Below are positions 1 to 64,000 of a DNA stretch of 64,000 bases, in pieces. The DNA comes from Haloferax massiliensis (GTDB lineage Archaea; Halobacteriota; Halobacteria; Halobacteriales; Haloferacaceae): NCBI RefSeq assembly GCF_001368915.1, contig NZ_CSTE01000002.1, positions 30,558 through 94,557 of the forward strand, given 5' to 3'. A program made the position numbers and the translations under genes. Below the pieces are notes generated by a model that was given only the letters and a program-made list of their open reading frames with translations, searched no databases and was not told where the DNA came from. The stretch's first letter is position 1, and each line of letters begins with the position of its first letter.

Positions 1-750
1 CTCCTCGGGAGCGTCGGCGACGACGAACACGGCCACGCCGCCGTCGCCGAACTCGCCTCGAAGGGCGTCGACTGCCGCCACGTCGTCAGCGTCGAGCGCG
101 GCCCGACCACGGTCAAGTACATCGTCGTCGACGCCGCGGGCGAGGTGTTCGTCCTCGGGTCGCCCGGCGTCAACGAGGCGTTCGAGGCGACCGACCTCCC
201 GGCCGACCCGCTCGCGGCGGCCGACCACCTCCACCTGACGAGCCAGTCGCCCGAGACGGCCGCGACGCTCGCCGGACGGGCCCACGAGGTCGACACGACG
301 GTCAGTTTCGACCCCGGCCGGCGCGTCGGCGACCGGGGCTACGCCGACGCGCTCGGCGAGGTGGACTACGTCTTTCTCAACGACCGCGAGGCCGCCACCG
401 CGCTCGGCGAGGCGGCGGTCGAACGCGGCCGGAGCGCCGGCCCGGAACCCGCCTCCGACGTGGCCGCGGCGCTCGCGCGGACGACGCTCGTCCTCAAACA
501 CGGCCCGCGCGGCGCGGAGGTCAGAGACGGCGACGAGCGACACGTCCACCCCGGCTATCCAATCGACGCGGTGGACACGACCGGCGCGGGCGACGCCTTC
601 GCCTCGGGCTTCATCGCGGCCCGCCTCGACGGGGCGACCTACGAGCGGGCGCTGGCGGTCGCCAACGCCTGCGGCGCGCTCACCGCGGCCGAGCCGGGCG
701 CGCGGACGCAACTCAGTTGGCGGCGGCTCGACGACCTCGTCGAGGGCTGA
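1..750 (+). CDS. PfkB-family carbohydrate kinase, 5' end cut by window edge
   Basis: ATP-dependent sugar kinase of the ribokinase/PfkB family, cytosolic; the substrate cannot be told from what is visible. The frame is already open at base 1 (LLGSVGDDEHG), so the start and the first ~40-50 residues lie outside the window. The C-terminal family signature DTTGAGDAFASGF, with the catalytic Asp and anion hole, is intact near base 575. A beta-clasp-like segment and the KHGPRG strand typical of the family precede it. A nucleoside phosphorylase follows two genes downstream, so a ribose or nucleoside role is possible but only suggested by proximity. Confidence 0.88.
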   Translation, partial: LLGSVGDDEHGHAAVAELASKGVDCRHVVSVERGPTTVKYIVVDAAGEVFVLGSPGVNEAFEATDLPADPLAAADHLHLTSQSPETAATLAGRAHEVDTTVSFDPGRRVGDRGYADALGEVDYVFLNDREAATALGEAAVERGRSAGPEPASDVAAALARTTLVLKHGPRGAEVRDGDERHVHPGYPIDAVDTTGAGDAFASGFIAARLDGATYERALAVANACGALTAAEPGARTQLSWRRLDDLVEG

Positions 751-789
751 GCCGCCGCCCGCCACGCCGCTCGGCGACGACCCGACCAG

Positions 790-795
790 TTTTAT
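790..795 (+). promoter_or_regulatory. TATA element for the 820 membrane protein
   Basis: TTTTAT centred 27 bp before the ATG at 820, the spacing expected for a leaderless haloarchaeal transcript. It supports that start codon. Confidence 0.5.
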
Positions 796-819
796 CCTCA
801 CCAGCCATTCGTCGGGACG

Positions 820-1344
820 ATGTTCGACCAGCTCCCGGCCGCCGTCGCCGCCTTCGACGCCGCGTCAGGTCTCGGCGCGGTCGCCGGGCGACTGCTCCTC
901 GGCGCGGTCGTCGGCGTCGCGGCCGCGGTCGTGATGGCCATCCCGATGTGGCGACAGGACGAGGGCTTCACCCCGGCGTACGTCGCCGCGGCGGTCGTCC
1001 GCCGGACCTCGCCCGACGAGGTGAGTTTCGGCGACGCCAACGCCGTCCACCACGCCGCCGGCGCGCTCGCGGGCGTCCTCTACGCGGTCGCCTACCTCGC
1101 GACCGACGCCGTCGCGCCGAACCTCGGGGTCGCCGGCGTCGACCTCCCCTCGCACCTCGTCGCGACCGCGGTCGTCGTGGCGTTCATCTACGTCGCGTTC
1201 GCCCGCTTCGTCCTCCCGCGCGCCGGCCGGCGCATCTACGAGGAGCGCGCGACGGCGGTCCGCGGGCAGTGGCTCCGCTCCTCGCTCGTCTTCGGCGCGA
1301 CGCTGTTGGTCCTCGCGCCGGTGGTCTTCACCGGGGTCGCGTGA
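820..1344 (+). CDS. Conserved haloarchaeal membrane protein, four TM segments
   Basis: A 174-residue integral membrane protein of unknown function. Hydrophobic segments sit at about residues 20-43, 76-95, 111-131 and 153-172. A charged loop (residues 44-75) contains a His-His pair at its downstream edge. I recognise no catalytic motif. The start is fixed by a TATA box 27 bp upstream, so the message is probably leaderless and the gene monocistronic. It lies between a sugar kinase and a nucleoside phosphorylase on the same strand, with more than 65 bp on either side, so co-transcription is not evident. Confidence 0.8.
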   Translation: MFDQLPAAVAAFDAASGLGAVAGRLLLGAVVGVAAAVVMAIPMWRQDEGFTPAYVAAAVVRRTSPDEVSFGDANAVHHAAGALAGVLYAVAYLATDAVAPNLGVAGVDLPSHLVATAVVVAFIYVAFARFVLPRAGRRIYEERATAVRGQWLRSSLVFGATLLVLAPVVFTGVA

Positions 1345-1447
1345 CGCCGGCGCGGTCGGTCGGCTGGGCAGTCGGCCGCTCGGTCGAGTCGCACCCGCCC
1401 CCGGTCGAACCGCGTCGTTTTTGCCCGCGACCCGAGTGGGTCGGTAC

Positions 1448-2176
1448 ATGGCGAAACAGCCCCACCTCCTCGTCGAAGAAGGCGACGTGAACGACATCGC
1501 GCTCATCCCGGGGGACCCCGGGCGCGTCGACCGCATCGCAACGCAGTGCGACAACGTCGAGGAAGTCGCGCAGAACCGCGAGTACAAGGTCGTCAACGCC
1601 GAGTACGAGGGCGTCCCGCTCACCATCTCCTCGACCGGCATCGGCTGTCCCTCGGCCGCCATCGCCATCGAGGAACTCGCCCGCGTCGGCGTGGAGACGT
1701 TCATCCGCGTCGGCACCATCGGCGCGCTGCAGGAAGACATCGAAGTCGGCGACATGATCGTCGCCACGGGCGCGGCCAAGGAGGAGGGGACCTCGAAGCG
1801 CTACGAGTCCGAGGTCTACCCGGCGGTCCCCGACTACGACGTGCTCACCTCGCTCGTCGACTCGGCCGAGGCCAACGACGAGGACGTCCACGTCGGCCCC
1901 ATCGTCTCCGACGACGCGTTCTACAACGAGTCCGACGAGTTCGTCGACGACTGGAACGCCGCCGGCCTGCTCGCCATCGAGATGGAGGCCGCGACGGTGT
2001 TCTCGCTCGCCCGCCGGAAGAGCCTCCGCGCCGGCGCTATCTGCACGGTCGACGGCAACCTCGTCGCCGGCACCCAGAAGGGTGCCGACTCGGACGAGGA
2101 ACTCCCCGAGAAGGCGAAGAACAACGTCGAGCGCGCCATCTCCATCACGCTCGACGCGGTCGCCGAACTCGCGTAG
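1448..2176 (+). CDS. udp: Uridine phosphorylase / nucleoside phosphorylase (PNP_UDP family)
   Basis: Phosphorolysis of uridine (or another nucleoside) to base plus ribose-1-phosphate in nucleoside salvage; cytosolic. The 242-residue length fits the family. The N-terminal IPGDPGRVDRIA is the phosphate-binding Gly-Asp-Pro motif, the RVGTIGAL strand carries the second phosphate contact, and AIEMEAATVFSLA near residue 180 is the ribose-binding MEAA motif. An in-frame start 27 nt upstream was rejected because the family consensus begins MAKQPHL and a T-rich TATA-like stretch (GTCGTTTTTG) precedes the chosen ATG. Uridine rather than purine specificity is inferred from overall similarity only. Confidence 0.9.
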   Translation: MAKQPHLLVEEGDVNDIALIPGDPGRVDRIATQCDNVEEVAQNREYKVVNAEYEGVPLTISSTGIGCPSAAIAIEELARVGVETFIRVGTIGALQEDIEVGDMIVATGAAKEEGTSKRYESEVYPAVPDYDVLTSLVDSAEANDEDVHVGPIVSDDAFYNESDEFVDDWNAAGLLAIEMEAATVFSLARRKSLRAGAICTVDGNLVAGTQKGADSDEELPEKAKNNVERAISITLDAVAELA

Positions 2177-2185
2177 ACGAACACC

Positions 2186-3610
2186 GTGGACTTACGCCAC
2201 CTCGCGGCCCGCGCGGTCGCACGCGTCGGGGCGCTCCGCGCCCGAATCCGCCGGATAGAGCGGCGCGAGAAGGTGGCGTTCGGTCGCTGGATAGAGAACA
2301 CGAACAACCTGCTTCACCTCTCGATTCTCCTCATTATCCCCGTGCTCATCGCCGGGGTGACGCTCATCTCCAACTCGGTCAGCACGCTGTCGTTCCTGCT
2401 TTTCCCGCCGCTCGCGTCGGGGTCGTACACGCTGTTTTCGGACCCCGAGGGGCGGTACGCCTCGCCCGTGAAGTTCGTCGTCGCCCTCACGGTCGGCGCG
2501 CTCTGCGGCCTCGTCGCGGTCGGCTTCACCGGGTGGGCCTACGGCCCGACCGGGACCGCGCTCGTCCACCCGTCGGCGGCGGCGCTCGCCATCTTCCTCG
2601 CCGGCGTCACGACGTGGGCGCTGGACGTGGAGGTCCCCTCCGCGTTTTCGACGGCGCTTTTGACGCTCGTGACCGGCGACGTGAACCCCGAGGAGTACGT
2701 GGTGAGCATCTTCTTCGCCAGCGTCGTCATCGCCATCGCCTTCACCGTCTGGCGCGAGCAGTTCTACGAGCGCCGGGCGGAGTACCTCTACGGGACCGTC
2801 CGCGGCGACGACCACGTGCTCGTCCCGATGCGCGGCGAGACGGCGACCCAGACGGCCTTCTTCGCCGCCCGACTCGCCGCCGCCCACAGCGCCGGGAAAG
2901 TCGTCCTCCTCGACGTGCTCCCGCCGGAGGCGACCGACGAGAGCGACGCGGACTCGGACGCCGACGCGGACGGCGAACTCGACGCCGACACCGACGCGTC
3001 GGTCGACCGCCTCGAATCCTGCGCTCACAAACTGCGGACCCAGTTGGGCGTGCCGGTCGAAATCGCCGTCGCGCGCGGCGACCCGCTGACGGCGACCACC
3101 GAGGCCGCGGCGAACACCAACTCAGACCTCGTGGTGACGCCCTACGAGGAGGACCGCGGCCTGCTTTCGGACTACATCCGCGGCCTGTTCGGCGGCTCGT
3201 ACGACACCGTGGCGTTCCGCTCGACCGGCGAGACCTACCGCTGGCGGCGCATCCTCGTGCTCGTCTCGCGGCCGGGCGACGCCGCCCACGCGATGATAGA
3301 CTTCGCGACCCGCCTCGCCGGGAAAACGGGGAGCGTGAGCGTCACGACCTGCATCGCCTCGGAGGTCGAACGCCGCCCCGCGGAGTCGAAACTCGCCAAC
3401 CTCGTCGAGACGGCCGACGGGAACATCGAGACGCGGGTCGCCCGCGCCGACGTGACCGGCTTCATCGCCTCCAACGCCGCCACCTACGACCTCGTGGTCC
3501 TCGGCTCCAGCGGCGACCGCTCGCCCGCCTCGCGGTTCATCTCGCCGCCGACGTTCGAGCGCATCCGCGAGATAGACTGCGACGTGGCGGTGTTCGACCG
3601 CGGGCACTGA
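2186..3610 (+). CDS. HPP-like membrane domain fused to two UspA domains
   Basis: Membrane protein of 474 residues. After a basic, amphipathic N-terminus, residues ~40-195 form four or five TM helices resembling the HPP family (small integral-membrane transport-related domain). Two universal-stress-protein folds follow, at about 212-350 and 355-474. The first has an Asp-rich insertion near residue 250. The second ends with the typical DLVVLGSSG nucleotide-loop-like strand and a short CDVAVFDRG terminus. It starts with GTG, 9 bp after the phosphorylase stop, so co-transcription with that gene is likely. HPP-USP fusions are common in haloarchaea; the role is unproven, with sensing or gating of a transporter by nucleotide the obvious guess. 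Confidence 0.82.
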   Translation: MDLRHLAARAVARVGALRARIRRIERREKVAFGRWIENTNNLLHLSILLIIPVLIAGVTLISNSVSTLSFLLFPPLASGSYTLFSDPEGRYASPVKFVVALTVGALCGLVAVGFTGWAYGPTGTALVHPSAAALAIFLAGVTTWALDVEVPSAFSTALLTLVTGDVNPEEYVVSIFFASVVIAIAFTVWREQFYERRAEYLYGTVRGDDHVLVPMRGETATQTAFFAARLAAAHSAGKVVLLDVLPPEATDESDADSDADADGELDADTDASVDRLESCAHKLRTQLGVPVEIAVARGDPLTATTEAAANTNSDLVVTPYEEDRGLLSDYIRGLFGGSYDTVAFRSTGETYRWRRILVLVSRPGDAAHAMIDFATRLAGKTGSVSVTTCIASEVERRPAESKLANLVETADGNIETRVARADVTGFIASNAATYDLVVLGSSGDRSPASRFISPPTFERIREIDCDVAVFDRGH

Positions 3611-3662
3611 ACAGGGTCGCGGGGACGGGAGGCGAACCCGCGCTCGCGGCCGGTTCGCCCCG

Positions 3663-4883
3663 TCAGTCTTGCCCGTCCGGACCCCGTTCGCCCGCCCCGT
3701 CGGCCTCGGTCGTCTCGTCGGCCGGCGGGTCGGTGGGACGTTCGTCGAGCAGTCGCTCCTCGATGGTTTCGAGGCCGCTCCCGCCGACGGCGGACTCGGC
3801 GAGGAAGTGGCCGCCGAGCGCCGCCGGGCTGATGACGGTGTTGGCCCCGGCGCGGCGCAGTTTCCGCTCGTTTTCCCGCTGGGTCGCCGACGCGACGATG
3901 TGTACGTCCGGGTTGAGCTGTCGCGCCGTCAGGATGGCCAGCGCGTCCTCGGCGTCGTTGTTGGTGGCGACGACGACAGAGCGGGCGCTGTCGACGCGGG
4001 TCCGCTGGAGCGCCTCCTCGTCGCTGGGGTCGTCCGTGACCACGTCGTAGCCGCGGTCGGTGAGGCGCTTGGCGCGGCCCTCGTCGGGCGTGACGATGAC
4101 GACGCGGGCGCGGTCGCCGAGCTCTTCGAGAATCGGTTCGGTCAGTTCCCCGTAGCCGAGAACGAGGACGTGGTTCTCCAGGATGTCGAGTTGTGATTCG
4201 GTCATGCGTCCGAGTGCCTTGGTGAGTCGCGCTTCGATTGCGGGGGTGAGCAGGACACCGAGCGCCACGGCGAACGTCGCCACCGTGATGAGGAGCGCCG
4301 ATATCCCGAACAGTCTGGCGATGGCGGTCTGCGGGTAGATGTCGCCGTAGCCGACCGTGCTGCCGGTGACGACGCCGAAGTAGAAGGCGTCGAACAGCGT
4401 GTCGACGCCGTTGAACTGCTCTCTGAGCGCCCACGCGCCGGCGGTCGTGTACGTCTGTGCCCCCGCGATGGCGAGGAGCGCCGACAGCTGCGTCGCCGTC
4501 AGGTCGAGGTCCCGGTCGAACGCCCTGTAGTTGAAAACCAAGAGCGCGAGGCTGATAAACGAGAGGCCGACGAGCGGGGCCGCCCGCTCGGGCGACTGCA
4601 CGAGCCCCTGCGCGGCGGTCACCGGCAGCAGCACCGCGGTCGAGTACCATGCGGCGCGGTAGCGGCGGCGGAGGCCGAAGACGCTCGCGAGGAGCAGAAA
4701 GCCCGTCAGCGTCCCGGTGAAGCCGGCTGTGATGCGGACCGCCTCCGGGATGTACGGTGCCAGCACGCCGCCGGTGACCGGGGAGCTGATGTTGAGGACG
4801 CCGATGGCGACCGACAGAACGGCGGCGACGAACACCGTCACGATGGTCGCGCGGGCACCGACCCACTCTCGTACCGAAGCCAT
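3663..4883 (-). CDS. K+ channel with cytoplasmic RCK/TrkA-N domain
   Basis: Potassium channel subunit, plasma membrane. Several TM helices occupy residues ~12-155. A pore helix and selectivity filter TVGYGD lie at 176-181, with a final pore-lining helix at ~190-212. A Rossmann RCK domain begins HVLVLGYGELTEP at 238-250 and runs to ~365. The glycine motif is G-Y-G rather than the classic GxGxxG, as usual in K+-channel RCKs. There is no TrkA-C domain; instead an Asp/Glu/Pro-rich tail ends the 406 residues. Two TrkA-C proteins are transcribed divergently from a 100-bp spacer and could supply the missing ligand-binding module in trans; that pairing is inference. Confidence 0.9.
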   Translation of the reverse strand: MASVREWVGARATIVTVFVAAVLSVAIGVLNISSPVTGGVLAPYIPEAVRITAGFTGTLTGFLLLASVFGLRRRYRAAWYSTAVLLPVTAAQGLVQSPERAAPLVGLSFISLALLVFNYRAFDRDLDLTATQLSALLAIAGAQTYTTAGAWALREQFNGVDTLFDAFYFGVVTGSTVGYGDIYPQTAIARLFGISALLITVATFAVALGVLLTPAIEARLTKALGRMTESQLDILENHVLVLGYGELTEPILEELGDRARVVIVTPDEGRAKRLTDRGYDVVTDDPSDEEALQRTRVDSARSVVVATNNDAEDALAILTARQLNPDVHIVASATQRENERKLRRAGANTVISPAALGGHFLAESAVGGSGLETIEERLLDERPTDPPADETTEADGAGERGPDGQD

Positions 4884-4956
4884 GTCTCTCGCAGTTGTGG
4901 CGTTCGGGGGGCAAAAAGCGGTCGGGTATCGGCTCGTTGCGGGCGCGCCGTCACGC

Positions 4957-4963
4957 CTTTATC
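4957..4963 (+). promoter_or_regulatory. TATA element for the first TrkA-C membrane protein
   Basis: CTTTATC centred 26 bp before the ATG at 4986. It argues against the in-frame GTG at 4974 as start. Confidence 0.5.
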
Positions 4964-4985
4964 TCGCGGGCGAGTGTACCGGTCC

Positions 4986-6197
4986 ATGGCTTCACTCCCC
5001 GTCGAAGTCGTCTACGGGCTGTACTTCGGCATCCTCACGGGGCTCGTGCCGGCCGCCGTCGCGTGGCTCCTCGGCTTCGGGTTCCGCTACGTCACCGGCG
5101 TCACCGTTCCGGGGCTCGCCGTCGTCGTCCTCAGCGTCGCCATCGCGGGCGCGAGCGGCGGCCTCATGGCCCTTGCCGACCCGACGATTACGCAGTCGGA
5201 CAACCAGGTCAGGCTGACGGTCGCGCTGTTGGTCGTGCTGATGGGCTCGCTGTACGCGCACAACCGCGGCGACGCCTTCGCCAACGACATCCCGCGGAAG
5301 ATGTCGCTGCGAAAGCTCACCGAGCGGTCGCTGTCGACCGACGTGGTCGAACTCGTCGGCGGCCGCGGGCAGGTCAGCGTCACCGTCACCGGCGAGGTCG
5401 GCGACATCGAGGGCTACCCGCCGGTCCCGCTGGACATCCGCACCGGAATCCGAAACGGGGAGTGGACGTTCCCCGCCGACATCCCGCTCGTGGAACTCGA
5501 ATCCCGGTTCGCCGACCGCCTGCAAAACGAGTTCGACCTCGCCGCCGTCGAGGTCAGACTCGACGAGCGGGCCCGCGCCACCGTCACCGCCGCGGCCCCG
5601 GTCGGCGGCCTCTCGAAGCGCCTCCCGGCGGGGAAACGCGCGGTGTCGGTGACGGCGCTCGTGCCGACGGGGCTCGCGCAGGGCGACGACGTGGTCGTCG
5701 TCGCCGACGGCGGGACCGTCTCGGCGACCGTCGCCGGGGTGGACTCCGTCGCCGAGGTGCCGAACGAACCCGACGACGATGACGACGACGCGGACGCCCC
5801 GAAGGCCGCGCCGCGCGCCCCCACGGCCGTCGGCGGCGAGGGCCGCGTCACGCTCGCGGTCGACCGGAGCAAGGTCGAACCGCTCCTCGGGAGCGACGTG
5901 GAGCGCTTCGTCGTCACCTCCCGCGGCGTCCGCCGGGAGTTCGAACTCGTCTCCCTGCTCCGCCGCGCCGGCAAGCGCTTCTCGCGGCTCTCGGTTCGGT
6001 CCGAGAGCCCGCTCGACGGCGTGACGCTCGGGAAGGCCGGCGTCCGCGACGCCTACGGCGTTGCCGTCCTCGCGGTCCGCCACGGCGGGAACTGGACGAT
6101 TGCGCCGCGAGGCGACCAAGCGGTCTCCGCCGGCGACACGCTCTACGCGGTCGGGTCGAGAAGCGACCTGACCCGCTTCGAGGAGGCGGTGGCGTGA
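4986..6197 (+). CDS. Membrane protein with C-terminal TrkA-C (RCK_C) domain, copy 1
   Basis: A 403-residue protein. Three or four TM helices lie in residues ~5-90, followed by a soluble middle region containing GDIEGYPPV. A negatively charged linker (Asp-Glu-rich, near 262-275) separates this from a C-terminal RCK_C ligand-binding fold ending DQAVSAGDTLYAVGSRSDL. RCK_C domains bind nucleotides or other small ligands in K+ transport regulation. The start follows a TATA box by 26 bp; the in-frame GTG 12 nt earlier is disfavoured. The stop codon overlaps the next start by one base. Divergent from a K+ channel; probably part of the cell's K+ or osmotic control. Confidence 0.83.
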   Translation: MASLPVEVVYGLYFGILTGLVPAAVAWLLGFGFRYVTGVTVPGLAVVVLSVAIAGASGGLMALADPTITQSDNQVRLTVALLVVLMGSLYAHNRGDAFANDIPRKMSLRKLTERSLSTDVVELVGGRGQVSVTVTGEVGDIEGYPPVPLDIRTGIRNGEWTFPADIPLVELESRFADRLQNEFDLAAVEVRLDERARATVTAAAPVGGLSKRLPAGKRAVSVTALVPTGLAQGDDVVVVADGGTVSATVAGVDSVAEVPNEPDDDDDDADAPKAAPRAPTAVGGEGRVTLAVDRSKVEPLLGSDVERFVVTSRGVRREFELVSLLRRAGKRFSRLSVRSESPLDGVTLGKAGVRDAYGVAVLAVRHGGNWTIAPRGDQAVSAGDTLYAVGSRSDLTRFEEAVA

Positions 6198-7690
6198 TGT
6201 CGGTCGCGCTCACCTCCGCCGCCCCCGCCGCCGACCTGTTCGCGGCGGTCGGGGGGTCGGCGGCCGCCGCCGGGCAGGTGTCGATTCCGCCGGCCGACGA
6301 CTCGCTCGTCCTGCAGGCGCTCCGGCTCGTCGGCCTCGTCGTCGGCGCGTTCGTCGTCTCGGCGGTCGCCGCGCTGCTCTACCGCTGGTACACCCGCGAG
6401 ATAATCCCGCGGGCGCTGGCGGTGCTGTTCGGCGGCGCGGTCGTCGCGCTCTATCTGAACACTATCGGCCTGTTCGGCGCGTTCACCACCGGCACCGAGA
6501 CCGAGGTGTTCCAGTTCGACACCGTGCTTTTCAACGTCGCGTCGCTCCTCGGCGGGGCGCTCATCGCGCCGGTCGGCCGGCTCGCCGGCGACCGACTGGC
6601 GACCGACGTGTTCGCCGTCGCGGGCGCGAAGGAACTCGACGCCGACGTGAGCCGACTCGTCCGGACCGTCGGCCGCGTCGCGTCGGTGACGCTCCCCGAG
6701 GACATCGGCGACATCGAGGGCTACGACCCGGTCGCAGAGAGCGTCAAGACTCAGCTGAGCGGGAAGACGCTGCTTTTCCCCCGGCGGCTCGGCGAGGCCG
6801 AACTCCGCGACCGACTCGCCACGCGCATCAAAGACGACCACGGCGTCGGCCACGTCGACGTGGAGTTCGACGGCGGGAGCGAGGTGTCGTACCTCGCGCT
6901 CGGCAGTCGGGCGGCCGGCCTCGGGCCGACGCTCGCGCCCGGCACCGTCGCGGTCGCGATTCGCGGCGACCCCGGCTCCGGCGCGGCCGCCGGCGACCCC
7001 GTGCAGGTCTGGTCGGTTCCGAAGCCGGACGCGGGAGACGAGGAGGACGAGGCGGGCGGGCCGTCGGACGGAGGCTCCGCGGGCGAGTCTGACCCGACCG
7101 AGGTGAGCGAGTCCGCCGACTCGACCCAGACGCCCGCCGGCGGCCCCGAAACCGGCTCGCTGTCCGACGGCGGCACCGACGCGCCGACTGCGCCGACCGC
7201 GCCGACCGAACCGACCCGCGTCGCCTTCGGCGAACTCCGCGGCGTCGCCGACGACGTGGCGACCGTCGCCCTCGACGAGGAGGACGCCGACCGCCTGACG
7301 AGCGGCGAAGAGTACCGGCTCGTGACGCTCCCCGCGGACCCCCACGTCGACCGCGAGTTCGCGTCGCTCCTCCGGAACGCCGACGAGACGATGGCGGTCA
7401 CGACCGTCGCGGCCGGTGCCGACCTCGACGGCGTGCCGGTCTCGGACGTGGATACGACTGTCGTCGCCATCCGGTCTTCGAACCGTCCCGTGGACGCGAT
7501 TCCCGGCCGGGGACGCGAACTGGCGGCCGGCGATACGCTCTACGTCGTCGGTCGGCCGGAGGTGCTCCGGAAGGTCGAACGCCGGGCGACGACCGACACG
7601 GGCCGAACGGACGGCGGCGACGACGACGGAGCCGACACCGGCGGTTCAGACGGCGACGGCTCGCGGTCGTCCGGGGCGCAATCCTCATGA
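6197..7690 (+). CDS. Membrane protein with C-terminal TrkA-C (RCK_C) domain, copy 2
   Basis: A diverged tandem copy of the preceding gene with the same order: three TM helices (~35-55, 65-95, 105-130), a soluble domain with GDIEGYDPV, an acidic low-complexity linker (Gly/Asp/Ser/Thr-rich, ~275-340) and a C-terminal RCK_C fold ending ELAAGDTLYVVGRPEV. A further Asp/Gly/Ser tail closes the 497 residues. The start is taken at the ATG overlapping the upstream TGA (translational coupling) rather than the GTG three bases before it. Function is presumed in ligand-gated ion transport with its neighbour; whether the two form a heteromer is not visible. Confidence 0.82.
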   Translation: MSVALTSAAPAADLFAAVGGSAAAAGQVSIPPADDSLVLQALRLVGLVVGAFVVSAVAALLYRWYTREIIPRALAVLFGGAVVALYLNTIGLFGAFTTGTETEVFQFDTVLFNVASLLGGALIAPVGRLAGDRLATDVFAVAGAKELDADVSRLVRTVGRVASVTLPEDIGDIEGYDPVAESVKTQLSGKTLLFPRRLGEAELRDRLATRIKDDHGVGHVDVEFDGGSEVSYLALGSRAAGLGPTLAPGTVAVAIRGDPGSGAAAGDPVQVWSVPKPDAGDEEDEAGGPSDGGSAGESDPTEVSESADSTQTPAGGPETGSLSDGGTDAPTAPTAPTEPTRVAFGELRGVADDVATVALDEEDADRLTSGEEYRLVTLPADPHVDREFASLLRNADETMAVTTVAAGADLDGVPVSDVDTTVVAIRSSNRPVDAIPGRGRELAAGDTLYVVGRPEVLRKVERRATTDTGRTDGGDDDGADTGGSDGDGSRSSGAQSS

Positions 7691-7713
7691 GCGCCGGGCG
7701 ACGAGACGGGAGT

Positions 7714-7980
7714 ATGGAGTGGAAGCTGTTCGCCGACCTCGCGGAAGTCACGGGCGCGCGAACCGTCCGAGTCGACGTCGACGGCGACGACGCGACCGTC
7801 GGCGACGCGCTCGACGCCCTCGTCGGGGCGCACCCGGCGCTCGAATCGCGGGTGTTCGGCGACGACGGCGAACTGTACGACCACATCAACGTCCTCCGGA
7901 ACGGCGAGGCGGCCGCGCTCGGCGAGGCGGCGGCCGCCGGCGACGAACTCGCGCTCTTCCCGCCGGTCAGCGGGGGCTAG
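7714..7980 (+). CDS. samp1: SAMP1 ubiquitin-like modifier / MoaD-ThiS fold protein
   Basis: Small archaeal ubiquitin-like protein, 88 residues with a C-terminal Gly-Gly after PPVSG. The E1-like enzyme UbaA adenylates such termini in Haloferax for protein conjugation (sampylation) and for sulfur transfer to molybdopterin. The sequence MEWKLFADLAEV..., with DHINVLRNGE and ELALFPPVSGG, matches H. volcanii SAMP1 as I remember it, with one inserted Asp (VDGDDATVG) and a few substitutions such as AEVTGAR. An in-frame ATG 27 nt upstream, overlapping the previous stop, would add MSAGRRDGS; I prefer the internal ATG because the known protein begins MEWK. No Moco genes flank it. Confidence 0.93.
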   Translation: MEWKLFADLAEVTGARTVRVDVDGDDATVGDALDALVGAHPALESRVFGDDGELYDHINVLRNGEAAALGEAAAAGDELALFPPVSGG

Positions 7981-8182
7981 CGCGTCGGCACGGCGAGAGG
8001 CCGATTCTCACGACCGAATCCGGCACCCGCGAGCGGCGGCGCTGGCGGCGCGCGGCAACGTTGGCGGGCCCGAAACGGGACGTCCGTCGCAGGCGAAAAC
8101 GGCCCGTTCTGAGGTGAGAGAAAACGGAGAGCGGGAACGCGTCGCGGTCGGACTCGAAGCGGGAGGGCGGCTTCGAGGGTCG

Positions 8183-9028
8183 TTACTCGCTCGGGCGCGG
8201 CAGCGCCGTAAAGAGCGTCTCGACGATGGTGAAGGGGTCGTAGGTGGACTGGTGGCACTGGCAGTAGACGCCGTCTTCGCCGCCGAACGTGGCGGAGCTG
8301 GCCGACTGCTTGTAGCCGGGGACACAGCAGAAGTGCGTACACTTGTTGAGCCACGCGATGACGCCCTGATCCGTCGAGGCGGCGAGCCACTCGTTGTCCT
8401 GTGCCGCCTCCTCGATGCGCGTCGAGCGGACCACCTGAATCGGCATCGTGTCCTCGGTGTCCTGCGAGCGCCACGTGCCGGTCGCGGGCATCCCGAGACC
8501 GGCCTGTCCGATGCCGTTGCCCCACGTCTCGTACTCGTCGAAGTCGTTGACGTTCAGGCGGTCGCCGGCGCTGTAGGTCTCGGACTGCCAGTCGTAGGCC
8601 CCGTTGTCGGAGCGGAAGTAGTTGTCCGACTCGAACGTCGGGTTCAGCCCGTCGTAGGTCTGGACGCCGCAGTACTGGAACCAGTCCTGCGAGTAGGTGA
8701 CGCCCGTGCCCTTGTAGTCCTCGGTGATGGCGAGTTCGACGTCCACACCGTTCTGGGTGACGGTCTGGACCTCGGGCCAGACGCCTCTGATGTAGCCCTC
8801 GTCGTCGATCTCGATCGGAATCTGCGGCATGCCGCGCGGTGCGGGTCCGCCGGTGTTCTCGATGGCGTACGCCTGCGTCGGACCGCCGCCGGAACCGGTG
8901 GACGACGTCGTCGTGTTGATGGCGGCCGCGCCTGTCGTTCCCACGCCCGCGAGCGCCGCTCCCCCGACGACGCCCTTGACGAACCGACGGCGACCCGAAT
9001 CGGCGGGGTACTTGTCGCTATCGCTCAT
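8183..9028 (-). CDS. Stand-alone Tat-exported Rieske [2Fe-2S] protein
   Basis: Exported iron-sulfur protein of 281 residues. The Tat signal GRRRFVKGVVGG spans residues 12-22 with a hydrophobic stretch to ~38, then a Ser/Gly linker. Rieske box I is CTHFCC (C230, H232) and box II is CQCHQS (C256, H259), so all four cluster ligands are present. Box I has Cys-Cys where CTHLGC is usual, and box II has Gln for the usual Gly after His. The 190-residue region before the cluster is Tyr/Asp-rich and unlike a bc1 Rieske. No cytochrome b gene is adjacent; a separate bc-type cluster lies near 46 kb. It is probably a bc-like or quinol-linked redox subunit, partner unknown. Confidence 0.85.
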   Translation of the reverse strand: MSDSDKYPADSGRRRFVKGVVGGAALAGVGTTGAAAINTTTSSTGSGGGPTQAYAIENTGGPAPRGMPQIPIEIDDEGYIRGVWPEVQTVTQNGVDVELAITEDYKGTGVTYSQDWFQYCGVQTYDGLNPTFESDNYFRSDNGAYDWQSETYSAGDRLNVNDFDEYETWGNGIGQAGLGMPATGTWRSQDTEDTMPIQVVRSTRIEEAAQDNEWLAASTDQGVIAWLNKCTHFCCVPGYKQSASSATFGGEDGVYCQCHQSTYDPFTIVETLFTALPRPSE

Positions 9029-9051
9029 ACTTCCACCTTCGACCCGGTCAG

Positions 9052-9057
9052 TAAAAG
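9052..9057 (-). promoter_or_regulatory. TATA element for the stand-alone Rieske gene
   Basis: On the minus strand this reads CTTTTA, 26 bp before the ATG at 9028. The ppc promoter faces the other way about 150 bp further on. Confidence 0.45.
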
Positions 9058-9207
9058 CGTGACGAATCAGCCGTGTTAGTACGACCCACGAAACGGCCGC
9101 CCGCGGGGGGTTCGACCCGCCGACCCCGCGGCCGGAGAAACTGGACGAATCATTAGAAACGTTCGTTTAGGTCTCATCTCCGGGCAAATTTTCGGCGTTA
9201 CTCGTGG

Positions 9208-9214
9208 CCTTTTA
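9208..9214 (+). promoter_or_regulatory. TATA element for ppc
   Basis: CCTTTTA centred about 29 bp before the ATG at 9241. The spacing makes the closer ATG at 9217 impossible as a leaderless start. Confidence 0.5.
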
Positions 9215-9240
9215 GAATGTGGTACTCGTATTCGAGTAGG

Positions 9241-11934
9241 ATGCGATTGCACACCAGAGACGTGCGGCAAGATGTCCGCGAGCTGGGGGCGCTGCTCGGG
9301 GACGTGCTCGAAGCGCAGACGTCGACGGCGTCGTTCGAGACGGTCGAAGAGCTTCGACAGGCGGCCATCGCCTACCGGAAAGGCGAGTCGGGGTCGCGCG
9401 AGCGGCTCTACGACGTGGTCGGCGACCTCGAACCGGAGCGCGAGAGCGTCGTCGCCCGCGCGTTCACGACCTACTTCGAACTCATCAACCTCGCCGAGGA
9501 GCGCGAGCGCGTTCGCGTCATCCGCGAGGCGTCCCAAGAGGGGACGCTCGAAGACGGCATCCTCGACACGCTCGACGCGCTGGACGACGAGGAGGTCGAC
9601 GAGGAGCTTCTGGGGCGGGTCCTCGAAGACGTGCTCATCGAGCCGACCTTTACGGCCCACCCGACCGAGGCCCGCCGGAAGACGGTGAAATCGAAGCTCC
9701 GCTCCATCGCCAACCGGCTGGAGACGCTCGACGAGCGCCGCCTCACCGACCTCGAACACGACCAGGAGTGGCGGCACGTCGTCGCCGAGGTGACGAGCCT
9801 CTGGCAGACCTCGCAGGTCCGCGACCGCCGCCCGGAGCCGACCGACGAGGCCCGAAACGTCCAGTGGTACCTCGAAAACACGCTGTTCGACGTGGTCGGC
9901 GAGGTGTACGAGGAGCTCGAAGAGGAGCTCCGCGCCGAGTACCCCGGCCTCGACGTGCCGAAGCTGTTCGAGTTCCGCTCGTGGGCCGGCTCCGACCGCG
10001 ACGGCAACCCCTTCGTCACGCCCGAGGTGACGGAGGACACGCTCGAACGCCAGCGTAGCGTCGCCCTCGAAAAGTACAGCGACTCGCTCAAGCGTCTCTC
10101 CGGTGTGCTGAGTCAGGACGCGACGCGAATCGACCCGGGCCACGAGCTCGAACGCTCCCTGAAGGCGGACCGCGAGCTCCTCCCCGTCGTCGCCGAGGAG
10201 GCCGACGAGCGCTACCCCAACGAGCCGTACCGCCAGAAGCTCAAGCTGATGCGCGAGCGGCTCCGCCGCGTCGAGGACGTCCGCCCGAACGGCTACGCCG
10301 ACGCGAGCGAACTCATGGCCGACCTCGAAGTCATCGACACCAGCCTCCGCCGGACCGGCGCGGCGCAGGTCGCCGACGTGTACGTCGAGCCCCTGATGCG
10401 ACAGGTCGACACGTTCGGCTTCACCCTCGCCAGCCTCGACCTCCGCGACCACCAGGAGAACCACACCGAGGCCGTCCACGAGGCGCTGGCCCACGAGGGT
10501 CTCGACTACTACGGCAGCTCCGAAGAGGAGCGCGTCGAACTCCTCACCGACGCGATTCTGCAGGAGGAGCCGGTCGTCGACCTCGAAGAACCCGGCGACG
10601 TGTCCGAGACGGCCCAGCGCGTCCTCCGCCGCTTCCGCAGGCTCGGCGAGTGGCAGCGCGAGTACGGCGTCGGCGCTATCGACACCTACTGCATCTCGAT
10701 GACCGAGGAGCCGTCGCACGTCCTCGAAGTGCTGTTCCTCGCCGACCAGGCGGGCGTCGTCTCCCTGCCCGACCACTGCGGCATCGACGTGGTCCCGCTC
10801 CTCGAAACCGAGTCGGCGCTCAACGGCGCGCGCCGCATCATGGGCACGCTGTTCGAAAACGAGGCCTACGGGACGGCGCTCGCCGCCCGGAACGACGTGC
10901 AGGAGATCATGCTGGGCTACTCCGACTCCAACAAGGAAAACGGCTTCCTCGCGGCCAACTGGGACCTCTACAAGAACCAGCGCCGCCTCGCCGACATCTG
11001 CGACGACTTCGACGTGACGATGCGGCTGTTCCACGGCCGCGGCGGCTCCATCTCCCGCGGCGGCGGCCCGATGAACGAGGCCATGCTCGCGCTCCCGAAC
11101 GAGACCGTCACCGGGCAGATTAAGTTCACCGAGCAGGGCGAGGCCATCGCCGAGAAGTACGCCAACCCGCGCATCGCGGAGCGGAACCTCGAACAGATGC
11201 TCAACGCCCAGATTCGCGCCCGCCTGCAGGCGATTCGGACGCCCGAGGAGGAGGTCCCCGACCGCTGGGTCGACGCCATGGACACCATGGCGGCCGCCGC
11301 GCGCGAGGAGTACCGGAACCTCCTCGAATCGGACGGCTTCGTCTCCTACTTCGAGCAGGCGACGCCCATCACCGTCATCGAGGAACTCAACCTCGGCTCT
11401 CGTCCGGCCTCCCGGTCCGACGAGCGGAGCGTCGAGGACCTCCGCGCCATCCCGTGGGTGTTCTCGTGGACCCAGTCGCGGTGTATCCTCCCCGGCTGGT
11501 ACTCGCTTGCCGCCGGCGTCAACGCCTTCCTCGAAGACGGCGGCGACATGGACGACCTCCGCGAGATGTACGACGAGTGGGCGTTCTTCCGGAGCACGTT
11601 CGACAACGCCGCGATGGCGCTGGCGCGCACCGACCTCGAAATCGCCACGGAGTACGCGAACCTCGCCGACGAGGAGCTCCGCGAGGAGTTCTTCACCCGC
11701 CTCACCGACGAGTACGAGGACGCCGCGGACCTCATGCTCGACATCAGCGAGCGCAGCAGCCTCCTGAAGCGCGAGTGGCTCGAAGAGAGCCTCCGCCGCC
11801 GCAACCCCTACGTCGACCCGCTGAACCTGCTGCAGACGCACCTGCTGTCGCAGACCCACCGGACCGACGAGGAAGAACAGACCCTGCGGCTCACCGTCAA
11901 AGGCATCGCCGCCGGGATGAAGAACACGGGGTAA
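9241..11934 (+). CDS. ppc: Phosphoenolpyruvate carboxylase
   Basis: Carboxylates PEP with bicarbonate to oxaloacetate, the anaplerotic feed of the TCA cycle; cytosolic, usually a homotetramer. The 897 residues fit the full-length bacterial-type enzyme rather than the short archaeal PpcA. Catalytic signatures are present: TAHPTEARRKT near residue 140 with the essential His, LGYSDSNKENGF near 560, and the glycine-rich FHGRGGSISRGGGP loop near 596 followed by KFTEQGEAIAEKY. The ATG at 9241 is chosen over that at 9217 from TATA spacing and because RLHTRDVRQDVRELG is the natural start. A zinc-ribbon gene ends 66 bp downstream on the opposite strand. Confidence 0.96.
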   Translation: MRLHTRDVRQDVRELGALLGDVLEAQTSTASFETVEELRQAAIAYRKGESGSRERLYDVVGDLEPERESVVARAFTTYFELINLAEERERVRVIREASQEGTLEDGILDTLDALDDEEVDEELLGRVLEDVLIEPTFTAHPTEARRKTVKSKLRSIANRLETLDERRLTDLEHDQEWRHVVAEVTSLWQTSQVRDRRPEPTDEARNVQWYLENTLFDVVGEVYEELEEELRAEYPGLDVPKLFEFRSWAGSDRDGNPFVTPEVTEDTLERQRSVALEKYSDSLKRLSGVLSQDATRIDPGHELERSLKADRELLPVVAEEADERYPNEPYRQKLKLMRERLRRVEDVRPNGYADASELMADLEVIDTSLRRTGAAQVADVYVEPLMRQVDTFGFTLASLDLRDHQENHTEAVHEALAHEGLDYYGSSEEERVELLTDAILQEEPVVDLEEPGDVSETAQRVLRRFRRLGEWQREYGVGAIDTYCISMTEEPSHVLEVLFLADQAGVVSLPDHCGIDVVPLLETESALNGARRIMGTLFENEAYGTALAARNDVQEIMLGYSDSNKENGFLAANWDLYKNQRRLADICDDFDVTMRLFHGRGGSISRGGGPMNEAMLALPNETVTGQIKFTEQGEAIAEKYANPRIAERNLEQMLNAQIRARLQAIRTPEEEVPDRWVDAMDTMAAAAREEYRNLLESDGFVSYFEQATPITVIEELNLGSRPASRSDERSVEDLRAIPWVFSWTQSRCILPGWYSLAAGVNAFLEDGGDMDDLREMYDEWAFFRSTFDNAAMALARTDLEIATEYANLADEELREEFFTRLTDEYEDAADLMLDISERSSLLKREWLEESLRRRNPYVDPLNLLQTHLLSQTHRTDEEEQTLRLTVKGIAAGMKNTG

Positions 11935-12000
11935 CGCGAACGCGACGCCGACGCCCTCGGCCACCCGCCGAGGATGCCGTCGCCGCGCCGCCGGGACCGC

Positions 12001-12168
12001 TCAGGCCCGACGGAGGTCGTACGGGTTCGAGCAGACCGGACAGGTCTGCCGCGCGACGCGGTACTCGCTTTTCAGCCGCTGTCTGACGCCGTCGAAGTCG
12101 GCGTCGCCCTCGTATCTCGATTCCACGTGCTGTCCGCAGTGTGGGCACACCACCACCACCGTTGCCAT
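12001..12168 (-). CDS. Small zinc-ribbon protein, 55 aa
   Basis: A 55-residue protein with two CPxC knuckles, CPHC near residue 8 and CPVC near 44, forming a probable four-Cys zinc ribbon around a basic, charged middle. Haloarchaea carry many such small zinc-finger proteins; no function can be assigned. The start is the ATG at 12168 rather than in-frame ATGs 24-27 nt upstream, because a strong TATA (CATATATG) lies 29 bp before it and the residues encoded between are not conserved-looking. Convergent with ppc. Confidence 0.72.
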   Translation of the reverse strand: MATVVVVCPHCGQHVESRYEGDADFDGVRQRLKSEYRVARQTCPVCSNPYDLRRA

Positions 12169-12192
12169 GTTCGACGGTACGGGCGAGTCCAT

Positions 12193-12200
12193 CATATATG
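12193..12200 (-). promoter_or_regulatory. TATA element for the zinc-ribbon gene
   Basis: Self-complementary CATATATG, 29 bp before the ATG at 12168 on the minus strand. It is the only AT-rich octamer in this spacer. Confidence 0.5.
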
Positions 12201-12341
12201 TTCACCCCGTTTGCGGCGGGGTCGCACGTCTCACTCTGTCGGGGCGTCGGTGACGACGAATACGAGACACAGGCCGGTCGTACGCGACGAAAATGAGCGT
12301 TTCAGCGTCGCCGCCGACGGCCGGGGACAGGTCGGCTCAAC

Positions 12342-13142
12342 TCAGGCGCGGTTCCACGGCGCTTCGTCGAAGTCGACGATGCGGTGGGTCGAATCGAGGC
12401 CGTCGATGGCGGCCACGTCCTCGTCGTCGAGGTCGAGGTCGAGCGCGGCGAAGTTGTCGCGGATGTGGTCGGGCGAGGCGGCCTTCGGGATGGGCGTCGC
12501 GCCCTTTTCCATCAGCCACGCGAGGGCGACCTGCGCGGGCGACGCGTCGTGCTTCTCGGCGATATCGACGATGACCTCCTCGTCGGCGACCCGATTGCGC
12601 GCGATGGGCGAGTAGGCGACCAGTCGGTGGTCGCGGTCCGCGGCGAACTCGCGGAGTTCGGTCTGCTGGAGCATCGGGTGCATCTCGACCTGGTGGGCGA
12701 ACACCGGCGCGTCGAGCGTCTCGATGGCCGATTCGAGCTGGTCGGGTCGGAAGTTGCTCAGGCCGACGCGGCCGATGACGCCCGCCTCGACGAGTTCGTC
12801 GAGGGCCGCGAGCGTCTCGTCCTCGTCGTAGCTGTCGAGCGGCCAGTGGACGTACAGCAGGTCGATGGTGTCGACGCCGAGTTTCTCGGCGGACTCGCGG
12901 GCCGTCTCCAGCACGTCGTCGTAGCCGAGGTTGTCGGTGTCGAGCTTCGTCGCCACGAACACGTCGTCGACGTCCACGTCGGACTCGGCGAGCCCCTCGC
13001 CGACGAACTCCTCGTTGTGGTACATCTGGGCCGTGTCGACGTGGCGGTAGCCGGCGTCGAGGGCGGTCTTCACGGCCTCGACGCACTCGTCGCGGTCTTC
13101 GAGTTTGTACGTCCCGAAGCCGAGTCGCGGGAAGTCCTTCAT
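12342..13142 (-). CDS. Aldo/keto reductase (AKR superfamily)
   Basis: NAD(P)H-dependent carbonyl reductase with a TIM barrel, cytosolic, 266 residues. AKR landmarks in order are LGFGTYKL at the N-terminus, [11 protein letters not shown] with the catalytic Asp and Tyr near residue 35, the lysine in VATKLD, the histidine in YVHWPL, the GLSNF strand and the cofactor-binding [10 protein letters not shown] segment. The reading frame stays open for 65 codons upstream, but the ATG at 13142 begins the conserved [14 protein letters not shown] and the extension overlaps the divergent acetyltransferase gene, so it is rejected. The substrate is unknown; 2,5-diketogluconate-reductase-like enzymes are the closest described group. 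Confidence 0.9.
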
Positions 13143-13230
13143 ACACGGACGGTTGCGACCGGGCGAGTCAAACCCTGCGGTTGCGGAAGCCGTGGATACA
13201 CTTACCACCCACCCGCCAGTTATCGCCGGT

Positions 13231-13788
13231 ATGCCCTCCGAGAAGGAGAAGATGCTCGCCGGCGACCCGTACGACGCGAGCGACCCGGAACTCGTCGCCG
13301 AGCGCGAGCGCGCGCGTCGACTCACGCGCCAGTTCAACGAGACCGACGAGACGCAGACCGAGCGCCGCGAGGAACTGATTCGTGAGCTGTTCGGGGAGGT
13401 CGGCGAGTCGTTCGGAATCGAACCGCCGTTCCGCTGTGACTACGGCTACAACGTCCGCGTCGGCGAGAACTTCTTCGCCAACTTCGACTGCGTCTTCCTC
13501 GACGTCTGTCCCATCACTATCGGCGACAACTGCCAGCTCGGGCCGGGGGTGCACGTCTACACGGCGACCCACCCGCTCGACGCCGCGGAGCGAATCAAAG
13601 GCCCCGAGTCGGGCGAGCCGGTGACAATCGGCGACAACGCGTGGCTCGGCGGGCGGGCGGTCGTCAACCCCGGCGTCACCATCGGCGACGACGCGGTGGT
13701 CGCCTCGGGCGCGGTCGTCACGAGGGACGTTCCCGACTCGGTGGTCGTCGGCGGCAACCCGGCGCGAGTCATTAAAAGGCTGGACTGA
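13231..13788 (+). CDS. maa: Maltose/galactoside O-acetyltransferase family protein
   Basis: Acetyl-CoA-dependent sugar O-acetyltransferase, 185 residues, cytosolic trimer by family. The N-terminal Mac domain reads [22 protein letters not shown] left-handed beta-helix with hexapeptide repeats (ITIGDN, VTIGDN, VTIGDD) follows, with the catalytic His in the YTATHPLDA loop. The C-terminus [13 protein letters not shown] is typical. The start at 13231 gives the full family N-terminus; 42 upstream open codons are dismissed. Divergent from the aldo/keto reductase across 88 bp. The symbol follows bacterial usage; the true acceptor sugar is not known. Confidence 0.9.
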
Positions 13789-13923
13789 CCGGGCACGCGC
13801 CGTCGAGTCGGCGTCGTCGCCGCGTCGCCGTCGCGCGATTCTCGCGGATTCGGGAGCGTGCGGTGCTCTGGCACACGATGTTCCCTCCGAAATGGTTTTG
13901 AAGTACGCTCGCACACGGTCAGT

Positions 13924-15573
13924 ATGCCGACGGACGAATACGACCCAGAGATGGGGCGCAAGTTCATTTTCGTAACCGGGGGTGTCATGTCCGGCCTCGG
14001 GAAGGGTATCACGGCCGCGAGCACCGGCCGACTCCTGAAGAACGCCGGGTTCGACGTCACCGCGGTCAAGATAGACCCGTACCTGAACGTCGACGCCGGG
14101 ACGATGAACCCCTACGAGCACGGGGAGGTGTACGTCCTGAAAGACGGCGCGGAAGTCGACCTCGACCTCGGGAACTACGAGCGGTTCCTCGGCGTCGATA
14201 TGACCGCCGACCACAACATCACGACGGGTAAGACCTACCAGCACGTCATCCAGAAGGAGCGCGACGGCGACTACCTCGGGAAGACGGTCCAGATCATCCC
14301 GCACGTCACGGAGGACATCAAGCGCCGCATCCGCGAGGCGGCCGAGGGAACCGACGTGTGTATCGTCGAGGTCGGCGGCACCGTCGGCGACATCGAGTCG
14401 ATGCCGTTCCTCGAATCGCTCCGCCAGTTCGCCTCCGAGGAGGAGGAAGGCGACGTGCTCTTTACGCACGTCACGCTCGTCCCCTACTCGAAGAACGGCG
14501 AGCAGAAGACGAAGCCCACCCAGCACTCCGTCAAGGAGCTTCGGAGCATCGGCCTCCAGCCCGACATCCTCGTCGGCCGCGCCGACGACAAGCTCGAACC
14601 GGCGACGAAGACCAAAATCGCGCAGTTCTGCGACGTGCCGGACGCCGCCGTGTTCTCCAACCCCGACGTGCCGGACATCTACCACGTCCCGCTGATGGTC
14701 GAAGAGGAGGGCCTCGACGAGTACGTCATGGAGCGCCTCGGCATCGCCGACGAGGCGCTGCCGAAGGCAGAGCGCGACAACCGCTGGCGCGAGCTCGTCA
14801 CGGCCGACCGAACCGGCTCGGTCGACATCGCGCTCGTCGGCAAGTACGCCCTCGAAGACGCCTACATGTCCATCCACGAGGCGCTCAAGCACGCGGGCAT
14901 CGAGTGCGGCGTCGACGTGAACATCCTCTGGGTCGACTCCGACGAGATGCTCGACAAGCACGAAGAGCGCCTGAAGGACGCCGACGGCGTCGTCGTCCCC
15001 GGCGGCTTCGGCTCCCGCGGAACCGGGGGCAAAATCGAGGCCATCCGCTACGCCCGAGAGAACGACGTCCCCTTCCTCGGTCTCTGTCTGGGCTTCCAGA
15101 TGGCCGTCGTCGAGCAGGCCCGGAACGTCCTCGGCCACGACGAGGCCCACTCGGCCGAACTCGACCCCGACACGCCCTACCCGGTCATCGACCTCCTGCC
15201 CGAGCAGTACGAGGTCGACGAGATGGGCGGCACGATGCGCCTCGGCGCGCACGACACCGACATCGACGCCGGCACGCTCGCGGAGGCGGTGTACGGCGAC
15301 ACCTCCTGTACGGAGCGCCACCGCCACCGCTACGAGGTGAACCCCGAACTCATCGACGAGCTCGAATCCGAGGGGCTCCGCTTCTCCGGCCGCGCCGAAA
15401 ACCGCATGGAGATTCTCGAACTGACCGACCACCCGTTCTTCTTCGGGACGCAGTTCCACCCCGAGTTCCGCTCCCGACCCGACCGCGCGAGCCCGCCGTT
15501 CCTCGGCTTCCTCCGCGCGGTCCTCGGCGAACTCGACGCGCGCGAACTCGGCAACGAAGAGGTGACAGCATAA
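13924..15573 (+). CDS. pyrG: CTP synthase
   Basis: Amidates UTP to CTP using glutamine and ATP; cytosolic tetramer. The 549 residues comprise an N-terminal synthase domain beginning [16 protein letters not shown] (P-loop, residues ~11-26) and a C-terminal class I glutamine amidotransferase domain. That domain has the nucleophile elbow GLCLGFQ near residue 387 and the His/Glu pair in FGTQFHPE near 510. The start at 13924 gives the expected short leader before the P-loop. The TAA stop overlaps the guaAb ATG by one base, so the two nucleotide-amination enzymes are translationally coupled. Confidence 0.97.
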
Positions 15574-16490
15574 TGGTAAACGTAGACGAATTCATCGAAG
15601 ACGCGACCGAATCGATTCGCGACCAAATCGGCGACGAACACGCCATCATCGCCCTCTCGGGCGGCGTGGACTCCTCCGTCGCCGCGACGCTCGCCTACGA
15701 GGCCGTCGGCGAGCAGCTCACCCCGGTCTACGTCGACACCGGCCTGATGCGCAAAGGCGAGACCGAGCAGATTGCGGACACCTTCTCCTTCATGGAGAGC
15801 CTCCGCGTCGTCGACGCCCGCGACCGCTTTTTCGACGCCCTCGAAGGCGTCGTCGACCCCGAGGAAAAGCGCAAGGTCATCGGCGAGCAGTTCATCCGCG
15901 AGTTCGAGCGCGAGGCCAAGGAGACCGACGCCCAGTACCTCGTGCAGGGGACCATCTACCCCGACCGCATCGAGTCCGAGGGCAACATCAAGTCCCACCA
16001 CAACGTCGGCGGCCTGCCGGACGTGGTGGACTTCGAGGGCATCGTCGAACCCGTCCGCGACCTCTACAAGGACGAGGTCCGCGAGGTCGCCCGCGCGCTC
16101 GGCCTCGAATCCATCATCGCCGAGCGGATGCCGTTCCCGGGGCCGGGCCTCGCGGTCCGCGTCCTCGGCGAAGTCACGCCCGAGAAGGTGCAGGTCGCCC
16201 GCGACGCGTGTCACGTCGTCGAAGACGAGACCGAAAAGCACGACCCGTGGCAGGCGTTCGCCGCCGTCATCGGCAAGGGCACCGGCGTCAAGGGTGACAA
16301 CCGCGTCCACGGCTGGATCGTCTCCGTGCGCTCCGTGGAGTCGCGCGACGGCATGACCGCCCGCGCGCAGGAACTGCCGTGGGACACCCTCCAGCGCATC
16401 CAGTCGCGCATCACCGGGACGAACGAGAACGTCGCCCGCGTCGTCTACGACGTGACCCACAAACCGCCGGCGACCATCGAGTACGAATGA
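15573..16490 (+). CDS. guaAb: GMP synthase, ATP-pyrophosphatase subunit (subunit B)
   Basis: Catalyses XMP to GMP together with a separate glutaminase subunit, as in archaea with split GMP synthase; cytosolic. Residues 26-35 carry the PP-loop motif [10 protein letters not shown]. The mid region [12 protein letters not shown] and [10 protein letters not shown] and the C-terminal dimerisation domain with [11 protein letters not shown] and the ending PATIEYE are all standard. The length of 305 residues equals the C-terminal two-thirds of bacterial GuaA. No glutaminase subunit gene is in this window. Start and stop overlap neighbours by 1 and 4 bases, so the three genes form one operon. Confidence 0.95.
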
Positions 16491-16807
16491 CGACTGCAGT
16501 CGTCGCGGGGACCGACCCCGACGGACTCGGAGAAGCGTTAGAAGACGAGGGCGCGACGGTCGTCCGCGTCACGGGCATCGCCTCCGCCGACTCGCTCGGC
16601 GAGGCCGGCATCGAGGACGCCGACCTGCTCGTGCTCACCGACATGGACGACGCGACGGCCATCGCGGTGGCGAAAGAGCTGAACCCCGACGTGCGCGTCG
16701 TGACCTACGCCTACGACACCCTTCCGGAGTTCGCCAAGGGGCAGGCCGACCTCGCAATCGACCCGAACCTGCTCGCGGTCGACGTGGTCGCCGAAGAACT
16801 CGTCTGA
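16487..16807 (+). CDS. Conserved haloarchaeal 106-aa protein of the pyrG-guaAb operon
   Basis: An acidic 106-residue protein with a Rossmann-like pattern: beta strand [12 protein letters not shown], then [26 protein letters not shown] and [14 protein letters not shown]. It resembles a TrkA-N half-domain (two-strand beta-alpha-beta with an LTDMDDA turn) but lacks a full glycine-rich loop. Its start lies inside the guaAb stop (ATGA), a strong coupling signal. No enzymatic motif is visible. The location implies a role near CTP/GMP synthesis, perhaps regulatory; that is inference. Confidence 0.8.
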
Positions 16808-16851
16808 GACGGTCAGGAAACCCCGACCGTCTCGATACGCCGACTTTCTTG

Positions 16852-16876
16852 CAATATTTTAGTTGTGCAAATATTG
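16852..16876 (+). promoter_or_regulatory. Inverted repeat over the promoter of the DUF4397 gene
   Basis: Perfect 8-bp inverted repeat, CAATATTT at 16852-16859 and AAATATTG at 16869-16876, separated by 9 bp. The right arm runs into the AT-rich TATA region about 30 bp before the ATG at 16908. Size and position suit a dimeric repressor site; alternatively it is incidental AT-rich promoter sequence. Confidence 0.45.
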
Positions 16877-16907
16877 ATATCATCACGGTCCTTCATGACG
16901 GTTGCAG

Positions 16908-17660
16908 ATGTCGTCCTTCTCCCGACGAACGATGCTGAAGAGCCTCGGCGCGACCGGTCTCCTGCTCGCAGGCGGCGCGACCACCGCGGCGGCACGCCCC
17001 GGCGGCGTCGCCGCGGGTGACGCGCGGTTCCGAGTCGGCCACTTCTCGCCCGACGCGCCCCCCGTAGACGTGTACGTGAACGGCGACCCGTTCCCCGGCC
17101 TGCAGGGCGTCCCGTTCGGCGTTCTCTCCGACTACTTCACCGTCCCGGCGGGGACGTATCAGGTCGAGGTCACGCCCGCGGGCGACGCCTCGACGGTCGT
17201 CATCGACACCGAGGTCACGCTCCGTCGCAACCGCGATTACACCGTCGCGGCGACGGGCGTGCTCGACGACATTGCGGCCGTCGCGCTCACGGACACGAAC
17301 CGCCCGGCCCCGTACGGCAAGGCCAGCGTCCGCGTCGCGCACTTCTCGCCCGACGCGCCGGAGGTCGATATCGTCGTCGCGGGCGGCCCGACGCTGTTTC
17401 CGGGACTGGCGTTCGGCGACGTCTCGGACTACGAGACGGTCACCGCCGGGACGTACGACCTGCAGGTCGTCCTCTCGTCTGACGGGACGGTCGTGCTCGA
17501 CCTCCCCGGAACGACGCTCGCCGGCGGCCGAACCTACTCGGTGTTCGCAATCGGCTTCGCCACCGGCGGGTCGCCCGGATTCAGCGTCCTCCCCGTCGTC
17601 GACGCCGTCTCGCCCGCCCGCGACCCGCCGACCAACGGGGATGTCTGTCGCGTGCGCTGA
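16908..17660 (+). CDS. Tat-exported protein with two DUF4397 repeats
   Basis: Secreted or surface protein of 250 residues. The Tat signal SRRTMLKSLGATG is at residues 5-17 with cleavage likely after AAARPG near 33. Two DUF4397 beta-sandwich repeats follow, each opening with a variant of RVGHFSPDAPPVDVYV: the first from ~38, the second (RVAHFSPDAPEVDIVV) from ~143. There is no lipobox or C-terminal anchor, so it is probably released. The ATG at 16908 is preferred to the TTG two codons earlier. Upstream is an AT-rich promoter with a perfect inverted repeat, suggesting regulated expression. The domain's function is unknown. Confidence 0.86.
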   Translation: MSSFSRRTMLKSLGATGLLLAGGATTAAARPGGVAAGDARFRVGHFSPDAPPVDVYVNGDPFPGLQGVPFGVLSDYFTVPAGTYQVEVTPAGDASTVVIDTEVTLRRNRDYTVAATGVLDDIAAVALTDTNRPAPYGKASVRVAHFSPDAPEVDIVVAGGPTLFPGLAFGDVSDYETVTAGTYDLQVVLSSDGTVVLDLPGTTLAGGRTYSVFAIGFATGGSPGFSVLPVVDAVSPARDPPTNGDVCRVR

Positions 17661-17771
17661 GTCGATACCGCCCGCCGCGAGAGTCGAAACCGCCCGACAG
17701 CGGCGGGTGACTCCGGCCCGCGTTGCCATGGTCGAAACCCCCTTTTGGCGTCCCCGCCGATAGCCGGTGAC

Positions 17772-18734
17772 ATGGTTCGGGTCTCGACCGGCGCGCGCAT
17801 CCACTTCGGCTTCCTCAATCTGAGCCTCGCCCGCGACCGCCTCTACGGCGGCGTCGGCGTCGCGCTCGACGAGCCGCGGGTGGTCGTCGCCGCCGAGCCC
17901 GCGGCCGACGTTCGGTGTCGGCATCCCGCCGCCCGCGAGTACGCCGAGCGCGCGGTCGAACTCCTCGGCGTCGAGGGCGTCGACGTGTCGGTCGAGCGCT
18001 CCCTGCCGCGACACGCCGGCCTCGGGAGCGGGACACAGCTCGCGCTCGCGGTGTTGCGGGCGGTCGCGGCCGCCACCGACCGCGAGGCCGACGTGCGCCG
18101 CCTCGCCCCCGAGATGGGTCGCGGCGGCCGCTCCGGCGTCGGGGTCGCCACGTTCGAAGCCGGCGGGGCCGTCCTCGACGCGGGCCACCCGACCGCGCGC
18201 TTCACCACCGACCGCCCGGAAGACGGCTCGTGGTCGGTGCCGGCGGTCGCCGCCCGACACGAGATACCCGACCGCTGGCGGTTCCTGCTCGTCGTGCCCG
18301 ACGCCGACCCCGGCCGCAACGGCGCGGCCGAGGAGTCGAGCATGCGCTCCGTCGTCGAGCGCGCGGACGCGCAGACCGGCGACCGAATCGCCGGTATCGT
18401 CACGCGCCGGCTCCTCCCGGCGCTCGCCGAGGGGTCCGCCGAGCGCTTCGGCGAGGCCGTCGAGTCCGTCGGCCGGCTCAACGGGACGTGGTACGCCGAC
18501 GAGCAGGGCGGCGTCTACCGGCCGCCGGTCGGCGCGCTCGTCTCGTCGCTGTCGGAGTCGCCCGTCGTCTACGGCGCGGGCCAGTCGTCGTGGGGGCCGA
18601 CCGTCTACGGCGTGACCGACGCCGACCACGTCGACGAAGCGGTCGAGGCGGGCCGGGCGGCGCTGGCCGCCGCCGATATCGACGGCACCGTCTCCGTCGC
18701 CCGCGGGCGGAACCGCGGCGCGCGCGTCGAGTGA
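17772..18734 (+). CDS. Beta-RFAP synthase-like GHMP-fold protein
   Basis: Resembles beta-ribofuranosylaminobenzene 5'-phosphate synthase, which in methanogens condenses PRPP with a para-hydroxybenzoate or aminobenzoate acceptor in methanopterin synthesis. It has 320 residues and is cytosolic. GHMP-superfamily features are the N-terminal STGARIHFGFLNL, the glycine/serine-rich loop LPRHAGLGSGTQLALAV near residue 78, RGGRSGVGVATF near 117, and a C-terminal GQSSWGPTVYG. The start follows MVRVSTGARIH; nine upstream codons are dismissed. It stands alone on the strand. In a haloarchaeon, which lacks methanogenesis, the product is uncertain; a pterin-like cofactor is possible. Confidence 0.82.
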   Translation: MVRVSTGARIHFGFLNLSLARDRLYGGVGVALDEPRVVVAAEPAADVRCRHPAAREYAERAVELLGVEGVDVSVERSLPRHAGLGSGTQLALAVLRAVAAATDREADVRRLAPEMGRGGRSGVGVATFEAGGAVLDAGHPTARFTTDRPEDGSWSVPAVAARHEIPDRWRFLLVVPDADPGRNGAAEESSMRSVVERADAQTGDRIAGIVTRRLLPALAEGSAERFGEAVESVGRLNGTWYADEQGGVYRPPVGALVSSLSESPVVYGAGQSSWGPTVYGVTDADHVDEAVEAGRAALAAADIDGTVSVARGRNRGARVE

Positions 18735-18849
18735 ATGCGGGTGTGAGCGAACGGGTGTGAGCGTCGCGGGGCGGGTGGGAGATGGCGACCGCGACGGCCC
18801 CACCGCGCTCCCCGAAACGCCTAACCGACGCGGCCGAGTCGGATGCGGT

Positions 18850-19686
18850 ATGTCTCAGATCCCCTTCGGCGTCCCCCGCCTCGACAGCATCATCGGCGGC
18901 GGCGCACCCCCGGGGAACGTCGTGCTCCTCGCGGGCGAGTCCGGCGCGGGCGCTCGGGAGTTCCTCTACACGAGCGCGACGATGAACGCCCTCTCGCACA
19001 CCGACGAGGAGCTGTTCGACCTCCACTACGGCTCGCTCGCGGACACCGCGACGCCGCCGCCGGAGATTCACTACGTCTCGTTTACCGGCGGCGAGGAGTA
19101 CCTGCGCCGCGAGATGGGCTACACGATGGACGACGAGGTCGTCGAGTCCGCGGTCGAACACATCGAGTTCCACGACCTCTCGCCGGAGTACTTCCAGCTC
19201 AGCCCGATTCCGCGCGAGTGGTACCTCGGCCAGCCGACGAGGTTAGAGGACCTCGGCCACCGACACAACCGCGACTCCGTGTTGGGCGCGCTGGGAAGCA
19301 CCCTGAGCGAACACGCCTCCGGTAACCTCGTCCTCATCGACTCCCTGACCGACCTCGTGGCCAGCCAGTCCGACGAGGTGACGTGGTCGGACATCGCGAT
19401 GGTCATCAAGGGGCTGGAGAAGGCCTCCTACCAGTGGGGCGGGCTCATCCTCGTGCTCGCGAGCACCGAGGCGCTCTCGAAGACCGAACTCGGCGTCCTC
19501 AAGGGCGCGACCGGCGGAACGCTGCTTTTCGAGTGGGAGTCCGGCGGGTCGAAGCGCGCGCGGACGATGGTCGTCCAGGAGTTCCGCGGCGTGCTCGCCC
19601 GACTGGAGAGCGAGAACATCGTGCAGTTCGAGACCGAAATCAACGAGAGCGGCCTCGACGTGAGCGACGTGCGGAAGATTCGCTGA
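18850..19686 (+). CDS. KaiC/RAD55-like RecA-superfamily protein with degenerate Walker A
   Basis: A 278-residue RecA-fold protein of the KaiC/GvpD/RAD55 group. It opens FGVPRLDSIIGGGAPPGNVVLLAGESG, as in KaiC, but the P-loop reads GESGAGARE (residues 29-37), with Ala-Arg where Lys-Thr/Ser is required. Walker B NLVLIDSL (159-166) keeps its Asp. A C-terminal segment TMVVQEFRGVLARLE is KaiC-like. ATP hydrolysis is therefore doubtful; a structural or nucleotide-sensing role is more likely. The start at 18850 is chosen because the 31 upstream codons are compositionally unlike protein. Two Cys-knuckle proteins and TFS follow on the same strand. Confidence 0.83.
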   Translation: MSQIPFGVPRLDSIIGGGAPPGNVVLLAGESGAGAREFLYTSATMNALSHTDEELFDLHYGSLADTATPPPEIHYVSFTGGEEYLRREMGYTMDDEVVESAVEHIEFHDLSPEYFQLSPIPREWYLGQPTRLEDLGHRHNRDSVLGALGSTLSEHASGNLVLIDSLTDLVASQSDEVTWSDIAMVIKGLEKASYQWGGLILVLASTEALSKTELGVLKGATGGTLLFEWESGGSKRARTMVVQEFRGVLARLESENIVQFETEINESGLDVSDVRKIR

Positions 19687-19735
19687 GCGAACCGGCTCGG
19701 CGGTCGTGCGACGGCGCGTCGGACTCGGGGATAGT

Positions 19736-19742
19736 TCTTAAG
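19736..19742 (+). promoter_or_regulatory. TATA element for the coiled-coil zinc-finger gene
   Basis: TCTTAAG centred 29 bp before the ATG at 19768, indicating an independent leaderless transcript. Confidence 0.45.
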
Positions 19743-19767
19743 GCCACGCGGACAAACTGGCACGAAG

Positions 19768-20709
19768 ATGCAAGGGGAAGACGGGGCGTCGCTCCCAGAC
19801 GACCTCCGAACGTGGGTCGAGGCGCGCGCCGACGAGGAGGGCGTCGACCCGGAGACGGTGCTCGCGCGGGCGCTCGGGACCTACAGGCTCGCCGTGAGCG
19901 ACGCGGGCGAATCGCTCGACGACGCGGACGCGGTACCGGGCCGGCTCGACGGCGTCGAAGAACGCGTCGTGGAACTCGAAGGCGAACTGGACGAGAAGTT
20001 AGCCGACGTGCGGACGCGCGTCGTCCAGGTCAAACGCGAGGCCGACGAGAAAGCGCCGCGCGACCACGCACACCCCGAGTTGGACGGCGAACTCGACCGG
20101 CTGGCCGACGACGTGCACGCGGTTCGCAACCGCGTGGCCGACCTCGACGACCGACTCGACGCCGGCTTCGAGAACTTCGAGGAGATTCTCAGCTACCTCG
20201 ACGAGACGACGGCGACGCTCGACGAGAACCTCCGGACGGTCGCGCGGACGCTCCTCCACCTCCGCGGGCGGGTGGCGGACCTCGAAGCCGCCGACCTCGA
20301 ACGGACGGCGCTCGCCGAACTCCTCCGTTCGGCGAACGCGGCCGGCGAGAAGAAAGCGCGATGTGAGGAGTGCGACGCGACCGTCCACCTCGACCTGCTC
20401 GCCGAGCCTCGCTGTCCGTCGTGTCGGACTCCCTTCCGCGAACTGTCGTCGTCGCCCGGGTTCTTCGGGTCGGCGACGCTCCACACCGGCCGGCTCCCCG
20501 CGCTGGAGGCGGCCGACTCGTCCGGCGCGACCGACGAGGTCGAAGACCTGCTCGACGAGGCCATCGCCGACGAGCGGGACGCCGACGCCGATTCGGACGC
20601 GGACGACGATTCCAGCGACGAGCGCGACCAGCCCCCCGCCGCCCGGGAGGAGGAGTCGACCCAGCGGGGTGCCGGTACCGCGGCGGGGAGCGAACACGGC
20701 GGCGACTGA
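19768..20709 (+). CDS. Coiled-coil protein with C4 zinc ribbon
   Basis: A 313-residue acidic haloarchaeal protein. Residues 1-45 form a small helical, ribbon-helix-helix-like domain (LPDDLRTWVEARADEEG). Residues ~60-185 are heptad-rich coiled coil, and ~198-222 form a zinc ribbon (CEECDATVHLDLLAEPRCPSC). A disordered Asp/Glu/Ser-rich tail follows. There is no signal or convincing TM segment. The layout suggests a DNA- or nucleoid-associated scaffold, which is inference. It lies 81 bp after the KaiC-like gene with its own TATA, and 15 bp before the next gene, with which it is probably co-transcribed. Confidence 0.8.
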   Translation: MQGEDGASLPDDLRTWVEARADEEGVDPETVLARALGTYRLAVSDAGESLDDADAVPGRLDGVEERVVELEGELDEKLADVRTRVVQVKREADEKAPRDHAHPELDGELDRLADDVHAVRNRVADLDDRLDAGFENFEEILSYLDETTATLDENLRTVARTLLHLRGRVADLEAADLERTALAELLRSANAAGEKKARCEECDATVHLDLLAEPRCPSCRTPFRELSSSPGFFGSATLHTGRLPALEAADSSGATDEVEDLLDEAIADERDADADSDADDDSSDERDQPPAAREEESTQRGAGTAAGSEHGGD

Positions 20710-20724
20710 GAGCCCACGAAGACG

Positions 20725-21273
20725 ATGACCGACGACAACGACCCCACGGACGACGCGGCGAGAGACGACCCGTATACCTTCGGCGACCGCGGTGAACGGC
20801 CCGAGCGCGACGACCCGACGGACGGCGCGTCCGACGCCGAAAACACCCCGGAAGCGGACCGCGGCGGACGCAACGGCGACGCCGATTCGGCCCCGCTTTC
20901 GGACCTCGCGGGGCGCGTGGCCGAGCGCCGCAACCGCTCGCGCGTCACCGACCAGCGCGACGACGTGACCGAACTCTTCGAGTCGGTCGAGGTCGGCGAC
21001 CTCGACCGCGACGACGTGTGGACCTCGCTCGTCGAGGGCGGCGACGACGCGGAGGCCGAGACCGTCGGCGTCGGTGCCGAGGCCACCCCGGTCGACGCCA
21101 CCGAGAGCGTTTCGGACCACGTCGTCCCCAAAGCCGAGTTCTGCCAGCGCTGCGAGCACTTCGGCGAACCCCCGGAACTCGCGTGCCACCACGAGGGGAC
21201 GGCCATCGTCGAACTCGAAGACAGCGACCGCTTCCGGGTGCGGAACTGCCCGATGGTCGAGCGAGACGACTGA
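20725..21273 (+). CDS. Acidic haloarchaeal protein with C-terminal Cys cluster
   Basis: A 182-residue protein. The first ~60 residues are disordered and Asp/Gly/Arg-rich. The middle carries VTELFESVEVGDLDRDDVWTSL, a short helical motif. The last ~45 residues contain four Cys (FCQRCEHF, LACHHEG, RNCPM) plus His, a likely zinc- or iron-binding module. The function is not recognised. It begins 15 bp after the coiled-coil zinc-ribbon gene and ends 47 bp before TFS, so the three may be expressed together. Confidence 0.75.
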   Translation: MTDDNDPTDDAARDDPYTFGDRGERPERDDPTDGASDAENTPEADRGGRNGDADSAPLSDLAGRVAERRNRSRVTDQRDDVTELFESVEVGDLDRDDVWTSLVEGGDDAEAETVGVGAEATPVDATESVSDHVVPKAEFCQRCEHFGEPPELACHHEGTAIVELEDSDRFRVRNCPMVERDD

Positions 21274-21320
21274 CGCCGCGGAGTGACAGCTTCTTTGCCC
21301 TCGGTCCGCTACCGGCGGGT

Positions 21321-21650
21321 ATGCAGTTCTGCGACGAGTGCGGTTCGATGATGGTGAGCCAGAACGGCGCGATGACCTGCACGAACGACGACTGCGGGGG
21401 GACCGCCGAGCGCGACGAGGAGCTCGCGGCGGAGTTCGTCTCCACCGAGGCGCAGTCGGGCGACGAACTCATCGAGACCGAAGAGGGCGCGGAGTTCGAG
21501 GGCAAGCCGACCGCGAAGGACGTTCACTGCGACGACTGCGGCCACACGAAAGCGTGGTACACCATCAAGCAGACCGGGTCGGCCGACGAACCACCGACGC
21601 GGTTCTTTAAATGTCAGGAATGTGGGTATCGGTGGCGAGAGTACAACTGA
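21321..21650 (+). CDS. tfs: Transcription factor S (TFS), RNA polymerase cleavage factor
   Basis: Archaeal TFIIS-like factor that stimulates RNA cleavage by backtracked RNA polymerase. The 109 residues include an N-terminal RpoM-type zinc ribbon (CDECGSMM ... CTNDDC) and a C-terminal TFIIS zinc ribbon (CDDCGHTKAWY ... CQECGYRWREY). The C-terminal ribbon usually carries an Asp-Glu catalytic pair at the hairpin; here the tip is TIKQTGSADEPPTRFFKC, with the Asp-Glu present. Full length for the family. The leader is short with only a weak T-rich TATA candidate, so it may share a message with the genes upstream. Confidence 0.94.
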   Translation: MQFCDECGSMMVSQNGAMTCTNDDCGGTAERDEELAAEFVSTEAQSGDELIETEEGAEFEGKPTAKDVHCDDCGHTKAWYTIKQTGSADEPPTRFFKCQECGYRWREYN

Positions 21651-21704
21651 AAGACTGACTGTCCCTCTGTCTTAACGCTCACGCACCAAGTCCCGAGAGC
21701 CGAA

Positions 21705-22790
21705 TCACCCCTCACCCAACTCCGCGGCCGTCACCGCCCCCGGCCCGTCCTCAACTTCCTCTTCGGCATCGCTCGCGAGCGCGTAGCCGTAGGGAACGAG
21801 CAACAGGCTCCCGAACCAGCCGACGACGAGGCCGAGCGCGCCGAAAATCGTCCCGACGAGGCCGATTGCGACGGCGTCGGCCGCGACGACGACCGCGACG
21901 AGCGCGACGCTCCAGCCGACGAGCGACTTCCACGACCCGCGGCGGATGCAGAAGCCGGCGAACAGGCCGAAGGCGGTCACGACGCCGATACCGGGGATGA
22001 GGACGTAGCGCATGCCGAGCGACCCGGTGTTGGTGAGCGTCGTCGCCAGCCACATGGCGACGAGCGTGCCGGGAACGACCAGTACGGCGGTTCGGCGGTC
22101 CAGCGGGCGGGCGCGTCGGTGAATCCGGAACGCACCGAGGAGGCCGAGACCCGCGACGGTGTACGCCCAGCCGATGGGGTTGAACAGGAACCCGCCGATA
22201 ATGGCGAGGAAGCTCCCCAGAATCTCGCCCTCGTTCGCCGGGTGGACGAGGTAGTGCGCGTCGTCGCGCTCGTAGAGCCCCGGCATGACGAACGTACTGT
22301 TGGTGACGGTGCCGCCGTCGATGGCCTCGCGGACGTCGGCGCTGGCGTTCGAGGCGGGCGTCGAAACCGCGGCGGAAACGGTCTCCCAGTCGGTCGGGTC
22401 GAGTTCGATGGTCGCGTGAACCGGGTCGCCAGAGACGTTCAGCGAGAGGCGGTAGTACCGGCCGTCGTAAGCGGCGAACTCGGCGTCTTCGTTCACGTCC
22501 GAGAGGGTCATGTACGCCTCGGGTTCGATGTCGCCGTCGTACCGGCCGGTGCGGGCGGCGGTGGCGACCGGTTCGCGGAGTTGCGGCGTCTCGTTTACCG
22601 TCTCGTCGAGGTTGACCACGTCGGGGTCGTAGTGGGCGACGAGGCCGGGCGGCGAGTCGGCGGTCACCGGGTCGGCTTCGTACGTCGATTCGAGCGACGA
22701 GGTGGAGGTTGCGACGGCGAACGACTGGCTCAACGCGACGCCGACGAGGAGGAGGGCGACGACGGCGGCGAGTCGTTTGCGGGGGACCAT
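21705..22790 (-). CDS. Membrane protein with large external domain
   Basis: A 361-residue haloarchaeal protein of unknown function. An N-terminal hydrophobic signal or anchor (residues ~7-28) is followed by an external domain to ~205 carrying several Asn-X-Ser/Thr sites (NVSG, NASA, NSTF). About five TM helices then fill the C-terminal half, and a short acidic cytoplasmic tail ends ELGEG. The ATG at 22790 starts MVPRKRLAAVVALLLV, a standard signal-anchor; the frame's upstream extension covers the neighbouring hydrolase antisense and is dismissed. It may form an operon with the hydrolase 122 bp upstream on the same strand. Confidence 0.78.
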   Translation of the reverse strand: MVPRKRLAAVVALLLVGVALSQSFAVATSTSSLESTYEADPVTADSPPGLVAHYDPDVVNLDETVNETPQLREPVATAARTGRYDGDIEPEAYMTLSDVNEDAEFAAYDGRYYRLSLNVSGDPVHATIELDPTDWETVSAAVSTPASNASADVREAIDGGTVTNSTFVMPGLYERDDAHYLVHPANEGEILGSFLAIIGGFLFNPIGWAYTVAGLGLLGAFRIHRRARPLDRRTAVLVVPGTLVAMWLATTLTNTGSLGMRYVLIPGIGVVTAFGLFAGFCIRRGSWKSLVGWSVALVAVVVAADAVAIGLVGTIFGALGLVVGWFGSLLLVPYGYALASDAEEEVEDGPGAVTAAELGEG

Positions 22791-22912
22791 ACGCCCGGTT
22801 TCGGAGCCGAGCCAAAAGTGTCGTTCGGTCGAACGGTCGCGGTCGGTGCGTCTCGCGTCATTTCGGCGCGGGTCGATGGCGTCGGAGGCGACCCCGTCGC
22901 TCGTCTCCGCTC

Positions 22913-23542
22913 TCACTCGACGCCGAGGTTCGCGAGGAGGAAGTCGGCGACGGCGGCCGCGACCTTCTCCTCTTGGCCGATGAAGAAGTGGTCGGCCGCG
23001 AACTCGACGACGGGTTGGCGGTACTCGCGGGCGCGCTCGACGACGGGTTCCCAGTCGGCGACGTCGTCGCGGGTGCCGTAGACGACCTGCACGGGCACGG
23101 GGACGCGGTCGAAGGCGGCGGCCGCGTCGAGGTCGGCGGCGAGTCGCGCGGCGCGGCCGGGCGCGGAGACGGCGTCGACGTCCGCGCCCTCGGCGGCCGC
23201 GAGGAGCGCCATCGCGCCGCCGAACGAGAAGCCGAACAGGCCCACGCGGTCGTAGCGTTCCGCGGCCCACTCGACCGCCCGGAGGGTGTCGGCGCGCTCG
23301 CCGTAGCCGTCGTCCCACGGGCCGTAATCGAATCGGAGACAGTCGACGCCGCGGGCGGTGAGCGCGTCGCTGACGGCGACGAGACGGGCGTCGCCGCGGT
23401 GGCCTTGGTGTTGCGGATGGGGCGGACAGGCGACGACGACCGCATCGGGTCGGGCCGCCGCGTCGTCGCTGGCGTCCCCGCGGGCGCGGTCGAGGGTCGC
23501 TCGCACGTCGCGCCCCCCGGGGACGAGAATCGTCTCGGTCAT
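22913..23542 (-). CDS. Alpha/beta hydrolase, dienelactone-hydrolase-like
   Basis: Small serine hydrolase of 209 residues, cytosolic. The nucleophile elbow GFSFGG sits near residue 105, the acid in YGTRDDVADWE near 165, and the His in FAADHFFIG near 188, giving a complete triad. An early HPQHQGHRGD segment replaces the usual HGGGG oxyanion region. Haloarchaeal homologues are annotated only generically; substrate unknown. The start is fixed by a TATA 26 bp upstream that also serves PspA on the other strand. The divergent pairing with a membrane-stress gene hints at envelope or lipid stress, as inference. Confidence 0.85.
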   Translation of the reverse strand: MTETILVPGGRDVRATLDRARGDASDDAAARPDAVVVACPPHPQHQGHRGDARLVAVSDALTARGVDCLRFDYGPWDDGYGERADTLRAVEWAAERYDRVGLFGFSFGGAMALLAAAEGADVDAVSAPGRAARLAADLDAAAAFDRVPVPVQVVYGTRDDVADWEPVVERAREYRQPVVEFAADHFFIGQEEKVAAAVADFLLANLGVE

Positions 23543-23565
23543 AGAGACAGGTTGCGCTGGTGAGG

Positions 23566-23571
23566 TTTTAA
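23566..23571. promoter_or_regulatory. Shared bidirectional TATA element, hydrolase / pspA
   Basis: TTTTAA lies 26 bp from the hydrolase ATG (23542) on one side and 28-29 bp from the pspA ATG (23597) on the other. It reads as a TATA box in both directions, and no other AT-rich hexamer exists in the 54-bp spacer. Confidence 0.55.
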
Positions 23572-23596
23572 GCCGAACGTCGCGTAGTAATTGGGT

Positions 23597-24433
23597 ATGG
23601 GAATTCTCTCTCGCACGTCGTACGTCATCCGGTCGAAGATAAACGCCCTCCTCAACCGTGCGGAGGACCCGACGGAGACGCTCGACTACTCCTACGAGAA
23701 GATGCGCGACGAGCTACAGCAGGTCAAGCAGGGCATCGCCGACCTGACCACCCAGAAGAAGCGACTGGAGATACAGAAGCGCCGCCTCGAAGAGAACGTC
23801 GAAAAGCACAACGACCAGGCCCGCGAGGCGGTCCAGCAGGACCGCGAGGACCTCGCCCGCAAGGCGCTCGAAAAGAAGCAGGCCAAGATGAGCCAAATCG
23901 AGGAGTTGGAGACGCAGATCGCCAGCCTGCAGGAGACGCAGGACCAACTCGTCAACAAGAAGGACGAACTCCAGAGCCGCATCGAGGAGTTCCGCACGAA
24001 AAAGGAGACGATGAAGGCCCGCTACGAGGCCGCCGAGGCGTCGAGCCGCGTCTCCGAGGCGATGACCGGCGTCGGCGACGAGATGGCCGACGTGGGGCGC
24101 GCGCTCGAACGCGCCGAGGAGCAGACCGACGAGATGGAGGCCCGCTCGGCCGCGATGGACGAGCTCATGGACTCCGGCGCGTTCGACGACGCGCTGTCGG
24201 ACAAGGACTCCATCGAGCGCGAGCTCGAAGCCGGTCGCTCCAGCGCCGAGGTCGACACCGAACTGGAGACGCTCAAAGCCGAGATGGGCAAGTCGTCCGG
24301 GTCGTCGGACGCCGAAGGCGAGAGCGCGGCCGACGCCGACGTGGACGTCGAGACCGAGGTCGCAGACGAGGAGGTCGAGGCCGAACTGGAGGAGCTGAAG
24401 AACGAAGAGGAATCGTCGTCGTCGTCGTCGTAA
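23597..24433 (+). CDS. pspA: PspA/IM30 (Vipp1) family membrane-stress protein
   Basis: Peripheral membrane protein that polymerises into ESCRT-III-like rods or rings and protects the membrane. The 278 residues begin with the amphipathic helix GILSRTSYVIRSKINALLNRAEDP. Long uninterrupted coiled coil follows (~25-190), then a flexible acidic tail ending in a Ser run. The AEDPTETLDYSYEKM motif is the canonical PspA/IM30 signature. The ATG at 23597 is preferred to the TTG two codons upstream, given the TATA spacing. Divergent from an alpha/beta hydrolase with a shared promoter element. Confidence 0.92.
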   Translation: MGILSRTSYVIRSKINALLNRAEDPTETLDYSYEKMRDELQQVKQGIADLTTQKKRLEIQKRRLEENVEKHNDQAREAVQQDREDLARKALEKKQAKMSQIEELETQIASLQETQDQLVNKKDELQSRIEEFRTKKETMKARYEAAEASSRVSEAMTGVGDEMADVGRALERAEEQTDEMEARSAAMDELMDSGAFDDALSDKDSIERELEAGRSSAEVDTELETLKAEMGKSSGSSDAEGESAADADVDVETEVADEEVEAELEELKNEEESSSSSS

Positions 24434-24488
24434 GCCGTCACCGTCGCCGGCCGCCACATCCTTCCGCGTCGACGCCGAACCGAATCGC

Positions 24489-25574
24489 ATGCGGAACGAG
24501 AGCGGTGGGTCGTCGGGCGAGCCGAGCGACACGATGAGGGAACGCGGGCGGGCGAGCCGCCTGAAACTCTACCTCTATCTGCGTGCGGACCGACGACTCG
24601 TCGCCACCATCCCACTCGCCCTCCTGTTCGTCAGTATCGTCGTGTTCGGCGTTCTCGACCCGAACCCCCTCGCCGAGTCCGTCTCCTCCAAAGACCCCGT
24701 CGAGACGCTCGGACAGGGGCTCCTCACGGCCATCGTCACGGGGGTCACGCTCGTCGTCACCATCAACCAACTCGTCCTCTCGCGCGAACTCGGGCCGCTC
24801 GGCGACCAGCGCGACCGGATGGAGGGCGCACTGGCGTTCCGAGACGACGTGGCAGAACTGCTCGACGCGCCGGTGGCCCCGCCCGAGCCGTCGGCGTTCC
24901 TCCGGGCGCTCGCCTCCGGTATCGGCAACCGCGCCCGAGCCGTCTCCGACGCCGTGGACGCGTCCACCGACGGGAACTCGGCCGAGGAGGCCGACGTGTC
25001 GAACGACGACACACAGACGCGCGTCAGCGAGTTCGCGGGCGAGGTCGCACAGAACGCCGACGGCGTCGCCGACAGACTCGACGGCCGGCAGTTCGGGACG
25101 TTCGAGGTGCTGTCGGCGGCGCTCGACCTCAACTACTCGTGGAAGATTTACCAGGCGCGACGCCTCATGGAGTCCGGGGGCGACGAACTCTCCGACGAGA
25201 CGCAACGCGCTCTCGCCGACCTCGTCGACTCGCTGGAGCGATTCGGCCCCGCCCGCGAGCACATCAAGACGCTGTACTTCCGGTGGGAGCTCGTCGACCT
25301 CTCGCGGGCGATGTTCTACACCGCCATCCCGGCGCTCGTGGCGAGCCTCTGCGCCGTCCTCTTTCTCGACAACCCGGGGAGCGTCCCCGGTGTCACCCTC
25401 GGCGTCGCCAACCTCCTGTGGGTCGTGGCGCTCATCACCGTCGTCTCGTTGACGCCCTTCGCGGTCCTCGGGTCGTACGTCCTCCGAATCGCCACGGTGG
25501 CCAAGCGGACGCTCTCTATCGGCCCGTTCGTCCTGCGCTCCGAGACGCGAGAAGACGACTTAGACTGGGAGTGA
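24489..25574 (+). CDS. Conserved haloarchaeal polytopic membrane protein
   Basis: A 361-residue membrane protein with TM pairs at both ends: ~38-56 and 75-95 near the N-terminus, then about three segments between ~275 and 340. A long soluble helical domain (~100-270) lies between them. The first 25 residues are Ser/Gly/Arg-rich; an in-frame ATG at 24534 (MRERGRAS) is an equally plausible start. No motif is recognised. It follows pspA by 55 bp on the same strand, so co-expression with the membrane-stress gene is possible. Confidence 0.78.
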   Translation: MRNESGGSSGEPSDTMRERGRASRLKLYLYLRADRRLVATIPLALLFVSIVVFGVLDPNPLAESVSSKDPVETLGQGLLTAIVTGVTLVVTINQLVLSRELGPLGDQRDRMEGALAFRDDVAELLDAPVAPPEPSAFLRALASGIGNRARAVSDAVDASTDGNSAEEADVSNDDTQTRVSEFAGEVAQNADGVADRLDGRQFGTFEVLSAALDLNYSWKIYQARRLMESGGDELSDETQRALADLVDSLERFGPAREHIKTLYFRWELVDLSRAMFYTAIPALVASLCAVLFLDNPGSVPGVTLGVANLLWVVALITVVSLTPFAVLGSYVLRIATVAKRTLSIGPFVLRSETREDDLDWE

Positions 25575-25607
25575 CCCGACGGCCGCGCGGCCGACGGTCG
25601 ACGCGTC

Positions 25608-26645
25608 TCAGGTCTCGACCGCGCCGGTTCCGGGCCGGTCGAGCGCGTCGAGGTCGATCCCGCCGTTCGGCATCGGAACGCCCTCGTAGGGGTCGTCGGC
25701 GAGGAGGAGCGAGCCGTCGAGGTCGGCGTAGTCGAGGAGCGGCGCGAGGTGACAGCCCGCCGCGATGGCGGCGTTCGTCTCTATCATACAGCCGAGCATG
25801 ACCTCCAGCCCGTGGGCGCGGGCGGCGTGGATGGCGCGTTTCGCCTCGGTGAGGCCGCCGCACTTCATCAGCTTGAGGTTCGCGATGTCGACGCGGTCGG
25901 CGATGTGCGGGATGTCGTCGGCCGTGACGCAGGACTCGTCGGCCGCGATGGGGAGCGCGCCGCGGTCGTAGACGAACTTCAGGCCCTCGCGGTCCTCGGC
26001 GGGGACCGGCTGTTCGACGAACTCGACGCCGAAGTCGGCGAGGAACTCGGTCATCTCGACGGCCTCGCGGGGCGTCCACGCCTCGTTTGCGTCGACTCGG
26101 ACGGTCGCGCCGGGGGCCTCGTCGCGGACGGCCTCGATGATGGCGCGGTCGCGGTCGGTGCCGAGTTTGACCTTGAGCACGTCGTAACCGGCCTCGTAGG
26201 CCTCTCTGGTTTTCTCGCGCATCGTGTCGAGGTCGGCGAGGCCGACGGTGTACGACGAGGTGGGCGTCCGCGAGGGGTCGAGTCCCCAGAGGCGGTACAG
26301 CGGGACGCCGAGGCGCTTGGCCGCGAGGTCGTGCAGCGCGATGCTCACGGCGGTTCGGGCGGCCGGGTTGCGGCGGACCGTCTCGGCCATCTCGCGCTCG
26401 ATGCGGTCGATGGCGTGGGCGTCGCCGACCTCCTCGACCACCGAGAGCAGGTCGGGAAGCACGGCCTCGACGGTGTCGGCGGTCTCGCCGTAGTGCGACG
26501 ACGGGGCGGCCGCGCCGACGCCCGTCATGCCGCCTTCGTCCTCGACGCGGACGACGACGTTCTCGGCTTCGGTCTGGACGCCGCGGGCGATGCCGAACGG
26601 CTCGGCGAGCGGCATCGAGACGCGCTCGAACTCGGTCGCGAGCAT
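25608..26645 (-). CDS. dgcA: Enolase-superfamily racemase/epimerase, DgcA type
   Basis: Mandelate-racemase/muconate-lactonising-enzyme subgroup, dipeptide-epimerase branch, 345 residues, cytosolic, Mg2+-dependent. The catalytic KxK lysines are K158 and K160 (LKVKLG), metal ligands are in VRVDANEAW (D185), EQPVP (E211) and ADES (D236), and the opposite lysine is in LKLMKCGG near 261. All acid/base residues are therefore in place. It directly abuts the DUF1611 stop (TAG then ATG). In marine bacteria the DUF1611-epimerase pair is reported as DgcN/DgcA, with DgcA racemising N-acetyl-D-glutamate. L-Ala-D/L-Glu epimerase is the older family label and remains possible. Confidence 0.85.
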   Translation of the reverse strand: MLATEFERVSMPLAEPFGIARGVQTEAENVVVRVEDEGGMTGVGAAAPSSHYGETADTVEAVLPDLLSVVEEVGDAHAIDRIEREMAETVRRNPAARTAVSIALHDLAAKRLGVPLYRLWGLDPSRTPTSSYTVGLADLDTMREKTREAYEAGYDVLKVKLGTDRDRAIIEAVRDEAPGATVRVDANEAWTPREAVEMTEFLADFGVEFVEQPVPAEDREGLKFVYDRGALPIAADESCVTADDIPHIADRVDIANLKLMKCGGLTEAKRAIHAARAHGLEVMLGCMIETNAAIAAGCHLAPLLDYADLDGSLLLADDPYEGVPMPNGGIDLDALDRPGTGAVET

Positions 26646-27671
26646 CTAGAACACCTCGTCGACGAGGTCGGCCGCGCCGAAGCGGACGGGGTCGACCGCG
26701 GGGACGCCGAGTTCGTCGGCGAAGGCGTCGACGGCCTCCGCGGCCTCCACGTCGTCGTCGACGTGGGAGGTGTTGAGCATCCCGGCGACCACGTCGGCCT
26801 CGTGGACCGGGTCGGCGAGGTTCTCGTACAGCGAGACGTACTCCGAGAGGTCGGGGAGCGCGAACTCCTCGTAGCCGTGAATCGCCTCGCGGGTGGCCTC
26901 GTGACAGAGCACGAGCTTGTCGGCCATCGACCCGTGGAGGATGCCGCAGGTGACCGCGGAGTACGCAGGGTGGACGATGCTCCCCTGGCCCTCGACGAAC
27001 AGCACGTCGTGTTCGTCGCCCTTCTCCAGAATCATCTCCTCGACCGCGCCGGCGGTGAAGTCGCTGACGACGCGGTCTATGGGGTTGCCCCAGCCGGCGA
27101 TCATGATGCCGGTCTGGCCGGTCGGGATGAAGCCCGCGTCGATGCCGCGCTCGCGGGCGGCCTCGACGAGTTCGAGCGTCGCGGTCATCTTGCCGACCGA
27201 GCAGTCGGTGCCGACGGTGAGGACGACTTCGGCGTCCACGTCGGCGGACTTCCCCTGCGCGACGCCGAGGTCGTCGCGGGGCTTGCGAACGTCGTTGATG
27301 TCACAGCCGTGTTCGTCGGCGAGGCGGGCGAACTCCTCGTCTTCGGCGAGGAAGTAGTGGAGCCCGGAGATGAGGTCACAGCCGCGTTCGAGGGCGGTGC
27401 GAACGTCGTCGCGCCACGTCTCGTCGAACGCGCCGCCGATGGGCGAGATGCCGACGAGGAGGGCGTCGGCGTCGGGCGCGTCGGCCATCGACGCGACGAC
27501 GGGCACGTCGGGGAGGTCGCGGCGGTGGTCGGCGGCGGAGGTGCCGGGGTTGTCGCGGTCGAGGACGGCCACCACGTCGTAGTCGGCGTACTTCAGGACG
27601 CCCGTGGCGGTCTTCGCGCGGTCGGGGAACTTCTCGTGTGCGAGGACGACGACTCGCTGTGGGTCGGTCAT
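26646..27671 (-). CDS. dgcN: DUF1611 P-loop protein, DgcN-type D-glutamate N-acetyltransferase
   Basis: A 341-residue DUF1611 protein. An N-terminal Rossmann-like domain contains VLDRDNPGTSA. The C-terminal P-loop domain has Walker A GTDCSVGKMT at 154-163 and a conserved VEGQGSIVHPAYS segment. DgcN is reported to N-acetylate D-glutamate as the first step of a D-Glu to L-Glu route completed by the adjacent racemase. The start is the ATG at 27671; the GTG four codons earlier is disfavoured by a TATA at 27695-27701. It is first in a two-gene operon with the epimerase abutting. Assignment rests on operon pairing plus family. Confidence 0.82.
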   Translation of the reverse strand: MTDPQRVVVLAHEKFPDRAKTATGVLKYADYDVVAVLDRDNPGTSAADHRRDLPDVPVVASMADAPDADALLVGISPIGGAFDETWRDDVRTALERGCDLISGLHYFLAEDEEFARLADEHGCDINDVRKPRDDLGVAQGKSADVDAEVVLTVGTDCSVGKMTATLELVEAARERGIDAGFIPTGQTGIMIAGWGNPIDRVVSDFTAGAVEEMILEKGDEHDVLFVEGQGSIVHPAYSAVTCGILHGSMADKLVLCHEATREAIHGYEEFALPDLSEYVSLYENLADPVHEADVVAGMLNTSHVDDDVEAAEAVDAFADELGVPAVDPVRFGAADLVDEVF

Positions 27672-27694
27672 ACTGGATGCCACTACGTGCCACC

Positions 27695-27701
27695 CTAAAA
27701 G
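27695..27701 (-). promoter_or_regulatory. TATA element for the dgcN-dgcA operon
   Basis: Minus-strand CTTTTAG, centred 27 bp before the ATG at 27671. It fixes the dgcN start. Confidence 0.45.
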
Positions 27702-27797
27702 GTGGGACGATTCGGCGGCGACTGCCGGGTCGCGCCGCCGAGTCGTCTGCGACTCTCCGGGGCGTCTCGGGAACGCATCCGCGGCGTCGCCGGCGGC

Positions 27798-28691
27798 TCA
27801 GAGCCGGTAGAGCCGCGTGGTCCAGAACTCTCTGGACGCCTCGGCGAGCGCCGCCTCGGGGTCGCCGCTGGCGTCCACGGTGGCGGTGAGCGCGGCGCGG
27901 TCGCGGAACTCGCCGAGGACGGTTCGCTCGCCGAGGACGACGAGGTCGGCGTCGTCGCCGGCTGTTTCCGCGCCCGAGCCTGCGTCGGCGTCGCCGTCGA
28001 GGAACTCGTCGAGCGCCTCGTGACAGCGGTCGAGGTGGTCGTCGATTTGGCCCTCGCGGATGCGCTCGAAGCGCGCCTGCGAGAACCCGCCTTTCGAGTG
28101 GGCGGACTTCACGTCGCTCTCGAAGCCCTCGACGAATTCGAGGTCGCCGTCCTCGTAGCGACCGAGGGCGAACAGGTCGCCGCGGACGAGCGCGACCACC
28201 GTGGTCTCGGTCGGGTGGAGCCACGCCGGGTCGAGGTCGAAGCCGTCGCTCCAGCGGTCGAAGTCGTCGGGTTGGCGCGGCGGCGAGAGCGCGACGCTCA
28301 CCAGTCCGGCGTCGTCGGTGAGCGCGACGCAGGGCGCGGCCGCGGGGAGCGAGCGGTCGTCGGAGACGGCGGCGGTGAGCGCGCCCTCCGCGTCGGTCGA
28401 AAACGAATCGAGGCGGGACAGCACCTCGCGGAGGCGGTCGCCGCGGAGGTCCTCGGTCCCGCGGAACTCGAGGGAGTCGTCGTCGCCCGAGAGGCGCTCG
28501 ACGCGGTCTTCGAGTTCGGTGATGCGGTCTTCGAGGCGGTTGACCTCCTTCTCGGCTTCCTGCCGCGCGCGGGCCGCCTCCGCCCGGCGCTCGGACTCGC
28601 CCTCCAGACGCCCGGCTAACGCGTCGCGTTCGTCTTCCAACTCGGCGATGCGCGCTTTGAGTTCGGCTCGACCCAACAACTCGTCCAGCAT
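27798..28691 (-). CDS. Vms1/Ankzf1-type peptidyl-tRNA hydrolase
   Basis: Release-factor-like hydrolase of the Vms1 family, which in eukaryotes cleaves peptidyl-tRNA on stalled large ribosomal subunits. It has 297 residues: an N-terminal coiled coil (~5-70) and a catalytic domain from ~85. The signature HSKGGFSQARFER at 198-210 holds the essential Gln of the GGxSQ-type loop. In archaea the family is present without the ankyrin and zinc-finger parts of the yeast protein. There is no operon partner, with 126 bp to dgcN downstream. The start ATG is the only one before the coiled coil. Confidence 0.85.
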   Translation of the reverse strand: MLDELLGRAELKARIAELEDERDALAGRLEGESERRAEAARARQEAEKEVNRLEDRITELEDRVERLSGDDDSLEFRGTEDLRGDRLREVLSRLDSFSTDAEGALTAAVSDDRSLPAAAPCVALTDDAGLVSVALSPPRQPDDFDRWSDGFDLDPAWLHPTETTVVALVRGDLFALGRYEDGDLEFVEGFESDVKSAHSKGGFSQARFERIREGQIDDHLDRCHEALDEFLDGDADAGSGAETAGDDADLVVLGERTVLGEFRDRAALTATVDASGDPEAALAEASREFWTTRLYRL

Positions 28692-28795
28692 ACACGGACG
28701 CGTGCGGGCCGACCACTTGAGCGTTCGGACGCGAGGCGCGGCGAGCGGGGACGAGGCGATTGGTGGGCGTTCCGCCCGCGCGACGGCGGCGCGAC

Positions 28796-29194
28796 TCAGG
28801 CCAGCCTGTCGTCGGGTCGGTCGGGGCCGGAGCCGCCGGGTCCGCCGGGCGCGAGGTCGTCCGGGTCGTAGCCGGCGTACCGGAGCAACTCGGCGGCCCG
28901 CGGGGCGTCGGCGAGAAGCACCGGCCGGTCGTCCGGAAGCGCGTCGGAGTCGACGGCGTCTCGGGGGAGCGCGAGCGTCCCCGAGGGGACGCCGTCGTCG
29001 CCGACGACCGGGAAATGGGCCGTGTCGAGTTTCATCACGAGCGGGTAGTCGACTCGCTCGACGCCGCTACCGTCCGTGTAGACGCACTCGTTGAGTCGCT
29101 CGTGTTCCGTTCGGTGAATCGCCGCCTCGGTCCCGTCGTACGGCTCGACGTACAACCGGCCGAGGAAGTAACTGCTGGAGAAGCGTTCGAACAT
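28796..29194 (-). CDS. Conserved haloarchaeal protein (DUF5802-like)
   Basis: A 132-residue soluble protein beginning FERFSSSYFLGRLYVEPYDG. The middle has a beta-rich pattern (VDYPLVMKLDTAHFPVVGDDGVPSGTL), and the C-terminus is Gly/Pro/Asp-rich and probably disordered. It resembles a family annotated only as DUF5802 in haloarchaea; I am moderately sure of that label and know no function. A TATA (ATATAAAT on the minus strand near 29248) implies a leader of roughly 28 nt rather than a leaderless message. Confidence 0.72.
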   Translation of the reverse strand: MFERFSSSYFLGRLYVEPYDGTEAAIHRTEHERLNECVYTDGSGVERVDYPLVMKLDTAHFPVVGDDGVPSGTLALPRDAVDSDALPDDRPVLLADAPRAAELLRYAGYDPDDLAPGGPGGSGPDRPDDRLA

Positions 29195-29408
29195 CTGTGC
29201 GTGTGAATGTCAACCACGAACGGAGATAAGCCTTGTCGGAACCATTTATATCGACACGCAATTCCACCGTCGAGAACCGGGGACGGGAGTCGAGACCGGC
29301 AGACGAGAGCGCGGCTCGGGCGCGAGAGAATCGGTCGTGAAAACGGGCGGGCGTCTCGCTCGCTTCGAGGGAGCGGTCTCGGCGGGTCGAAGTTCGGTTA
29401 CGGACGGT

Positions 29409-29729
29409 TCAGTCGTCGCCGCGGGTCGCCGCGGTCATCGACCAGACGGCGACGAGGCCGAGCGCGAGCGCCGGGAGCATCGGCAGGGCCAGCATGGCCG
29501 CGAGGTACGGCAGGCCGGCCATCGCCGGGAGCGACGGCACGAGGTACACCGCGCCGGGGACGACGAGGAAACAGAGCGCGACGACGCCGACGAGCACCCA
29601 GCCGCGGCTCCCGAAGCCGGTCGCTTCCGGCTCCGAGCCGTCGCCGCCGACCGCGGGGCCGTCCGGCCGGTGGACGTAGGTGTCTGACTCGGCGGTCGCG
29701 CCGTCCCGAGCCGTGGTGTCAGAGCTCAC
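29409..29729 (-). CDS. Small membrane protein with two TM segments
   Basis: A 106-residue protein. An acidic, disordered N-terminus of ~42 residues is followed by two hydrophobic helices (~44-65 and ~70-98) containing many Pro and Leu, and a short ATRGDD tail. It starts with GTG inside the last 11 bases of the quinone oxidoreductase gene, so it is translated from the same message. Function unknown. Confidence 0.7.
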   Translation of the reverse strand: MSSDTTARDGATAESDTYVHRPDGPAVGGDGSEPEATGFGSRGWVLVGVVALCFLVVPGAVYLVPSLPAMAGLPYLAAMLALPMLPALALGLVAVWSMTAATRGDD

Positions 29730-30759
29730 TATCGGGGATTACGACCACCTTGCCAAAGCCCTGTCGCTCCTCGATGAGCTCGTGCGCGCGGTCGATTTCG
29801 CTCATCGGGAGCGTCTCGCGGATGCGGGGTTCGAAGGTGCCGTCCCAGACGAGGTCGAGCACCTCGTCGGCCTCGCCGGGCGTCGCCATCGTCGAGCCGA
29901 TGACCGAGAGCTGGTTCCAGAAGATGTAGTTGAGGCCCGCGCCCGGGTCGGGGCCGGTGGTCGCCCCGCAGGTGACGACGCGGCCGCCCTTGACGAGGCT
30001 CTTGAGCGACTGCTTGTAGGTGGCCTCGCCGATGTGGTCGACGACCATGTCGACGCCGCGGCCGTCGGTCAGTTTGCGAATCTCCTTCGAGAAGTCGTCT
30101 TCCTCGTAGTTGATGACGTGGTCCGCGCCGCACTCCTTGGCGTACTCCAGTTTCTCGTCGGTGGAGGCGGTGGCGTACACTTCAGCGCCCGCGTAGTCGG
30201 CGATTTGGACGGCCGCGTGGCCGACGCCGCCGGACGCGCCGAGGACGAGCGCCTTCTCGCCGGGGCGGAGTTCGCCGCGGTCGACGAGCATCCGCCACGC
30301 GGTCTGGAAGACGAGCGACGCGGAGCCGGCGACCTCCCACGGCACGCCCTCGGGGACGGGCACGAGGTTCTCCTCGGGAATCGCCGCGAACTCGGCGTGG
30401 ACGCCGCGGACGTGCTCGCCGATGATGTGGAAGTCCGGCGCGAGCGTCGGGTCGCCCTTCCGGGAGAACTCGTCGCCGCCGCCGGCGACGCCCGCGATGA
30501 GCGCCACGCGGTCGCCCGCCTCGAACCGGCTCACGCGCTCGCCGACCTCGGTGACGACGCCGGCCATGTCGCTTCCGGGGATGTGCGGCATCTCCAACTC
30601 GACGCCCGGGAGCCCCCGCCGCGTCCAGATGTCGAGGTGGTTGAGCGAGGCCGCCTTCACGTCGACGAGGACCTCGTCGGGACCGACTTCCGGGTCCGGG
30701 AAGTCGCCGTATTCGAGGACGTCTCGGTCGCCGTGTTCCGTGAATTGGACCGCTTTCAT
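29719..30759 (-). CDS. NADPH:quinone oxidoreductase / zinc-independent MDR alcohol dehydrogenase
   Basis: Medium-chain dehydrogenase/reductase of 346 residues, cytosolic. The N-terminal GroES-like domain contains GSDMAGVVTEVG and a catalytic-site SLNHLDIW. The Rossmann domain carries LVLGASGGVGHAAVQIA near 170-185, the AxxGxxG form typical of quinone oxidoreductases. The structural-zinc four-Cys lobe of alcohol dehydrogenases is absent. The YATASTDEK segment after beta-2 favours NADPH. A TATA (minus-strand CTTTAGT at 30786-30792) is 29 bp from the start. The substrate is unassigned; quinones or enones are usual. Confidence 0.87.
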   Translation of the reverse strand: MKAVQFTEHGDRDVLEYGDFPDPEVGPDEVLVDVKAASLNHLDIWTRRGLPGVELEMPHIPGSDMAGVVTEVGERVSRFEAGDRVALIAGVAGGGDEFSRKGDPTLAPDFHIIGEHVRGVHAEFAAIPEENLVPVPEGVPWEVAGSASLVFQTAWRMLVDRGELRPGEKALVLGASGGVGHAAVQIADYAGAEVYATASTDEKLEYAKECGADHVINYEEDDFSKEIRKLTDGRGVDMVVDHIGEATYKQSLKSLVKGGRVVTCGATTGPDPGAGLNYIFWNQLSVIGSTMATPGEADEVLDLVWDGTFEPRIRETLPMSEIDRAHELIEERQGFGKVVVIPDSEL

Positions 30760-30785
30760 CTCGACCCGACCGAGGATGGGCAGGA

Positions 30786-30792
30786 ACTAAAG
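30786..30792 (-). promoter_or_regulatory. TATA element for the quinone oxidoreductase
   Basis: Minus-strand CTTTAGT centred 29 bp before the ATG at 30759. The divergent regulator has its own TATA about 85 bp away. Confidence 0.45.
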
Positions 30793-30868
30793 TGTGGGTT
30801 TACGCCAATCGTCTTTCCTCTTGTTCGACAGCTGACGAACCTCGTGGATTCAAATCATATCGGTGCGA

Positions 30869-30877
30869 AGATATATA
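30869..30877 (+). promoter_or_regulatory. TATA element for the HTH regulator at 30993
   Basis: GATATATAC in an otherwise GC-rich spacer. Initiation about 26 bp on would give a leader of roughly 95 nt before the first in-frame GTG. Confidence 0.4.
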
Positions 30878-30992
30878 CGACACAGGGTTCCCAACACAGT
30901 CGAGCCCGACAGTCACGGTCGCCGACATCTACCGGCGGCCCGTACAGGGGCGGTCGACAGGCGTCCGACTCGTTGGAAGGAATATCAGGTAC

Positions 30993-31796
30993 GTGATTCG
31001 AGACGAGACTTCAGCACAGCTTTCGCGCCTCCTCGTGAGGCGGTCGTCGTTCGTCCGGGCGCTCGCGGAGCGACCGCGAGACAAGCGCGGACTCGCCGAT
31101 GACCTCGACGCCTCGCGTTCGACGGTCGACCGCGTCGTCCGCGACCTGCTCGACGCCGGCCTCGTCGAGCGCGCCGACGGCCTGTATCGGCTGACCTGTG
31201 TCGGTCGGTGCGCGCTCGGCGCGTACGACGAGTGCCTCGACTCGCTCCGCGGCGTCAAGGCGGCGCAGGACCTCCTTTCGATGCTCCCGACCGACGCGCC
31301 GCTCGACCCGGCGTTCTTGGCGGGCGCGTCGGTTCACACGTCGACGCCGGACATCCCGGACAGCGCGATTCGGGAGCTGTTTTCGAGCGTCGAGAGCGCG
31401 GAGCGCGTCTACGGCGTCGCCCCGGTCGCGCTCGTCGGTCAGCTTCGGCCCTTCTACGAGACCGCCACCGAGGGCGGGACGGTCGTCGAGATGATTATCG
31501 CCGACGAGCTGTTCGACCGACTCGCCGCCACGCCGGACTCGCGCGAGGTCATCATCGAACAGCTCCGACACGAGTCGGTGACGCTCTACCGGGGCGAAGT
31601 CCCGTTCCGCTTCGGCCTCTGGGCGACCGAGTCGGAGGCGGGCGTCGTCGTCTACACCGACACCGGCGTCGGCGGGGTCGCGCGCAACGACACCGAAGCC
31701 GCCGTCGAGTGGGCCACAGAGCAGTTCGAAACGCTCCGCGAACGCGCCGAACGCCTGACGCTCGACTCGCTCGACGGGGCTCCGGAGGGCGAGTGA
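30993..31796 (+). CDS. Winged-helix transcriptional regulator (FilR1-middle-domain family)
   Basis: Haloarchaeal regulator of 267 residues. The N-terminal winged helix reads LADDLDASRSTVDRVVRDLLDAGLVERADGLYRLT (shown in parts: recognition helix RSTVDRVVRDL). The C-terminal domain of ~170 residues resembles the FilR1/PF08350 ligand-binding region, ending VYTDTGVGGVARNDTEAAVEWA. There is no ATG; the first in-frame initiator after the predicted transcription start is GTG at 30993 (VIRDETSAQLSRLL). The open frame extends ~67 codons upstream but that part is not protein-like. It may control the divergent quinone oxidoreductase, judged from position only. A second member of the family lies at 55.2 kb. 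Confidence 0.8.
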   Translation: MIRDETSAQLSRLLVRRSSFVRALAERPRDKRGLADDLDASRSTVDRVVRDLLDAGLVERADGLYRLTCVGRCALGAYDECLDSLRGVKAAQDLLSMLPTDAPLDPAFLAGASVHTSTPDIPDSAIRELFSSVESAERVYGVAPVALVGQLRPFYETATEGGTVVEMIIADELFDRLAATPDSREVIIEQLRHESVTLYRGEVPFRFGLWATESEAGVVVYTDTGVGGVARNDTEAAVEWATEQFETLRERAERLTLDSLDGAPEGE

Positions 31797-31854
31797 ACTC
31801 CACTGGTCGCCGGCGAGTCGGCCGGCCGCCGCGAGCGCCGAGACGACGCGGGAA

Positions 31855-31861
31855 CTTTATC
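31855..31861 (+). promoter_or_regulatory. TATA element for moaB
   Basis: CTTTATC centred 26 bp before the GTG at 31884, so the His-rich N-terminus is very probably translated. Confidence 0.5.
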
Positions 31862-31883
31862 GCACGCCGACGAAGCCGCGGCC

Positions 31884-32498
31884 GTGAGCGACCACGACCA
31901 CGGTGAGCGACACGGAGCCGGAGACGACGGCCATCGACGCGACGACGGCGACGGCGGTCACCACCACGGCCACGACGACCACGACCACGGAGGCGACGAC
32001 CATCACCACCACGACGTCGACGACCTCGAAGCGGCGGTGCTGACGATTTCGTCGACCCGCGACGTCGACGACGACCCCGCGGGCGACGCGATAGCCGAAC
32101 TGCTCCACGAGGCGGGCCACTCGGTGTCGGTCCGCCGGGTCGTCGACGACGACTACGACGAGATTCAGACCGCGGTCTCGCGGATGGCCGACCGCGGCGA
32201 CGTCGACGTGACGGTCACGACCGGCGGGACGGGCGTCACGCCCGACGACCGCACCGTCGAGGCGACGGCGCAGTTGTTCGGGAAGACGCTTCCGGGGTTC
32301 GGCGAGCTGTTCCGGCGGCTCTCGTACGATGAGATCGGGACCAAGGTCGTCGGCACCCGCGCGACCGCGGGTATCGTCGACGGGATGCCGACGTTCTGTC
32401 TGCCGGGGAGCGAGAACGCCGCCCGACTCGGGACCGCGGAGATAATCGTCCCGGAAGCGCCGCATCTCACCGGACTGGCGCGGCGCGACGCGGAGTAG
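31884..32498 (+). CDS. moaB: MoaB/Mog-family molybdopterin protein with His/Asp-rich N-terminal tail
   Basis: Molybdenum-cofactor biosynthesis: MoaB/Mog proteins adenylylate molybdopterin before metal insertion. The fold starts near residue 48 (LEAAVLTISSTRD). It contains VTTGGTGVTPDDRTVEAT at ~111-128 with the conserved Thr-Gly-Gly and Asp, then GFGELFRRLSY and FCLPGSENAARLG. Before this comes an unusual tail of ~46 residues holding 14 His plus many Asp and Gly, like the metal-storage stretches of HypB or zinc-uptake proteins. It starts with GTG, fixed by a TATA 26 bp away. No other Moco gene is adjacent. Confidence 0.88.
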   Translation: MSDHDHGERHGAGDDGHRRDDGDGGHHHGHDDHDHGGDDHHHHDVDDLEAAVLTISSTRDVDDDPAGDAIAELLHEAGHSVSVRRVVDDDYDEIQTAVSRMADRGDVDVTVTTGGTGVTPDDRTVEATAQLFGKTLPGFGELFRRLSYDEIGTKVVGTRATAGIVDGMPTFCLPGSENAARLGTAEIIVPEAPHLTGLARRDAE

Positions 32499-32563
32499 GA
32501 AAACGCCCTCAGAACTGCGGGTCGTCGGACGAATCCGACTGCAACGTCTGCCCAGTCGCGGCC

Positions 32564-32569
32564 ATTTAA
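32564..32569 (+). promoter_or_regulatory. TATA element for ilvD
   Basis: ATTTAA centred 29 bp before the ATG at 32595. It is the only AT-rich hexamer in the spacer. Confidence 0.5.
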
Positions 32570-32594
32570 GTTCGCGCACACGCTCCGATGAGGT

Positions 32595-34349
32595 ATGAGC
32601 CAGCAGTCCCCCCGCGAGGAGGACCCGGACGACGTGTTCTCCAGCGGCAAGGACCCGAACCTCCGCAGCACGGAGGTCACTGAGGGTCCAGACAAGGCCC
32701 CGCACCGTGCGATGTTCCGCGCCATGGGCTTCGACGACGAGGACTTCTCGTCGCCGATGGTCGGCGTGCCGAACCCCGCCGCCGACATCACCCCGTGTAA
32801 CGTCCACCTCGACGACGTCGCCGACGCCGCCATCGAGGGCATCGACGCCGCGGGCGGGATGCCCATCGAGTTCGGGACCGTCACCATCTCGGACGCCATC
32901 TCGATGGGGACCGAGGGCATGAAGGCCTCGCTCATCTCCCGCGAGGTCATCGCCGACTCCGTCGAACTCGTCTCCTTCGGCGAGCGCATGGACGCGCTCG
33001 TCACCGTCGCCGGCTGCGACAAGAACCTCCCCGGGATGATGATGGCCTCCATCCGGACGGACCTCCCCTCCGTCTTCCTCTACGGCGGCTCCATCATGCC
33101 CGGCCAGCACGAGGGCCGCGAGGTGACCGTCCAGAACGTCTTCGAGGGCGTCGGCACCTACGCCGAAGGCGACATGAGCGCCGACGAACTCGACGACCTC
33201 GAACGCCACGCCTGCCCCGGCGCGGGCTCCTGCGGCGGGATGTTCACCGCCAACACGATGGCCTCCATCTCCGAGGCGCTTGGGATGGCCCCCCTCGGGT
33301 CGGCCTCCGCGCCGGCCGAGTCCGACGAGCGCTACGAGAACGCCCGCCGCGCCGGCGAGGTCGTCCTCGACTGCGTCGAAAACGACCGCCGCCCCTCCGA
33401 CATCCTCACGAAGAAGTCCTTCGAGAACGCCATCACCCTGCAGGTCGCCACCGGCGGGTCGACCAACGCCGTGCTCCACCTGCTCGCGCTGGCCGCCGAG
33501 GCCGGCGTCGACCTCGATATCGAGGAGTTCAACGAGATCTCCCGGCGCACGCCGAAAATCGCCAACCTCCAGCCCGGCGGCACGCGCGTCATGAACGACC
33601 TCCACGAAATCGGCGGCATCCCGGTCGTCATCCGCCGCCTCGTCGAGGCCGGCCTGTTCCACGGCGACGCCATGACCGTCACCGGCCGCACCATCGCCGA
33701 GGAGCTCGACCACCTCGACCTCCCGGACGACGACGACCTCGAAGCGGACTTCCTCTACACGGTCGACGAGCCGTATCAGGACGAGGGCGCAATCAAGATT
33801 CTCACCGGCAACCTCGCGCCCGATGGCGCGGTCCTGAAGGTGACCGGCGACGACGCCTTCCACCACACCGGCCCCGCCCGCGTCTTCGAGAACGAGGAGG
33901 ACGCGATGCGCTACGTGCAGGAGGGCCACATCGAGGAGGGCGACGTCATCGCCATCCGCAACGAGGGCCCCCGCGGCGGCCCCGGCATGCGCGAGATGCT
34001 CGGCGTCACCGCCGCCGTCGTCGGACAGGGCCACGAGGACGACGTGGCGCTTCTCACCGACGGTCGGTTCTCCGGCGCGACGCGCGGCCCGATGGTCGGC
34101 CACGTCGCCCCCGAGGCGGCCGAGGGCGGCCCCATCGGCCTCCTCGAAGACGGCGACGAGGTGACCGTCGACATCCCGAACCGCGAACTCTCCGTGGACC
34201 TCACAAACAAGGAACTCGAAGCGCGGAAAGAAGACTGGGAACCCAAGCCGCCGGCGTACACCTCCGGCGTGCTGGCGAAGTACGCCCGCGACTTCGGCTC
34301 CGCCGCGAACGGCGCGGTGACGAACCCGGCGCTCACGCGCGACGAATAG
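32595..34349 (+). CDS. ilvD: Dihydroxy-acid dehydratase
   Basis: Dehydrates 2,3-dihydroxy-isovalerate and -methylvalerate in valine, isoleucine and leucine synthesis; iron-sulfur enzyme, cytosolic, 584 residues. Cluster cysteines lie in ITPCNVH (~69), AGCDKNLPG (~138) and [10 protein letters not shown] (~205). The C-terminal [20 protein letters not shown] and [13 protein letters not shown] are standard IlvD. The Cys spacing matches the [2Fe-2S] branch, but I would not insist on cluster type. It is monocistronic with a clear TATA. The other Ilv genes are not in this window. Confidence 0.96.
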
Positions 34350-34430
34350 GCGACCGTCCCCTCCGCCGGGGGTCCACCGCCCGTTCGATGTGACAACACT
34401 CATTACTGTCTGTGCTGAAAGCGGGTTTAC

Positions 34431-34577
34431 ATGAGTCGTGTCCCCGAGTTACTTCTCCGCGGGGCGTCCGTGACGTCGCCCCGCCCCGCGAAGTGGCACC
34501 GCTCCAGCGCACGCGTCCACACCCGTACTGACGACGGTCGAACCGTCGTCGACGATCACACGCGAGTTCACCCGTAG
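34431..34577 (+). CDS. Possible 48-aa upstream ORF, in frame with the C5-epimerase gene
   Basis: An ATG-initiated frame of 48 codons ends in TAG immediately before the ATG of the next gene and in the same frame. The product (MSRVPELLLRGASV...) is Arg/His/Thr-rich with no recognisable motif and unlike the acidic proteins around it. It is either a leader peptide coupled to the epimerase gene or chance; coding character is weak. Confidence 0.22.
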   Translation: MSRVPELLLRGASVTSPRPAKWHRSSARVHTRTDDGRTVVDDHTRVHP

Positions 34578-35627
34578 ATGGACGCACCCACTCGACGGTC
34601 GTTCGTCGCGGCCCTCGTCGCCGGCAGTTCGGGGTGCGTCGGCCGGGGCGGCCCACTGGGGACCGAAGTATCGAGAGCCCAGCGCGACGGCGCTCGGTTC
34701 GACGTCGAAGCGACGCGGCGCTCGTTCGACCTGCGCCGAACGTCGTTCGAACACCACCCGCAGTTCATCCTCGGTCGCCGCGAAGCGCCGCGCTGTCTCT
34801 ACGACCTCGGCGACGTCTCGGGAATCGAGGAGGTACAGACCGCGACCATCGACGGCGAGACCGGGCAGATGCCGATTCGCACCTTCCGCGCGATGATGCG
34901 GCTGACACACTGCTACCGTGAACGCGGGGCCGACCCGTTTCTGTCGAAGGCGATGTCCATCGGCGAGGCCGCGTTGGACAACGCGACGCGGGTCGAGGGC
35001 GTGCCGTACTTCCCGTACACGATGCCGAAAGGCGGGTCGAGCGCCGAGATGGAGCCGCCGTGGTACTCGGGGATGGCGCAGGGGACGGCGCTCTCGGCGT
35101 ACGTCCGCCTGTACGAACACACCGGCGACGTCCGGCACAAGTGGATTGCGGACGCCGTCGCCGAGAGCTTCGGGCGCATCCCCCGAGCGACCGACGGCCC
35201 GTGGACCGTGATGGTCGACGACGGCTACTACTGGATCGAGGAGTACCCCGCAGACCCGCCGACGCACGTCCTCAACGGCTTTCTCGTCGGATTGTGGGGC
35301 CTCTACGAATACTGGCTCGTCTTCGACGAACCGGACTGGGTCGAGCGGCTCCTGAACGCCGCGATAACGACGGTGTACGACCACCTCAGCGAGTACCGAG
35401 TGCCCGGCGAAGTCAGTTGGTACGGCCTCGACAAGGAGGCGGGCTACCGCGGCAACGAGACCTATCACGCGGTCCACACCCACCAGATAGGCGTGCTCTA
35501 TCATCTCACCGGAGACGACTACTTCAGAACGATGGAGCGCCGGTTCGAGTCGGACTCCGCCGAATCGAGCGGATACGAAACGCCGCCGAGCGAGTGGAAA
35601 CACGCCGGCGGAGAGCGGGCGGATTAG
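34578..35627 (+). CDS. Exported lipoprotein resembling D-glucuronyl C5-epimerase
   Basis: A 349-residue protein. The N-terminus TRRSFVAALVAGSSGC is a Tat signal ending in a Cys lipobox-like site near residue 20, so it is probably lipid-anchored outside the membrane. The catalytic-region pattern of the glucuronyl C5-epimerase family (PF06662-like) covers ~110-310: PPWYSGMAQGTALSAYVRLY, DGYYWIEEYP, HVLNGFLVGLWGLYEYW and a C-terminal HAVHTHQIGVLYHL. These enzymes convert glucuronate to iduronate in polymers and have an alpha/alpha-barrel with conserved Tyr. The substrate here is unknown; S-layer or exopolysaccharide glycans are candidates. It converges on a dehydrogenase with 5 bp between stops. 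Confidence 0.78.
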   Translation: MDAPTRRSFVAALVAGSSGCVGRGGPLGTEVSRAQRDGARFDVEATRRSFDLRRTSFEHHPQFILGRREAPRCLYDLGDVSGIEEVQTATIDGETGQMPIRTFRAMMRLTHCYRERGADPFLSKAMSIGEAALDNATRVEGVPYFPYTMPKGGSSAEMEPPWYSGMAQGTALSAYVRLYEHTGDVRHKWIADAVAESFGRIPRATDGPWTVMVDDGYYWIEEYPADPPTHVLNGFLVGLWGLYEYWLVFDEPDWVERLLNAAITTVYDHLSEYRVPGEVSWYGLDKEAGYRGNETYHAVHTHQIGVLYHLTGDDYFRTMERRFESDSAESSGYETPPSEWKHAGGERAD

Positions 35628-35632
35628 AGCGC

Positions 35633-36592
35633 TCAGACCACGCGGTTCCGCAGGTCGTCGTCGCCGGCGTCCAGTCTGTCGAGGTTCTCGGCGATGATGT
35701 CGGCCATGCGCTCCCAGTACTTCGGGGTGTGACCGGCGTTGTGGGGCGTGATGAGGACGTTCTCGAAGTCCCACAGCGGGTGGTCCGACGGGAGCGGTTC
35801 GGGGTCGGTCACGTCGAGGGCCGCCCCGCGGATGCCGTTGCTCCGGAGTTGCGAGACGAGCGCGTCGGTGTCGACGACCGGGCCGCGGCCGACGTTGACG
35901 AGCACGGTGTCGGGTGCCATCGACGCGAACGCGTCGGCGTCGACGAGGCCGCGGGTGGCGTCGGTCAGCGGGCACGCGATGACGACGTAGTCGGCGCGGG
36001 CGAAGGCGTCGTGGAGGCCCCGTTCGTCGTCGAAGCCGACGACCTCGTCGGTCGGGCCGCCCTTTGCCGGCGAGTAGCGCACGCCGACGGTCTCGACGCC
36101 GAACGGTTCGAGTCGGTCCACGATTGCCTCGCCGAGCGCGCCGAGGCCGACGACGGCGACCGTCGAGCCCTGCAGTTCGACCGTCTGGTACGACTGCCAG
36201 ACGGCGGCGTCTTGCTGGCGTTCCGCGACGTGGAAGCGGCGGGCGAAATAGAGGAGGCTCCCGAGGACCTGCTCGGCGATGTTCGGGCCGTGGACGCCGG
36301 AGGCGTTGGTGACGGCCACGTCGCGCGCCTCGAACGCCTCGATGGGGAGGTGGCCCGTGCCGGCGAACACGCAGGCGAACAGGTCGAGGTTCTCGGCGGC
36401 GTCGAGGTCCGCTTCGTCCACGTCGAAGCCGGTCGCGACTCGGGCGCGGGAGAGGAGGTCTCGCTCCGCTTCGGGCGTCGTCGCGAGGGCGACCTCGCGG
36501 TCGGGGAGGCGCTCGCGAAGCGTTTCGGCGTACGCCTCGGCAGACAGGCCGTGAATCTTCTGCCGAAGCACCGCGATGTCTGGGTCGGACAT
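35633..36592 (-). CDS. D-2-hydroxyacid dehydrogenase
   Basis: NAD(P)-dependent interconversion of 2-oxoacids and D-2-hydroxyacids; 319 residues, cytosolic dimer by family. The cofactor loop VVGLGALGEAIVDRL is near residue 145. The catalytic Arg is in VNVGRGPVVD, Glu is in LDVTDPEPLPSDHPLW, and His in ITPHNAGHTPKYW, so the active triad is complete. A characterised homologue exists in Haloferax mediterranei; I infer similar broad 2-oxoacid specificity. Upstream is a small unknown gene on the same strand (58 bp spacer). Convergent with the C5-epimerase gene. Confidence 0.9.
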   Translation of the reverse strand: MSDPDIAVLRQKIHGLSAEAYAETLRERLPDREVALATTPEAERDLLSRARVATGFDVDEADLDAAENLDLFACVFAGTGHLPIEAFEARDVAVTNASGVHGPNIAEQVLGSLLYFARRFHVAERQQDAAVWQSYQTVELQGSTVAVVGLGALGEAIVDRLEPFGVETVGVRYSPAKGGPTDEVVGFDDERGLHDAFARADYVVIACPLTDATRGLVDADAFASMAPDTVLVNVGRGPVVDTDALVSQLRSNGIRGAALDVTDPEPLPSDHPLWDFENVLITPHNAGHTPKYWERMADIIAENLDRLDAGDDDLRNRVV

Positions 36593-36650
36593 GCCCGATG
36601 ATTCTCGAAGGCGGTGATGAATCTGTCCGATTCGGGCGGGGGAGGACCGC

Positions 36651-36878
36651 TCACTCGATGGGGTCGCGCCGGCGCGGGCGACGTTTCGAAATCGTCCGGG
36701 TGACCGCGACCGCGTCGACCGTCGGGTCGACGACGAACCGGGAGCCGTCTTCGCCGAGTTTCCACGCTACGGGTGCGTACCCCTGTGGGGCGGGGCCGCC
36801 GTCGACGAAGACCAGGTCGCCCGTCTCGTCGCGGAACACGACGGGCTCTCTCGGTTCGTCCAACTCGTCTGCGGTCAT
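36651..36878 (-). CDS. Small haloarchaeal protein, 75 aa
   Basis: A 75-residue protein. The first half is acidic with a beta-hairpin pattern (EPVVFRDETGDLVFVDGG), and an Arg/Lys-rich C-terminus reads ISKRRPRRRD. There are no Cys or TM segments. Support comes from codon use and a TATA (minus-strand GTTTATAG, 36903-36910) about 28 bp before the ATG. The function is not recognised; the basic tail could bind nucleic acid. Confidence 0.65.
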   Translation of the reverse strand: MTADELDEPREPVVFRDETGDLVFVDGGPAPQGYAPVAWKLGEDGSRFVVDPTVDAVAVTRTISKRRPRRRDPIE

Positions 36879-37209
36879 TGACTCGGAGCTACCGCGGTCT
36901 CCGCTATAAACCTCCGTCTCTGGTTATCAACTACTGTATTTAGTTGGTATTATCGGGAGAAAGCGAGCGCCGTAATCGGTGTCCGACGAAAATCAAATTA
37001 TCGAATCCCGAAATTGAGTGGGGAGTCCCGCATCAGTTCATCCGCGGGAACGTCGGCTCCGTGGAGGATGCGAGCGGCGGCGCGTCGATGTCACAGTCGC
37101 GTCACGCGCTGGAGAACGCCCCGAGCGGAGTTGAGGCGCGCGGCCTCGAAACCGTCGGACGCCGCGGCGCTTCAGGGGGTTTAATAGCCGAGCGAAGTGC
37201 TGTAGCGGT
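36879..37209. other. 331-bp intergenic region with two divergent promoters and an inverted repeat
   Basis: It holds the TATA of the 75-aa gene at its left end (36903-36910, minus) and the TATA of the reductase gene at its right end (37180-37186, plus). Between them is AT-rich sequence with a 6-bp inverted repeat, CAACTA at 36928-36933 and TAGTTG at 36941-36946. The remaining ~200 bp is GC-rich. I find no tRNA, Shine-Dalgarno-led small ORF or repeat in it. Confidence 0.5.
37180..37186 (+). promoter_or_regulatory. TATA element for the geranylgeranyl-reductase-family gene
   Basis: TTTAATA centred 27 bp before the ATG at 37210; strong match. Confidence 0.55.
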
Positions 37210-38595
37210 ATGGAACGCGTAGATGTCGCCATCATCGGCGGCGGTCCGGCCGGCACGTCGGCGGCACACGCCGCGGCCTCGGCCGGGGCCTCCGCCCTGG
37301 TCCTCGAAAAGGGCGTCCCCCGAGCAGACAGACCGGGCCTCGGGCCCGATTCGACGGACGCGGCCGGTATCCTCGACTACTGGGTGGACATCATGGGCAT
37401 CCACCCCGACGAGTTCCCCGACGACGTGGTTCTCGACATCCTCGACCGCGCGGAGTTCATCGGGCCGAACGAGTCGCTGACGCTCCGCAGTACCGGCATC
37501 GACTCCTCGTACGACGAGTTCGGCTACACCTTCCACCGCGCGAAGTTCGACGACTGGCTCCGCGGCCGCGCCGAGGACGCCGGCGCGGAGTACCGCGTGA
37601 AGGCCTCCGTGCGCGACGTGGAGACCGACCTCGACGCGACCGGCGACGACCCCCGACACGTCGTCCGCCTCGCCAACGGCGAGGACGTGGGCGCTGACTT
37701 CGTCGTGCTCGCCGACGGCCCCCAGCGGACGGTCACGAACAAGGTGCTCGACGACCTGCTTCCGTTCCCCGTCACTGACCGCCTGTCGTCGACCGAGGCG
37801 AACCACATCGCCTATCAGGAACACCGCGAGTTCCCCCCGGAGCTGTTCGACGAGGTCGACGGCGCGATCAAGTTCTGGTGGGGCTACATGCCCGGCCACA
37901 CGGCGTACCCGTGGGTGTTCCCGAACGACAACAACGTCTGCCGGGTCGGCCTCACGATGCCCATCGGCCTCGACATCGACGAGGTCGACGACCGCGATGC
38001 GTACAGACTCCTCCGCGAGGACGACGAGCGCATCCCGCAGGGCCGCGAGTACGTCCGCCGCCTCCTCGAACAGGAGTACGGCGACGAGTACGACGTCGAC
38101 GAGGACTTCCCGCTCGTCGAGGACCGCGGGAAGACGAAGGGAACGGAGACGTACGCCATCTCCTCGACGCGACCCATCGACTCGCCCGCGTCGGCCGGTA
38201 TCGCCGTCACCGGCGGCGCGATGGGCGCGACCTCAGCCTTCCACGAGGGCGGCGACCACGTCGCCGTCCGGACGGGTGCCATCGCCGGCGAACTCGCCGC
38301 CGAGGGCGACCTGAGCGACTACAACGACCGCTGGAAGGACGCCATCGGCGACGAGATTCTCCGCAACGTCGCCATGGCCGAAATCGTCCACGACTACGGC
38401 CCCGCCCAGTGGGACAAGACGTTCAAGGCGGCCCGGAAGCTCCTCGAAAAGGACGAGGGCTACAAGGCGTTCGGCGCCTCGAAGCTCAGCGCCGGGTTCA
38501 GCGCCGCCAAACTCGCCACGCAGTACCAGCGGACGAAAGTGAAGTACCGCAAGGGCAAGTACGTCCAACTGCGCGAAGACGAGTACGCGCTGTAG
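37210..38595 (+). CDS. Geranylgeranyl-reductase-family FAD oxidoreductase
   Basis: Flavoprotein of 461 residues. The FAD dinucleotide loop VAIIGGGPAGTSAA is at residues 5-18, a DGP-type second FAD contact (FVVLADGPQRTVTNK) near 165, and the GD-like third site is replaced by IAVTGGAMGATSAFHEGGDH near 335. Members saturate the isoprenoid chains of archaeal lipids or quinones. This one has a ~100-residue C-terminal extension rich in Lys (FKAARKLLEKDEGYKAFG). Haloarchaea have several paralogues, so the exact substrate (archaetidyl lipid, menaquinone, or other) is open. Strong leaderless promoter. Confidence 0.87.
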   Translation: MERVDVAIIGGGPAGTSAAHAAASAGASALVLEKGVPRADRPGLGPDSTDAAGILDYWVDIMGIHPDEFPDDVVLDILDRAEFIGPNESLTLRSTGIDSSYDEFGYTFHRAKFDDWLRGRAEDAGAEYRVKASVRDVETDLDATGDDPRHVVRLANGEDVGADFVVLADGPQRTVTNKVLDDLLPFPVTDRLSSTEANHIAYQEHREFPPELFDEVDGAIKFWWGYMPGHTAYPWVFPNDNNVCRVGLTMPIGLDIDEVDDRDAYRLLREDDERIPQGREYVRRLLEQEYGDEYDVDEDFPLVEDRGKTKGTETYAISSTRPIDSPASAGIAVTGGAMGATSAFHEGGDHVAVRTGAIAGELAAEGDLSDYNDRWKDAIGDEILRNVAMAEIVHDYGPAQWDKTFKAARKLLEKDEGYKAFGASKLSAGFSAAKLATQYQRTKVKYRKGKYVQLREDEYAL

Positions 38596-38606
38596 CCGAC
38601 GGAAGA

Positions 38607-38612
38607 CTTATC
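38607..38612 (+). promoter_or_regulatory. TATA element for the 38638 lipoprotein
   Basis: CTTATC centred 29 bp before the ATG at 38638, only 12 bp beyond the preceding stop. Confidence 0.45.
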
Positions 38613-38637
38613 AGTTTCTCCGAATCTCTGTCAGTCG

Positions 38638-39081
38638 ATGGCCGGTCGACCCTCTCGCCGTCAACTGCTCCGCCGCGGAGCCGCGGCCGTCGGCGTCGGG
38701 CTGACCGGCGGGGTCGCGGGCTGTTCGTCGCTTCGAGGCTGTTCGTCGGCCGAAATCATGCTCCGGGCGGAACTGGTCGGGTCGGCCCCCGACGGGGCGA
38801 CCGTCGTCGACGTGGACGACCCGCGGGTCGCAAACAGCCCGTGGGTGCTGAAGGTGGTCGAAGCGGCCGCCGAAGGACACCCCCGCGAGTCGAGCATCTC
38901 TGACTGCCTGAGCGACTACGACGCCCTCCGCGAGGACCTCGACGCGCTCCCGTCGGTCGACAAGTCGGAAGACCGCCGCTACTACGTCCGCGTCGACGGG
39001 CAGGTCGTCCGACTTCGAGCCGTCTTTTTCGCCGGCGACGACGCCCGCCGGTCGGAACTCGTTTTACCCCCGGCGCGCTAG
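38638..39081 (+). CDS. Small Tat lipoprotein of unknown function
   Basis: A 147-residue exported protein. The Tat signal PSRRQLLRRGAAAVGVGLTG (residues 5-24) ends in the lipobox GVAGC, with the lipidated Cys near 29. The mature domain is acidic with a pair of beta strands (RYYVRVDGQVVRLRAVFF) and three further Cys near the N-terminus and middle. No family is recognised. Own TATA, monocistronic. It marks the right end of the normal-composition block before the lower-GC island. Confidence 0.72.
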   Translation: MAGRPSRRQLLRRGAAAVGVGLTGGVAGCSSLRGCSSAEIMLRAELVGSAPDGATVVDVDDPRVANSPWVLKVVEAAAEGHPRESSISDCLSDYDALREDLDALPSVDKSEDRRYYVRVDGQVVRLRAVFFAGDDARRSELVLPPAR

Positions 39082-39096
39082 GGTCGGGTGCGTACC

Positions 39097-39633
39097 TCAA
39101 GTCCCCGGCCGAGTGTTCCCGCTTCGGGAGCGATGACAGCACGGCGAACCCGGGTGCGCAACAGCTACTGGCCGGCTGACGCCGGCGTACTTCGGAACGT
39201 CCGCGCCCGAAAGACGGACCGCCCGGCACGAGGGTTTCCCGGTCGACGCGGCACGCCGCCTCGGGATGAGACCGGCCGTTAGTGTTCTGGGCGACATCCT
39301 ACCTCCGCGGAGATACGTCTCCAGTTTGGCTACGACCTGTTCGACGAACGCATCCGTCACGCGGCCTTGCCAGGCGACGAAATCCTCACTTCGTGGAGAG
39401 TGTACAGCCCATGGGGAGACGTACGGTGCCCGAGGGACACCGCCAGTCTCCCAGACGTCGGCTGAGAGCGCAAGCGAGTCGTCGTACGCTTTCGTCGAGA
39501 TGGCGACTGCGATGTACTGTTCGCCGTCGAAGGGGTGCGTCTCGTTGTCGACAATTAGCCACGGACGCTGTCTACCAGTCCCGATTTTGAACGGATCCGA
39601 ACTCCGTACGACGTCGCCGCGCTCCGGTTGCAT
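39097..39633 (-). CDS. PemK/MazF-family toxin with anomalous C-terminal extension
   Basis: Probable endoribonuclease toxin. Residues 1-~113 form the PemK/MazF fold: RGDVVRSSDPFKIG, RPWLIVDNETHPFDGEQYIAVAIST and the strand YVSPWAVHSP. The remaining ~65 residues (after YLRGGRM) are Arg/Ser/Pro/Gly/Cys-rich, carry no hydrophobic core and look like non-coding sequence read through to the first stop. The normal stop may thus have been lost by recombination or an indel. The ATG abuts the stop of the upstream winged-helix gene (TAG then ATG), the usual coupling of antitoxin and toxin. Target RNA unknown. Confidence 0.78.
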   Translation of the reverse strand: MQPERGDVVRSSDPFKIGTGRQRPWLIVDNETHPFDGEQYIAVAISTKAYDDSLALSADVWETGGVPRAPYVSPWAVHSPRSEDFVAWQGRVTDAFVEQVVAKLETYLRGGRMSPRTLTAGLIPRRRAASTGKPSCRAVRLSGADVPKYAGVSRPVAVAHPGSPCCHRSRSGNTRPGT

Positions 39634-40011
39634 CTAGGACTCGTCCTCACTCACGTCCCGTTCGCTCGGATGCGGGGTATCCGGGGCCGTCGAGTCCCAC
39701 TCGTCGGCGTCGATGCCGCCATCGTTCTCGTCCAATCGCTCACTTGCGACGTGGAGGTCGTATGCGTCAGCGAGGCGGCTTTCGTCGGGGGTGATTGCCC
39801 AGTACTCTCCCCGGTGCCGAACCAGATTACGTGCCTTCAGCCGCGAGAGGGCGGTTCCGACTGCGTTTGGGTTCTCGTCGATGGCACTGGCAATCTCAGA
39901 CCGGGTGAACGCCTGGTCGCGGTGCGCGTACAGATACGTAACCACCTGCTCGGGGACCGATGGTCCCTGTGGGAGGTTCCCCGACTCGAAGTCGTCGATA
40001 CTCACAGGCAT
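39634..40011 (-). CDS. Winged-helix protein, candidate antitoxin of the MazF-like toxin
   Basis: A 125-residue protein. A winged helix at ~15-75 (VPEQVVTYLYAHRD, FTRSEIASAIDENPNAVGT, LSRLKARNLVRHRGEYW) is followed by an acidic tail (Asp/Glu/Ser-rich, ~80-125), the plausible toxin-neutralising part. Haloarchaeal MazF-like genes are often preceded by such HTH genes. It abuts the toxin start, so the pair is translationally coupled. DNA binding and autoregulation are expected but not shown. Confidence 0.75.
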   Translation of the reverse strand: MPVSIDDFESGNLPQGPSVPEQVVTYLYAHRDQAFTRSEIASAIDENPNAVGTALSRLKARNLVRHRGEYWAITPDESRLADAYDLHVASERLDENDGGIDADEWDSTAPDTPHPSERDVSEDES

Positions 40012-40051
40012 GTTCTGAAATTAGTGTACTGCTGTACCAGTGACGTGTAGT

Positions 40052-40945
40052 CTACTTCGCGTCCGGACGGGCCACGTCGGTCTCCCGTTCGTCATCGGAG
40101 TCCGTGGGGCCGAAGAAGAGCACGGCAGTGGAGAACGCGACTCCGACGAGGAGTGCCACCTGACCGACGGCGAGCAGTACCCAGTCCATCGGTTGGAGGA
40201 ACTGTACAACGGGCGCATACTCGGTGACGTACGGGGCCGCGAACGACCGGACCTGCGGCGGGAGGTCAAAGACGTAGACCTCCGTCCCGGCGATACAGAG
40301 GAGGAGTCCGAACAGGGGGAGACGTTGGATGTCGGGGGCCGCGTACCGGAGGTCCCACAGTAGCGTGCCGAGGGTCGATATCGCGAGAAACACCGTCCAC
40401 GTGAGCGCGACCGTTTCGAACGCCGGGGCATCGGTGACCACCCCGCCCAGTAAGGCGACCGCGGCGCTACCGAACGCGACGAGGGTGAGGATACCGAAGT
40501 ACGCCCACCGTCGGAGCCGGCTCACGACGAAGCGACGGACGACTGAGGTACCGTCGCCACCGCCCCCACCGGAGACCGCGTCGACGACGCGCCCCAGGAT
40601 AACTCCGAGCTTCCGGAGGAACTGGACGAAGACGGCCCCCTGAAGCACGCGGCCGATAACGAACACGAGCGCGGCGTAGAGCCAGACGATTTCGCCTCGA
40701 GCCAAGAACCCCACGCCCGCCACGAACCCACCTGTGACGAGAAGCGTCGCCAGGAGTAATCGCTGTCCGTATCCCGGTCTCCACCGGCGGCGCGCGAGTT
40801 CGACGTCGTACACGTACCACCAGATGAGAGCGACGATACCCGCTCCGAGTATCACCGGTCCCGCGATGCGGGGATAGATGTCGAAGAAGTAGCCGATCTG
40901 TGCCGGCGCGGTCTCCATCAGGGGGACGGTTCGGAGCCCGCTCAT
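40052..40945 (-). CDS. Polytopic membrane protein of the PKD cluster
   Basis: A 297-residue membrane protein with about eight hydrophobic helices spread over the whole length. A short Gly-rich cytosolic or external loop (AVSGGGGGDG) sits near 125-135, and the C-terminal tail is acidic (DDERETDVARPDAK). No motif is recognised. Its start overlaps the stop of the 112-aa membrane protein by four bases (ATGA). The wHTH/toxin pair follows 40 bp downstream. Composition is noticeably less GC-rich than flanking housekeeping genes. Confidence 0.7.
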   Translation of the reverse strand: MSGLRTVPLMETAPAQIGYFFDIYPRIAGPVILGAGIVALIWWYVYDVELARRRWRPGYGQRLLLATLLVTGGFVAGVGFLARGEIVWLYAALVFVIGRVLQGAVFVQFLRKLGVILGRVVDAVSGGGGGDGTSVVRRFVVSRLRRWAYFGILTLVAFGSAAVALLGGVVTDAPAFETVALTWTVFLAISTLGTLLWDLRYAAPDIQRLPLFGLLLCIAGTEVYVFDLPPQVRSFAAPYVTEYAPVVQFLQPMDWVLLAVGQVALLVGVAFSTAVLFFGPTDSDDERETDVARPDAK

Positions 40946-41280
40946 GACCTGATATCGCTCTTCATCAGCCGGTCGACGGTACTGACCGCGATTCCGATGG
41001 GGAGCGCGAGGGCGAAGACGAACGCGACCGCGCTCACCGCTTCACGGACGACCGGAACCTCGGTTATGAGGACCGCTCCGGCCACGCCGAGAGCAACGAA
41101 GAGAACGGCCGTCTCAACTGCCGAGGTCTGCTGACTGGAGGTCAGCCACAGCACAGCGCCGAGACAGCCGACAAAGAACACCACGTCGCCCACGATGACG
41201 ACGTTGAGCCAGTTGTCGGCCAGCCCCACGACGACCTCTGTCGAGGCGGCCGCGACGAGACGATGGAACGCTGACTGCAC
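40942..41280 (-). CDS. Small membrane protein of the PKD cluster, three or four TM segments
   Basis: A 112-residue hydrophobic protein with TM segments at about 20-45, 55-75 and 82-103. It starts with GTG three bases after the PKD-protein stop and ends inside the next start codon, so it sits in the middle of a tightly coupled three-gene unit. It has no recognisable family. A holin-like or channel-accessory role is imaginable from size and topology only. Confidence 0.68.
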   Translation of the reverse strand: MQSAFHRLVAAASTEVVVGLADNWLNVVIVGDVVFFVGCLGAVLWLTSSQQTSAVETAVLFVALGVAGAVLITEVPVVREAVSAVAFVFALALPIGIAVSTVDRLMKSDIRS

Positions 41281-41283
41281 GGT

Positions 41284-43200
41284 TCACCCTCGCCGGGACC
41301 AGAACCCGAAGTGCTCGACAACTCTCCAGAGGACGAACAGACCAGCCACCACCGCGACCGCGGTGACGAGTCCAATCCGGCAGTTCTGTCCACACAGTGG
41401 TCTCGGGGTGACGGAGATGCTCACCGTGTCTTCGTCGGTGAACCCCTCGGGGCCGACGACCTGCAGTCGGACGACGTGCGTCCCCGGTTCCTCGAACGAG
41501 CGTCTGGTCGTCGCGCCCGTCGCTTCGAACGAGCCGTCGCCGTCGAAATCCCAGTGATACTCGGCGATAGAGCCGTCTTCGTGGGTCGAACTCCGCCCGT
41601 CGAAGAACAGCTCATCGCCGACAGTCGCGCTGGTCCGGCTGACCTCGGCATCGGCTCGCGGCAGGCTCCGCACGGTGATGGTTCCCTCGTGGGTCGCCGT
41701 CGCCCCCTTGTCGTCGGTCACCGACAGCGAGATGGGGAACCTGCCGGTGCGGTTGAAACGGGTCGTCACCGTCCGACCGGTCATCTCAGGCTCGCCATCG
41801 CCGTCGAGGTCCCAGCTGTAGCGCTCGATAGAGCCGTCGTCGGTCGACGAGGAGGCGTCCAGCGTGACCGTCATCCCGACCGCGACCTTCGCCGGTGACT
41901 GGTCGTACCGCGGCGTTGGCGTCGGGTTCGGTTCGATTCGAATCTCTCGCCGCGCCGAGTCAGTCTCCCCCAGGTCGTCGACCACCTGAAGCGTGACCGT
42001 GACCGTCCCGGGCGTCTCGAACGCGTGCGTGACCGATTCACCCTCCGCGTCTATCTCGCCGTCGGAGTTCAGGTCCCACCGATAGGCGTCGATGCGGCCG
42101 TCGTCGGTCGTCGCGCTCGCGTCGAACCGTATGGGGTCGAGTTCCTTCGCCCGCGTTTCGTTCGGTTCGAACTCGGCGGTCGGCGGTTCGTTCGCAACGA
42201 CGACGATTTCTCGGCTCCTCGTCGTCGTGGCGCCGAATGCGTCCGTGGCGGTGACTGAGACGGTGTACGTCCCCGGCGTGTCATAACTGAGAAACACCGC
42301 TTCGCCCGTTCGGTCGACGCTCCCGTCACCGTCGACGTCCCACTCTATCGACCGGATGCCGTCGGGGTCCTCGACGGTCGGGAGAGCGATTTGAACACGC
42401 TGGCTCTCACGTATCGTCGAGAGAGACGGCATCGTCACGGTGGGGTTTTCGTTCTCTCGTACCACGACCTGCTGAGAGAGGGTCGCGTCCGCCCCGCGGT
42501 CGTCGACGACGGTGAGACGAACTGTGTATCGACCAGGGGCGTCGAACGAGTGTCGGGCCACCGGTCCCGAAGACTCGAACTCCGAGTCGTCGTCCAGGTC
42601 CCAGCGGTATTGGACGATGCGACCGCCACGGTCTGACGATGCGGACCCGTTGAACGTAATCGGTTGTGTGGCCTTCGGGTCTTGTGGGCTGATAGAGAAC
42701 TCCGGTGACGGCTTCGTGTTGGGTTCTCTGACGTCGATTTGGACGGTCTTCGTCCCGCCGCCACCCGAGTAGTCGAGCTCCCACGTTATCGTGTAGACAC
42801 CGCTTGCGCTCGGTGGAACCTTGAACTCCATCCACGGGTCGACCGACTCGCCGGCATCCAGGCCAGACCAATCCCAGTGTACCTTGTGAAACCACGCACC
42901 CGGTCCGGTCCACGACCCACCGTCATCGAATCGGTCGACCATCTCCCATTCATCCGGGAACCCCCCGTTCGACTCGGGAAACAAGAGATAAAACGTGGTG
43001 GACTCGTCCGAATCCCCGACGTTTTCGACACTGAAGCTAATTCGAACCGTGTCCCCTGCTTCGACGACGCTCTGTGAAACCCTCGCAGAGGCTTCCAACC
43101 GCGGACCCGTCGTCACGCTTTGCGACGAGACAGTCCCGGCCGCGAGAAACAGTATCAGTGCGAGCACCCCCAGTTTGTATACCGTCCTCCCCCCAACCAT
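41284..43200 (-). CDS. Secreted, membrane-anchored protein with five PKD-type repeats
   Basis: Cell-surface protein of 638 residues. A Sec signal (YKLGVLALILFLAAGTVSS) precedes a CARDB/DUF11-like beta domain (~35-155) with paired TITWELDYSGGGG strands. Five PKD-type Ig-like repeats follow, each with a WDxDxDG-like centre (WDLDDDSEF, WDVDGDGSV, WDLNSDGEI, WDLDGDGEP, WDFDGDGSF), then one C-terminal TM helix (~608-628) and a short basic tail. No PGF-CTERM archaeosortase signal is seen. The Asp-rich repeats are likely cation-binding. It heads an operon with two polytopic membrane proteins 3 bp downstream, consistent with a surface complex. Confidence 0.83.
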   Translation of the reverse strand: MVGGRTVYKLGVLALILFLAAGTVSSQSVTTGPRLEASARVSQSVVEAGDTVRISFSVENVGDSDESTTFYLLFPESNGGFPDEWEMVDRFDDGGSWTGPGAWFHKVHWDWSGLDAGESVDPWMEFKVPPSASGVYTITWELDYSGGGGTKTVQIDVREPNTKPSPEFSISPQDPKATQPITFNGSASSDRGGRIVQYRWDLDDDSEFESSGPVARHSFDAPGRYTVRLTVVDDRGADATLSQQVVVRENENPTVTMPSLSTIRESQRVQIALPTVEDPDGIRSIEWDVDGDGSVDRTGEAVFLSYDTPGTYTVSVTATDAFGATTTRSREIVVVANEPPTAEFEPNETRAKELDPIRFDASATTDDGRIDAYRWDLNSDGEIDAEGESVTHAFETPGTVTVTLQVVDDLGETDSARREIRIEPNPTPTPRYDQSPAKVAVGMTVTLDASSSTDDGSIERYSWDLDGDGEPEMTGRTVTTRFNRTGRFPISLSVTDDKGATATHEGTITVRSLPRADAEVSRTSATVGDELFFDGRSSTHEDGSIAEYHWDFDGDGSFEATGATTRRSFEEPGTHVVRLQVVGPEGFTDEDTVSISVTPRPLCGQNCRIGLVTAVAVVAGLFVLWRVVEHFGFWSRRG

Positions 43201-43425
43201 GAGCCCTGTTAACTATGCTCCCTGTCCTATTCAACCTCTTGGTTGTAAGACACCAAACGACGACATAAACGGCTTCAGGAGGGCTGAGGGCGCGTCTCTT
43301 GTGGTCTATTCTGTAGGACTGTAGTTCGGATACGAACCAGTTGACCCGGCGGAGAAGGTTTTGGATGTGCCTGCTGAACGGTTCGACCCGCGAGCGAGAC
43401 GAATCCGAACTCCCGAGAGCGACCG
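43201..43425. other. 225-bp spacer between the PKD operon and the flippase
   Basis: AT-richer spacer at the edge of the accessory block. It contains a plausible minus-strand TATA (GAATAGG, near 43227-43233) for the PKD operon. Nothing else is recognisable; I could not confirm a transposase remnant. Confidence 0.35.
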
Positions 43426-45060
43426 CTATCGGTCCCCGGGCGTTCCGGGACGCCGCTCGCCGAGGGCCGCGAGTATCGCCCGGCGATACCGCGCGGCCAG
43501 CGCCGTCGCCACGAGTCTGTCGCGGTCGTTGACGCCGAGTGCGACGAGCGCGACGACGTAGGTCACCGCACCCAGTATCGCACCGGCGACGGCGACGAGG
43601 ACGCCGGCCCCGGCCAGCGCCTCGCGGACGAGGAGCATGACGCCGGCCGCGGCGACGCCCGCGCCGAGGGGTTTGAGAAACGTCGCGTCGAAGGGCCACA
43701 GCCCCTCGAAGCGCCGCAGGAGGACGACCTGAACCGAGTTCTGGACGGCGATGGCGACGGCCGTCCCGAGCGCCGCGCCGGCGAGGCCGAACGCCCGGAC
43801 GAACGCGAACGTGAGGAGCGTGTTGAGGACGGCCAAGAGCCAGTCGAGCGCCATCCGGGCGTACTGGTGGTCGGTCATCATGAGCAACCACCCCGTCGCG
43901 CCGACGGCGCTGCCGACCAGCACGCCGCCGAGGTAGACCACGAGCGGGACGTATCCCGCCGCGAAGTTCGGGCCGAACGCGGAGAGAATCGACCGCCCGT
44001 ACACCGCGAGCACGGCGAGAATCGGAACGACGCAGGTGACGATGAGCCGCGTCACCGCCGAGTACACCGCGTTGAGCGTCTCCATCTCGTCGTCGGCGTA
44101 GAGCCCCGACGCGACCGGCGGCAGGAGCATGTTGAACGAGAGAAGCGGTATCCACGCCAGCGTCACCAACACGAGCACGACGTTGTAGACGCCCGCCGCC
44201 TTCGCGGTCAGGAGAAACCCAACGAGCATCACGTCGACGCGGTTCTGAAACACCTTGCCGAGGCTGCTCAGCGCGATGGGGGCCGAGTGGTTGTAGAACC
44301 GACGGGCCTCGGAACGGAGGCCGCCGACGGAGGGGCGGATGCCGCTCGCCGAGACGACCAACGGCGCGCCCAGCACCACGAGTCCGGCCATGCCGGCGAC
44401 GAACGCGGCGGCGACGCCGACCAGCGAGTAGCCGAGCGCCATCGCGGCCACGGCACCCACTAGCTTGACCGCCGGCCGGAGGACGCGATTGAAAAGCGCC
44501 TCGCCGCGGGCCGACTGCACCGCCCTGAGGACGCCGGCGTGAATCCGCACCAGTCCGACGAGGACGACGAGCGCCGCGAACAGGTGAATCGTCGGCGGGA
44601 ACTCGGGGTGCGACACCGTCGCGTCGTTGAGCCGCCCGCTCGTGAGCACCAATCCGCCTGCGAGTCCGAGGCCGACGGCGAGCGTCGTCAGATACGCCAG
44701 CCCCACGACCCGGCCCTGCCGGGCGGGGTCGTCGTCGTACGCGGAGAGGTACCGCTGGAGCGTCCCGACCGACCCGAAGTTGACGAGGCGGAACAGCAGT
44801 TGGGCGATTCGCCACGCGAACGCGTAGACGCCGTAGACGACCGGGCCGAACCCCTGTGCGAGGACGTACTCGGTCGCCGTCGTCAGCGCCCGCGGGAGCG
44901 ACTGCCCGCCGGAGGCGACGACCGCGCCGTGACCGATGGTCAACAGCGCCTCGCGTTCGTCGTCGGGGATGTCGCTGTCGAGAGTGTCGCTGTCGGGTGT
45001 GGGGACGGGTGCGGGAGCGCGGTCGTCGGGACCGCCGCCGTCGGGTGTATCGGAGGACAC
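43426..45060 (-). CDS. Polysaccharide-biosynthesis flippase (MVF/Wzx-like)
   Basis: Lipid-linked oligosaccharide flippase candidate, 544 residues, 12-14 TM helices. An acidic Pro/Asp-rich cytosolic N-terminus of ~35 residues precedes the first helix (GHGAVVASGG). Typical features of the MOP/Wzx superfamily are the YGVYAFAWRIAQLLFRLVNFG segment near residue 75 (in two pieces), PRxxY-like loops, and RRFYNHSAPIALSSLGKVFQNRVDVMLVG in the middle. No glycosyltransferases are nearby, so the cargo (N-glycan precursor or exopolysaccharide unit) is unknown. A TATA-like TTATTTT on the minus strand (45090-45097) gives it a separate promoter. Confidence 0.85.
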   Translation of the reverse strand: MSSDTPDGGGPDDRAPAPVPTPDSDTLDSDIPDDEREALLTIGHGAVVASGGQSLPRALTTATEYVLAQGFGPVVYGVYAFAWRIAQLLFRLVNFGSVGTLQRYLSAYDDDPARQGRVVGLAYLTTLAVGLGLAGGLVLTSGRLNDATVSHPEFPPTIHLFAALVVLVGLVRIHAGVLRAVQSARGEALFNRVLRPAVKLVGAVAAMALGYSLVGVAAAFVAGMAGLVVLGAPLVVSASGIRPSVGGLRSEARRFYNHSAPIALSSLGKVFQNRVDVMLVGFLLTAKAAGVYNVVLVLVTLAWIPLLSFNMLLPPVASGLYADDEMETLNAVYSAVTRLIVTCVVPILAVLAVYGRSILSAFGPNFAAGYVPLVVYLGGVLVGSAVGATGWLLMMTDHQYARMALDWLLAVLNTLLTFAFVRAFGLAGAALGTAVAIAVQNSVQVVLLRRFEGLWPFDATFLKPLGAGVAAAGVMLLVREALAGAGVLVAVAGAILGAVTYVVALVALGVNDRDRLVATALAARYRRAILAALGERRPGTPGDR

Positions 45061-45141
45061 GGTCGCGTCTCTGTCGCTTGTCGGGGTCGAAAATAAGTCG
45101 CGTGATTCGCCCGCGAGCCGCCGTCGGACTCGGCGGCGCGG

Positions 45142-45445
45142 TCACTCCCAGTCGGGCCAGCCGACTGCGCCACAGGCGCGTTGCGAGGCTCGTGAGCGGC
45201 CGTCGGGGACGGCCGTCGGCGGGGTCGGCCGCCGGGGCGGAGTCGTCTCCGCGGTCGTCGGGTGGCGTCTCCTCGCGGGGCGAGAGGAACGCGGTCCCGA
45301 CGCCGACGACGAAGCCGACGAGTCCGACGACGAGCGAGTGCGGGGCCGCGGCCCCGTTGAGCGCGGCGGCTATCGCCACGAGGCCGACGAGTTTCGAGCC
45401 GCCGTCGACGAGGCGGAACGCGCGGGGGGAGAGTGGAACGTTCAT
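45142..45445 (-). pseudogene. Small membrane protein of the cytochrome bc cluster, apparent frameshift near its 3' end
   Basis: The ATG at 45445 opens a clear protein (MNVPLSPRAFRLVDGGSKLVG) with two hydrophobic helices (~18-33 and 37-55) and an acidic linker SPREETPPDDRGDD. In this frame there is no stop for another two kilobases, running antigenically meaningless through the flippase gene. One base over, a frame ends VGWPDWE then TGA at 45142, a very haloarchaeal-looking terminus. A one-base insertion (or two-base loss) in the C-rich stretch between about 45150 and 45300 would explain this. It is last in the bc cluster, 37 bp after the cytochrome b stop. Function unknown. Confidence 0.5.
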
Positions 45446-45482
45446 AGTCGAAGTCGAGTTCGGTGAGTCGGGGTCTGTGCGG

Positions 45483-46907
45483 TCAGCCGGCGGTCCCGAG
45501 GCGGCGCTTGCGGCGTTTGAGGAGCCAGTAGACGACCGCGAAGTCGAAAACCGGCATCCCCACGGTCAGCGCGACGAGCCACGGGTAGAGAACGGCGTCG
45601 GAGACGCCGAGCACGGCGGCGACGGTGGCCCGCATCCCGTCGATAGAGAGGACGATGATGAGCATGACGGCCGCGACGCCGAGGGCCGTCTGGAGCGGTC
45701 GGTCGAGCGGGTCGGCGGTGAAGTGGACCGGGTGTTCGGGGTTGTCGAGGAGCGGCCAGAGCATCATCACGCCGATGATGAGCGAGGGGACGACGACGCC
45801 GCCGGCGAACCGGCCCCACTCGCCGAGCCACGAGGGCACCATCTTCAGCGAGCCGAACACCCACATGAAGAACCAGTCCGGGCCGACGTGCGAGGGCGTC
45901 GACGTGGGCGTCGCCGGGCCGATGGCGGCGATGCGCTGGACCGGGAAGAAGCCGGCGAGGAAGGCGACGGTCGCGGCCGTCAGGAGGAAGACGATGGTCG
46001 AGACGAGGAACTGCTGGGGGAAAAGCGGCATTCCGACGACGACGCTGTCGTCATCGTCGTCGGGGCGGCCCTCGCCGCGGGAGCTCGGCGCGTGTTCGGT
46101 GTGTTTCTGCCGCATCAACACGGCCATGTGGAGGGCGATAGCGCCGACCAGCGCGGCCGGGATGAGAAAGACGTGGAGGAAGAACATCCGCGGGATGACC
46201 TGGTCGGCCCCGGCCGGGAACGCCCCGCCGAAGACGAGCGACTGCAGGAACGACCCGACGACCGGAATCGTGCCGGTCATCTGGAAGCCGATGGTCGTCG
46301 CGGTCTTGCTGAAGTTGTCGTAGGGGAGCGCGTAGCCGAAAAAGCCCTCCACGAGGGCGAAAAGCAGCAGCGTGCTCCCGATGAACCAGTTCGGCTCGTG
46401 GGGGTTGCGGTACGCGCCCGTGAAGAAGACGCGGAACATGTGCAGGGCGATGGCGGCGATGAAGATGTACGCCGCCCAGTGGTGCATCATGCGCGCGAAC
46501 ATCCCGAAGGTGGTGTCGTAGGTGATGTGCAGGACGCTCGCGAACGCCGCGGGGACCTCCGTGCCGGCGTACTGGAGCGCGTTGCCCTCGTAGGTGACGG
46601 CGTTGACCGCCGGATTGTACAGGAGGCCGAGGAACGTCCCCGTCAGGCCGAGGATGACGAAGGTGAAAAGCGCGATTTCGCCGAGGAGGAACGAGCCGTA
46701 GTTGTCCTCCGGGAACGCCTTGCCGAGGAGCGTGTGGTCCAGTTCGAGCCGCTGGTCCAGCCAGTCGAACAGGGCGTTTCTCGGGTACGCCTCGTGGGTC
46801 CGGACCGTCAGGTCGGTCCCCGGCAGGTCGCCGCCCGCCTCGCCGCCGTCCGGCCGCGCGTCGGGTCGGTCGTCGCCGGAGCCGTCGTCAGGTGCTGTCC
46901 CCGTCAT
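45483..46907 (-). CDS. Cytochrome b of the bc-type quinol oxidase complex
   Basis: Membrane di-heme subunit that oxidises menaquinol and passes electrons to the Rieske protein. The 474 residues fuse the cytochrome b6-like N-terminal part and the subunit IV-like C-terminal part. Heme ligand pairs appear in ARMMHHWAAYIF / IALHMFRVFF and in FFLHVFLIP / IALHMAVL. The quinol-site PEWY motif is represented by GPDWFFMW near residue 315, with Asp for Glu. An Asp-rich loop near 275 and a ~45-residue acidic N-terminus are haloarchaeal features. It starts one base after the Rieske stop. Confidence 0.93.
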   Translation of the reverse strand: MTGTAPDDGSGDDRPDARPDGGEAGGDLPGTDLTVRTHEAYPRNALFDWLDQRLELDHTLLGKAFPEDNYGSFLLGEIALFTFVILGLTGTFLGLLYNPAVNAVTYEGNALQYAGTEVPAAFASVLHITYDTTFGMFARMMHHWAAYIFIAAIALHMFRVFFTGAYRNPHEPNWFIGSTLLLFALVEGFFGYALPYDNFSKTATTIGFQMTGTIPVVGSFLQSLVFGGAFPAGADQVIPRMFFLHVFLIPAALVGAIALHMAVLMRQKHTEHAPSSRGEGRPDDDDDSVVVGMPLFPQQFLVSTIVFLLTAATVAFLAGFFPVQRIAAIGPATPTSTPSHVGPDWFFMWVFGSLKMVPSWLGEWGRFAGGVVVPSLIIGVMMLWPLLDNPEHPVHFTADPLDRPLQTALGVAAVMLIIVLSIDGMRATVAAVLGVSDAVLYPWLVALTVGMPVFDFAVVYWLLKRRKRRLGTAG

Positions 46908-46908
46908 C

Positions 46909-47544
46909 TCACTCCTCCGTCCCGATCGGTCCCTCGAACGGCCCCGTCGCGAGGAGGAGCGTCCCGTCCTCGTCGTCGGCGATGCCGAGGGGGAGCTGCG
47001 GGAGCGCCCGCGAGGCCGGGCCGCCGGTCACGGACGCGCCCTTCGTGGGGTCGTAGAGGCTTCCGTGACAGGGACACCGGAGCTCCGAGTCCTGTTCGCC
47101 CGCGACGAGACAGCCCTCGTGGGTGCAGACCTTCGAGTAGGCCACGTAGCCCTTGGCCGTCCCCTCGATGTTCGTCGGCGACTCGTACTCGTCTTCGGGG
47201 AACCGAAGCAGGAGCGTGGTCGCGCGCTTCGTGACGAGCGCCCCGCCGCCTTCCTTCTCCGGGAAGACGTCCATCTTGTCGAACTCGTCGGTCGAGAGCG
47301 CGTCGGCGGCGGTCAGGGGGTTGCCGTCCCTGTCGACGAGGCGCGTGCCCTCGACGTAGAGCGTCTCGCTTCCGGTGTCGAGACTGCCGGGGAGGCCCGC
47401 GGCGTAGCCGATACCGAAGCTTCCGATGGCGGCCGCGCCGCCGATGCCGGCGAGGAGCTTCGCCATGTTTCGCCGCGTCAGTTCGTCGTCTGTCTGCGGG
47501 ATGTCCGAGCGGTCTGTGTCGGTGTCGTTGGTGCGTTTGCGCAT
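46909..47544 (-). CDS. Rieske iron-sulfur subunit of the bc complex
   Basis: 211-residue Rieske protein, exported and anchored. An N-terminal Tat-like TRRNMAKLLAGIGGAAAIGSF (residues 23-43, in two pieces) acts as an uncleaved signal-anchor. Cluster boxes are CTHEGC (C140, H142) and CPCHGS (C157, H160), with the disulfide cysteines C145 and C159, so it is a complete high-potential type. A GPASRALPQLPL Pro-loop follows. Operon order is 199-aa membrane protein, Rieske, cytochrome b, with 15 and 1 bp spacers. Confidence 0.93.
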   Translation of the reverse strand: MRKRTNDTDTDRSDIPQTDDELTRRNMAKLLAGIGGAAAIGSFGIGYAAGLPGSLDTGSETLYVEGTRLVDRDGNPLTAADALSTDEFDKMDVFPEKEGGGALVTKRATTLLLRFPEDEYESPTNIEGTAKGYVAYSKVCTHEGCLVAGEQDSELRCPCHGSLYDPTKGASVTGGPASRALPQLPLGIADDEDGTLLLATGPFEGPIGTEE

Positions 47545-47559
47545 GGTCTGTGCGGTTGG

Positions 47560-48159
47560 TCAGTGGTCTCTGGTCTCTGCGACGGTGATGCTCGGGACGA
47601 AGTACGCCGTGTACGCGAGGACGGTCAGCGCGAGCGAGAGGAACAGCATCCCGGCGTAGGTGCCGAGGAACTGCGTCCGCGCCGGGCCGAGCCCCTCCAG
47701 CGTGAGGAGGGCGGCGAACGACACGTCCACCCACGAGAGGAGCGCCACGACGAGCAGTCCGGTCCGCGACGACACGGCCGGGACGTAGTCGAGGATGCGC
47801 CGGGACTCCGTCTCCATGTACGGCGGGACGGAGACGGTCGCGCGGCCGCCGTCGGCGACGACGGAGTCGTCGAGGTGGCTGATGCGGTCGAGGAACCGTT
47901 TCGTCCCGACCATCACGCCGACCATCCCGAGGAGCGCGACCCACGCGACGACGCCGGCCTGATTGACGCCGACTTCGACCGGCCCGGGGAGGTAGCCGCT
48001 CGCGGGCTGGAGGTCGGACGAGGTGTTGACGGCGACCGGCTCCGCGCCGGTGCCGACGCCGATACCCCCGCCTTCGGTCCCGCTCGTCAGCGCGACGTAC
48101 CACATCGGGAGCAGTACGACCGCGATGAGGAGCAGGATGACTGCGGTCTCACGTCGCAT
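47560..48159 (-). CDS. Membrane protein heading the cytochrome bc operon
   Basis: 199-residue protein with four TM helices (~5-24, 68-88, 132-152, 165-190). An external Gly/Pro loop (~25-65) and a soluble segment (SVVADGGRATVSVPPYMETESRR in part, ~98-125) separate them. It has no heme-binding CxxCH and no Cys, so it is not a cytochrome. It is always-looking first gene of this operon, 15 bp before the Rieske start; it probably assembles with or stabilises the bc complex. I recall such proteins beside bc genes in other haloarchaea, but no function. Confidence 0.75.
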   Translation of the reverse strand: MRRETAVILLLIAVVLLPMWYVALTSGTEGGGIGVGTGAEPVAVNTSSDLQPASGYLPGPVEVGVNQAGVVAWVALLGMVGVMVGTKRFLDRISHLDDSVVADGGRATVSVPPYMETESRRILDYVPAVSSRTGLLVVALLSWVDVSFAALLTLEGLGPARTQFLGTYAGMLFLSLALTVLAYTAYFVPSITVAETRDH

Positions 48160-48429
48160 CGGTTCTCACCGCCGAACGTCGGGTCGGGTTCACCACGAAT
48201 TTCATGAATGTACCAATAGTTTTACGTAATTGTTGATGCCGGATTAGCGCTCCCGCGGCCGCGGCGGCGACCGTGGGTTCGCGGGAGCGACGATGCCACG
48301 TAAGCGTTCAGACGAGCGGTTATCTGTTTTTCTGTTTCGGGATGTTCGGGAATCAACAGAACTACAAGATAGTAGACGAACGGTCACGTAGTCGGCCGTA
48401 TCAGCGGTAATTCAAACTTGAAATCCATT
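48160..48429. promoter_or_regulatory. Divergent promoter region, bc operon / halocyanin
   Basis: 270 bp, clearly AT-richer than its surroundings. On the minus strand AAAACTATTGG (near 48217-48227) could be the bc operon TATA with a leader of about 35 nt. On the plus strand TAATTCAA (48408-48415) lies 15-22 bp before the halocyanin ATG. A TGTT...AACA pair flanks CGGGAATC near 48340-48356. Shared control of the electron carrier and its donor complex is suggested. Confidence 0.4.
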
Positions 48430-49116
48430 ATGAACAGACGAACGTTCATGAAAAATATTGCGGGTGGAATCGCCGTTCTCGGGGCGTCGACGGGCGTCAC
48501 CGGGGCGTCGGGCGGGAATTCGACCGCCGGTTCCGACGGGGGTACAGACGCCGGCGGCGGTTCGGGCGGCGGCGGCTCGGCCACCCATACTATCCAGATG
48601 GTGACAGAAGACGGGGAGTACTATTTCGACCCCGTCGGACTGCACGTCGACCCCGGCGACACCGTCGAGTGGGTCATCGAAAGCGGGGACCACTCCGCGA
48701 CGGCCTACGCCGAGTCGAATCAGGCCGAGGGGCGCATCCCGGCGGACGCGTCCGGTTTCGACAGCGGCCTCCTTGAGGAATCTGGTGCGAGCTTTTCGTA
48801 CACCTTCGAGGTTGAGGGCACCTACGACTACTTCTGTAGCCCGCACAAACAGCTCGGGATGGTCGGTCGGGTCGTCTGCGGCGAGCCCGGCGGCCCGGCC
48901 GAGGAGGGCGCGATTCCGAACGAACCGGGGTCAGGTCTCATGCCCGGGTCGGCGGACATCGTCGAGGCGGGGTCGCTGTCGTACCCCTACGTGCCGAGCG
49001 GCGGGTCCTCGGGGTCGCTCCCGTGGCAGTTCTGGGCCGCAATGGGCGGTCTCGGGACCGCTGTCGTCGCGATGGTCTCCAAGTACGACCGGGCGTCGGG
49101 CCGCTACAGCGAGTAG
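48430..49116 (+). CDS. Halocyanin (type I blue copper protein) with C-terminal membrane anchor
   Basis: Membrane-bound electron carrier of 228 residues. The Tat-like signal NRRTFMKNIAGGIAVLG (2-18) is followed by a Gly/Ser linker and a plastocyanin domain (~52-150). Copper ligands are H88 (GDHSATAY), C136 and H139 (FCSPHKQLGM) and M144, all present. Unusually it ends in a second linker and a TM helix (LPWQFWAAMGGLGTAVVAMV, ~198-218), giving a C-terminal tether. The ATG at 48430 is used rather than the TTG four codons upstream. Divergent from the bc operon, it is the natural acceptor of that complex. Confidence 0.88.
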   Translation: MNRRTFMKNIAGGIAVLGASTGVTGASGGNSTAGSDGGTDAGGGSGGGGSATHTIQMVTEDGEYYFDPVGLHVDPGDTVEWVIESGDHSATAYAESNQAEGRIPADASGFDSGLLEESGASFSYTFEVEGTYDYFCSPHKQLGMVGRVVCGEPGGPAEEGAIPNEPGSGLMPGSADIVEAGSLSYPYVPSGGSSGSLPWQFWAAMGGLGTAVVAMVSKYDRASGRYSE

Positions 49117-49135
49117 GGCCGCGACGACCCCCCCG

Positions 49136-50494
49136 TCAGGCCGCGGTCGGTCGCGCGACCGTCTCGCGGACGAACTTGCCGAGCAGGCCGAGCGTCGCCG
49201 CCGCCATGGCCGCGGCGAAGACGACGACGAAGACCGAAAGCGGGTCGCCGAGGTCCGAAAGCGCCCGCGAGCGGACGAAGTTCGCGGCGAGGACCGTCGT
49301 GACCGCGAACAGGACGACGCCGCCGAGGTTCGCCGGCGTCGAGTTCGGCTCCGCGACCGCGTCGCCGTTGAGTAAGACGAGCACGACGGCGATTGCGAAG
49401 GGCGTGCCGACGAGGCCGAACGCAAGCACCAACACGAGAAGCGGGAAAAAGGCCCCGCCGAGGAACGCGCCGACGCCGGAGAACAGCGCCACGCCGGCGA
49501 GGAGCGCGCGGTATCGGCCGTCCGAGAGGTCCGTTCCCCAGCCGAGTTTGTCGGCGACGAGGAACGGCGGGACGACGGTGTTGCCGCCGAGCGTGGAGAC
49601 GGCCGCGCCGAGGAGGCCGAGCAGGAACAGCCACTTCGCGTTCGCGCCCGCTATCGGGCCGAGCGCCTGCGCGGCCGCCACCGCCGAGAGGTCGCTCGCG
49701 GCCACCTCGGGGCTGTGGAGGACGCTCGCGGCGACGAGGAAGATGGCGAGGCTGTAGACGCCGAAGGCGACGAGCATGGACGCGCCCACGTCGAACGTCG
49801 CCAGCCCGTAGTCGCGGGTCGTCCAGCCGCGAGCGCGCATCGTGTACGAGTGCATCGTGATGAGCGTGATGTGGACCGCGCCGCCGAGGATGCCGGCCGC
49901 GACGAGCGCGCCGTCGACGCCGGCGGGGATTCGCGGGACGAGCCCGCCGGCCGCGGCCGCCGGGTCGATGGGAACCAAAACCAGCGACGCGAGGAACGCG
50001 GCGACGACGGCCGCGACGAGTCCCTTCGCGAGGAGTTCGACGAAGCGGTAGCCGCGCCCGGCGAGGCCGGCGGCGAGGACGACGGCCCACACGACGCCCC
50101 AGACGCGGGCGTCGACGCCGGTTATCGTCGCGCTCACGTTCGCGAGACCCTGCATGATGACCAACTGGGCCAGCCCCGCCGCCAGCACGCCGTCGGCGAC
50201 GAGCACCCACGCCCAGCCGTCGCCCAACTCGCGTTCCACGACGGAGACGATGCCGTCCTCCGTGAGCAGGCCGAGCCGCATCGAGAGGTACTGCGCCGAC
50301 GCCCCGAGCACCGCCGAGAGCAGCACGACCCACAGCATCGCGTAGCCGAACGTCGCCCCCGCCGTGAGCACGGTCGCCATCGTCGCCGGTCCCGCCGCGA
50401 CCGCGCCCGCGACCCACGACGGCCCCATCTCCGAGAGATATCCCCGCCAGTCGCCGCTCATCACCGCCGATACGTCGAGTCTCGGTTCGTTCAT
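49136..50494 (-). CDS. Nramp-family transporter with altered metal-site motifs
   Basis: Polytopic transporter of 452 residues, about 11 TM helices, Nramp/SLC11 fold. TM1 reads AAGPATMAT where Mn/Fe transporters have IDPGNWAT, so the metal-ligand Asp and Asn are Gly and Thr. TM6 reads GGAVHITLITMHS where MPHNLYLHS is expected, so the Met-Pro-His is replaced. The fold is kept but classical Mn2+/Fe2+ coordination is not, as in the Mg2+- or Al3+-transporting Nramp relatives. The substrate is unknown. A promoter-proximal inverted repeat (50527-50547) suggests regulation. Confidence 0.85.
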   Translation of the reverse strand: MNEPRLDVSAVMSGDWRGYLSEMGPSWVAGAVAAGPATMATVLTAGATFGYAMLWVVLLSAVLGASAQYLSMRLGLLTEDGIVSVVERELGDGWAWVLVADGVLAAGLAQLVIMQGLANVSATITGVDARVWGVVWAVVLAAGLAGRGYRFVELLAKGLVAAVVAAFLASLVLVPIDPAAAAGGLVPRIPAGVDGALVAAGILGGAVHITLITMHSYTMRARGWTTRDYGLATFDVGASMLVAFGVYSLAIFLVAASVLHSPEVAASDLSAVAAAQALGPIAGANAKWLFLLGLLGAAVSTLGGNTVVPPFLVADKLGWGTDLSDGRYRALLAGVALFSGVGAFLGGAFFPLLVLVLAFGLVGTPFAIAVVLVLLNGDAVAEPNSTPANLGGVVLFAVTTVLAANFVRSRALSDLGDPLSVFVVVFAAAMAAATLGLLGKFVRETVARPTAA

Positions 50495-50526
50495 GCCGTC
50501 GTGGTCTCGGCGGTCGTCACAAAAGT

Positions 50527-50547
50527 GTTGTTACTGAGTAATACAAC
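50527..50547 (-). promoter_or_regulatory. Imperfect inverted repeat upstream of the Nramp-like gene
   Basis: Arms GTTGT and ACAAC with inner TACT and AGTA, the right arm carrying two extra bases. It lies 33-53 bp before the ATG, just upstream of the likely TATA (minus-strand CTTTTGT, ~50520-50526). Position and AT-richness fit a metalloregulator or other dimeric operator. Confidence 0.38.
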
Positions 50548-50584
50548 CGGATAATATCTCGCGTCGCGGGAGTCGGCGCGCGAC

Positions 50585-50592
50585 CTTTTATC
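50585..50592 (+). promoter_or_regulatory. TATA element for the histidine kinase
   Basis: CTTTTATC centred 29 bp before the ATG at 50617. Confidence 0.5.
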
Positions 50593-50616
50593 TGACGGTC
50601 GTGAGTGTCCTAGGTA

Positions 50617-52509
50617 ATGCATGATGGTGGTGGAACGGTCCGGCTCCTCGTCGTCGCCGATTCGAGCGTCGCGGCGGCGATCGTCGAAGCCGCCCGTCGG
50701 CGAGTGGCGCGGGTCGACGTCGAGGAGGTTCGCACCGCCACCGCGGCGCTGGAACGACTCGGGGGCGCCGACGCCGGTTCGGACTCCGACTTCGACTGTG
50801 TCCTCGCGTCGACCGACGCGGGGGAGATGGACACGCTCGACTTCCTCGCCGCGGTTCGGAGACGCGCTCTCGACCTGCCGTTTTTCGTCGTCGCCGACGG
50901 GGAACGCGGGCTGACGGCGAGCGACGCCCTCGACGCCGGCGTCACCGACTACGTTCGAGTGCGGGACCGCGAGGGGTACGACGAGGTGGCCGCCCGGGTC
51001 GAGCGGGTGGTCGCACCGCCCGCTCCGGGGCGGGTCGCCCAGTCGCTCGTCTACGAGCGCGTCTTCGAACAGATGCTGGAGGGCGCGTGCCTGTACGACC
51101 GCGAAGGGCGATTCCTCCTCGCGAGCGACTACCTGGCCGACTTCTACGGGATGACGCCCGCCGAACTCGAAGGCGAGCGGAGCCTGCTCGTCGAGACGGT
51201 CCGCGAGGAACGCCCGGGCGACCCGTATCAGCGGCTCTTGGACGAGGAGGTCGACTCGCTCGAAGGCGAGACCGAACTCGTCACGCCGGACGGCGAGTCG
51301 CGGACGCTGAGCTACCGCTTCGCGCCGTTTCAGGTGGCCGGCGAAGTCGTCGGCGTCATCGGCGTATCGAGGGACATCACCGACCGACGAGAGCGAGAGC
51401 GGAAACTGAGGCGCGCCCGCGAGGAGTACCAAGAGCTCATCGACGGGATGAACGACACCGTCTGGGTCATCGATATCGACAGCCACATCCTCGCGGTGAA
51501 CGAGACCGCGGTGGAACTGCTCGGCTACTCGCGGGACGAACTCCTCTCGATGACGGTCCACGACATCGACGCGGGACTCAGCGACGACGAGGCATCGGCG
51601 CTCATCACGCAGATGCCGTCGGACGGCACGCAGGTGTTCGAGACGGTCCACCGGGCGAAAGACGGCCGGGAGATTCCCGTCGAAATCAGTTCGAGCCTCG
51701 TGACCTACCGCGAGAGGACGGTCGTCCTGAGCGTCGCCCGCGACATCACGACGCGGAAGCGCTACGAGGCGGAACTCCGCGAGCAGAACCGCCTCCTCGA
51801 AACACAACGCGACGAGCTATCGGTGCTGAATCAGGTCGTCCGTCACGACGTGCGCAACGACCTGCAGTTGGTGACCGCCTACGCGGAACTGCTCGGAGAG
51901 CGCGTCGCCGACGACGAGGCGCGGGAGTACGTCGAAATCGTCCGGAAGCGCGCCAATCACGCGGTCGAACTGACGGAGACGGCGCGGGACATGGCCGAGA
52001 TGATGCGCAGTCGGGGCGTCGAGACCGAACCGGTCCCGCTGGTCCCGGTGCTGCGAGGCGAACTCGCGTCGCTGCGAGAGATGGCACCCAACGCGAGCGT
52101 GACGGTCGACGCCGAGTTGCCGACGGTCGCGGTGCTCGCCGACGACATGCTCGGGTCCGTCTTCCGGAACCTCCTGACGAACGCCGTCCAGCACACCGAC
52201 GGGGACGAGCCGACTATCGAGGTCTCCGTCTCCGAGACCGAGGGGGGCGACCGCGTCGTCGTCCGAATCGCCGACGACGGGCGCGGCGTGCCCGACGAGC
52301 GGAAAGAGTCGATTTTCGCGAAGGACGAGAAGGGACTGGAGAGTCGGGGAACCGGCCTCGGGTTGTACCTCGTGCAGTCGCTCGTCGAGAAGTACGGCGG
52401 CGACGTGTGGGTCGAGGACAACGACCCCTGCGGTTCCGTCTTCGCGGTCGAACTCCGGACCGCCCCCGGTCAGGCCGACTCGGACCAGTCGTCGCCGACG
52501 CGGTCGTAG
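50617..52509 (+). CDS. PAS-domain histidine kinase with degenerate receiver domain
   Basis: Cytosolic sensor kinase of 630 residues. Residues 1-~130 form a receiver-like domain whose phospho-acceptor position is Ser (DCVLASTDAG where VLLD is normal) and which lacks the usual Lys, so it probably cannot be phosphorylated. Two PAS domains follow at ~150-260 and ~268-395, then HisKA with VVRHDVRNDLQLV near 410 (phospho-His) and HATPase_c with NLLTNAVQH, IADDGRGVP and GTGLGLYLV. There is no TM segment and no cognate regulator nearby. Its last 40 bp overlap the end of the opposite-strand tautomerase gene. Confidence 0.9.
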   Translation: MHDGGGTVRLLVVADSSVAAAIVEAARRRVARVDVEEVRTATAALERLGGADAGSDSDFDCVLASTDAGEMDTLDFLAAVRRRALDLPFFVVADGERGLTASDALDAGVTDYVRVRDREGYDEVAARVERVVAPPAPGRVAQSLVYERVFEQMLEGACLYDREGRFLLASDYLADFYGMTPAELEGERSLLVETVREERPGDPYQRLLDEEVDSLEGETELVTPDGESRTLSYRFAPFQVAGEVVGVIGVSRDITDRRERERKLRRAREEYQELIDGMNDTVWVIDIDSHILAVNETAVELLGYSRDELLSMTVHDIDAGLSDDEASALITQMPSDGTQVFETVHRAKDGREIPVEISSSLVTYRERTVVLSVARDITTRKRYEAELREQNRLLETQRDELSVLNQVVRHDVRNDLQLVTAYAELLGERVADDEAREYVEIVRKRANHAVELTETARDMAEMMRSRGVETEPVPLVPVLRGELASLREMAPNASVTVDAELPTVAVLADDMLGSVFRNLLTNAVQHTDGDEPTIEVSVSETEGGDRVVVRIADDGRGVPDERKESIFAKDEKGLESRGTGLGLYLVQSLVEKYGGDVWVEDNDPCGSVFAVELRTAPGQADSDQSSPTRS

Positions 52510-52841
52510 CCCATCATCTGGCTCCCCTCGTGTTCGGTGAAGACGACCTTCTGGTTCGACTCCGGCACGCCGAACCGCTCGGCGACGGCCTCGATGACCG
52601 CGAGAGCGAGGTCCCGTTTCCGGTCCGCCGACCGACCCGCCCGGATGTCGGCCTGCAACACGACGGTCTTGTCCCCGGTCGCCCGACCGAGATGAATCGC
52701 CTCGACCTCGCGGACGGTGACGGCGGCGTAGTCGGTGTCGGCGTCCATCCGCTCGGCGTACAGCTCGGCCATCTCGGTGGCGAACTGGTCCGCCTCGCGC
52801 GCCGTGACCTCGAAGTCGAGGTCGAACTGGAGATGCGGCAT
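52470..52841 (-). CDS. Tautomerase-superfamily (MIF/CHMI-like) protein
   Basis: 123-residue protein that begins Met-Pro (MPHLQFDLDFEVT), so removal of Met exposes the catalytic Pro1 of the tautomerase superfamily. The middle has a beta-alpha-beta pattern with VVLQADIRAGRSADRKRDLALAV, where the Arg pair matches the 5-carboxymethyl-2-hydroxymuconate isomerase/MIF group, and PESNQKVVFTEHEG. Cytosolic trimer by family; substrate unknown. The C-terminus overlaps the kinase gene by 40 bp. The next gene upstream on this strand is an aminotransferase, 16 bp away, so they probably share a message. Confidence 0.83.
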   Translation of the reverse strand: MPHLQFDLDFEVTAREADQFATEMAELYAERMDADTDYAAVTVREVEAIHLGRATGDKTVVLQADIRAGRSADRKRDLALAVIEAVAERFGVPESNQKVVFTEHEGSQMMGYDRVGDDWSESA

Positions 52842-52857
52842 CTGCGACGGGGCTTCC

Positions 52858-53970
52858 CTACAGGTCCGCCACGTCTTCGATGGCGTCGGTCAGCGCCTTG
52901 ATGGACTCGACGTCGTGTTCGCCCATGTGGCCGATGCGGAACGTCTTCTCGCCGAGCGCGGAGCCGTAGCCGTTCGAGAACGCCATGTCGTACTTCTCGT
53001 TGACCTCCTCGATGGTGGCGGCGACGTCGATGCCCTGCGTGTTCTCGATGCAGGCGACGGTCTGGGACTCGTAGCCCTCCTCGGGGAACATGTCGAAGTG
53101 CTCGTAGGCCCACTCGCGGGTGTACTCGGCCATCTCGCGGTGGCGCTGGTCGCGCCCCTCGTGGCCCTCTTCGAGCATGTACTTCATCTGCTTTCGGTAC
53201 GCGAGCATGATGGGAATCGCGGGCGTGGAGTGGGTCTGGCCCTTGCGGTCGTAGTAGTCGAGGGCGCGCTGGAAGCCGCCGTACCACGACGCCGAGTCCT
53301 TCGACAGTTCGCGCTCGTAGGCGTCCTCGCTGACGGTGCAGACGGCGAGCCCCGGCGGCATGGCGAACGCCTTCTGCGACGAGGCGAAGATGACGTCGAT
53401 GTTGTGCTCGTCGATGTCGACGTAGTCGCCGCCGAGGGCGGACACCGCGTCGACGACGAAGTAGGTGTCGGGGTACTCGGCGACCACGTCGCCGATCTCC
53501 TCGATGGGGTTGCGGACGCCGGTCGAACTCTCGTTCATCACCGTGGCGACCACGTCGTACTGCTTGTCGCTGGACTCCAGCGCCTCGCGGATGTCCTCGG
53601 GCTTGATGGCCTGGCCCCACTCGTACTCGATGCGGTCGACGTTCTTGCCGAGTCGCTCCGCGACGTTCGCGTGGCGCTCGCTGAAGCTCCCGCAGGTCGG
53701 CACGAGGATGTTCTCGTCGACGAGGTTGAGCGTCGAGGACTCCCAGATTTCGGTGCCCGACCCCGTGAGAATCATCACGTCGTTGTCCGTGCCGAGGAAC
53801 TCCTTCGTGTCCTCGACGATGGTGGTATAGAGGTCGGTCATGCGGTCCATGCGGTGGCCGAACATCGGCTGGCACATCTCCGCGATGACGTCCTCGCGCA
53901 CCTCGGTCGGACCGGGGATGTACAGCGTCTTGTCCTGATAGTCGTCCGTGTATTCGCGTTTTTCCGTCAC
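52858..53970 (-). CDS. Class V aminotransferase (alanine-glyoxylate / serine-pyruvate type)
   Basis: PLP enzyme of 370 residues, cytosolic. YIPGPTEVRED opens the fold, LTGSGTEIWESS is the phosphate-binding loop, VVDAVSALGG holds the cofactor Asp, and IFASSQKAFAMPPGL contains the Schiff-base Lys (SSQKA). The serine-pyruvate/alanine-glyoxylate branch is inferred; phosphoserine or isoserine variants are also possible. There is no ATG: GTG at 53970 (TEKREYTDDY) fits homologues best, and GTGs at 53979 and 53994 would add 3 or 8 residues. The downstream tautomerase is 16 bp away. Confidence 0.88.
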   Translation of the reverse strand: MTEKREYTDDYQDKTLYIPGPTEVREDVIAEMCQPMFGHRMDRMTDLYTTIVEDTKEFLGTDNDVMILTGSGTEIWESSTLNLVDENILVPTCGSFSERHANVAERLGKNVDRIEYEWGQAIKPEDIREALESSDKQYDVVATVMNESSTGVRNPIEEIGDVVAEYPDTYFVVDAVSALGGDYVDIDEHNIDVIFASSQKAFAMPPGLAVCTVSEDAYERELSKDSASWYGGFQRALDYYDRKGQTHSTPAIPIMLAYRKQMKYMLEEGHEGRDQRHREMAEYTREWAYEHFDMFPEEGYESQTVACIENTQGIDVAATIEEVNEKYDMAFSNGYGSALGEKTFRIGHMGEHDVESIKALTDAIEDVADL

Positions 53971-54121
53971 GTCATCCACCTGAATACGGACCACTGCGTC
54001 GCGGGCGATGATGGTACTTGTGATTGCGACACTCGTCGCAGTCGCTCAGGCGGTGTTAACACGGGACAAAACGGGGCGTCCACCGGGCGGGAACGGTTCC
54101 GGACCGGTTCGGGGTCGGGAG

Positions 54122-55111
54122 TCAGTCGTCGGCTTCGGCCGACTCGGCCCGCGGGACCGTCACGTCGGTCAGTCCGGCCTCTATCTGTTCGCGCCGACCT
54201 TCGAACTCGCCGGGGAGAACGAGGCGGCCGCCGAGGTCGTCGAGGGGTTCGTCGGCGGTGTAGCCCGGGTCGCTCGTGGCGAGTTCGAACAGCACGCCGC
54301 CGAACTCGCGGAAGTAGACCGACCGGAACCAGTGGCGGTTGATTTGGGCCGTCGGGCGCAGGCCCTTCGACTGGACGGCCTTGCGCATCGCCTGTTGGTC
54401 CTCGTCGGTCGGCGTCTGGAAGGCGACGTGGTGGACCGTGCCGAGGCCCTGTCGACCGCTCTCGATTGTCGGCAACACGTCCACGTACTTCCCGACGCTC
54501 CCGGTCGCGGCGAACCGCGTCCGCTCGTCGCCGGGGGTGTCGCCCTGCGCTTCCTCGGTGCCGACGCGCTCGAAGCCCATCGTTTCGAGGAGGTCTTCGG
54601 TGGGCTGGGGGTCGGCCAGCCAGAGCGTCACGGAGTGGAAGCCGCGAATCGCGACGTCTTCGGGGACGAACTCGGTCCACGGGACGGTCGGGTCGTCGTC
54701 GGGAACCTCGACTTCGACCAGTTCGACCGGGAGGCCGTCGGGGTCGCTGAAGGGGAGGACGGTCTCGCCGAACCGCTCGACTCGGTCGTCGTAGTCGACG
54801 CCGTACTCGTCGAATCGGTCCTCCCAGTAGTCGAGGCTCCCCTCGGGCACGCGGAACGCGGTGCGGGAGACCTGTCCGGTGCCGACCTTCCCCCGCGAGA
54901 GGTTCTCCCACGGGAAGAACGTCATGCTCGTGCCGGGCGTCCCCTCCGCGTCCGTGAAGAAGAAGTGGTACGTGCTGGGGTCGTCCTGATTGATGGAGCG
55001 CTTGGCGAGGCGGAGGCCGAGCGTCTCGACCCAGAAGTCGAGGTTCTGCTGGGGGTCGCCCGCGATGCAGGTGACGTGGTGGATGCCGGGTGTCGGCGTG
55101 GGTTCTGCCAT
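54122..55111 (-). CDS. VOC-family ring-cleaving dioxygenase (MhqO/LinE-like glyoxalase fold)
   Basis: 329-residue protein with tandem vicinal-oxygen-chelate domains. The first starts PGIHHVTCIAGDPQQNLDFWV, shown here to the metal His (residues ~9-15: GIHHV); the second contains IRGFHSVTLWLADPQ near 155 and TVHHVAFQT near 220, with the last metal ligand Glu in GGVLFELATSDPGY. The fold matches hydroquinone-cleaving MhqO/MhqA-type proteins. It needs Fe2+ or Mn2+ by family. The substrate is probably a hydroquinone or catechol, inferred. Divergence from any regulator is absent; the next gene upstream on this strand is an HTH regulator 100 bp away. Confidence 0.85.
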   Translation of the reverse strand: MAEPTPTPGIHHVTCIAGDPQQNLDFWVETLGLRLAKRSINQDDPSTYHFFFTDAEGTPGTSMTFFPWENLSRGKVGTGQVSRTAFRVPEGSLDYWEDRFDEYGVDYDDRVERFGETVLPFSDPDGLPVELVEVEVPDDDPTVPWTEFVPEDVAIRGFHSVTLWLADPQPTEDLLETMGFERVGTEEAQGDTPGDERTRFAATGSVGKYVDVLPTIESGRQGLGTVHHVAFQTPTDEDQQAMRKAVQSKGLRPTAQINRHWFRSVYFREFGGVLFELATSDPGYTADEPLDDLGGRLVLPGEFEGRREQIEAGLTDVTVPRAESAEADD

Positions 55112-55211
55112 GGGAAGCGCTACGGGCCGGAAGGACTTGAGTATCCGCTGACGCGAGTGTTACCGGGTCGCGGCGGCGTCAGCAGGTCGAGCGTCCGTCC
55201 CCCCTCGCCGG

Positions 55212-56108
55212 TCACGCCTCCGCATCCAGCGACACGGAGTCCGCCCTGACCGACGCGTAGACGCGCTCGGCCCACTGGCGGGCAATCGGCGCGTCGGTGT
55301 CGACGAACACCTCCATCAGCCCCGTCGTTTCGTCGTAGCCGCCGATGCCGACGCGGTCGTCGAAGATGGCGAGTCCGTACGGGAGTTCGCCGCGGGTCCG
55401 AAGCCGGAGGTGGCCGCACTCGATGGCCTCCCGTGCGCGCTCCGGATAGGTCTCGAACAGTTTCTCCGCGATTTCGGGGCGGTAGATAATCTCCGTCTCC
55501 GTCTCGTCGAAGACGTGCCGGTGGAACTCGCCGAAGACGAGCGGGGCCATGTGCGTGGTGTTGAACCCGCGGAACGTCTCCGACCCGCGGACGAGTTCGA
55601 CGAACCGCTCGACGGGGCGGTACGGGTCTTCCGACTCGGCGACGGTCACCGTCGCGTCCGCGAACGGTTCGACGACGAACTCGTCGTGGTCGTCGCAGAT
55701 GGCGTCGAGGAGCGGCGTCAACCGCCGGGCGGTTCGGACGTTCGCCTCGAATCGCAGGACTTCCTCGGCGACGACTTCTCCGAGGCCGGTCAACCGGAAC
55801 CGGCGGTCGGTTCGCTCGCCGAGTCCCCGCTCGTCCAGCCAGCGCGTGAAGCGGTGGCTCGTCGCCTTCGAGACCCCGAGTCGGTCCTCGATTCCCCGCC
55901 TGTCCAGCGGTTCGTCGAGGAGCGCCTCCAGTAGCGGACCGTGCCGGACGACGTCCACGAGGTCGTCCGTCTTGATGCGCTCACCCGCGGTCGACAACTG
56001 CCGTCCGAGACGTCGGCGGTTCCGCGCGTTTTCGAGAATCGCGTCCAGAACCGACGGCTCCGGCGGCGAACCGTCGCCACCGCCGGAACCGCCGTCGGAA
56101 CTGTGCAT
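55212..56108 (-). CDS. Winged-helix transcriptional regulator (FilR1-middle-domain family), second copy
   Basis: 298-residue haloarchaeal regulator of the same family as the gene at 31 kb. An acidic, Gly/Ser-rich N-terminus precedes a winged helix with GPLLEALLDEPLDRRGIEDRLGVSKATSHR (recognition helix SKATSHRFTRWL) near 60-95. The PF08350-like ligand domain to the C-terminus has FRGFNTTHMAPLVF and YGLAIFDDRVGIGGYDETTGL (in two pieces). The ATG at 56108 is preferred to the GTG three codons earlier. The dioxygenase downstream on the same strand may be under its control. Confidence 0.82.
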   Translation of the reverse strand: MHSSDGGSGGGDGSPPEPSVLDAILENARNRRRLGRQLSTAGERIKTDDLVDVVRHGPLLEALLDEPLDRRGIEDRLGVSKATSHRFTRWLDERGLGERTDRRFRLTGLGEVVAEEVLRFEANVRTARRLTPLLDAICDDHDEFVVEPFADATVTVAESEDPYRPVERFVELVRGSETFRGFNTTHMAPLVFGEFHRHVFDETETEIIYRPEIAEKLFETYPERAREAIECGHLRLRTRGELPYGLAIFDDRVGIGGYDETTGLMEVFVDTDAPIARQWAERVYASVRADSVSLDAEA

Positions 56109-56317
56109 GTGAATCACTGGCTAGTTGGTCGGCCCGAGTAGTAACTTCATCCCTCGGCGCTCAGTGGTCGGTGGCGCGCCCCTTCAGCAACGGGTTCCAC
56201 CTCGGTTGGGTTCCACCGGCTCACTGCAGCGTCTCGTTGGAATGGCGTGGTGGACCCCTCTTTGGTAGATTAGTGGACGCGGTGCAGACAAAACACATAC
56301 TTCGTGGCGGGGTCTCA

Positions 56318-56524
56318 ATGTCAAACGTGAAGACTGTCAGACAATTTAGTCTGGAAACTCCGTGGGTCTTCGTTCTCGTAACGGTGGTTCTGTGGGTTCT
56401 CCTCTACGTTCTCCTCGAATCGGTGCTCTTCGGCGGACAGTGGGTGAGTGCGGTGAGTCGGGGCGCGTTCGGCGGGTTCGTCTGTGGCCTGACAGTGTTG
56501 GCATGGAGACGTTATGAACCATAA
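56318..56524 (+). CDS. Small two-TM membrane protein, 68 aa
   Basis: 68 residues with helices ~17-38 (VFVLVTVVLWVLLYVLL) and ~45-62. A hydrophilic N-terminus MSNVKTVRQFSLE precedes them. The upstream open frame from 56171 is compositionally poor, so the ATG at 56318 is chosen. It ends exactly where the convergent frameshifted gene's region begins. Function unknown; part of a lower-GC patch of small membrane-protein genes. Confidence 0.55.
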   Translation: MSNVKTVRQFSLETPWVFVLVTVVLWVLLYVLLESVLFGGQWVSAVSRGAFGGFVCGLTVLAWRRYEP

Positions 56525-56586
56525 TCACGAGACACGGCTGTAACGCGGCTGCTGACAGGTGCGGCGTGATACGTATTGCGGTGAGA

Positions 56587-56941
56587 CTATCGACCGAGCA
56601 TACCGAGGCTTCCATAGAACACGAACAGTGCCCCGAGGACGACCCCTCCAACGAGCGTTCCGGCTGTCGACGAGACAACGAGCCCAAGCGTCGCTATCCC
56701 GCCACCGACGACTATCCAACACAGGCCAGTCCAGCGATGGCTGAGGCGCTCGAACCACGGCGAGATTCGGGGGGGCGAGAACCCGTACAAGACCGATGAG
56801 CGCGAGAGCGATTCCGGCGACAACGCCAGCAGTATCGATGGGGTCTGTCGTGAAGACGAGAACGCCGATAGCGAGCAGTGCGACCAGCACCGTACTCACG
56901 CCGGACCACACACCACCGAACTCGTCGTCACTGTCAGTCAT
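56587..56941 (-). pseudogene. Small membrane protein broken by a one-base frameshift in a 7-G run
   Basis: Two overlapping minus-strand frames make one sensible protein. The first (MTDSDDEFGGVWSGVS... to GLVRVLAP) has two TM helices; the second (RISPWFERLSHRWTGLCWIVV... to GSLGMLGR) has two more. The switch is at the homopolymer 56769-56775 (seven G on the plus strand): removing one base joins them into a ~116-residue four-TM protein ending TAG-free at 56587. It is a true mutation, a phase-variable tract or a sequencing error. Members of the family are unknown to me. Confidence 0.6.
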
Positions 56942-57142
56942 CGATAGCGGTCAGATGTCGGTTGCAACGCATCTGTGAACGAGTACTGGTCGGACGTCTA
57001 ATATATTTCGTCAGCGCCAGTGACCGACTCGCGCGTTGTATTCGGCAAACCGCCGCTCTCTGTTTCCACTGGGCGAGCCAAACGAACCGATTGAAAAAGC
57101 GTGCGTATTCGTCATCGATCTAGAGAGGTCGCGAATCCACAC

Positions 57143-57406
57143 TCAGAGTGACGTAGACACCTGAACTGAGAGAACTCCCACAGCGCCCAAGACTACGGCC
57201 CAGAATCCTAAATCGCCGATCTCGAAGTCGGATGGAGACCCGGTGGACATCTCGTATACTGATGCGAGTATCAGCCCCACTCCAGCGATGCTACCCAAGA
57301 TGATGGGTAGGCCCGCGCTCCCCTCGGTGAGAGCGAGGACTGGCCCGATTGCGAAGGCCGCACCATAGACCGCCAAGCACGCGTAAAATACGTAAAATCG
57401 CTCCAT
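57143..57406 (-). CDS. Small membrane protein, 87 aa, three TM segments
   Basis: 87 residues, hydrophobic helices at ~5-25, ~32-50 and ~65-83, with an acidic turn (SPSDFEIGD) before the last. The AT-rich upstream sequence has a TATA-like TATTACTA on the minus strand about 22 bp before the ATG. Function unknown. Together with its two neighbours it forms a patch of small membrane genes of lower GC. Confidence 0.6.
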   Translation of the reverse strand: MERFYVFYACLAVYGAAFAIGPVLALTEGSAGLPIILGSIAGVGLILASVYEMSTGSPSDFEIGDLGFWAVVLGAVGVLSVQVSTSL

Positions 57407-57615
57407 GGATAGTAGTAATACAGAGCTGACATAATCGTGGGGGTTGAGCCGACCGATACGCGCGCTGTGTTCAGCACGACTTCGACGCGGTGTCTGAAAC
57501 GAACACTCTCGATAGCGTCATCGGACCCACTTGTCTCACGGAGTGAAACGCGACTCACGCCGGAACACACCTCTCGGGAGTTGAGGCTAACGGCCGTGCG
57601 AACCAATGGCAACGC

Positions 57616-59007
57616 ATGTCCAACGACCAGCAACGCGACAGCTTCGACGCGAGCCTTCGCGGAACAGTCCTTCGCCCGGGAGACGCCGAGTACGACGAGG
57701 CCCGCGCGGTGTGGAACGGGATGATAGACAGGCGACCGTCGCTCATCGTCCGCTGTGCGGGTGTCGCCGACGTGGTCCGGTCGGTGGACTACGCGCGGGA
57801 GAGCGGCCTCGTCGTCGCGGTTCGCGGCGGCGGCCACAACGTCGCGGGAACGGCCGTCTGCGACGACGGCATCGTCATCGACCTCTCGGAGATGACGGGC
57901 GTCCGGGTCGACCCCGACGAGCGAACCGCGTGGGTCGAGGGGGGCGCGCGGTGGGCCGACGTCGACCACGAGACGCAACTGTTCGGTCTTGCCGCGCCGG
58001 GCGGCGTCGTCTCCGACACGGGCGTCGCCGGACTCACGCTCGGCGGCGGCCTCGGACACCTCCGCCGGAAGCACGGCCTCAGTTGCGACAACCTCCGGTC
58101 GGTGGAACTCGTCACCGCCGCCGGCGAAGTCGTGACCGCGAGCCGGGACGAGAACGCCGACCTGTTCTGGGGGCTCCGCGGCGGGGGTGGAAACTTCGGC
58201 GTCGTCACCGGCTTCGAGTTCGAACTCCACCCCGTCGGCCCGGAGGTCGCGATGTGTCTGGTGTTCTACCCCGCGGCCGACATCCCGGACCGCCTGCGGG
58301 ACTTCCGCGAGTACGCGCGGTCCGCCCCCGACGAGGTGAGCGCGCTCACCTTCTCGGGCGTGCTTCCCGACGAGGAACTGTTCGGCGAGGCGGCGGCGAC
58401 TCCGAAACTCGGCGTTCTCGGCTGCTACGCCGGTCCGCCCGAGGAGGGAACCGAGGCGCTCGCACCGCTCCGCGAGTTCGCCGACCCAATCGCCGACTTC
58501 AGCGGCGTGATGCCCTACGTCGAACTCCAGCGCCTCCTCGACGAGGACTACCCCGACGGCATGCGCTACTACTGGAAGTCGCTCTACCTCGACGGGCTTT
58601 CGGACGACGTCATCGAACGACTCGGCTACTGGACCGACGCGGCTCCGTCGCCGCTTTCGACCGTCGACGTGTGGCACCTCGGCGGCGCAATCGCCGACGT
58701 CGGCGCGGACGAGAGCGCGTTCGCCGGTCGGGGCGCGCCGTACCTCCTCGGCGTGGAGGGTAACTGGGAGGACCCCGACGCCGACGCGGAGAACGTCGCG
58801 TGGGTCCGCGACTGCATCGACGACATGCGGCGGTTCTCCGACGGCACCGTCTACCTGAACTTCCCCGGCTTCCTCGAAGGCGGTGACGAGCTGGTGCGGA
58901 CGACGTTCGGCCCCGCCTACGAGCGACTCGTCGCCCTGAAAGACGAGTACGACCCGACGAACCTGTTCCGGCTGAATCAGAACGTCGCGCCGTCGGCCTC
59001 CCGGTGA
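57616..59007 (+). CDS. FAD-linked oxidoreductase (berberine-bridge-enzyme-like)
   Basis: Flavin oxidoreductase of 463 residues, PCMH-type FAD domain plus BBE C-terminus. VRGGGHNVAG near 69-78 holds the His for covalent flavin linkage. A Cys in KHGLSCDNLRS near 158 is positioned as the second covalent attachment site, as in bicovalent sugar oxidases. LFWGLRGGGGNFGVVT near 190 and the C-terminal YDPTNLFRLNQN (BBE motif) complete it. There is no signal, so it is cytosolic. The substrate is probably a sugar or alcohol, inferred. The start ATG lies in a 209-bp spacer lacking a clear TATA. Confidence 0.87.
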   Translation: MSNDQQRDSFDASLRGTVLRPGDAEYDEARAVWNGMIDRRPSLIVRCAGVADVVRSVDYARESGLVVAVRGGGHNVAGTAVCDDGIVIDLSEMTGVRVDPDERTAWVEGGARWADVDHETQLFGLAAPGGVVSDTGVAGLTLGGGLGHLRRKHGLSCDNLRSVELVTAAGEVVTASRDENADLFWGLRGGGGNFGVVTGFEFELHPVGPEVAMCLVFYPAADIPDRLRDFREYARSAPDEVSALTFSGVLPDEELFGEAAATPKLGVLGCYAGPPEEGTEALAPLREFADPIADFSGVMPYVELQRLLDEDYPDGMRYYWKSLYLDGLSDDVIERLGYWTDAAPSPLSTVDVWHLGGAIADVGADESAFAGRGAPYLLGVEGNWEDPDADAENVAWVRDCIDDMRRFSDGTVYLNFPGFLEGGDELVRTTFGPAYERLVALKDEYDPTNLFRLNQNVAPSASR

Positions 59008-59072
59008 GCGCGTCACGGAAAACGGACCGGGGGAGACGCACGTTTTTGTCCGTCGGCGATGACGTTCGACGT

Positions 59073-59957
59073 ATGCAGACCCGCGCACTCGGCGACACCG
59101 GCCACGAGAGTACCATCGCAACGTTCGGCGCTATCGCGCTCAACTGGCTCGAACAGGAGGGCGCGAACCAGATGGTCGAACACGTCCTCTCGAAGGGCGT
59201 CAACCACTTCGACGTGGCCCCGACCTACGGCGACGCGGAGCTCAAACTGGGCCCGAAGCTCCGCCAGCACCGCGAGGACATCTTCCTCGGCTGTAAGACC
59301 CAAGAGCGGGGCTACGAGGGCGCGAAGCGGAAGCTCGACCGCTCCTTTGACCGCCTCGGCGTCGACTACATCGACCTCTATCAGGTCCACGGCCTCGAAT
59401 ACGAGTCCGAACTGGACGAAATCACGGCCGACGACGGCGCGCTCGCGGCCTTCCGCGAGGCGAAAGACGAGGGGAAAATCGGCCACATCGGGCTGACGAG
59501 CCACGGGAATCCGGGGCTCATCCGCGACGCCATCGACCGCATCGACGACCTCGAAACGCTGATGTTCCCGCTGAACCCCGTCGTCGTCGGCAAGGGCGAC
59601 GACGAACACGACTACGCGGGCGTCTTCGAGGCGGCCGAGAAGGCGGGTATCGGGACGCTCGGCATCAAGGCGTTCGCTCGCGGCCCGTGGCCCGACACCG
59701 ACGACCTCCCCGAGGCGGACCGGCCGTTCGCCAACTGGTACGAGCCGGTCGACGCCCCGGACGAAATCGCCGAGCGGTTCGACTTCGCGGCCGCCCAGGG
59801 CCTCACGAGCGTCGTCACGCCGGGCGACCCGAAGCTCGTGGCGATGGTCCTCGACGCCGCGACGCGGTACAACGGCATGGACGAGACGGCCCAGCGGTCG
59901 CTCATCGAGCGCCTCCGCCACGACGAGAGCCCCGTGCCCGAGCAACTCCACCACTAG
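59073..59957 (+). CDS. Aldo/keto reductase, second copy
   Basis: 294-residue AKR of a different branch from the one at 12.3 kb. HFDVAPTYGDAE has the catalytic Asp and Tyr near 51-57, GCKTQER the Lys, IDLYQVHGLEYE the His, and GLTSHGNPGLI replaces GLSNF. Family members act on sugars or methylglyoxal-like carbonyls. ATG 59073 begins MQTRALGDTGHES; 23 upstream codons are dismissed and a T-rich TATA-like CGTTTTTGTC sits ~30 bp before. The methyltransferase follows 40 bp on. Confidence 0.88.
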   Translation: MQTRALGDTGHESTIATFGAIALNWLEQEGANQMVEHVLSKGVNHFDVAPTYGDAELKLGPKLRQHREDIFLGCKTQERGYEGAKRKLDRSFDRLGVDYIDLYQVHGLEYESELDEITADDGALAAFREAKDEGKIGHIGLTSHGNPGLIRDAIDRIDDLETLMFPLNPVVVGKGDDEHDYAGVFEAAEKAGIGTLGIKAFARGPWPDTDDLPEADRPFANWYEPVDAPDEIAERFDFAAAQGLTSVVTPGDPKLVAMVLDAATRYNGMDETAQRSLIERLRHDESPVPEQLHH

Positions 59958-59997
59958 CGAGGCGAGACGACTCCCGCCTCGATTCCACCCGCCGCCA

Positions 59998-60744
59998 ATG
60001 GACGTTCCAACGACCGTCACGGCCGCCCTCGACGACCGGCCGGTCCGCGACGCGGTCTGTCTGGAGGCCGGCGCGGGGACCGGCAACGCCACCGCCGGAC
60101 TCCTCGACGCGGGCGCGAAACGGGTCTACGCCGTCACGAACGACCCGGAACACGCCGCCCTCGTCCGCGACCGGGTGGCACCCGAGCCGGCGGACCGAGC
60201 GCGGACCGCGGTGCTTCAGGCCGACGTTCGGAGCCTCCCGCTCGCCGACGACTCGGTCGGTATCGTCACCGCCCACGGGCTGTTCAACCTCATCGGTCCC
60301 GAGTCGCTCGCCGCCGTCGCACGGGAGCTAACGCGGGTCGCCGCGCCCGGCTGTCACCTCGTCGTCGACGACTACGAACCGCTCCCCGACGACGCCGCGA
60401 TTCGGGAGCTGTTCGCGCTCGAAAACGCGGCGAGCCAGTTGGCCCGCGGGCGACCCGCGCTGACGTTCTATCCGGGCGACGCGCTCGGGGCGCTGTTTTC
60501 GGGGTACGACTGGCGCTTCGACCGCGAACTGACCCTACTGGACCCGGTGCCGTGGTCCGAAAGCCACGTCGAGGCGCACGCGTCGCTGGCGAGGTCGCTG
60601 GCGGCCGAGGTTCCCGACCCGATGGGCGGGTGGCTCGCGGCCGAGGTCGAGCGCGTCGCCGACGCGGTCGAATCGGAGTCCGCGGGCGAGATGTACAGCG
60701 TGGCGATGCGGCTGTCCGACTCGGGGGCGGACGCGACTCGATAG
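59998..60744 (+). CDS. SAM-dependent class I methyltransferase
   Basis: 248-residue methyltransferase. Motif I LEAGAGTGNATAGLL is near 22-36, an acidic VTNDPEHAAL at the ribose position, VLQADVRSLPLADDS for motif II, and HGLFNLIGPESL as the post-II loop. A substrate-side C-terminal region of ~120 residues has no distinctive motif. Soluble, acidic; substrate unknown. It is 40 bp after the aldo/keto reductase and convergent with the aldolase gene, with 9 bp between the stops. Confidence 0.82.
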   Translation: MDVPTTVTAALDDRPVRDAVCLEAGAGTGNATAGLLDAGAKRVYAVTNDPEHAALVRDRVAPEPADRARTAVLQADVRSLPLADDSVGIVTAHGLFNLIGPESLAAVARELTRVAAPGCHLVVDDYEPLPDDAAIRELFALENAASQLARGRPALTFYPGDALGALFSGYDWRFDRELTLLDPVPWSESHVEAHASLARSLAAEVPDPMGGWLAAEVERVADAVESESAGEMYSVAMRLSDSGADATR

Positions 60745-60753
60745 CCGCGGGCG

Positions 60754-61551
60754 CTACTCCCCGCGGTCGACCGCCGCGTCGTCGAGCCAGCCGTCGACGA
60801 CGCCCTTGAGCGCGCCGGTGGTACTGCCGAGATTGATGAGCTGATAGCCGTGTTCCGCCTTCCGGTTCGCGTCGTCCATGCCGAAGCCGAGGCCGCCGAC
60901 GGGGACGCCCGCATCGACGGCGGCCGAGCGGATGCGCTCGACCGCGTCCCGCACGTCGGGGTGGTCTATCTCGCCGGGGTGGCCGAGCGCCACCGAGAGG
61001 TCGAACGGCCCGATGAAGACGAAGCCCAGTTCGGGCACGTCGAGAATCGCGTCGAGGTCCGCGAGCGACTCGGCGGTCTCGATGGTCACGCCGACGAGCG
61101 TCTCGCGGTCCTCGCGCGCGACGTAGTCGTCGGCGAGGCCCCACCGGCGGGCGCGGGGCGACGCGAGGCCGCGGTCGCCGGGGCCGTCGCCGTAGGTGAA
61201 GCGGGCCGACCGAACCGCCGCGCGGACCTCGTCGGCCGACTCCACGCGCGGGAGGAAGACGTTCCTGACGCCGAGGTCGAGGGCCTTCCGGACGAACTCG
61301 GGGTCCGCCGTCGGGAGCCGAACCAGCGGCTCGATGCCGGTTCGTTCCGCCGCGCGGAGGAGGTCCTCCATCGCGCCCGAGTCGAGCGGGCTGGGGCCGC
61401 CGTGTTCGAGGTCGAGCCAGACGAAGTCGAGACCGAGTTCGCCGTAGAACTCCACGAGCGTCGGGCTGTAGGTGTTGTCGAGGACGCCGAGCGCGACGCC
61501 GCCGGCCTCGATTCGGGCGCGGAGCGCGTTCGATGCTGGTGTGTCGACCAT
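60754..61551 (-). CDS. HpcH/HpaI-family aldolase
   Basis: Class II metal-dependent aldolase of 265 residues, TIM-barrel, cytosolic. FVWLDLEHGGPSPL holds the conserved Asp-Leu-Glu-His near residue 45, EPLVRLP the substrate Arg, VGVTIETAESL the first metal Glu near 153, and FIGPFDLSVALG the metal Asp near 180. The family cleaves 4-hydroxy-2-oxo acids or related 2-oxo-diacids to pyruvate and an aldehyde. The exact substrate cannot be read. It is monocistronic, ending 9 bp from the convergent methyltransferase. Confidence 0.88.
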   Translation of the reverse strand: MVDTPASNALRARIEAGGVALGVLDNTYSPTLVEFYGELGLDFVWLDLEHGGPSPLDSGAMEDLLRAAERTGIEPLVRLPTADPEFVRKALDLGVRNVFLPRVESADEVRAAVRSARFTYGDGPGDRGLASPRARRWGLADDYVAREDRETLVGVTIETAESLADLDAILDVPELGFVFIGPFDLSVALGHPGEIDHPDVRDAVERIRSAAVDAGVPVGGLGFGMDDANRKAEHGYQLINLGSTTGALKGVVDGWLDDAAVDRGE

Positions 61552-61629
61552 GTTCGCGATACGACACGTAGCCGGAAAAAGGGGCGTGGCGGCCGTCGGA
61601 GAGCCGCGTCGCCGGTCGCCGGTCGTCGC

Positions 61630-62469
61630 TTACGACTCGTCGGGCGTCCAGCCGTCGCCGACGCCGACGAGGTGGTTCACGCTCCCCGCGCCCTCGCCCA
61701 CGTCGGCGGGTTCGGCGAGGGTCGCGCGCGTGAATTCGATGCCGTGCCGGACCGCGTCGGCGAGGTCGTCGCCGCGGGCGAGGCGAGCGGCGACGGCGCT
61801 CGAAAGCGTACAGCCCGAGCCGTGAGTCGCCGTCGCGTCGATGCGGGGGTTGACGAACGTCGTCGTCTCGGTCGGCGTGACGAGCGTGTCGACCACGGTG
61901 TCGCCGTCGGGCGCGACGTGGCCGCCCTTCAGGAGCACGGCGTCAGCGCCGCGGTCGAAGAACCAGTCGGCGGCCTCGGAGACGGCCGTCGGTGAGTCGG
62001 GGAACACGCCCGTCAGCGCCTCGGCCTCGTCGGCGTTCGGCGTGGCGAGCGTCGCCCGCGCGAACAGCGCGTCGTAGGCGTCGACGGCGTCCTCGGCCAG
62101 CAGTCTGTCGCCGGAGGTGGCGACCATCACGGGGTCGAGGACGACCGGAGCGTCGCAGTCGGCGAGGCAGTCGGCGACCGTCTCGACGGCCTCGGCCGTC
62201 GCCAGCATCCCGAGTTTCACGGCCGCGATGTCGAAGTCGTCAGCGACGGCCTCGAACTGGGCGCGAATCGACTCGGTGGGGAGGACGTGCGACCCCTCGA
62301 CGCCGCGGGTGTTCTGGGCCGTCGCGGCCACGATGACCGACCCGCCGTAGACGCCGAGTCGGGTCATCGCCTTCAGGTCGGCCTGGATGCCCGCGCCGCC
62401 GCCGGAGTCGCTGGAGGCGATGGTGAGGGCGTACGGCGGCGTCCGCGGGTCGGGCGGGGTCCCCGGCAT
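61630..62469 (-). CDS. thiD: Hydroxymethylpyrimidine (phosphomethylpyrimidine) kinase
   Basis: Phosphorylates HMP and HMP-P for thiamine synthesis; cytosolic, ribokinase-like fold, 279 residues. The N-terminal SDSGGGAGIQADLKAM (residues ~15-30) is the ThiD signature. The catalytic loop is VLLKGGHV near 188 and DATATHGSGCTLSSAVAARL near 215. Unlike many archaeal ThiD proteins, there is no C-terminal ThiN (thiamine-phosphate synthase) domain, consistent with a separate thiE two genes upstream. Its ATG abuts the thiM stop (TAG then ATG). Confidence 0.95.
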   Translation of the reverse strand: MPGTPPDPRTPPYALTIASSDSGGGAGIQADLKAMTRLGVYGGSVIVAATAQNTRGVEGSHVLPTESIRAQFEAVADDFDIAAVKLGMLATAEAVETVADCLADCDAPVVLDPVMVATSGDRLLAEDAVDAYDALFARATLATPNADEAEALTGVFPDSPTAVSEAADWFFDRGADAVLLKGGHVAPDGDTVVDTLVTPTETTTFVNPRIDATATHGSGCTLSSAVAARLARGDDLADAVRHGIEFTRATLAEPADVGEGAGSVNHLVGVGDGWTPDES

Positions 62470-63366
62470 CTATCGCACCTCGATGCGGTCGATTCGGTCG
62501 GCGATGTCCGGTGTCGAGGCGTCCGCGAGCCCCGCGACCGCGTCGAGGAAGGCGATTTTGTAGCTCGCCGGGCCGCGGTAGTCGCCGAACGCGCCCTCGG
62601 CGGCGAGTTCGCCCGCGAGCCCGTACGCCGCGGTTCCGGCGAGCGCCGCGTCGAGCGGGTCGTCCACGGCGGCCGCGAACACCGCGAGGGTCACGCCGAG
62701 CATACAGCCGGTGCCGACGACCGCGCCCATCATCGAGTGGCCGGCGTCGACCTCGAAGGCGGTCTCCTCGGTGGCGACGATGTCGGTCTCGCCGGAGGCG
62801 ACGACGACCGCGCCGGTCTTCCGGGCGCACTCGACGGCCGCCGCGGCGATTTCGGCGTACTCGCCGACCGACTCGACCCCGCGGACCTCGGCGTCGTCGC
62901 CGACGAGCGCGGATATCTCCCCGTAGTTGCCGTTGAGCACGTCCACGTCGAGGTCGGTGACGAGGCGGTCCGCGACCCGGTCTCTCGTCGGGGTCGCGCC
63001 GACGCCGACGGGGTCGACGACGAGGGGCACGCCGCGCTCGTTGGCGGCCCGCCCGGCGGTCAGCATCGTCTCCTCGCCGGACTCGCTCACGGTCCCCATG
63101 TTGAGCAGACAGCCGTCGGCGATACCGACCATGTCGCCGACCTCGCGCTCGTCGTCGGACATGACCGGCAGGCCGCCCCAGTAGAGCGTGACGTTCGCCA
63201 CGTCGTTGACCGTCACGTCGTTCGTGACCGAGTTGATGAGCGGTTGCTCGCCCGCGACCGCGGCGAGCGCCTCGTCCAGCGCCACGTCGGGCACGCCGCC
63301 CGTACCGGGCGCGTCGTCCGAACCGCCCGGTCCACCCGCGCCGTCAGCGTCGTCGTGTCCGCTCAT
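62470..63366 (-). CDS. thiM: Hydroxyethylthiazole kinase
   Basis: Salvage kinase phosphorylating hydroxyethylthiazole; 298 residues, ribokinase-like trimer by family. PLINSVTNDVTVNDVANVTL near 40-60 and PVMSDDEREVGDM bind the thiazole. LVVDPVGVGATPTRDR is the phosphate contact, and GTGCMLGVTLAVF near 213 is the catalytic Gly-Thr-Gly-Cys. An Asp/Gly-rich N-terminal tail of ~35 residues and an acidic region are haloarchaeal. It is preceded by thiE with a 4-bp ATGA overlap and followed directly by thiD. Confidence 0.95.
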   Translation of the reverse strand: MSGHDDADGAGGPGGSDDAPGTGGVPDVALDEALAAVAGEQPLINSVTNDVTVNDVANVTLYWGGLPVMSDDEREVGDMVGIADGCLLNMGTVSESGEETMLTAGRAANERGVPLVVDPVGVGATPTRDRVADRLVTDLDVDVLNGNYGEISALVGDDAEVRGVESVGEYAEIAAAAVECARKTGAVVVASGETDIVATEETAFEVDAGHSMMGAVVGTGCMLGVTLAVFAAAVDDPLDAALAGTAAYGLAGELAAEGAFGDYRGPASYKIAFLDAVAGLADASTPDIADRIDRIEVR

Positions 63367-63995
63367 CGGCTGTCCCTCCCGGCGGCGACCGAATCGGCGA
63401 GGTGGCGGGTCGCGTCGGCGGGGTCGTCCGCGGCGGTGATGGCCGAGACGACCGCGACGCCGTCGGCCCCGGCGGCGACCACGTCGGCGGCGTTGTCGGG
63501 CGTGACGCCGCCGATGCCGACGAACGGAATGGAGACGGCGTCCGCGATGGCAGACACGCGCTCGGTCCCGATTTCGGACTGCTCGGGGTCGGTGTCTTTC
63601 GTGTCGGTGGCGAACACCGCGCCGACGCCGAGGTAGTCCGCGCCGGCCTCCGCGGCGGCTCTCGCGCCCGCGACGGTCGAGACCGACCGGCCGACGATGG
63701 CGTCGTCGCCGAGTTGCTCGCGCGCGACCGAGACGGGCACGTCGTCGTCGCCGAGGTGGACGCCGTCGGCGTCGATGGCGGCCGCGATGTCGACCCGGTC
63801 GTTGACGACGAGCGGGACGCCCGCGTCGGCCGTCACGGCGCGAACCTCGTGGCCGATCTCGTAGCGCTCGCGGGCGCTCGCGTGCTTCTCCCGGAGTTGA
63901 ACGACGTCGACGCCGCCGTCGACGGCGGCCCGCACCACGTCGGGCGTCGACCGCCCGGCGGAGCGGTCCGACTGCGTGACCAGATAGGTTCCCAT
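63363..63995 (-). CDS. thiE: Thiamine-phosphate synthase
   Basis: Joins HMP-PP and the thiazole phosphate to thiamine phosphate; 210 residues, TIM barrel. VVQLREKHASARERYE near 30 is the pyrophosphate-binding Gln-Arg motif, LVVNDRVDIAAA near 62 holds the Asn-Asp, GVHLGDDDVP near 80 the HL-Gly, and a GIGGVTPDN segment near 175 the substrate phosphate loop. It is complete: the ATG is six bases from the window edge. It heads the thiE-thiM-thiD operon; the promoter and any TPP riboswitch would be outside the window. Confidence 0.95.
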   Translation of the reverse strand: MGTYLVTQSDRSAGRSTPDVVRAAVDGGVDVVQLREKHASARERYEIGHEVRAVTADAGVPLVVNDRVDIAAAIDADGVHLGDDDVPVSVAREQLGDDAIVGRSVSTVAGARAAAEAGADYLGVGAVFATDTKDTDPEQSEIGTERVSAIADAVSIPFVGIGGVTPDNAADVVAAGADGVAVVSAITAADDPADATRHLADSVAAGRDSR

Positions 63996-64000
63996 CGGGA

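Follow-up and report, generated by a model that had tools for sequence, protein, structure and literature searches.

A near-core gene pair of haloarchaea that may acylate and racemise a D-amino acid, possibly D-glutamate

Comparison with known systems lends good support to reading a DUF1611 gene and an enolase-superfamily gene of Haloferax massiliensis as a coupled acylation–racemisation operon, ordinary in kind. This operon may well serve to invert a D-amino acid; the likeliest candidate is D-glutamate obtained by scavenging bacterial cell walls. In the proposed route, the DUF1611 protein would, by analogy with DgcN, acylate the amino group from acetyl-CoA; the enolase, whose catalytic residues are in place, would then racemise the N-acyl amino acid by a two-lysine, metal-dependent proton exchange at C-alpha; and L-glutamate would be released by a deacylase encoded elsewhere, possibly by one of the many M20-family genes or the single histone-deacetylase-family gene of the Haloferax genome. 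The acylate-then-racemise logic of this proposal is probable, while for D-glutamate as the substrate, which is less certain, the chances look about even. Note that the headline of a D-glutamate operon in haloarchaea is already in the literature and is not novel: to go by its title, a D-glutamate route in halophilic archaea has been published (Yu et al. 2023, as cited in PMC12363236).

The window, i.e. the whole stretch of 64,000 nucleotides that was analysed, contains the two genes on its minus strand (Table 1). The DUF1611 ORF, encoding 341 aa from its ATG, matches PF07755 (263.5 bits) and PF17396 (98.4 bits), and the enolase ORF matches MR_MLE_C (146 bits) and MR_MLE_N (55 bits). The genes are adjacent and codirectional, as in a dgc operon, and the preliminary description was right that they abut: the TAG stop codon of the DUF1611 gene is followed with zero gap by the ATG of the enolase gene. 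It had also placed one TATA element before the pair, and a TATA-like heptamer does lie about 26 nt 5' of the DUF1611 ATG; by eye, almost all the related loci inspected have a similar T/A-rich element at roughly this distance from the start. This recurrence suggests that the pair is expressed as a leaderless two-gene transcript. The zero-gap junction is the Haloferax version of the arrangement (the DUF1611 protein of the window is 98% identical to that of Haloferax marisrubri), and the commoner form is a 4-nt ATGA overlap, the most frequent junction among the measured pairs (45 of 64).

Table 1. Features of the gene pair and their positions in the window
Feature	Position	Strand	Basis
DUF1611 protein (DgcN-like), Rossmann-like N-terminal and P-loop C-terminal domains	26646..27671	-	PF17396, PF07755, DgcN model, AlphaFold
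P-loop (Walker A-like) GTDCSVGKMT, DUF1611 residues 154-163	27183..27212	-	read in sequence
Enolase-superfamily racemase/epimerase, 345 aa	25608..26645	-	MR_MLE_N, MR_MLE_C, DgcA model, AlphaFold
KxK motif, K158 and K160 of the enolase	26166..26174	-	alignment
Second catalytic lysine, K258 of the enolase	25872..25874	-	alignment
DxD motif D308-L309-D310, dipeptide-epimerase family	25716..25724	-	alignment
R21, 20s-loop residue of the enolase	26583..26585	-	alignment, 65/65 haloarchaeal homologues
TATA-like TTTTAGG	27694..27700	-	spacing in related loci, by eye

The two proteins are coupled, their adjacency and co-occurrence lying far beyond chance. The DUF1611 protein is present in 266 of the 292 haloarchaeal genomes sampled across the class, and the enolase, counted at the level of close homologues (E below 1e-85), in 264. 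As determined by comparing the listed genome rows, both genes occur in 264 of the 292 genomes, DUF1611 alone in two (G021 and G161), the enolase alone in none and neither gene in 26 (Fisher p ~4e-35, not corrected for kinship). The pair is near-core in haloarchaea, with about 91% of the genomes carrying it, and several of the double absences fall in genera whose other members keep both genes (g28, g35, g48 and g67). Of 80 related loci, about 66 have the two genes next to each other. Among 13 genomes in which they are unlinked (some haloarchaea, Gemmatimonadales and Poribacteria), 12 still encode a close homologue of the enolase at another site, and this retention of both genes when unlinked is the strongest evidence of a joint function.

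Both sequence and predicted structure relate the DUF1611 protein to the characterised DgcN. Its AlphaFold model (pLDDT 91) was compared with the PDB by Foldseek, which returned 2obn (TM 0.92), 2g0t (TM 0.83) and 7xrj (TM 0.78, E 1.1e-26), the last being the crystal structure of 'N-acetyltransferase DgcN', so that the model has the DgcN fold, with a Rossmann-like N-terminal domain and a P-loop C-terminal domain. The closest solved fold, 2obn, is that of Ava_3511 of Anabaena variabilis (39% identity), whose record gives no function and which differs in lacking C256. Weaker structural matches included the P-loop proteins BioD (dethiobiotin synthetase) and HypB. A GNAT fold was considered for the protein and rejected, as it did not appear among the structural matches. 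At the residue level, the P-loop is kept in DgcN and in the haloarchaeal homologues, and 55 of the 104 columns conserved in bacterial DgcN are retained in the haloarchaeal proteins; S158, C256, H257, N300, D327 and R330 are common to both groups and are missing from a paralogue, hereafter type B. The haloarchaeal protein scores 268.3 bits with the DgcN model NF041892, against a curated equivalog cut-off of 480 and scores of 493, 551 and 525 bits for the DgcN proteins of strain CF6-2, Ruegeria and Pantoea, respectively. In the tree, some branches of which are long, the haloarchaeal DUF1611 proteins form their own clade, which lies beside bacterial DgcN and 2obn rather than within the DgcN clade, and away from type B. 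One DUF1611 gene on a contig binned as Bacteroidetes (L076) falls among the haloarchaeal sequences; the contig is probably a mis-binned archaeal one.

As a reference, we used the type operon dgcR-dgcN-dgcA of Pseudoalteromonas sp. CF6-2 (L128), taken from its plasmid record. Like the haloarchaeal pair, it has a DUF1611 gene directly followed by a gene of the dipeptide-epimerase family, and the two systems share the DUF1611 family and fold, the catalytic residues of the enolase, and its residues R21 and Y52. The haloarchaeal pair differs in that its DUF1611 protein scores lower (268 versus 493 bits), its enolase falls outside the DgcA clade, and the LysR-type regulator gene dgcR does not adjoin it, the upstream genes being an acVLRF1-like gene and a DUF5802 gene.

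The residues of the enolase support its assignment as a dipeptide-epimerase-family racemase with a complete catalytic set. The two lysines of the KxK motif, whose catalytic role is established for the enolase superfamily, are invariant in 65 haloarchaeal homologues and in all the epimerases compared; the opposing lysine K258 is invariant wherever its column is covered, as are D308 and D310 of the DxD motif, and the metal ligands D185, E211 and D236 are conserved throughout the aligned haloarchaeal enolases. Two residues of the specificity loops, R21 (in all 65 haloarchaeal enolases) and Y52 (in 64 of them), are common to DgcA, E. coli YcjG and 4gfi and are missing from BT_1313, YkfB and type B; judging from these residues, the enolase looks able to bind a glutamate-like substrate. 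DgcA is its best-scoring model, at 261 bits (YcjG, 206; Thermotoga-type epimerase, 179), yet the score with that model (NF042940, 260.7 bits) lies below the curated cut-off of 400.

The enolase was nevertheless ruled out as a direct orthologue of DgcA. In our trees, bacterial DgcA, YcjG and 4gfi form one clade (SH-aLRT 100) with the haloarchaeal enolase outside it, and a joint grouping with proven DgcA was rejected (AU p = 0.02); on this phylogeny, the haloarchaeal epimerase appears as a branch separate from bacterial DgcA. No supported node unites the haloarchaeal clade with the bacterial group that contains BT_1313, and a single clade of all DUF1611-linked enolases of the haloarchaeal type to the exclusion of BT_1313 was weakly rejected (p = 0.04). 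Sequence does not separate DgcA itself from the YcjG-type epimerases either: YcjG, an L-Ala-D/L-Glu epimerase, belongs to the same clade as proven DgcA, and the DgcA of Pantoea exceeds the cut-offs of both the DgcA and the YcjG models. Since the scores are weak and the DgcA clade contains YcjG, an N-acetylglutamate racemase and a dipeptide epimerase would look alike at this level, and the label DgcA should be applied to haloarchaeal proteins with caution because the two models, DgcA and YcjG, overlap and the haloarchaeal epimerase represents a different branch.

These results bear on a rather unlikely alternative, namely that the enolase is a true dipeptide epimerase of the L-Ala-D/L-Glu type, acting on murein peptides, and that the DUF1611 protein carries out an accompanying reaction on that peptide or on its product. 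The best PDB match of the enolase model (pLDDT 95), and its closest solved structure, is indeed the dipeptide epimerase BT_1313 (3iji and 3ijq; TM 0.92, 36% identity), crystallised with L-Ala-D-Glu, and BT_1313 is placed among the bacterial relatives of the haloarchaeal enolase in the tree. The DxD motif, which binds the ammonium group of the dipeptide in known epimerases, is invariant; it is not diagnostic, however, because DgcA keeps it too. R21 and Y52 are missing from BT_1313, the one Bacteroides control genome gave no DUF1611 match, and the tight coupling to a DgcN homologue would be left unexplained if the substrate were an intact dipeptide.

The gene contexts of bacterial relatives speak to both readings; they come in groups of three related genomes each, which do not count as independent events. 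In the three Poribacteria (L157, L158 and L159), a MurNAc-L-alanine amidase gene immediately precedes the enolase relative, in keeping with a dipeptide epimerase; a D-serine-dehydratase-type gene lies beside DUF1611 in three Poribacteria. In the three Gemmatimonadales (L160, L161 and L162), a histone-deacetylase-family gene, a candidate N-acetyl-amino-acid deacetylase, lies directly upstream of the enolase relative, which fits acyl chemistry and argues against a dipeptide substrate. Other bacterial DUF1611 loci lie near genes for a D-amino-acid transaminase, a glutathione/peptide ABC transporter or peptide uptake. Together, the bacterial contexts fit acyl chemistry and wall recycling.

It is unlikely, though conceivable, that the pair acylates and racemises other D-amino acids, or a broader range of them (D-Asp, D-Gln, D-Asn or others). 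The side chain is not fixed by sequence, and in Ruegeria conchae (L138 3893-6210) a more distant DUF1611 gene is followed by an ornithine-racemase-like PLP gene; however, R21 and Y52, shared by the glutamate-active YcjG and by DgcA, point to a glutamate-like substrate.

Beside the haloarchaeal pairs, no conserved third functional gene (deacetylase or transporter) was found among the loci compared. The recurrent haloarchaeal neighbours are acVLRF1-like, DUF5802 and PspA genes, which look like plain synteny. In the window, the acVLRF1-like protein of the release-factor family is encoded 5' of the pair (27798-28691, minus strand), and a 361-aa protein with no Pfam or NCBIfam match is encoded convergently to it (24489-25574, plus strand). 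A search of the Haloferax genome for glutamate racemase gave no match over the Pfam cut-off, only a sub-threshold one. The ordinary conserved neighbours and the spread of the pair might suggest a core haloarchaeal function apart from scavenging, for instance in providing some cell component with a modified amino acid or a D-residue, but this is very improbable: the pair is not essential, because 26 genomes, including members of genera that otherwise keep it, lack both genes, and a wall-degrading gene lies near the bacterial relatives.

The same genome contains a second, paralogous pair (type B; G000:C2:341783-343875, corresponding to L002 1051-3143) with the same gene order and overlapping genes, preceded by genes for an IclR-type regulator and a class-III aminotransferase. 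It differs from the main pair in its P-loop, which reads GKR rather than GKM, in lacking C256-H257, and in an epimerase that falls on the YkfB/Thermotoga side. Its distribution is patchier (22 of 97 genomes, versus about 91% for the main pair), and the epimerase gene is adjacent in 16 of the 20 type B loci checked. In Halorussus halophilus, a pair of this type lies 3' of an NlpC/P60 gene.

Of the dgcN-dgcA-type D-glutamate operon that the preliminary description had predicted, the relatedness to DgcN, the full set of catalytic residues in the racemase and the coupling of the two genes thus hold; the close correspondence does not, both proteins scoring far below the model cut-offs and the enolase lying outside the DgcA clade. 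Those sub-equivalog scores, together with a nearest solved enolase relative that is a dipeptide epimerase, would also count against D-glutamate itself, as does the lack of a linked deacetylase or transporter beside the haloarchaeal pairs compared, and a scavenging niche might lead one to expect a narrower distribution than this near-core one. What is new here is the difference in epimerase branch, the near-core distribution with its pattern of co-absence, the retention of both genes when unlinked, and the second pair. A wider and more doubtful generalisation, which we offer tentatively, is that DUF1611 is a general partner of amino-acid epimerases, combined with at least three enolase branches (DgcA/YcjG, haloarchaeal/BT_1313-like and YkfB-like) and, in its distant members, with PLP racemases. 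The haloarchaeal pair would then have been assembled independently, as a near-core archaeal route that recycles D-amino acids of bacterial walls, and histone-deacetylase-family enzymes would be the deacylases in some bacterial lineages. If the D-glutamate reading is correct, about nine in ten haloarchaeal species would invert an amino acid of the bacterial wall, which would give salt-lake archaea a part in turning over bacterial remains.
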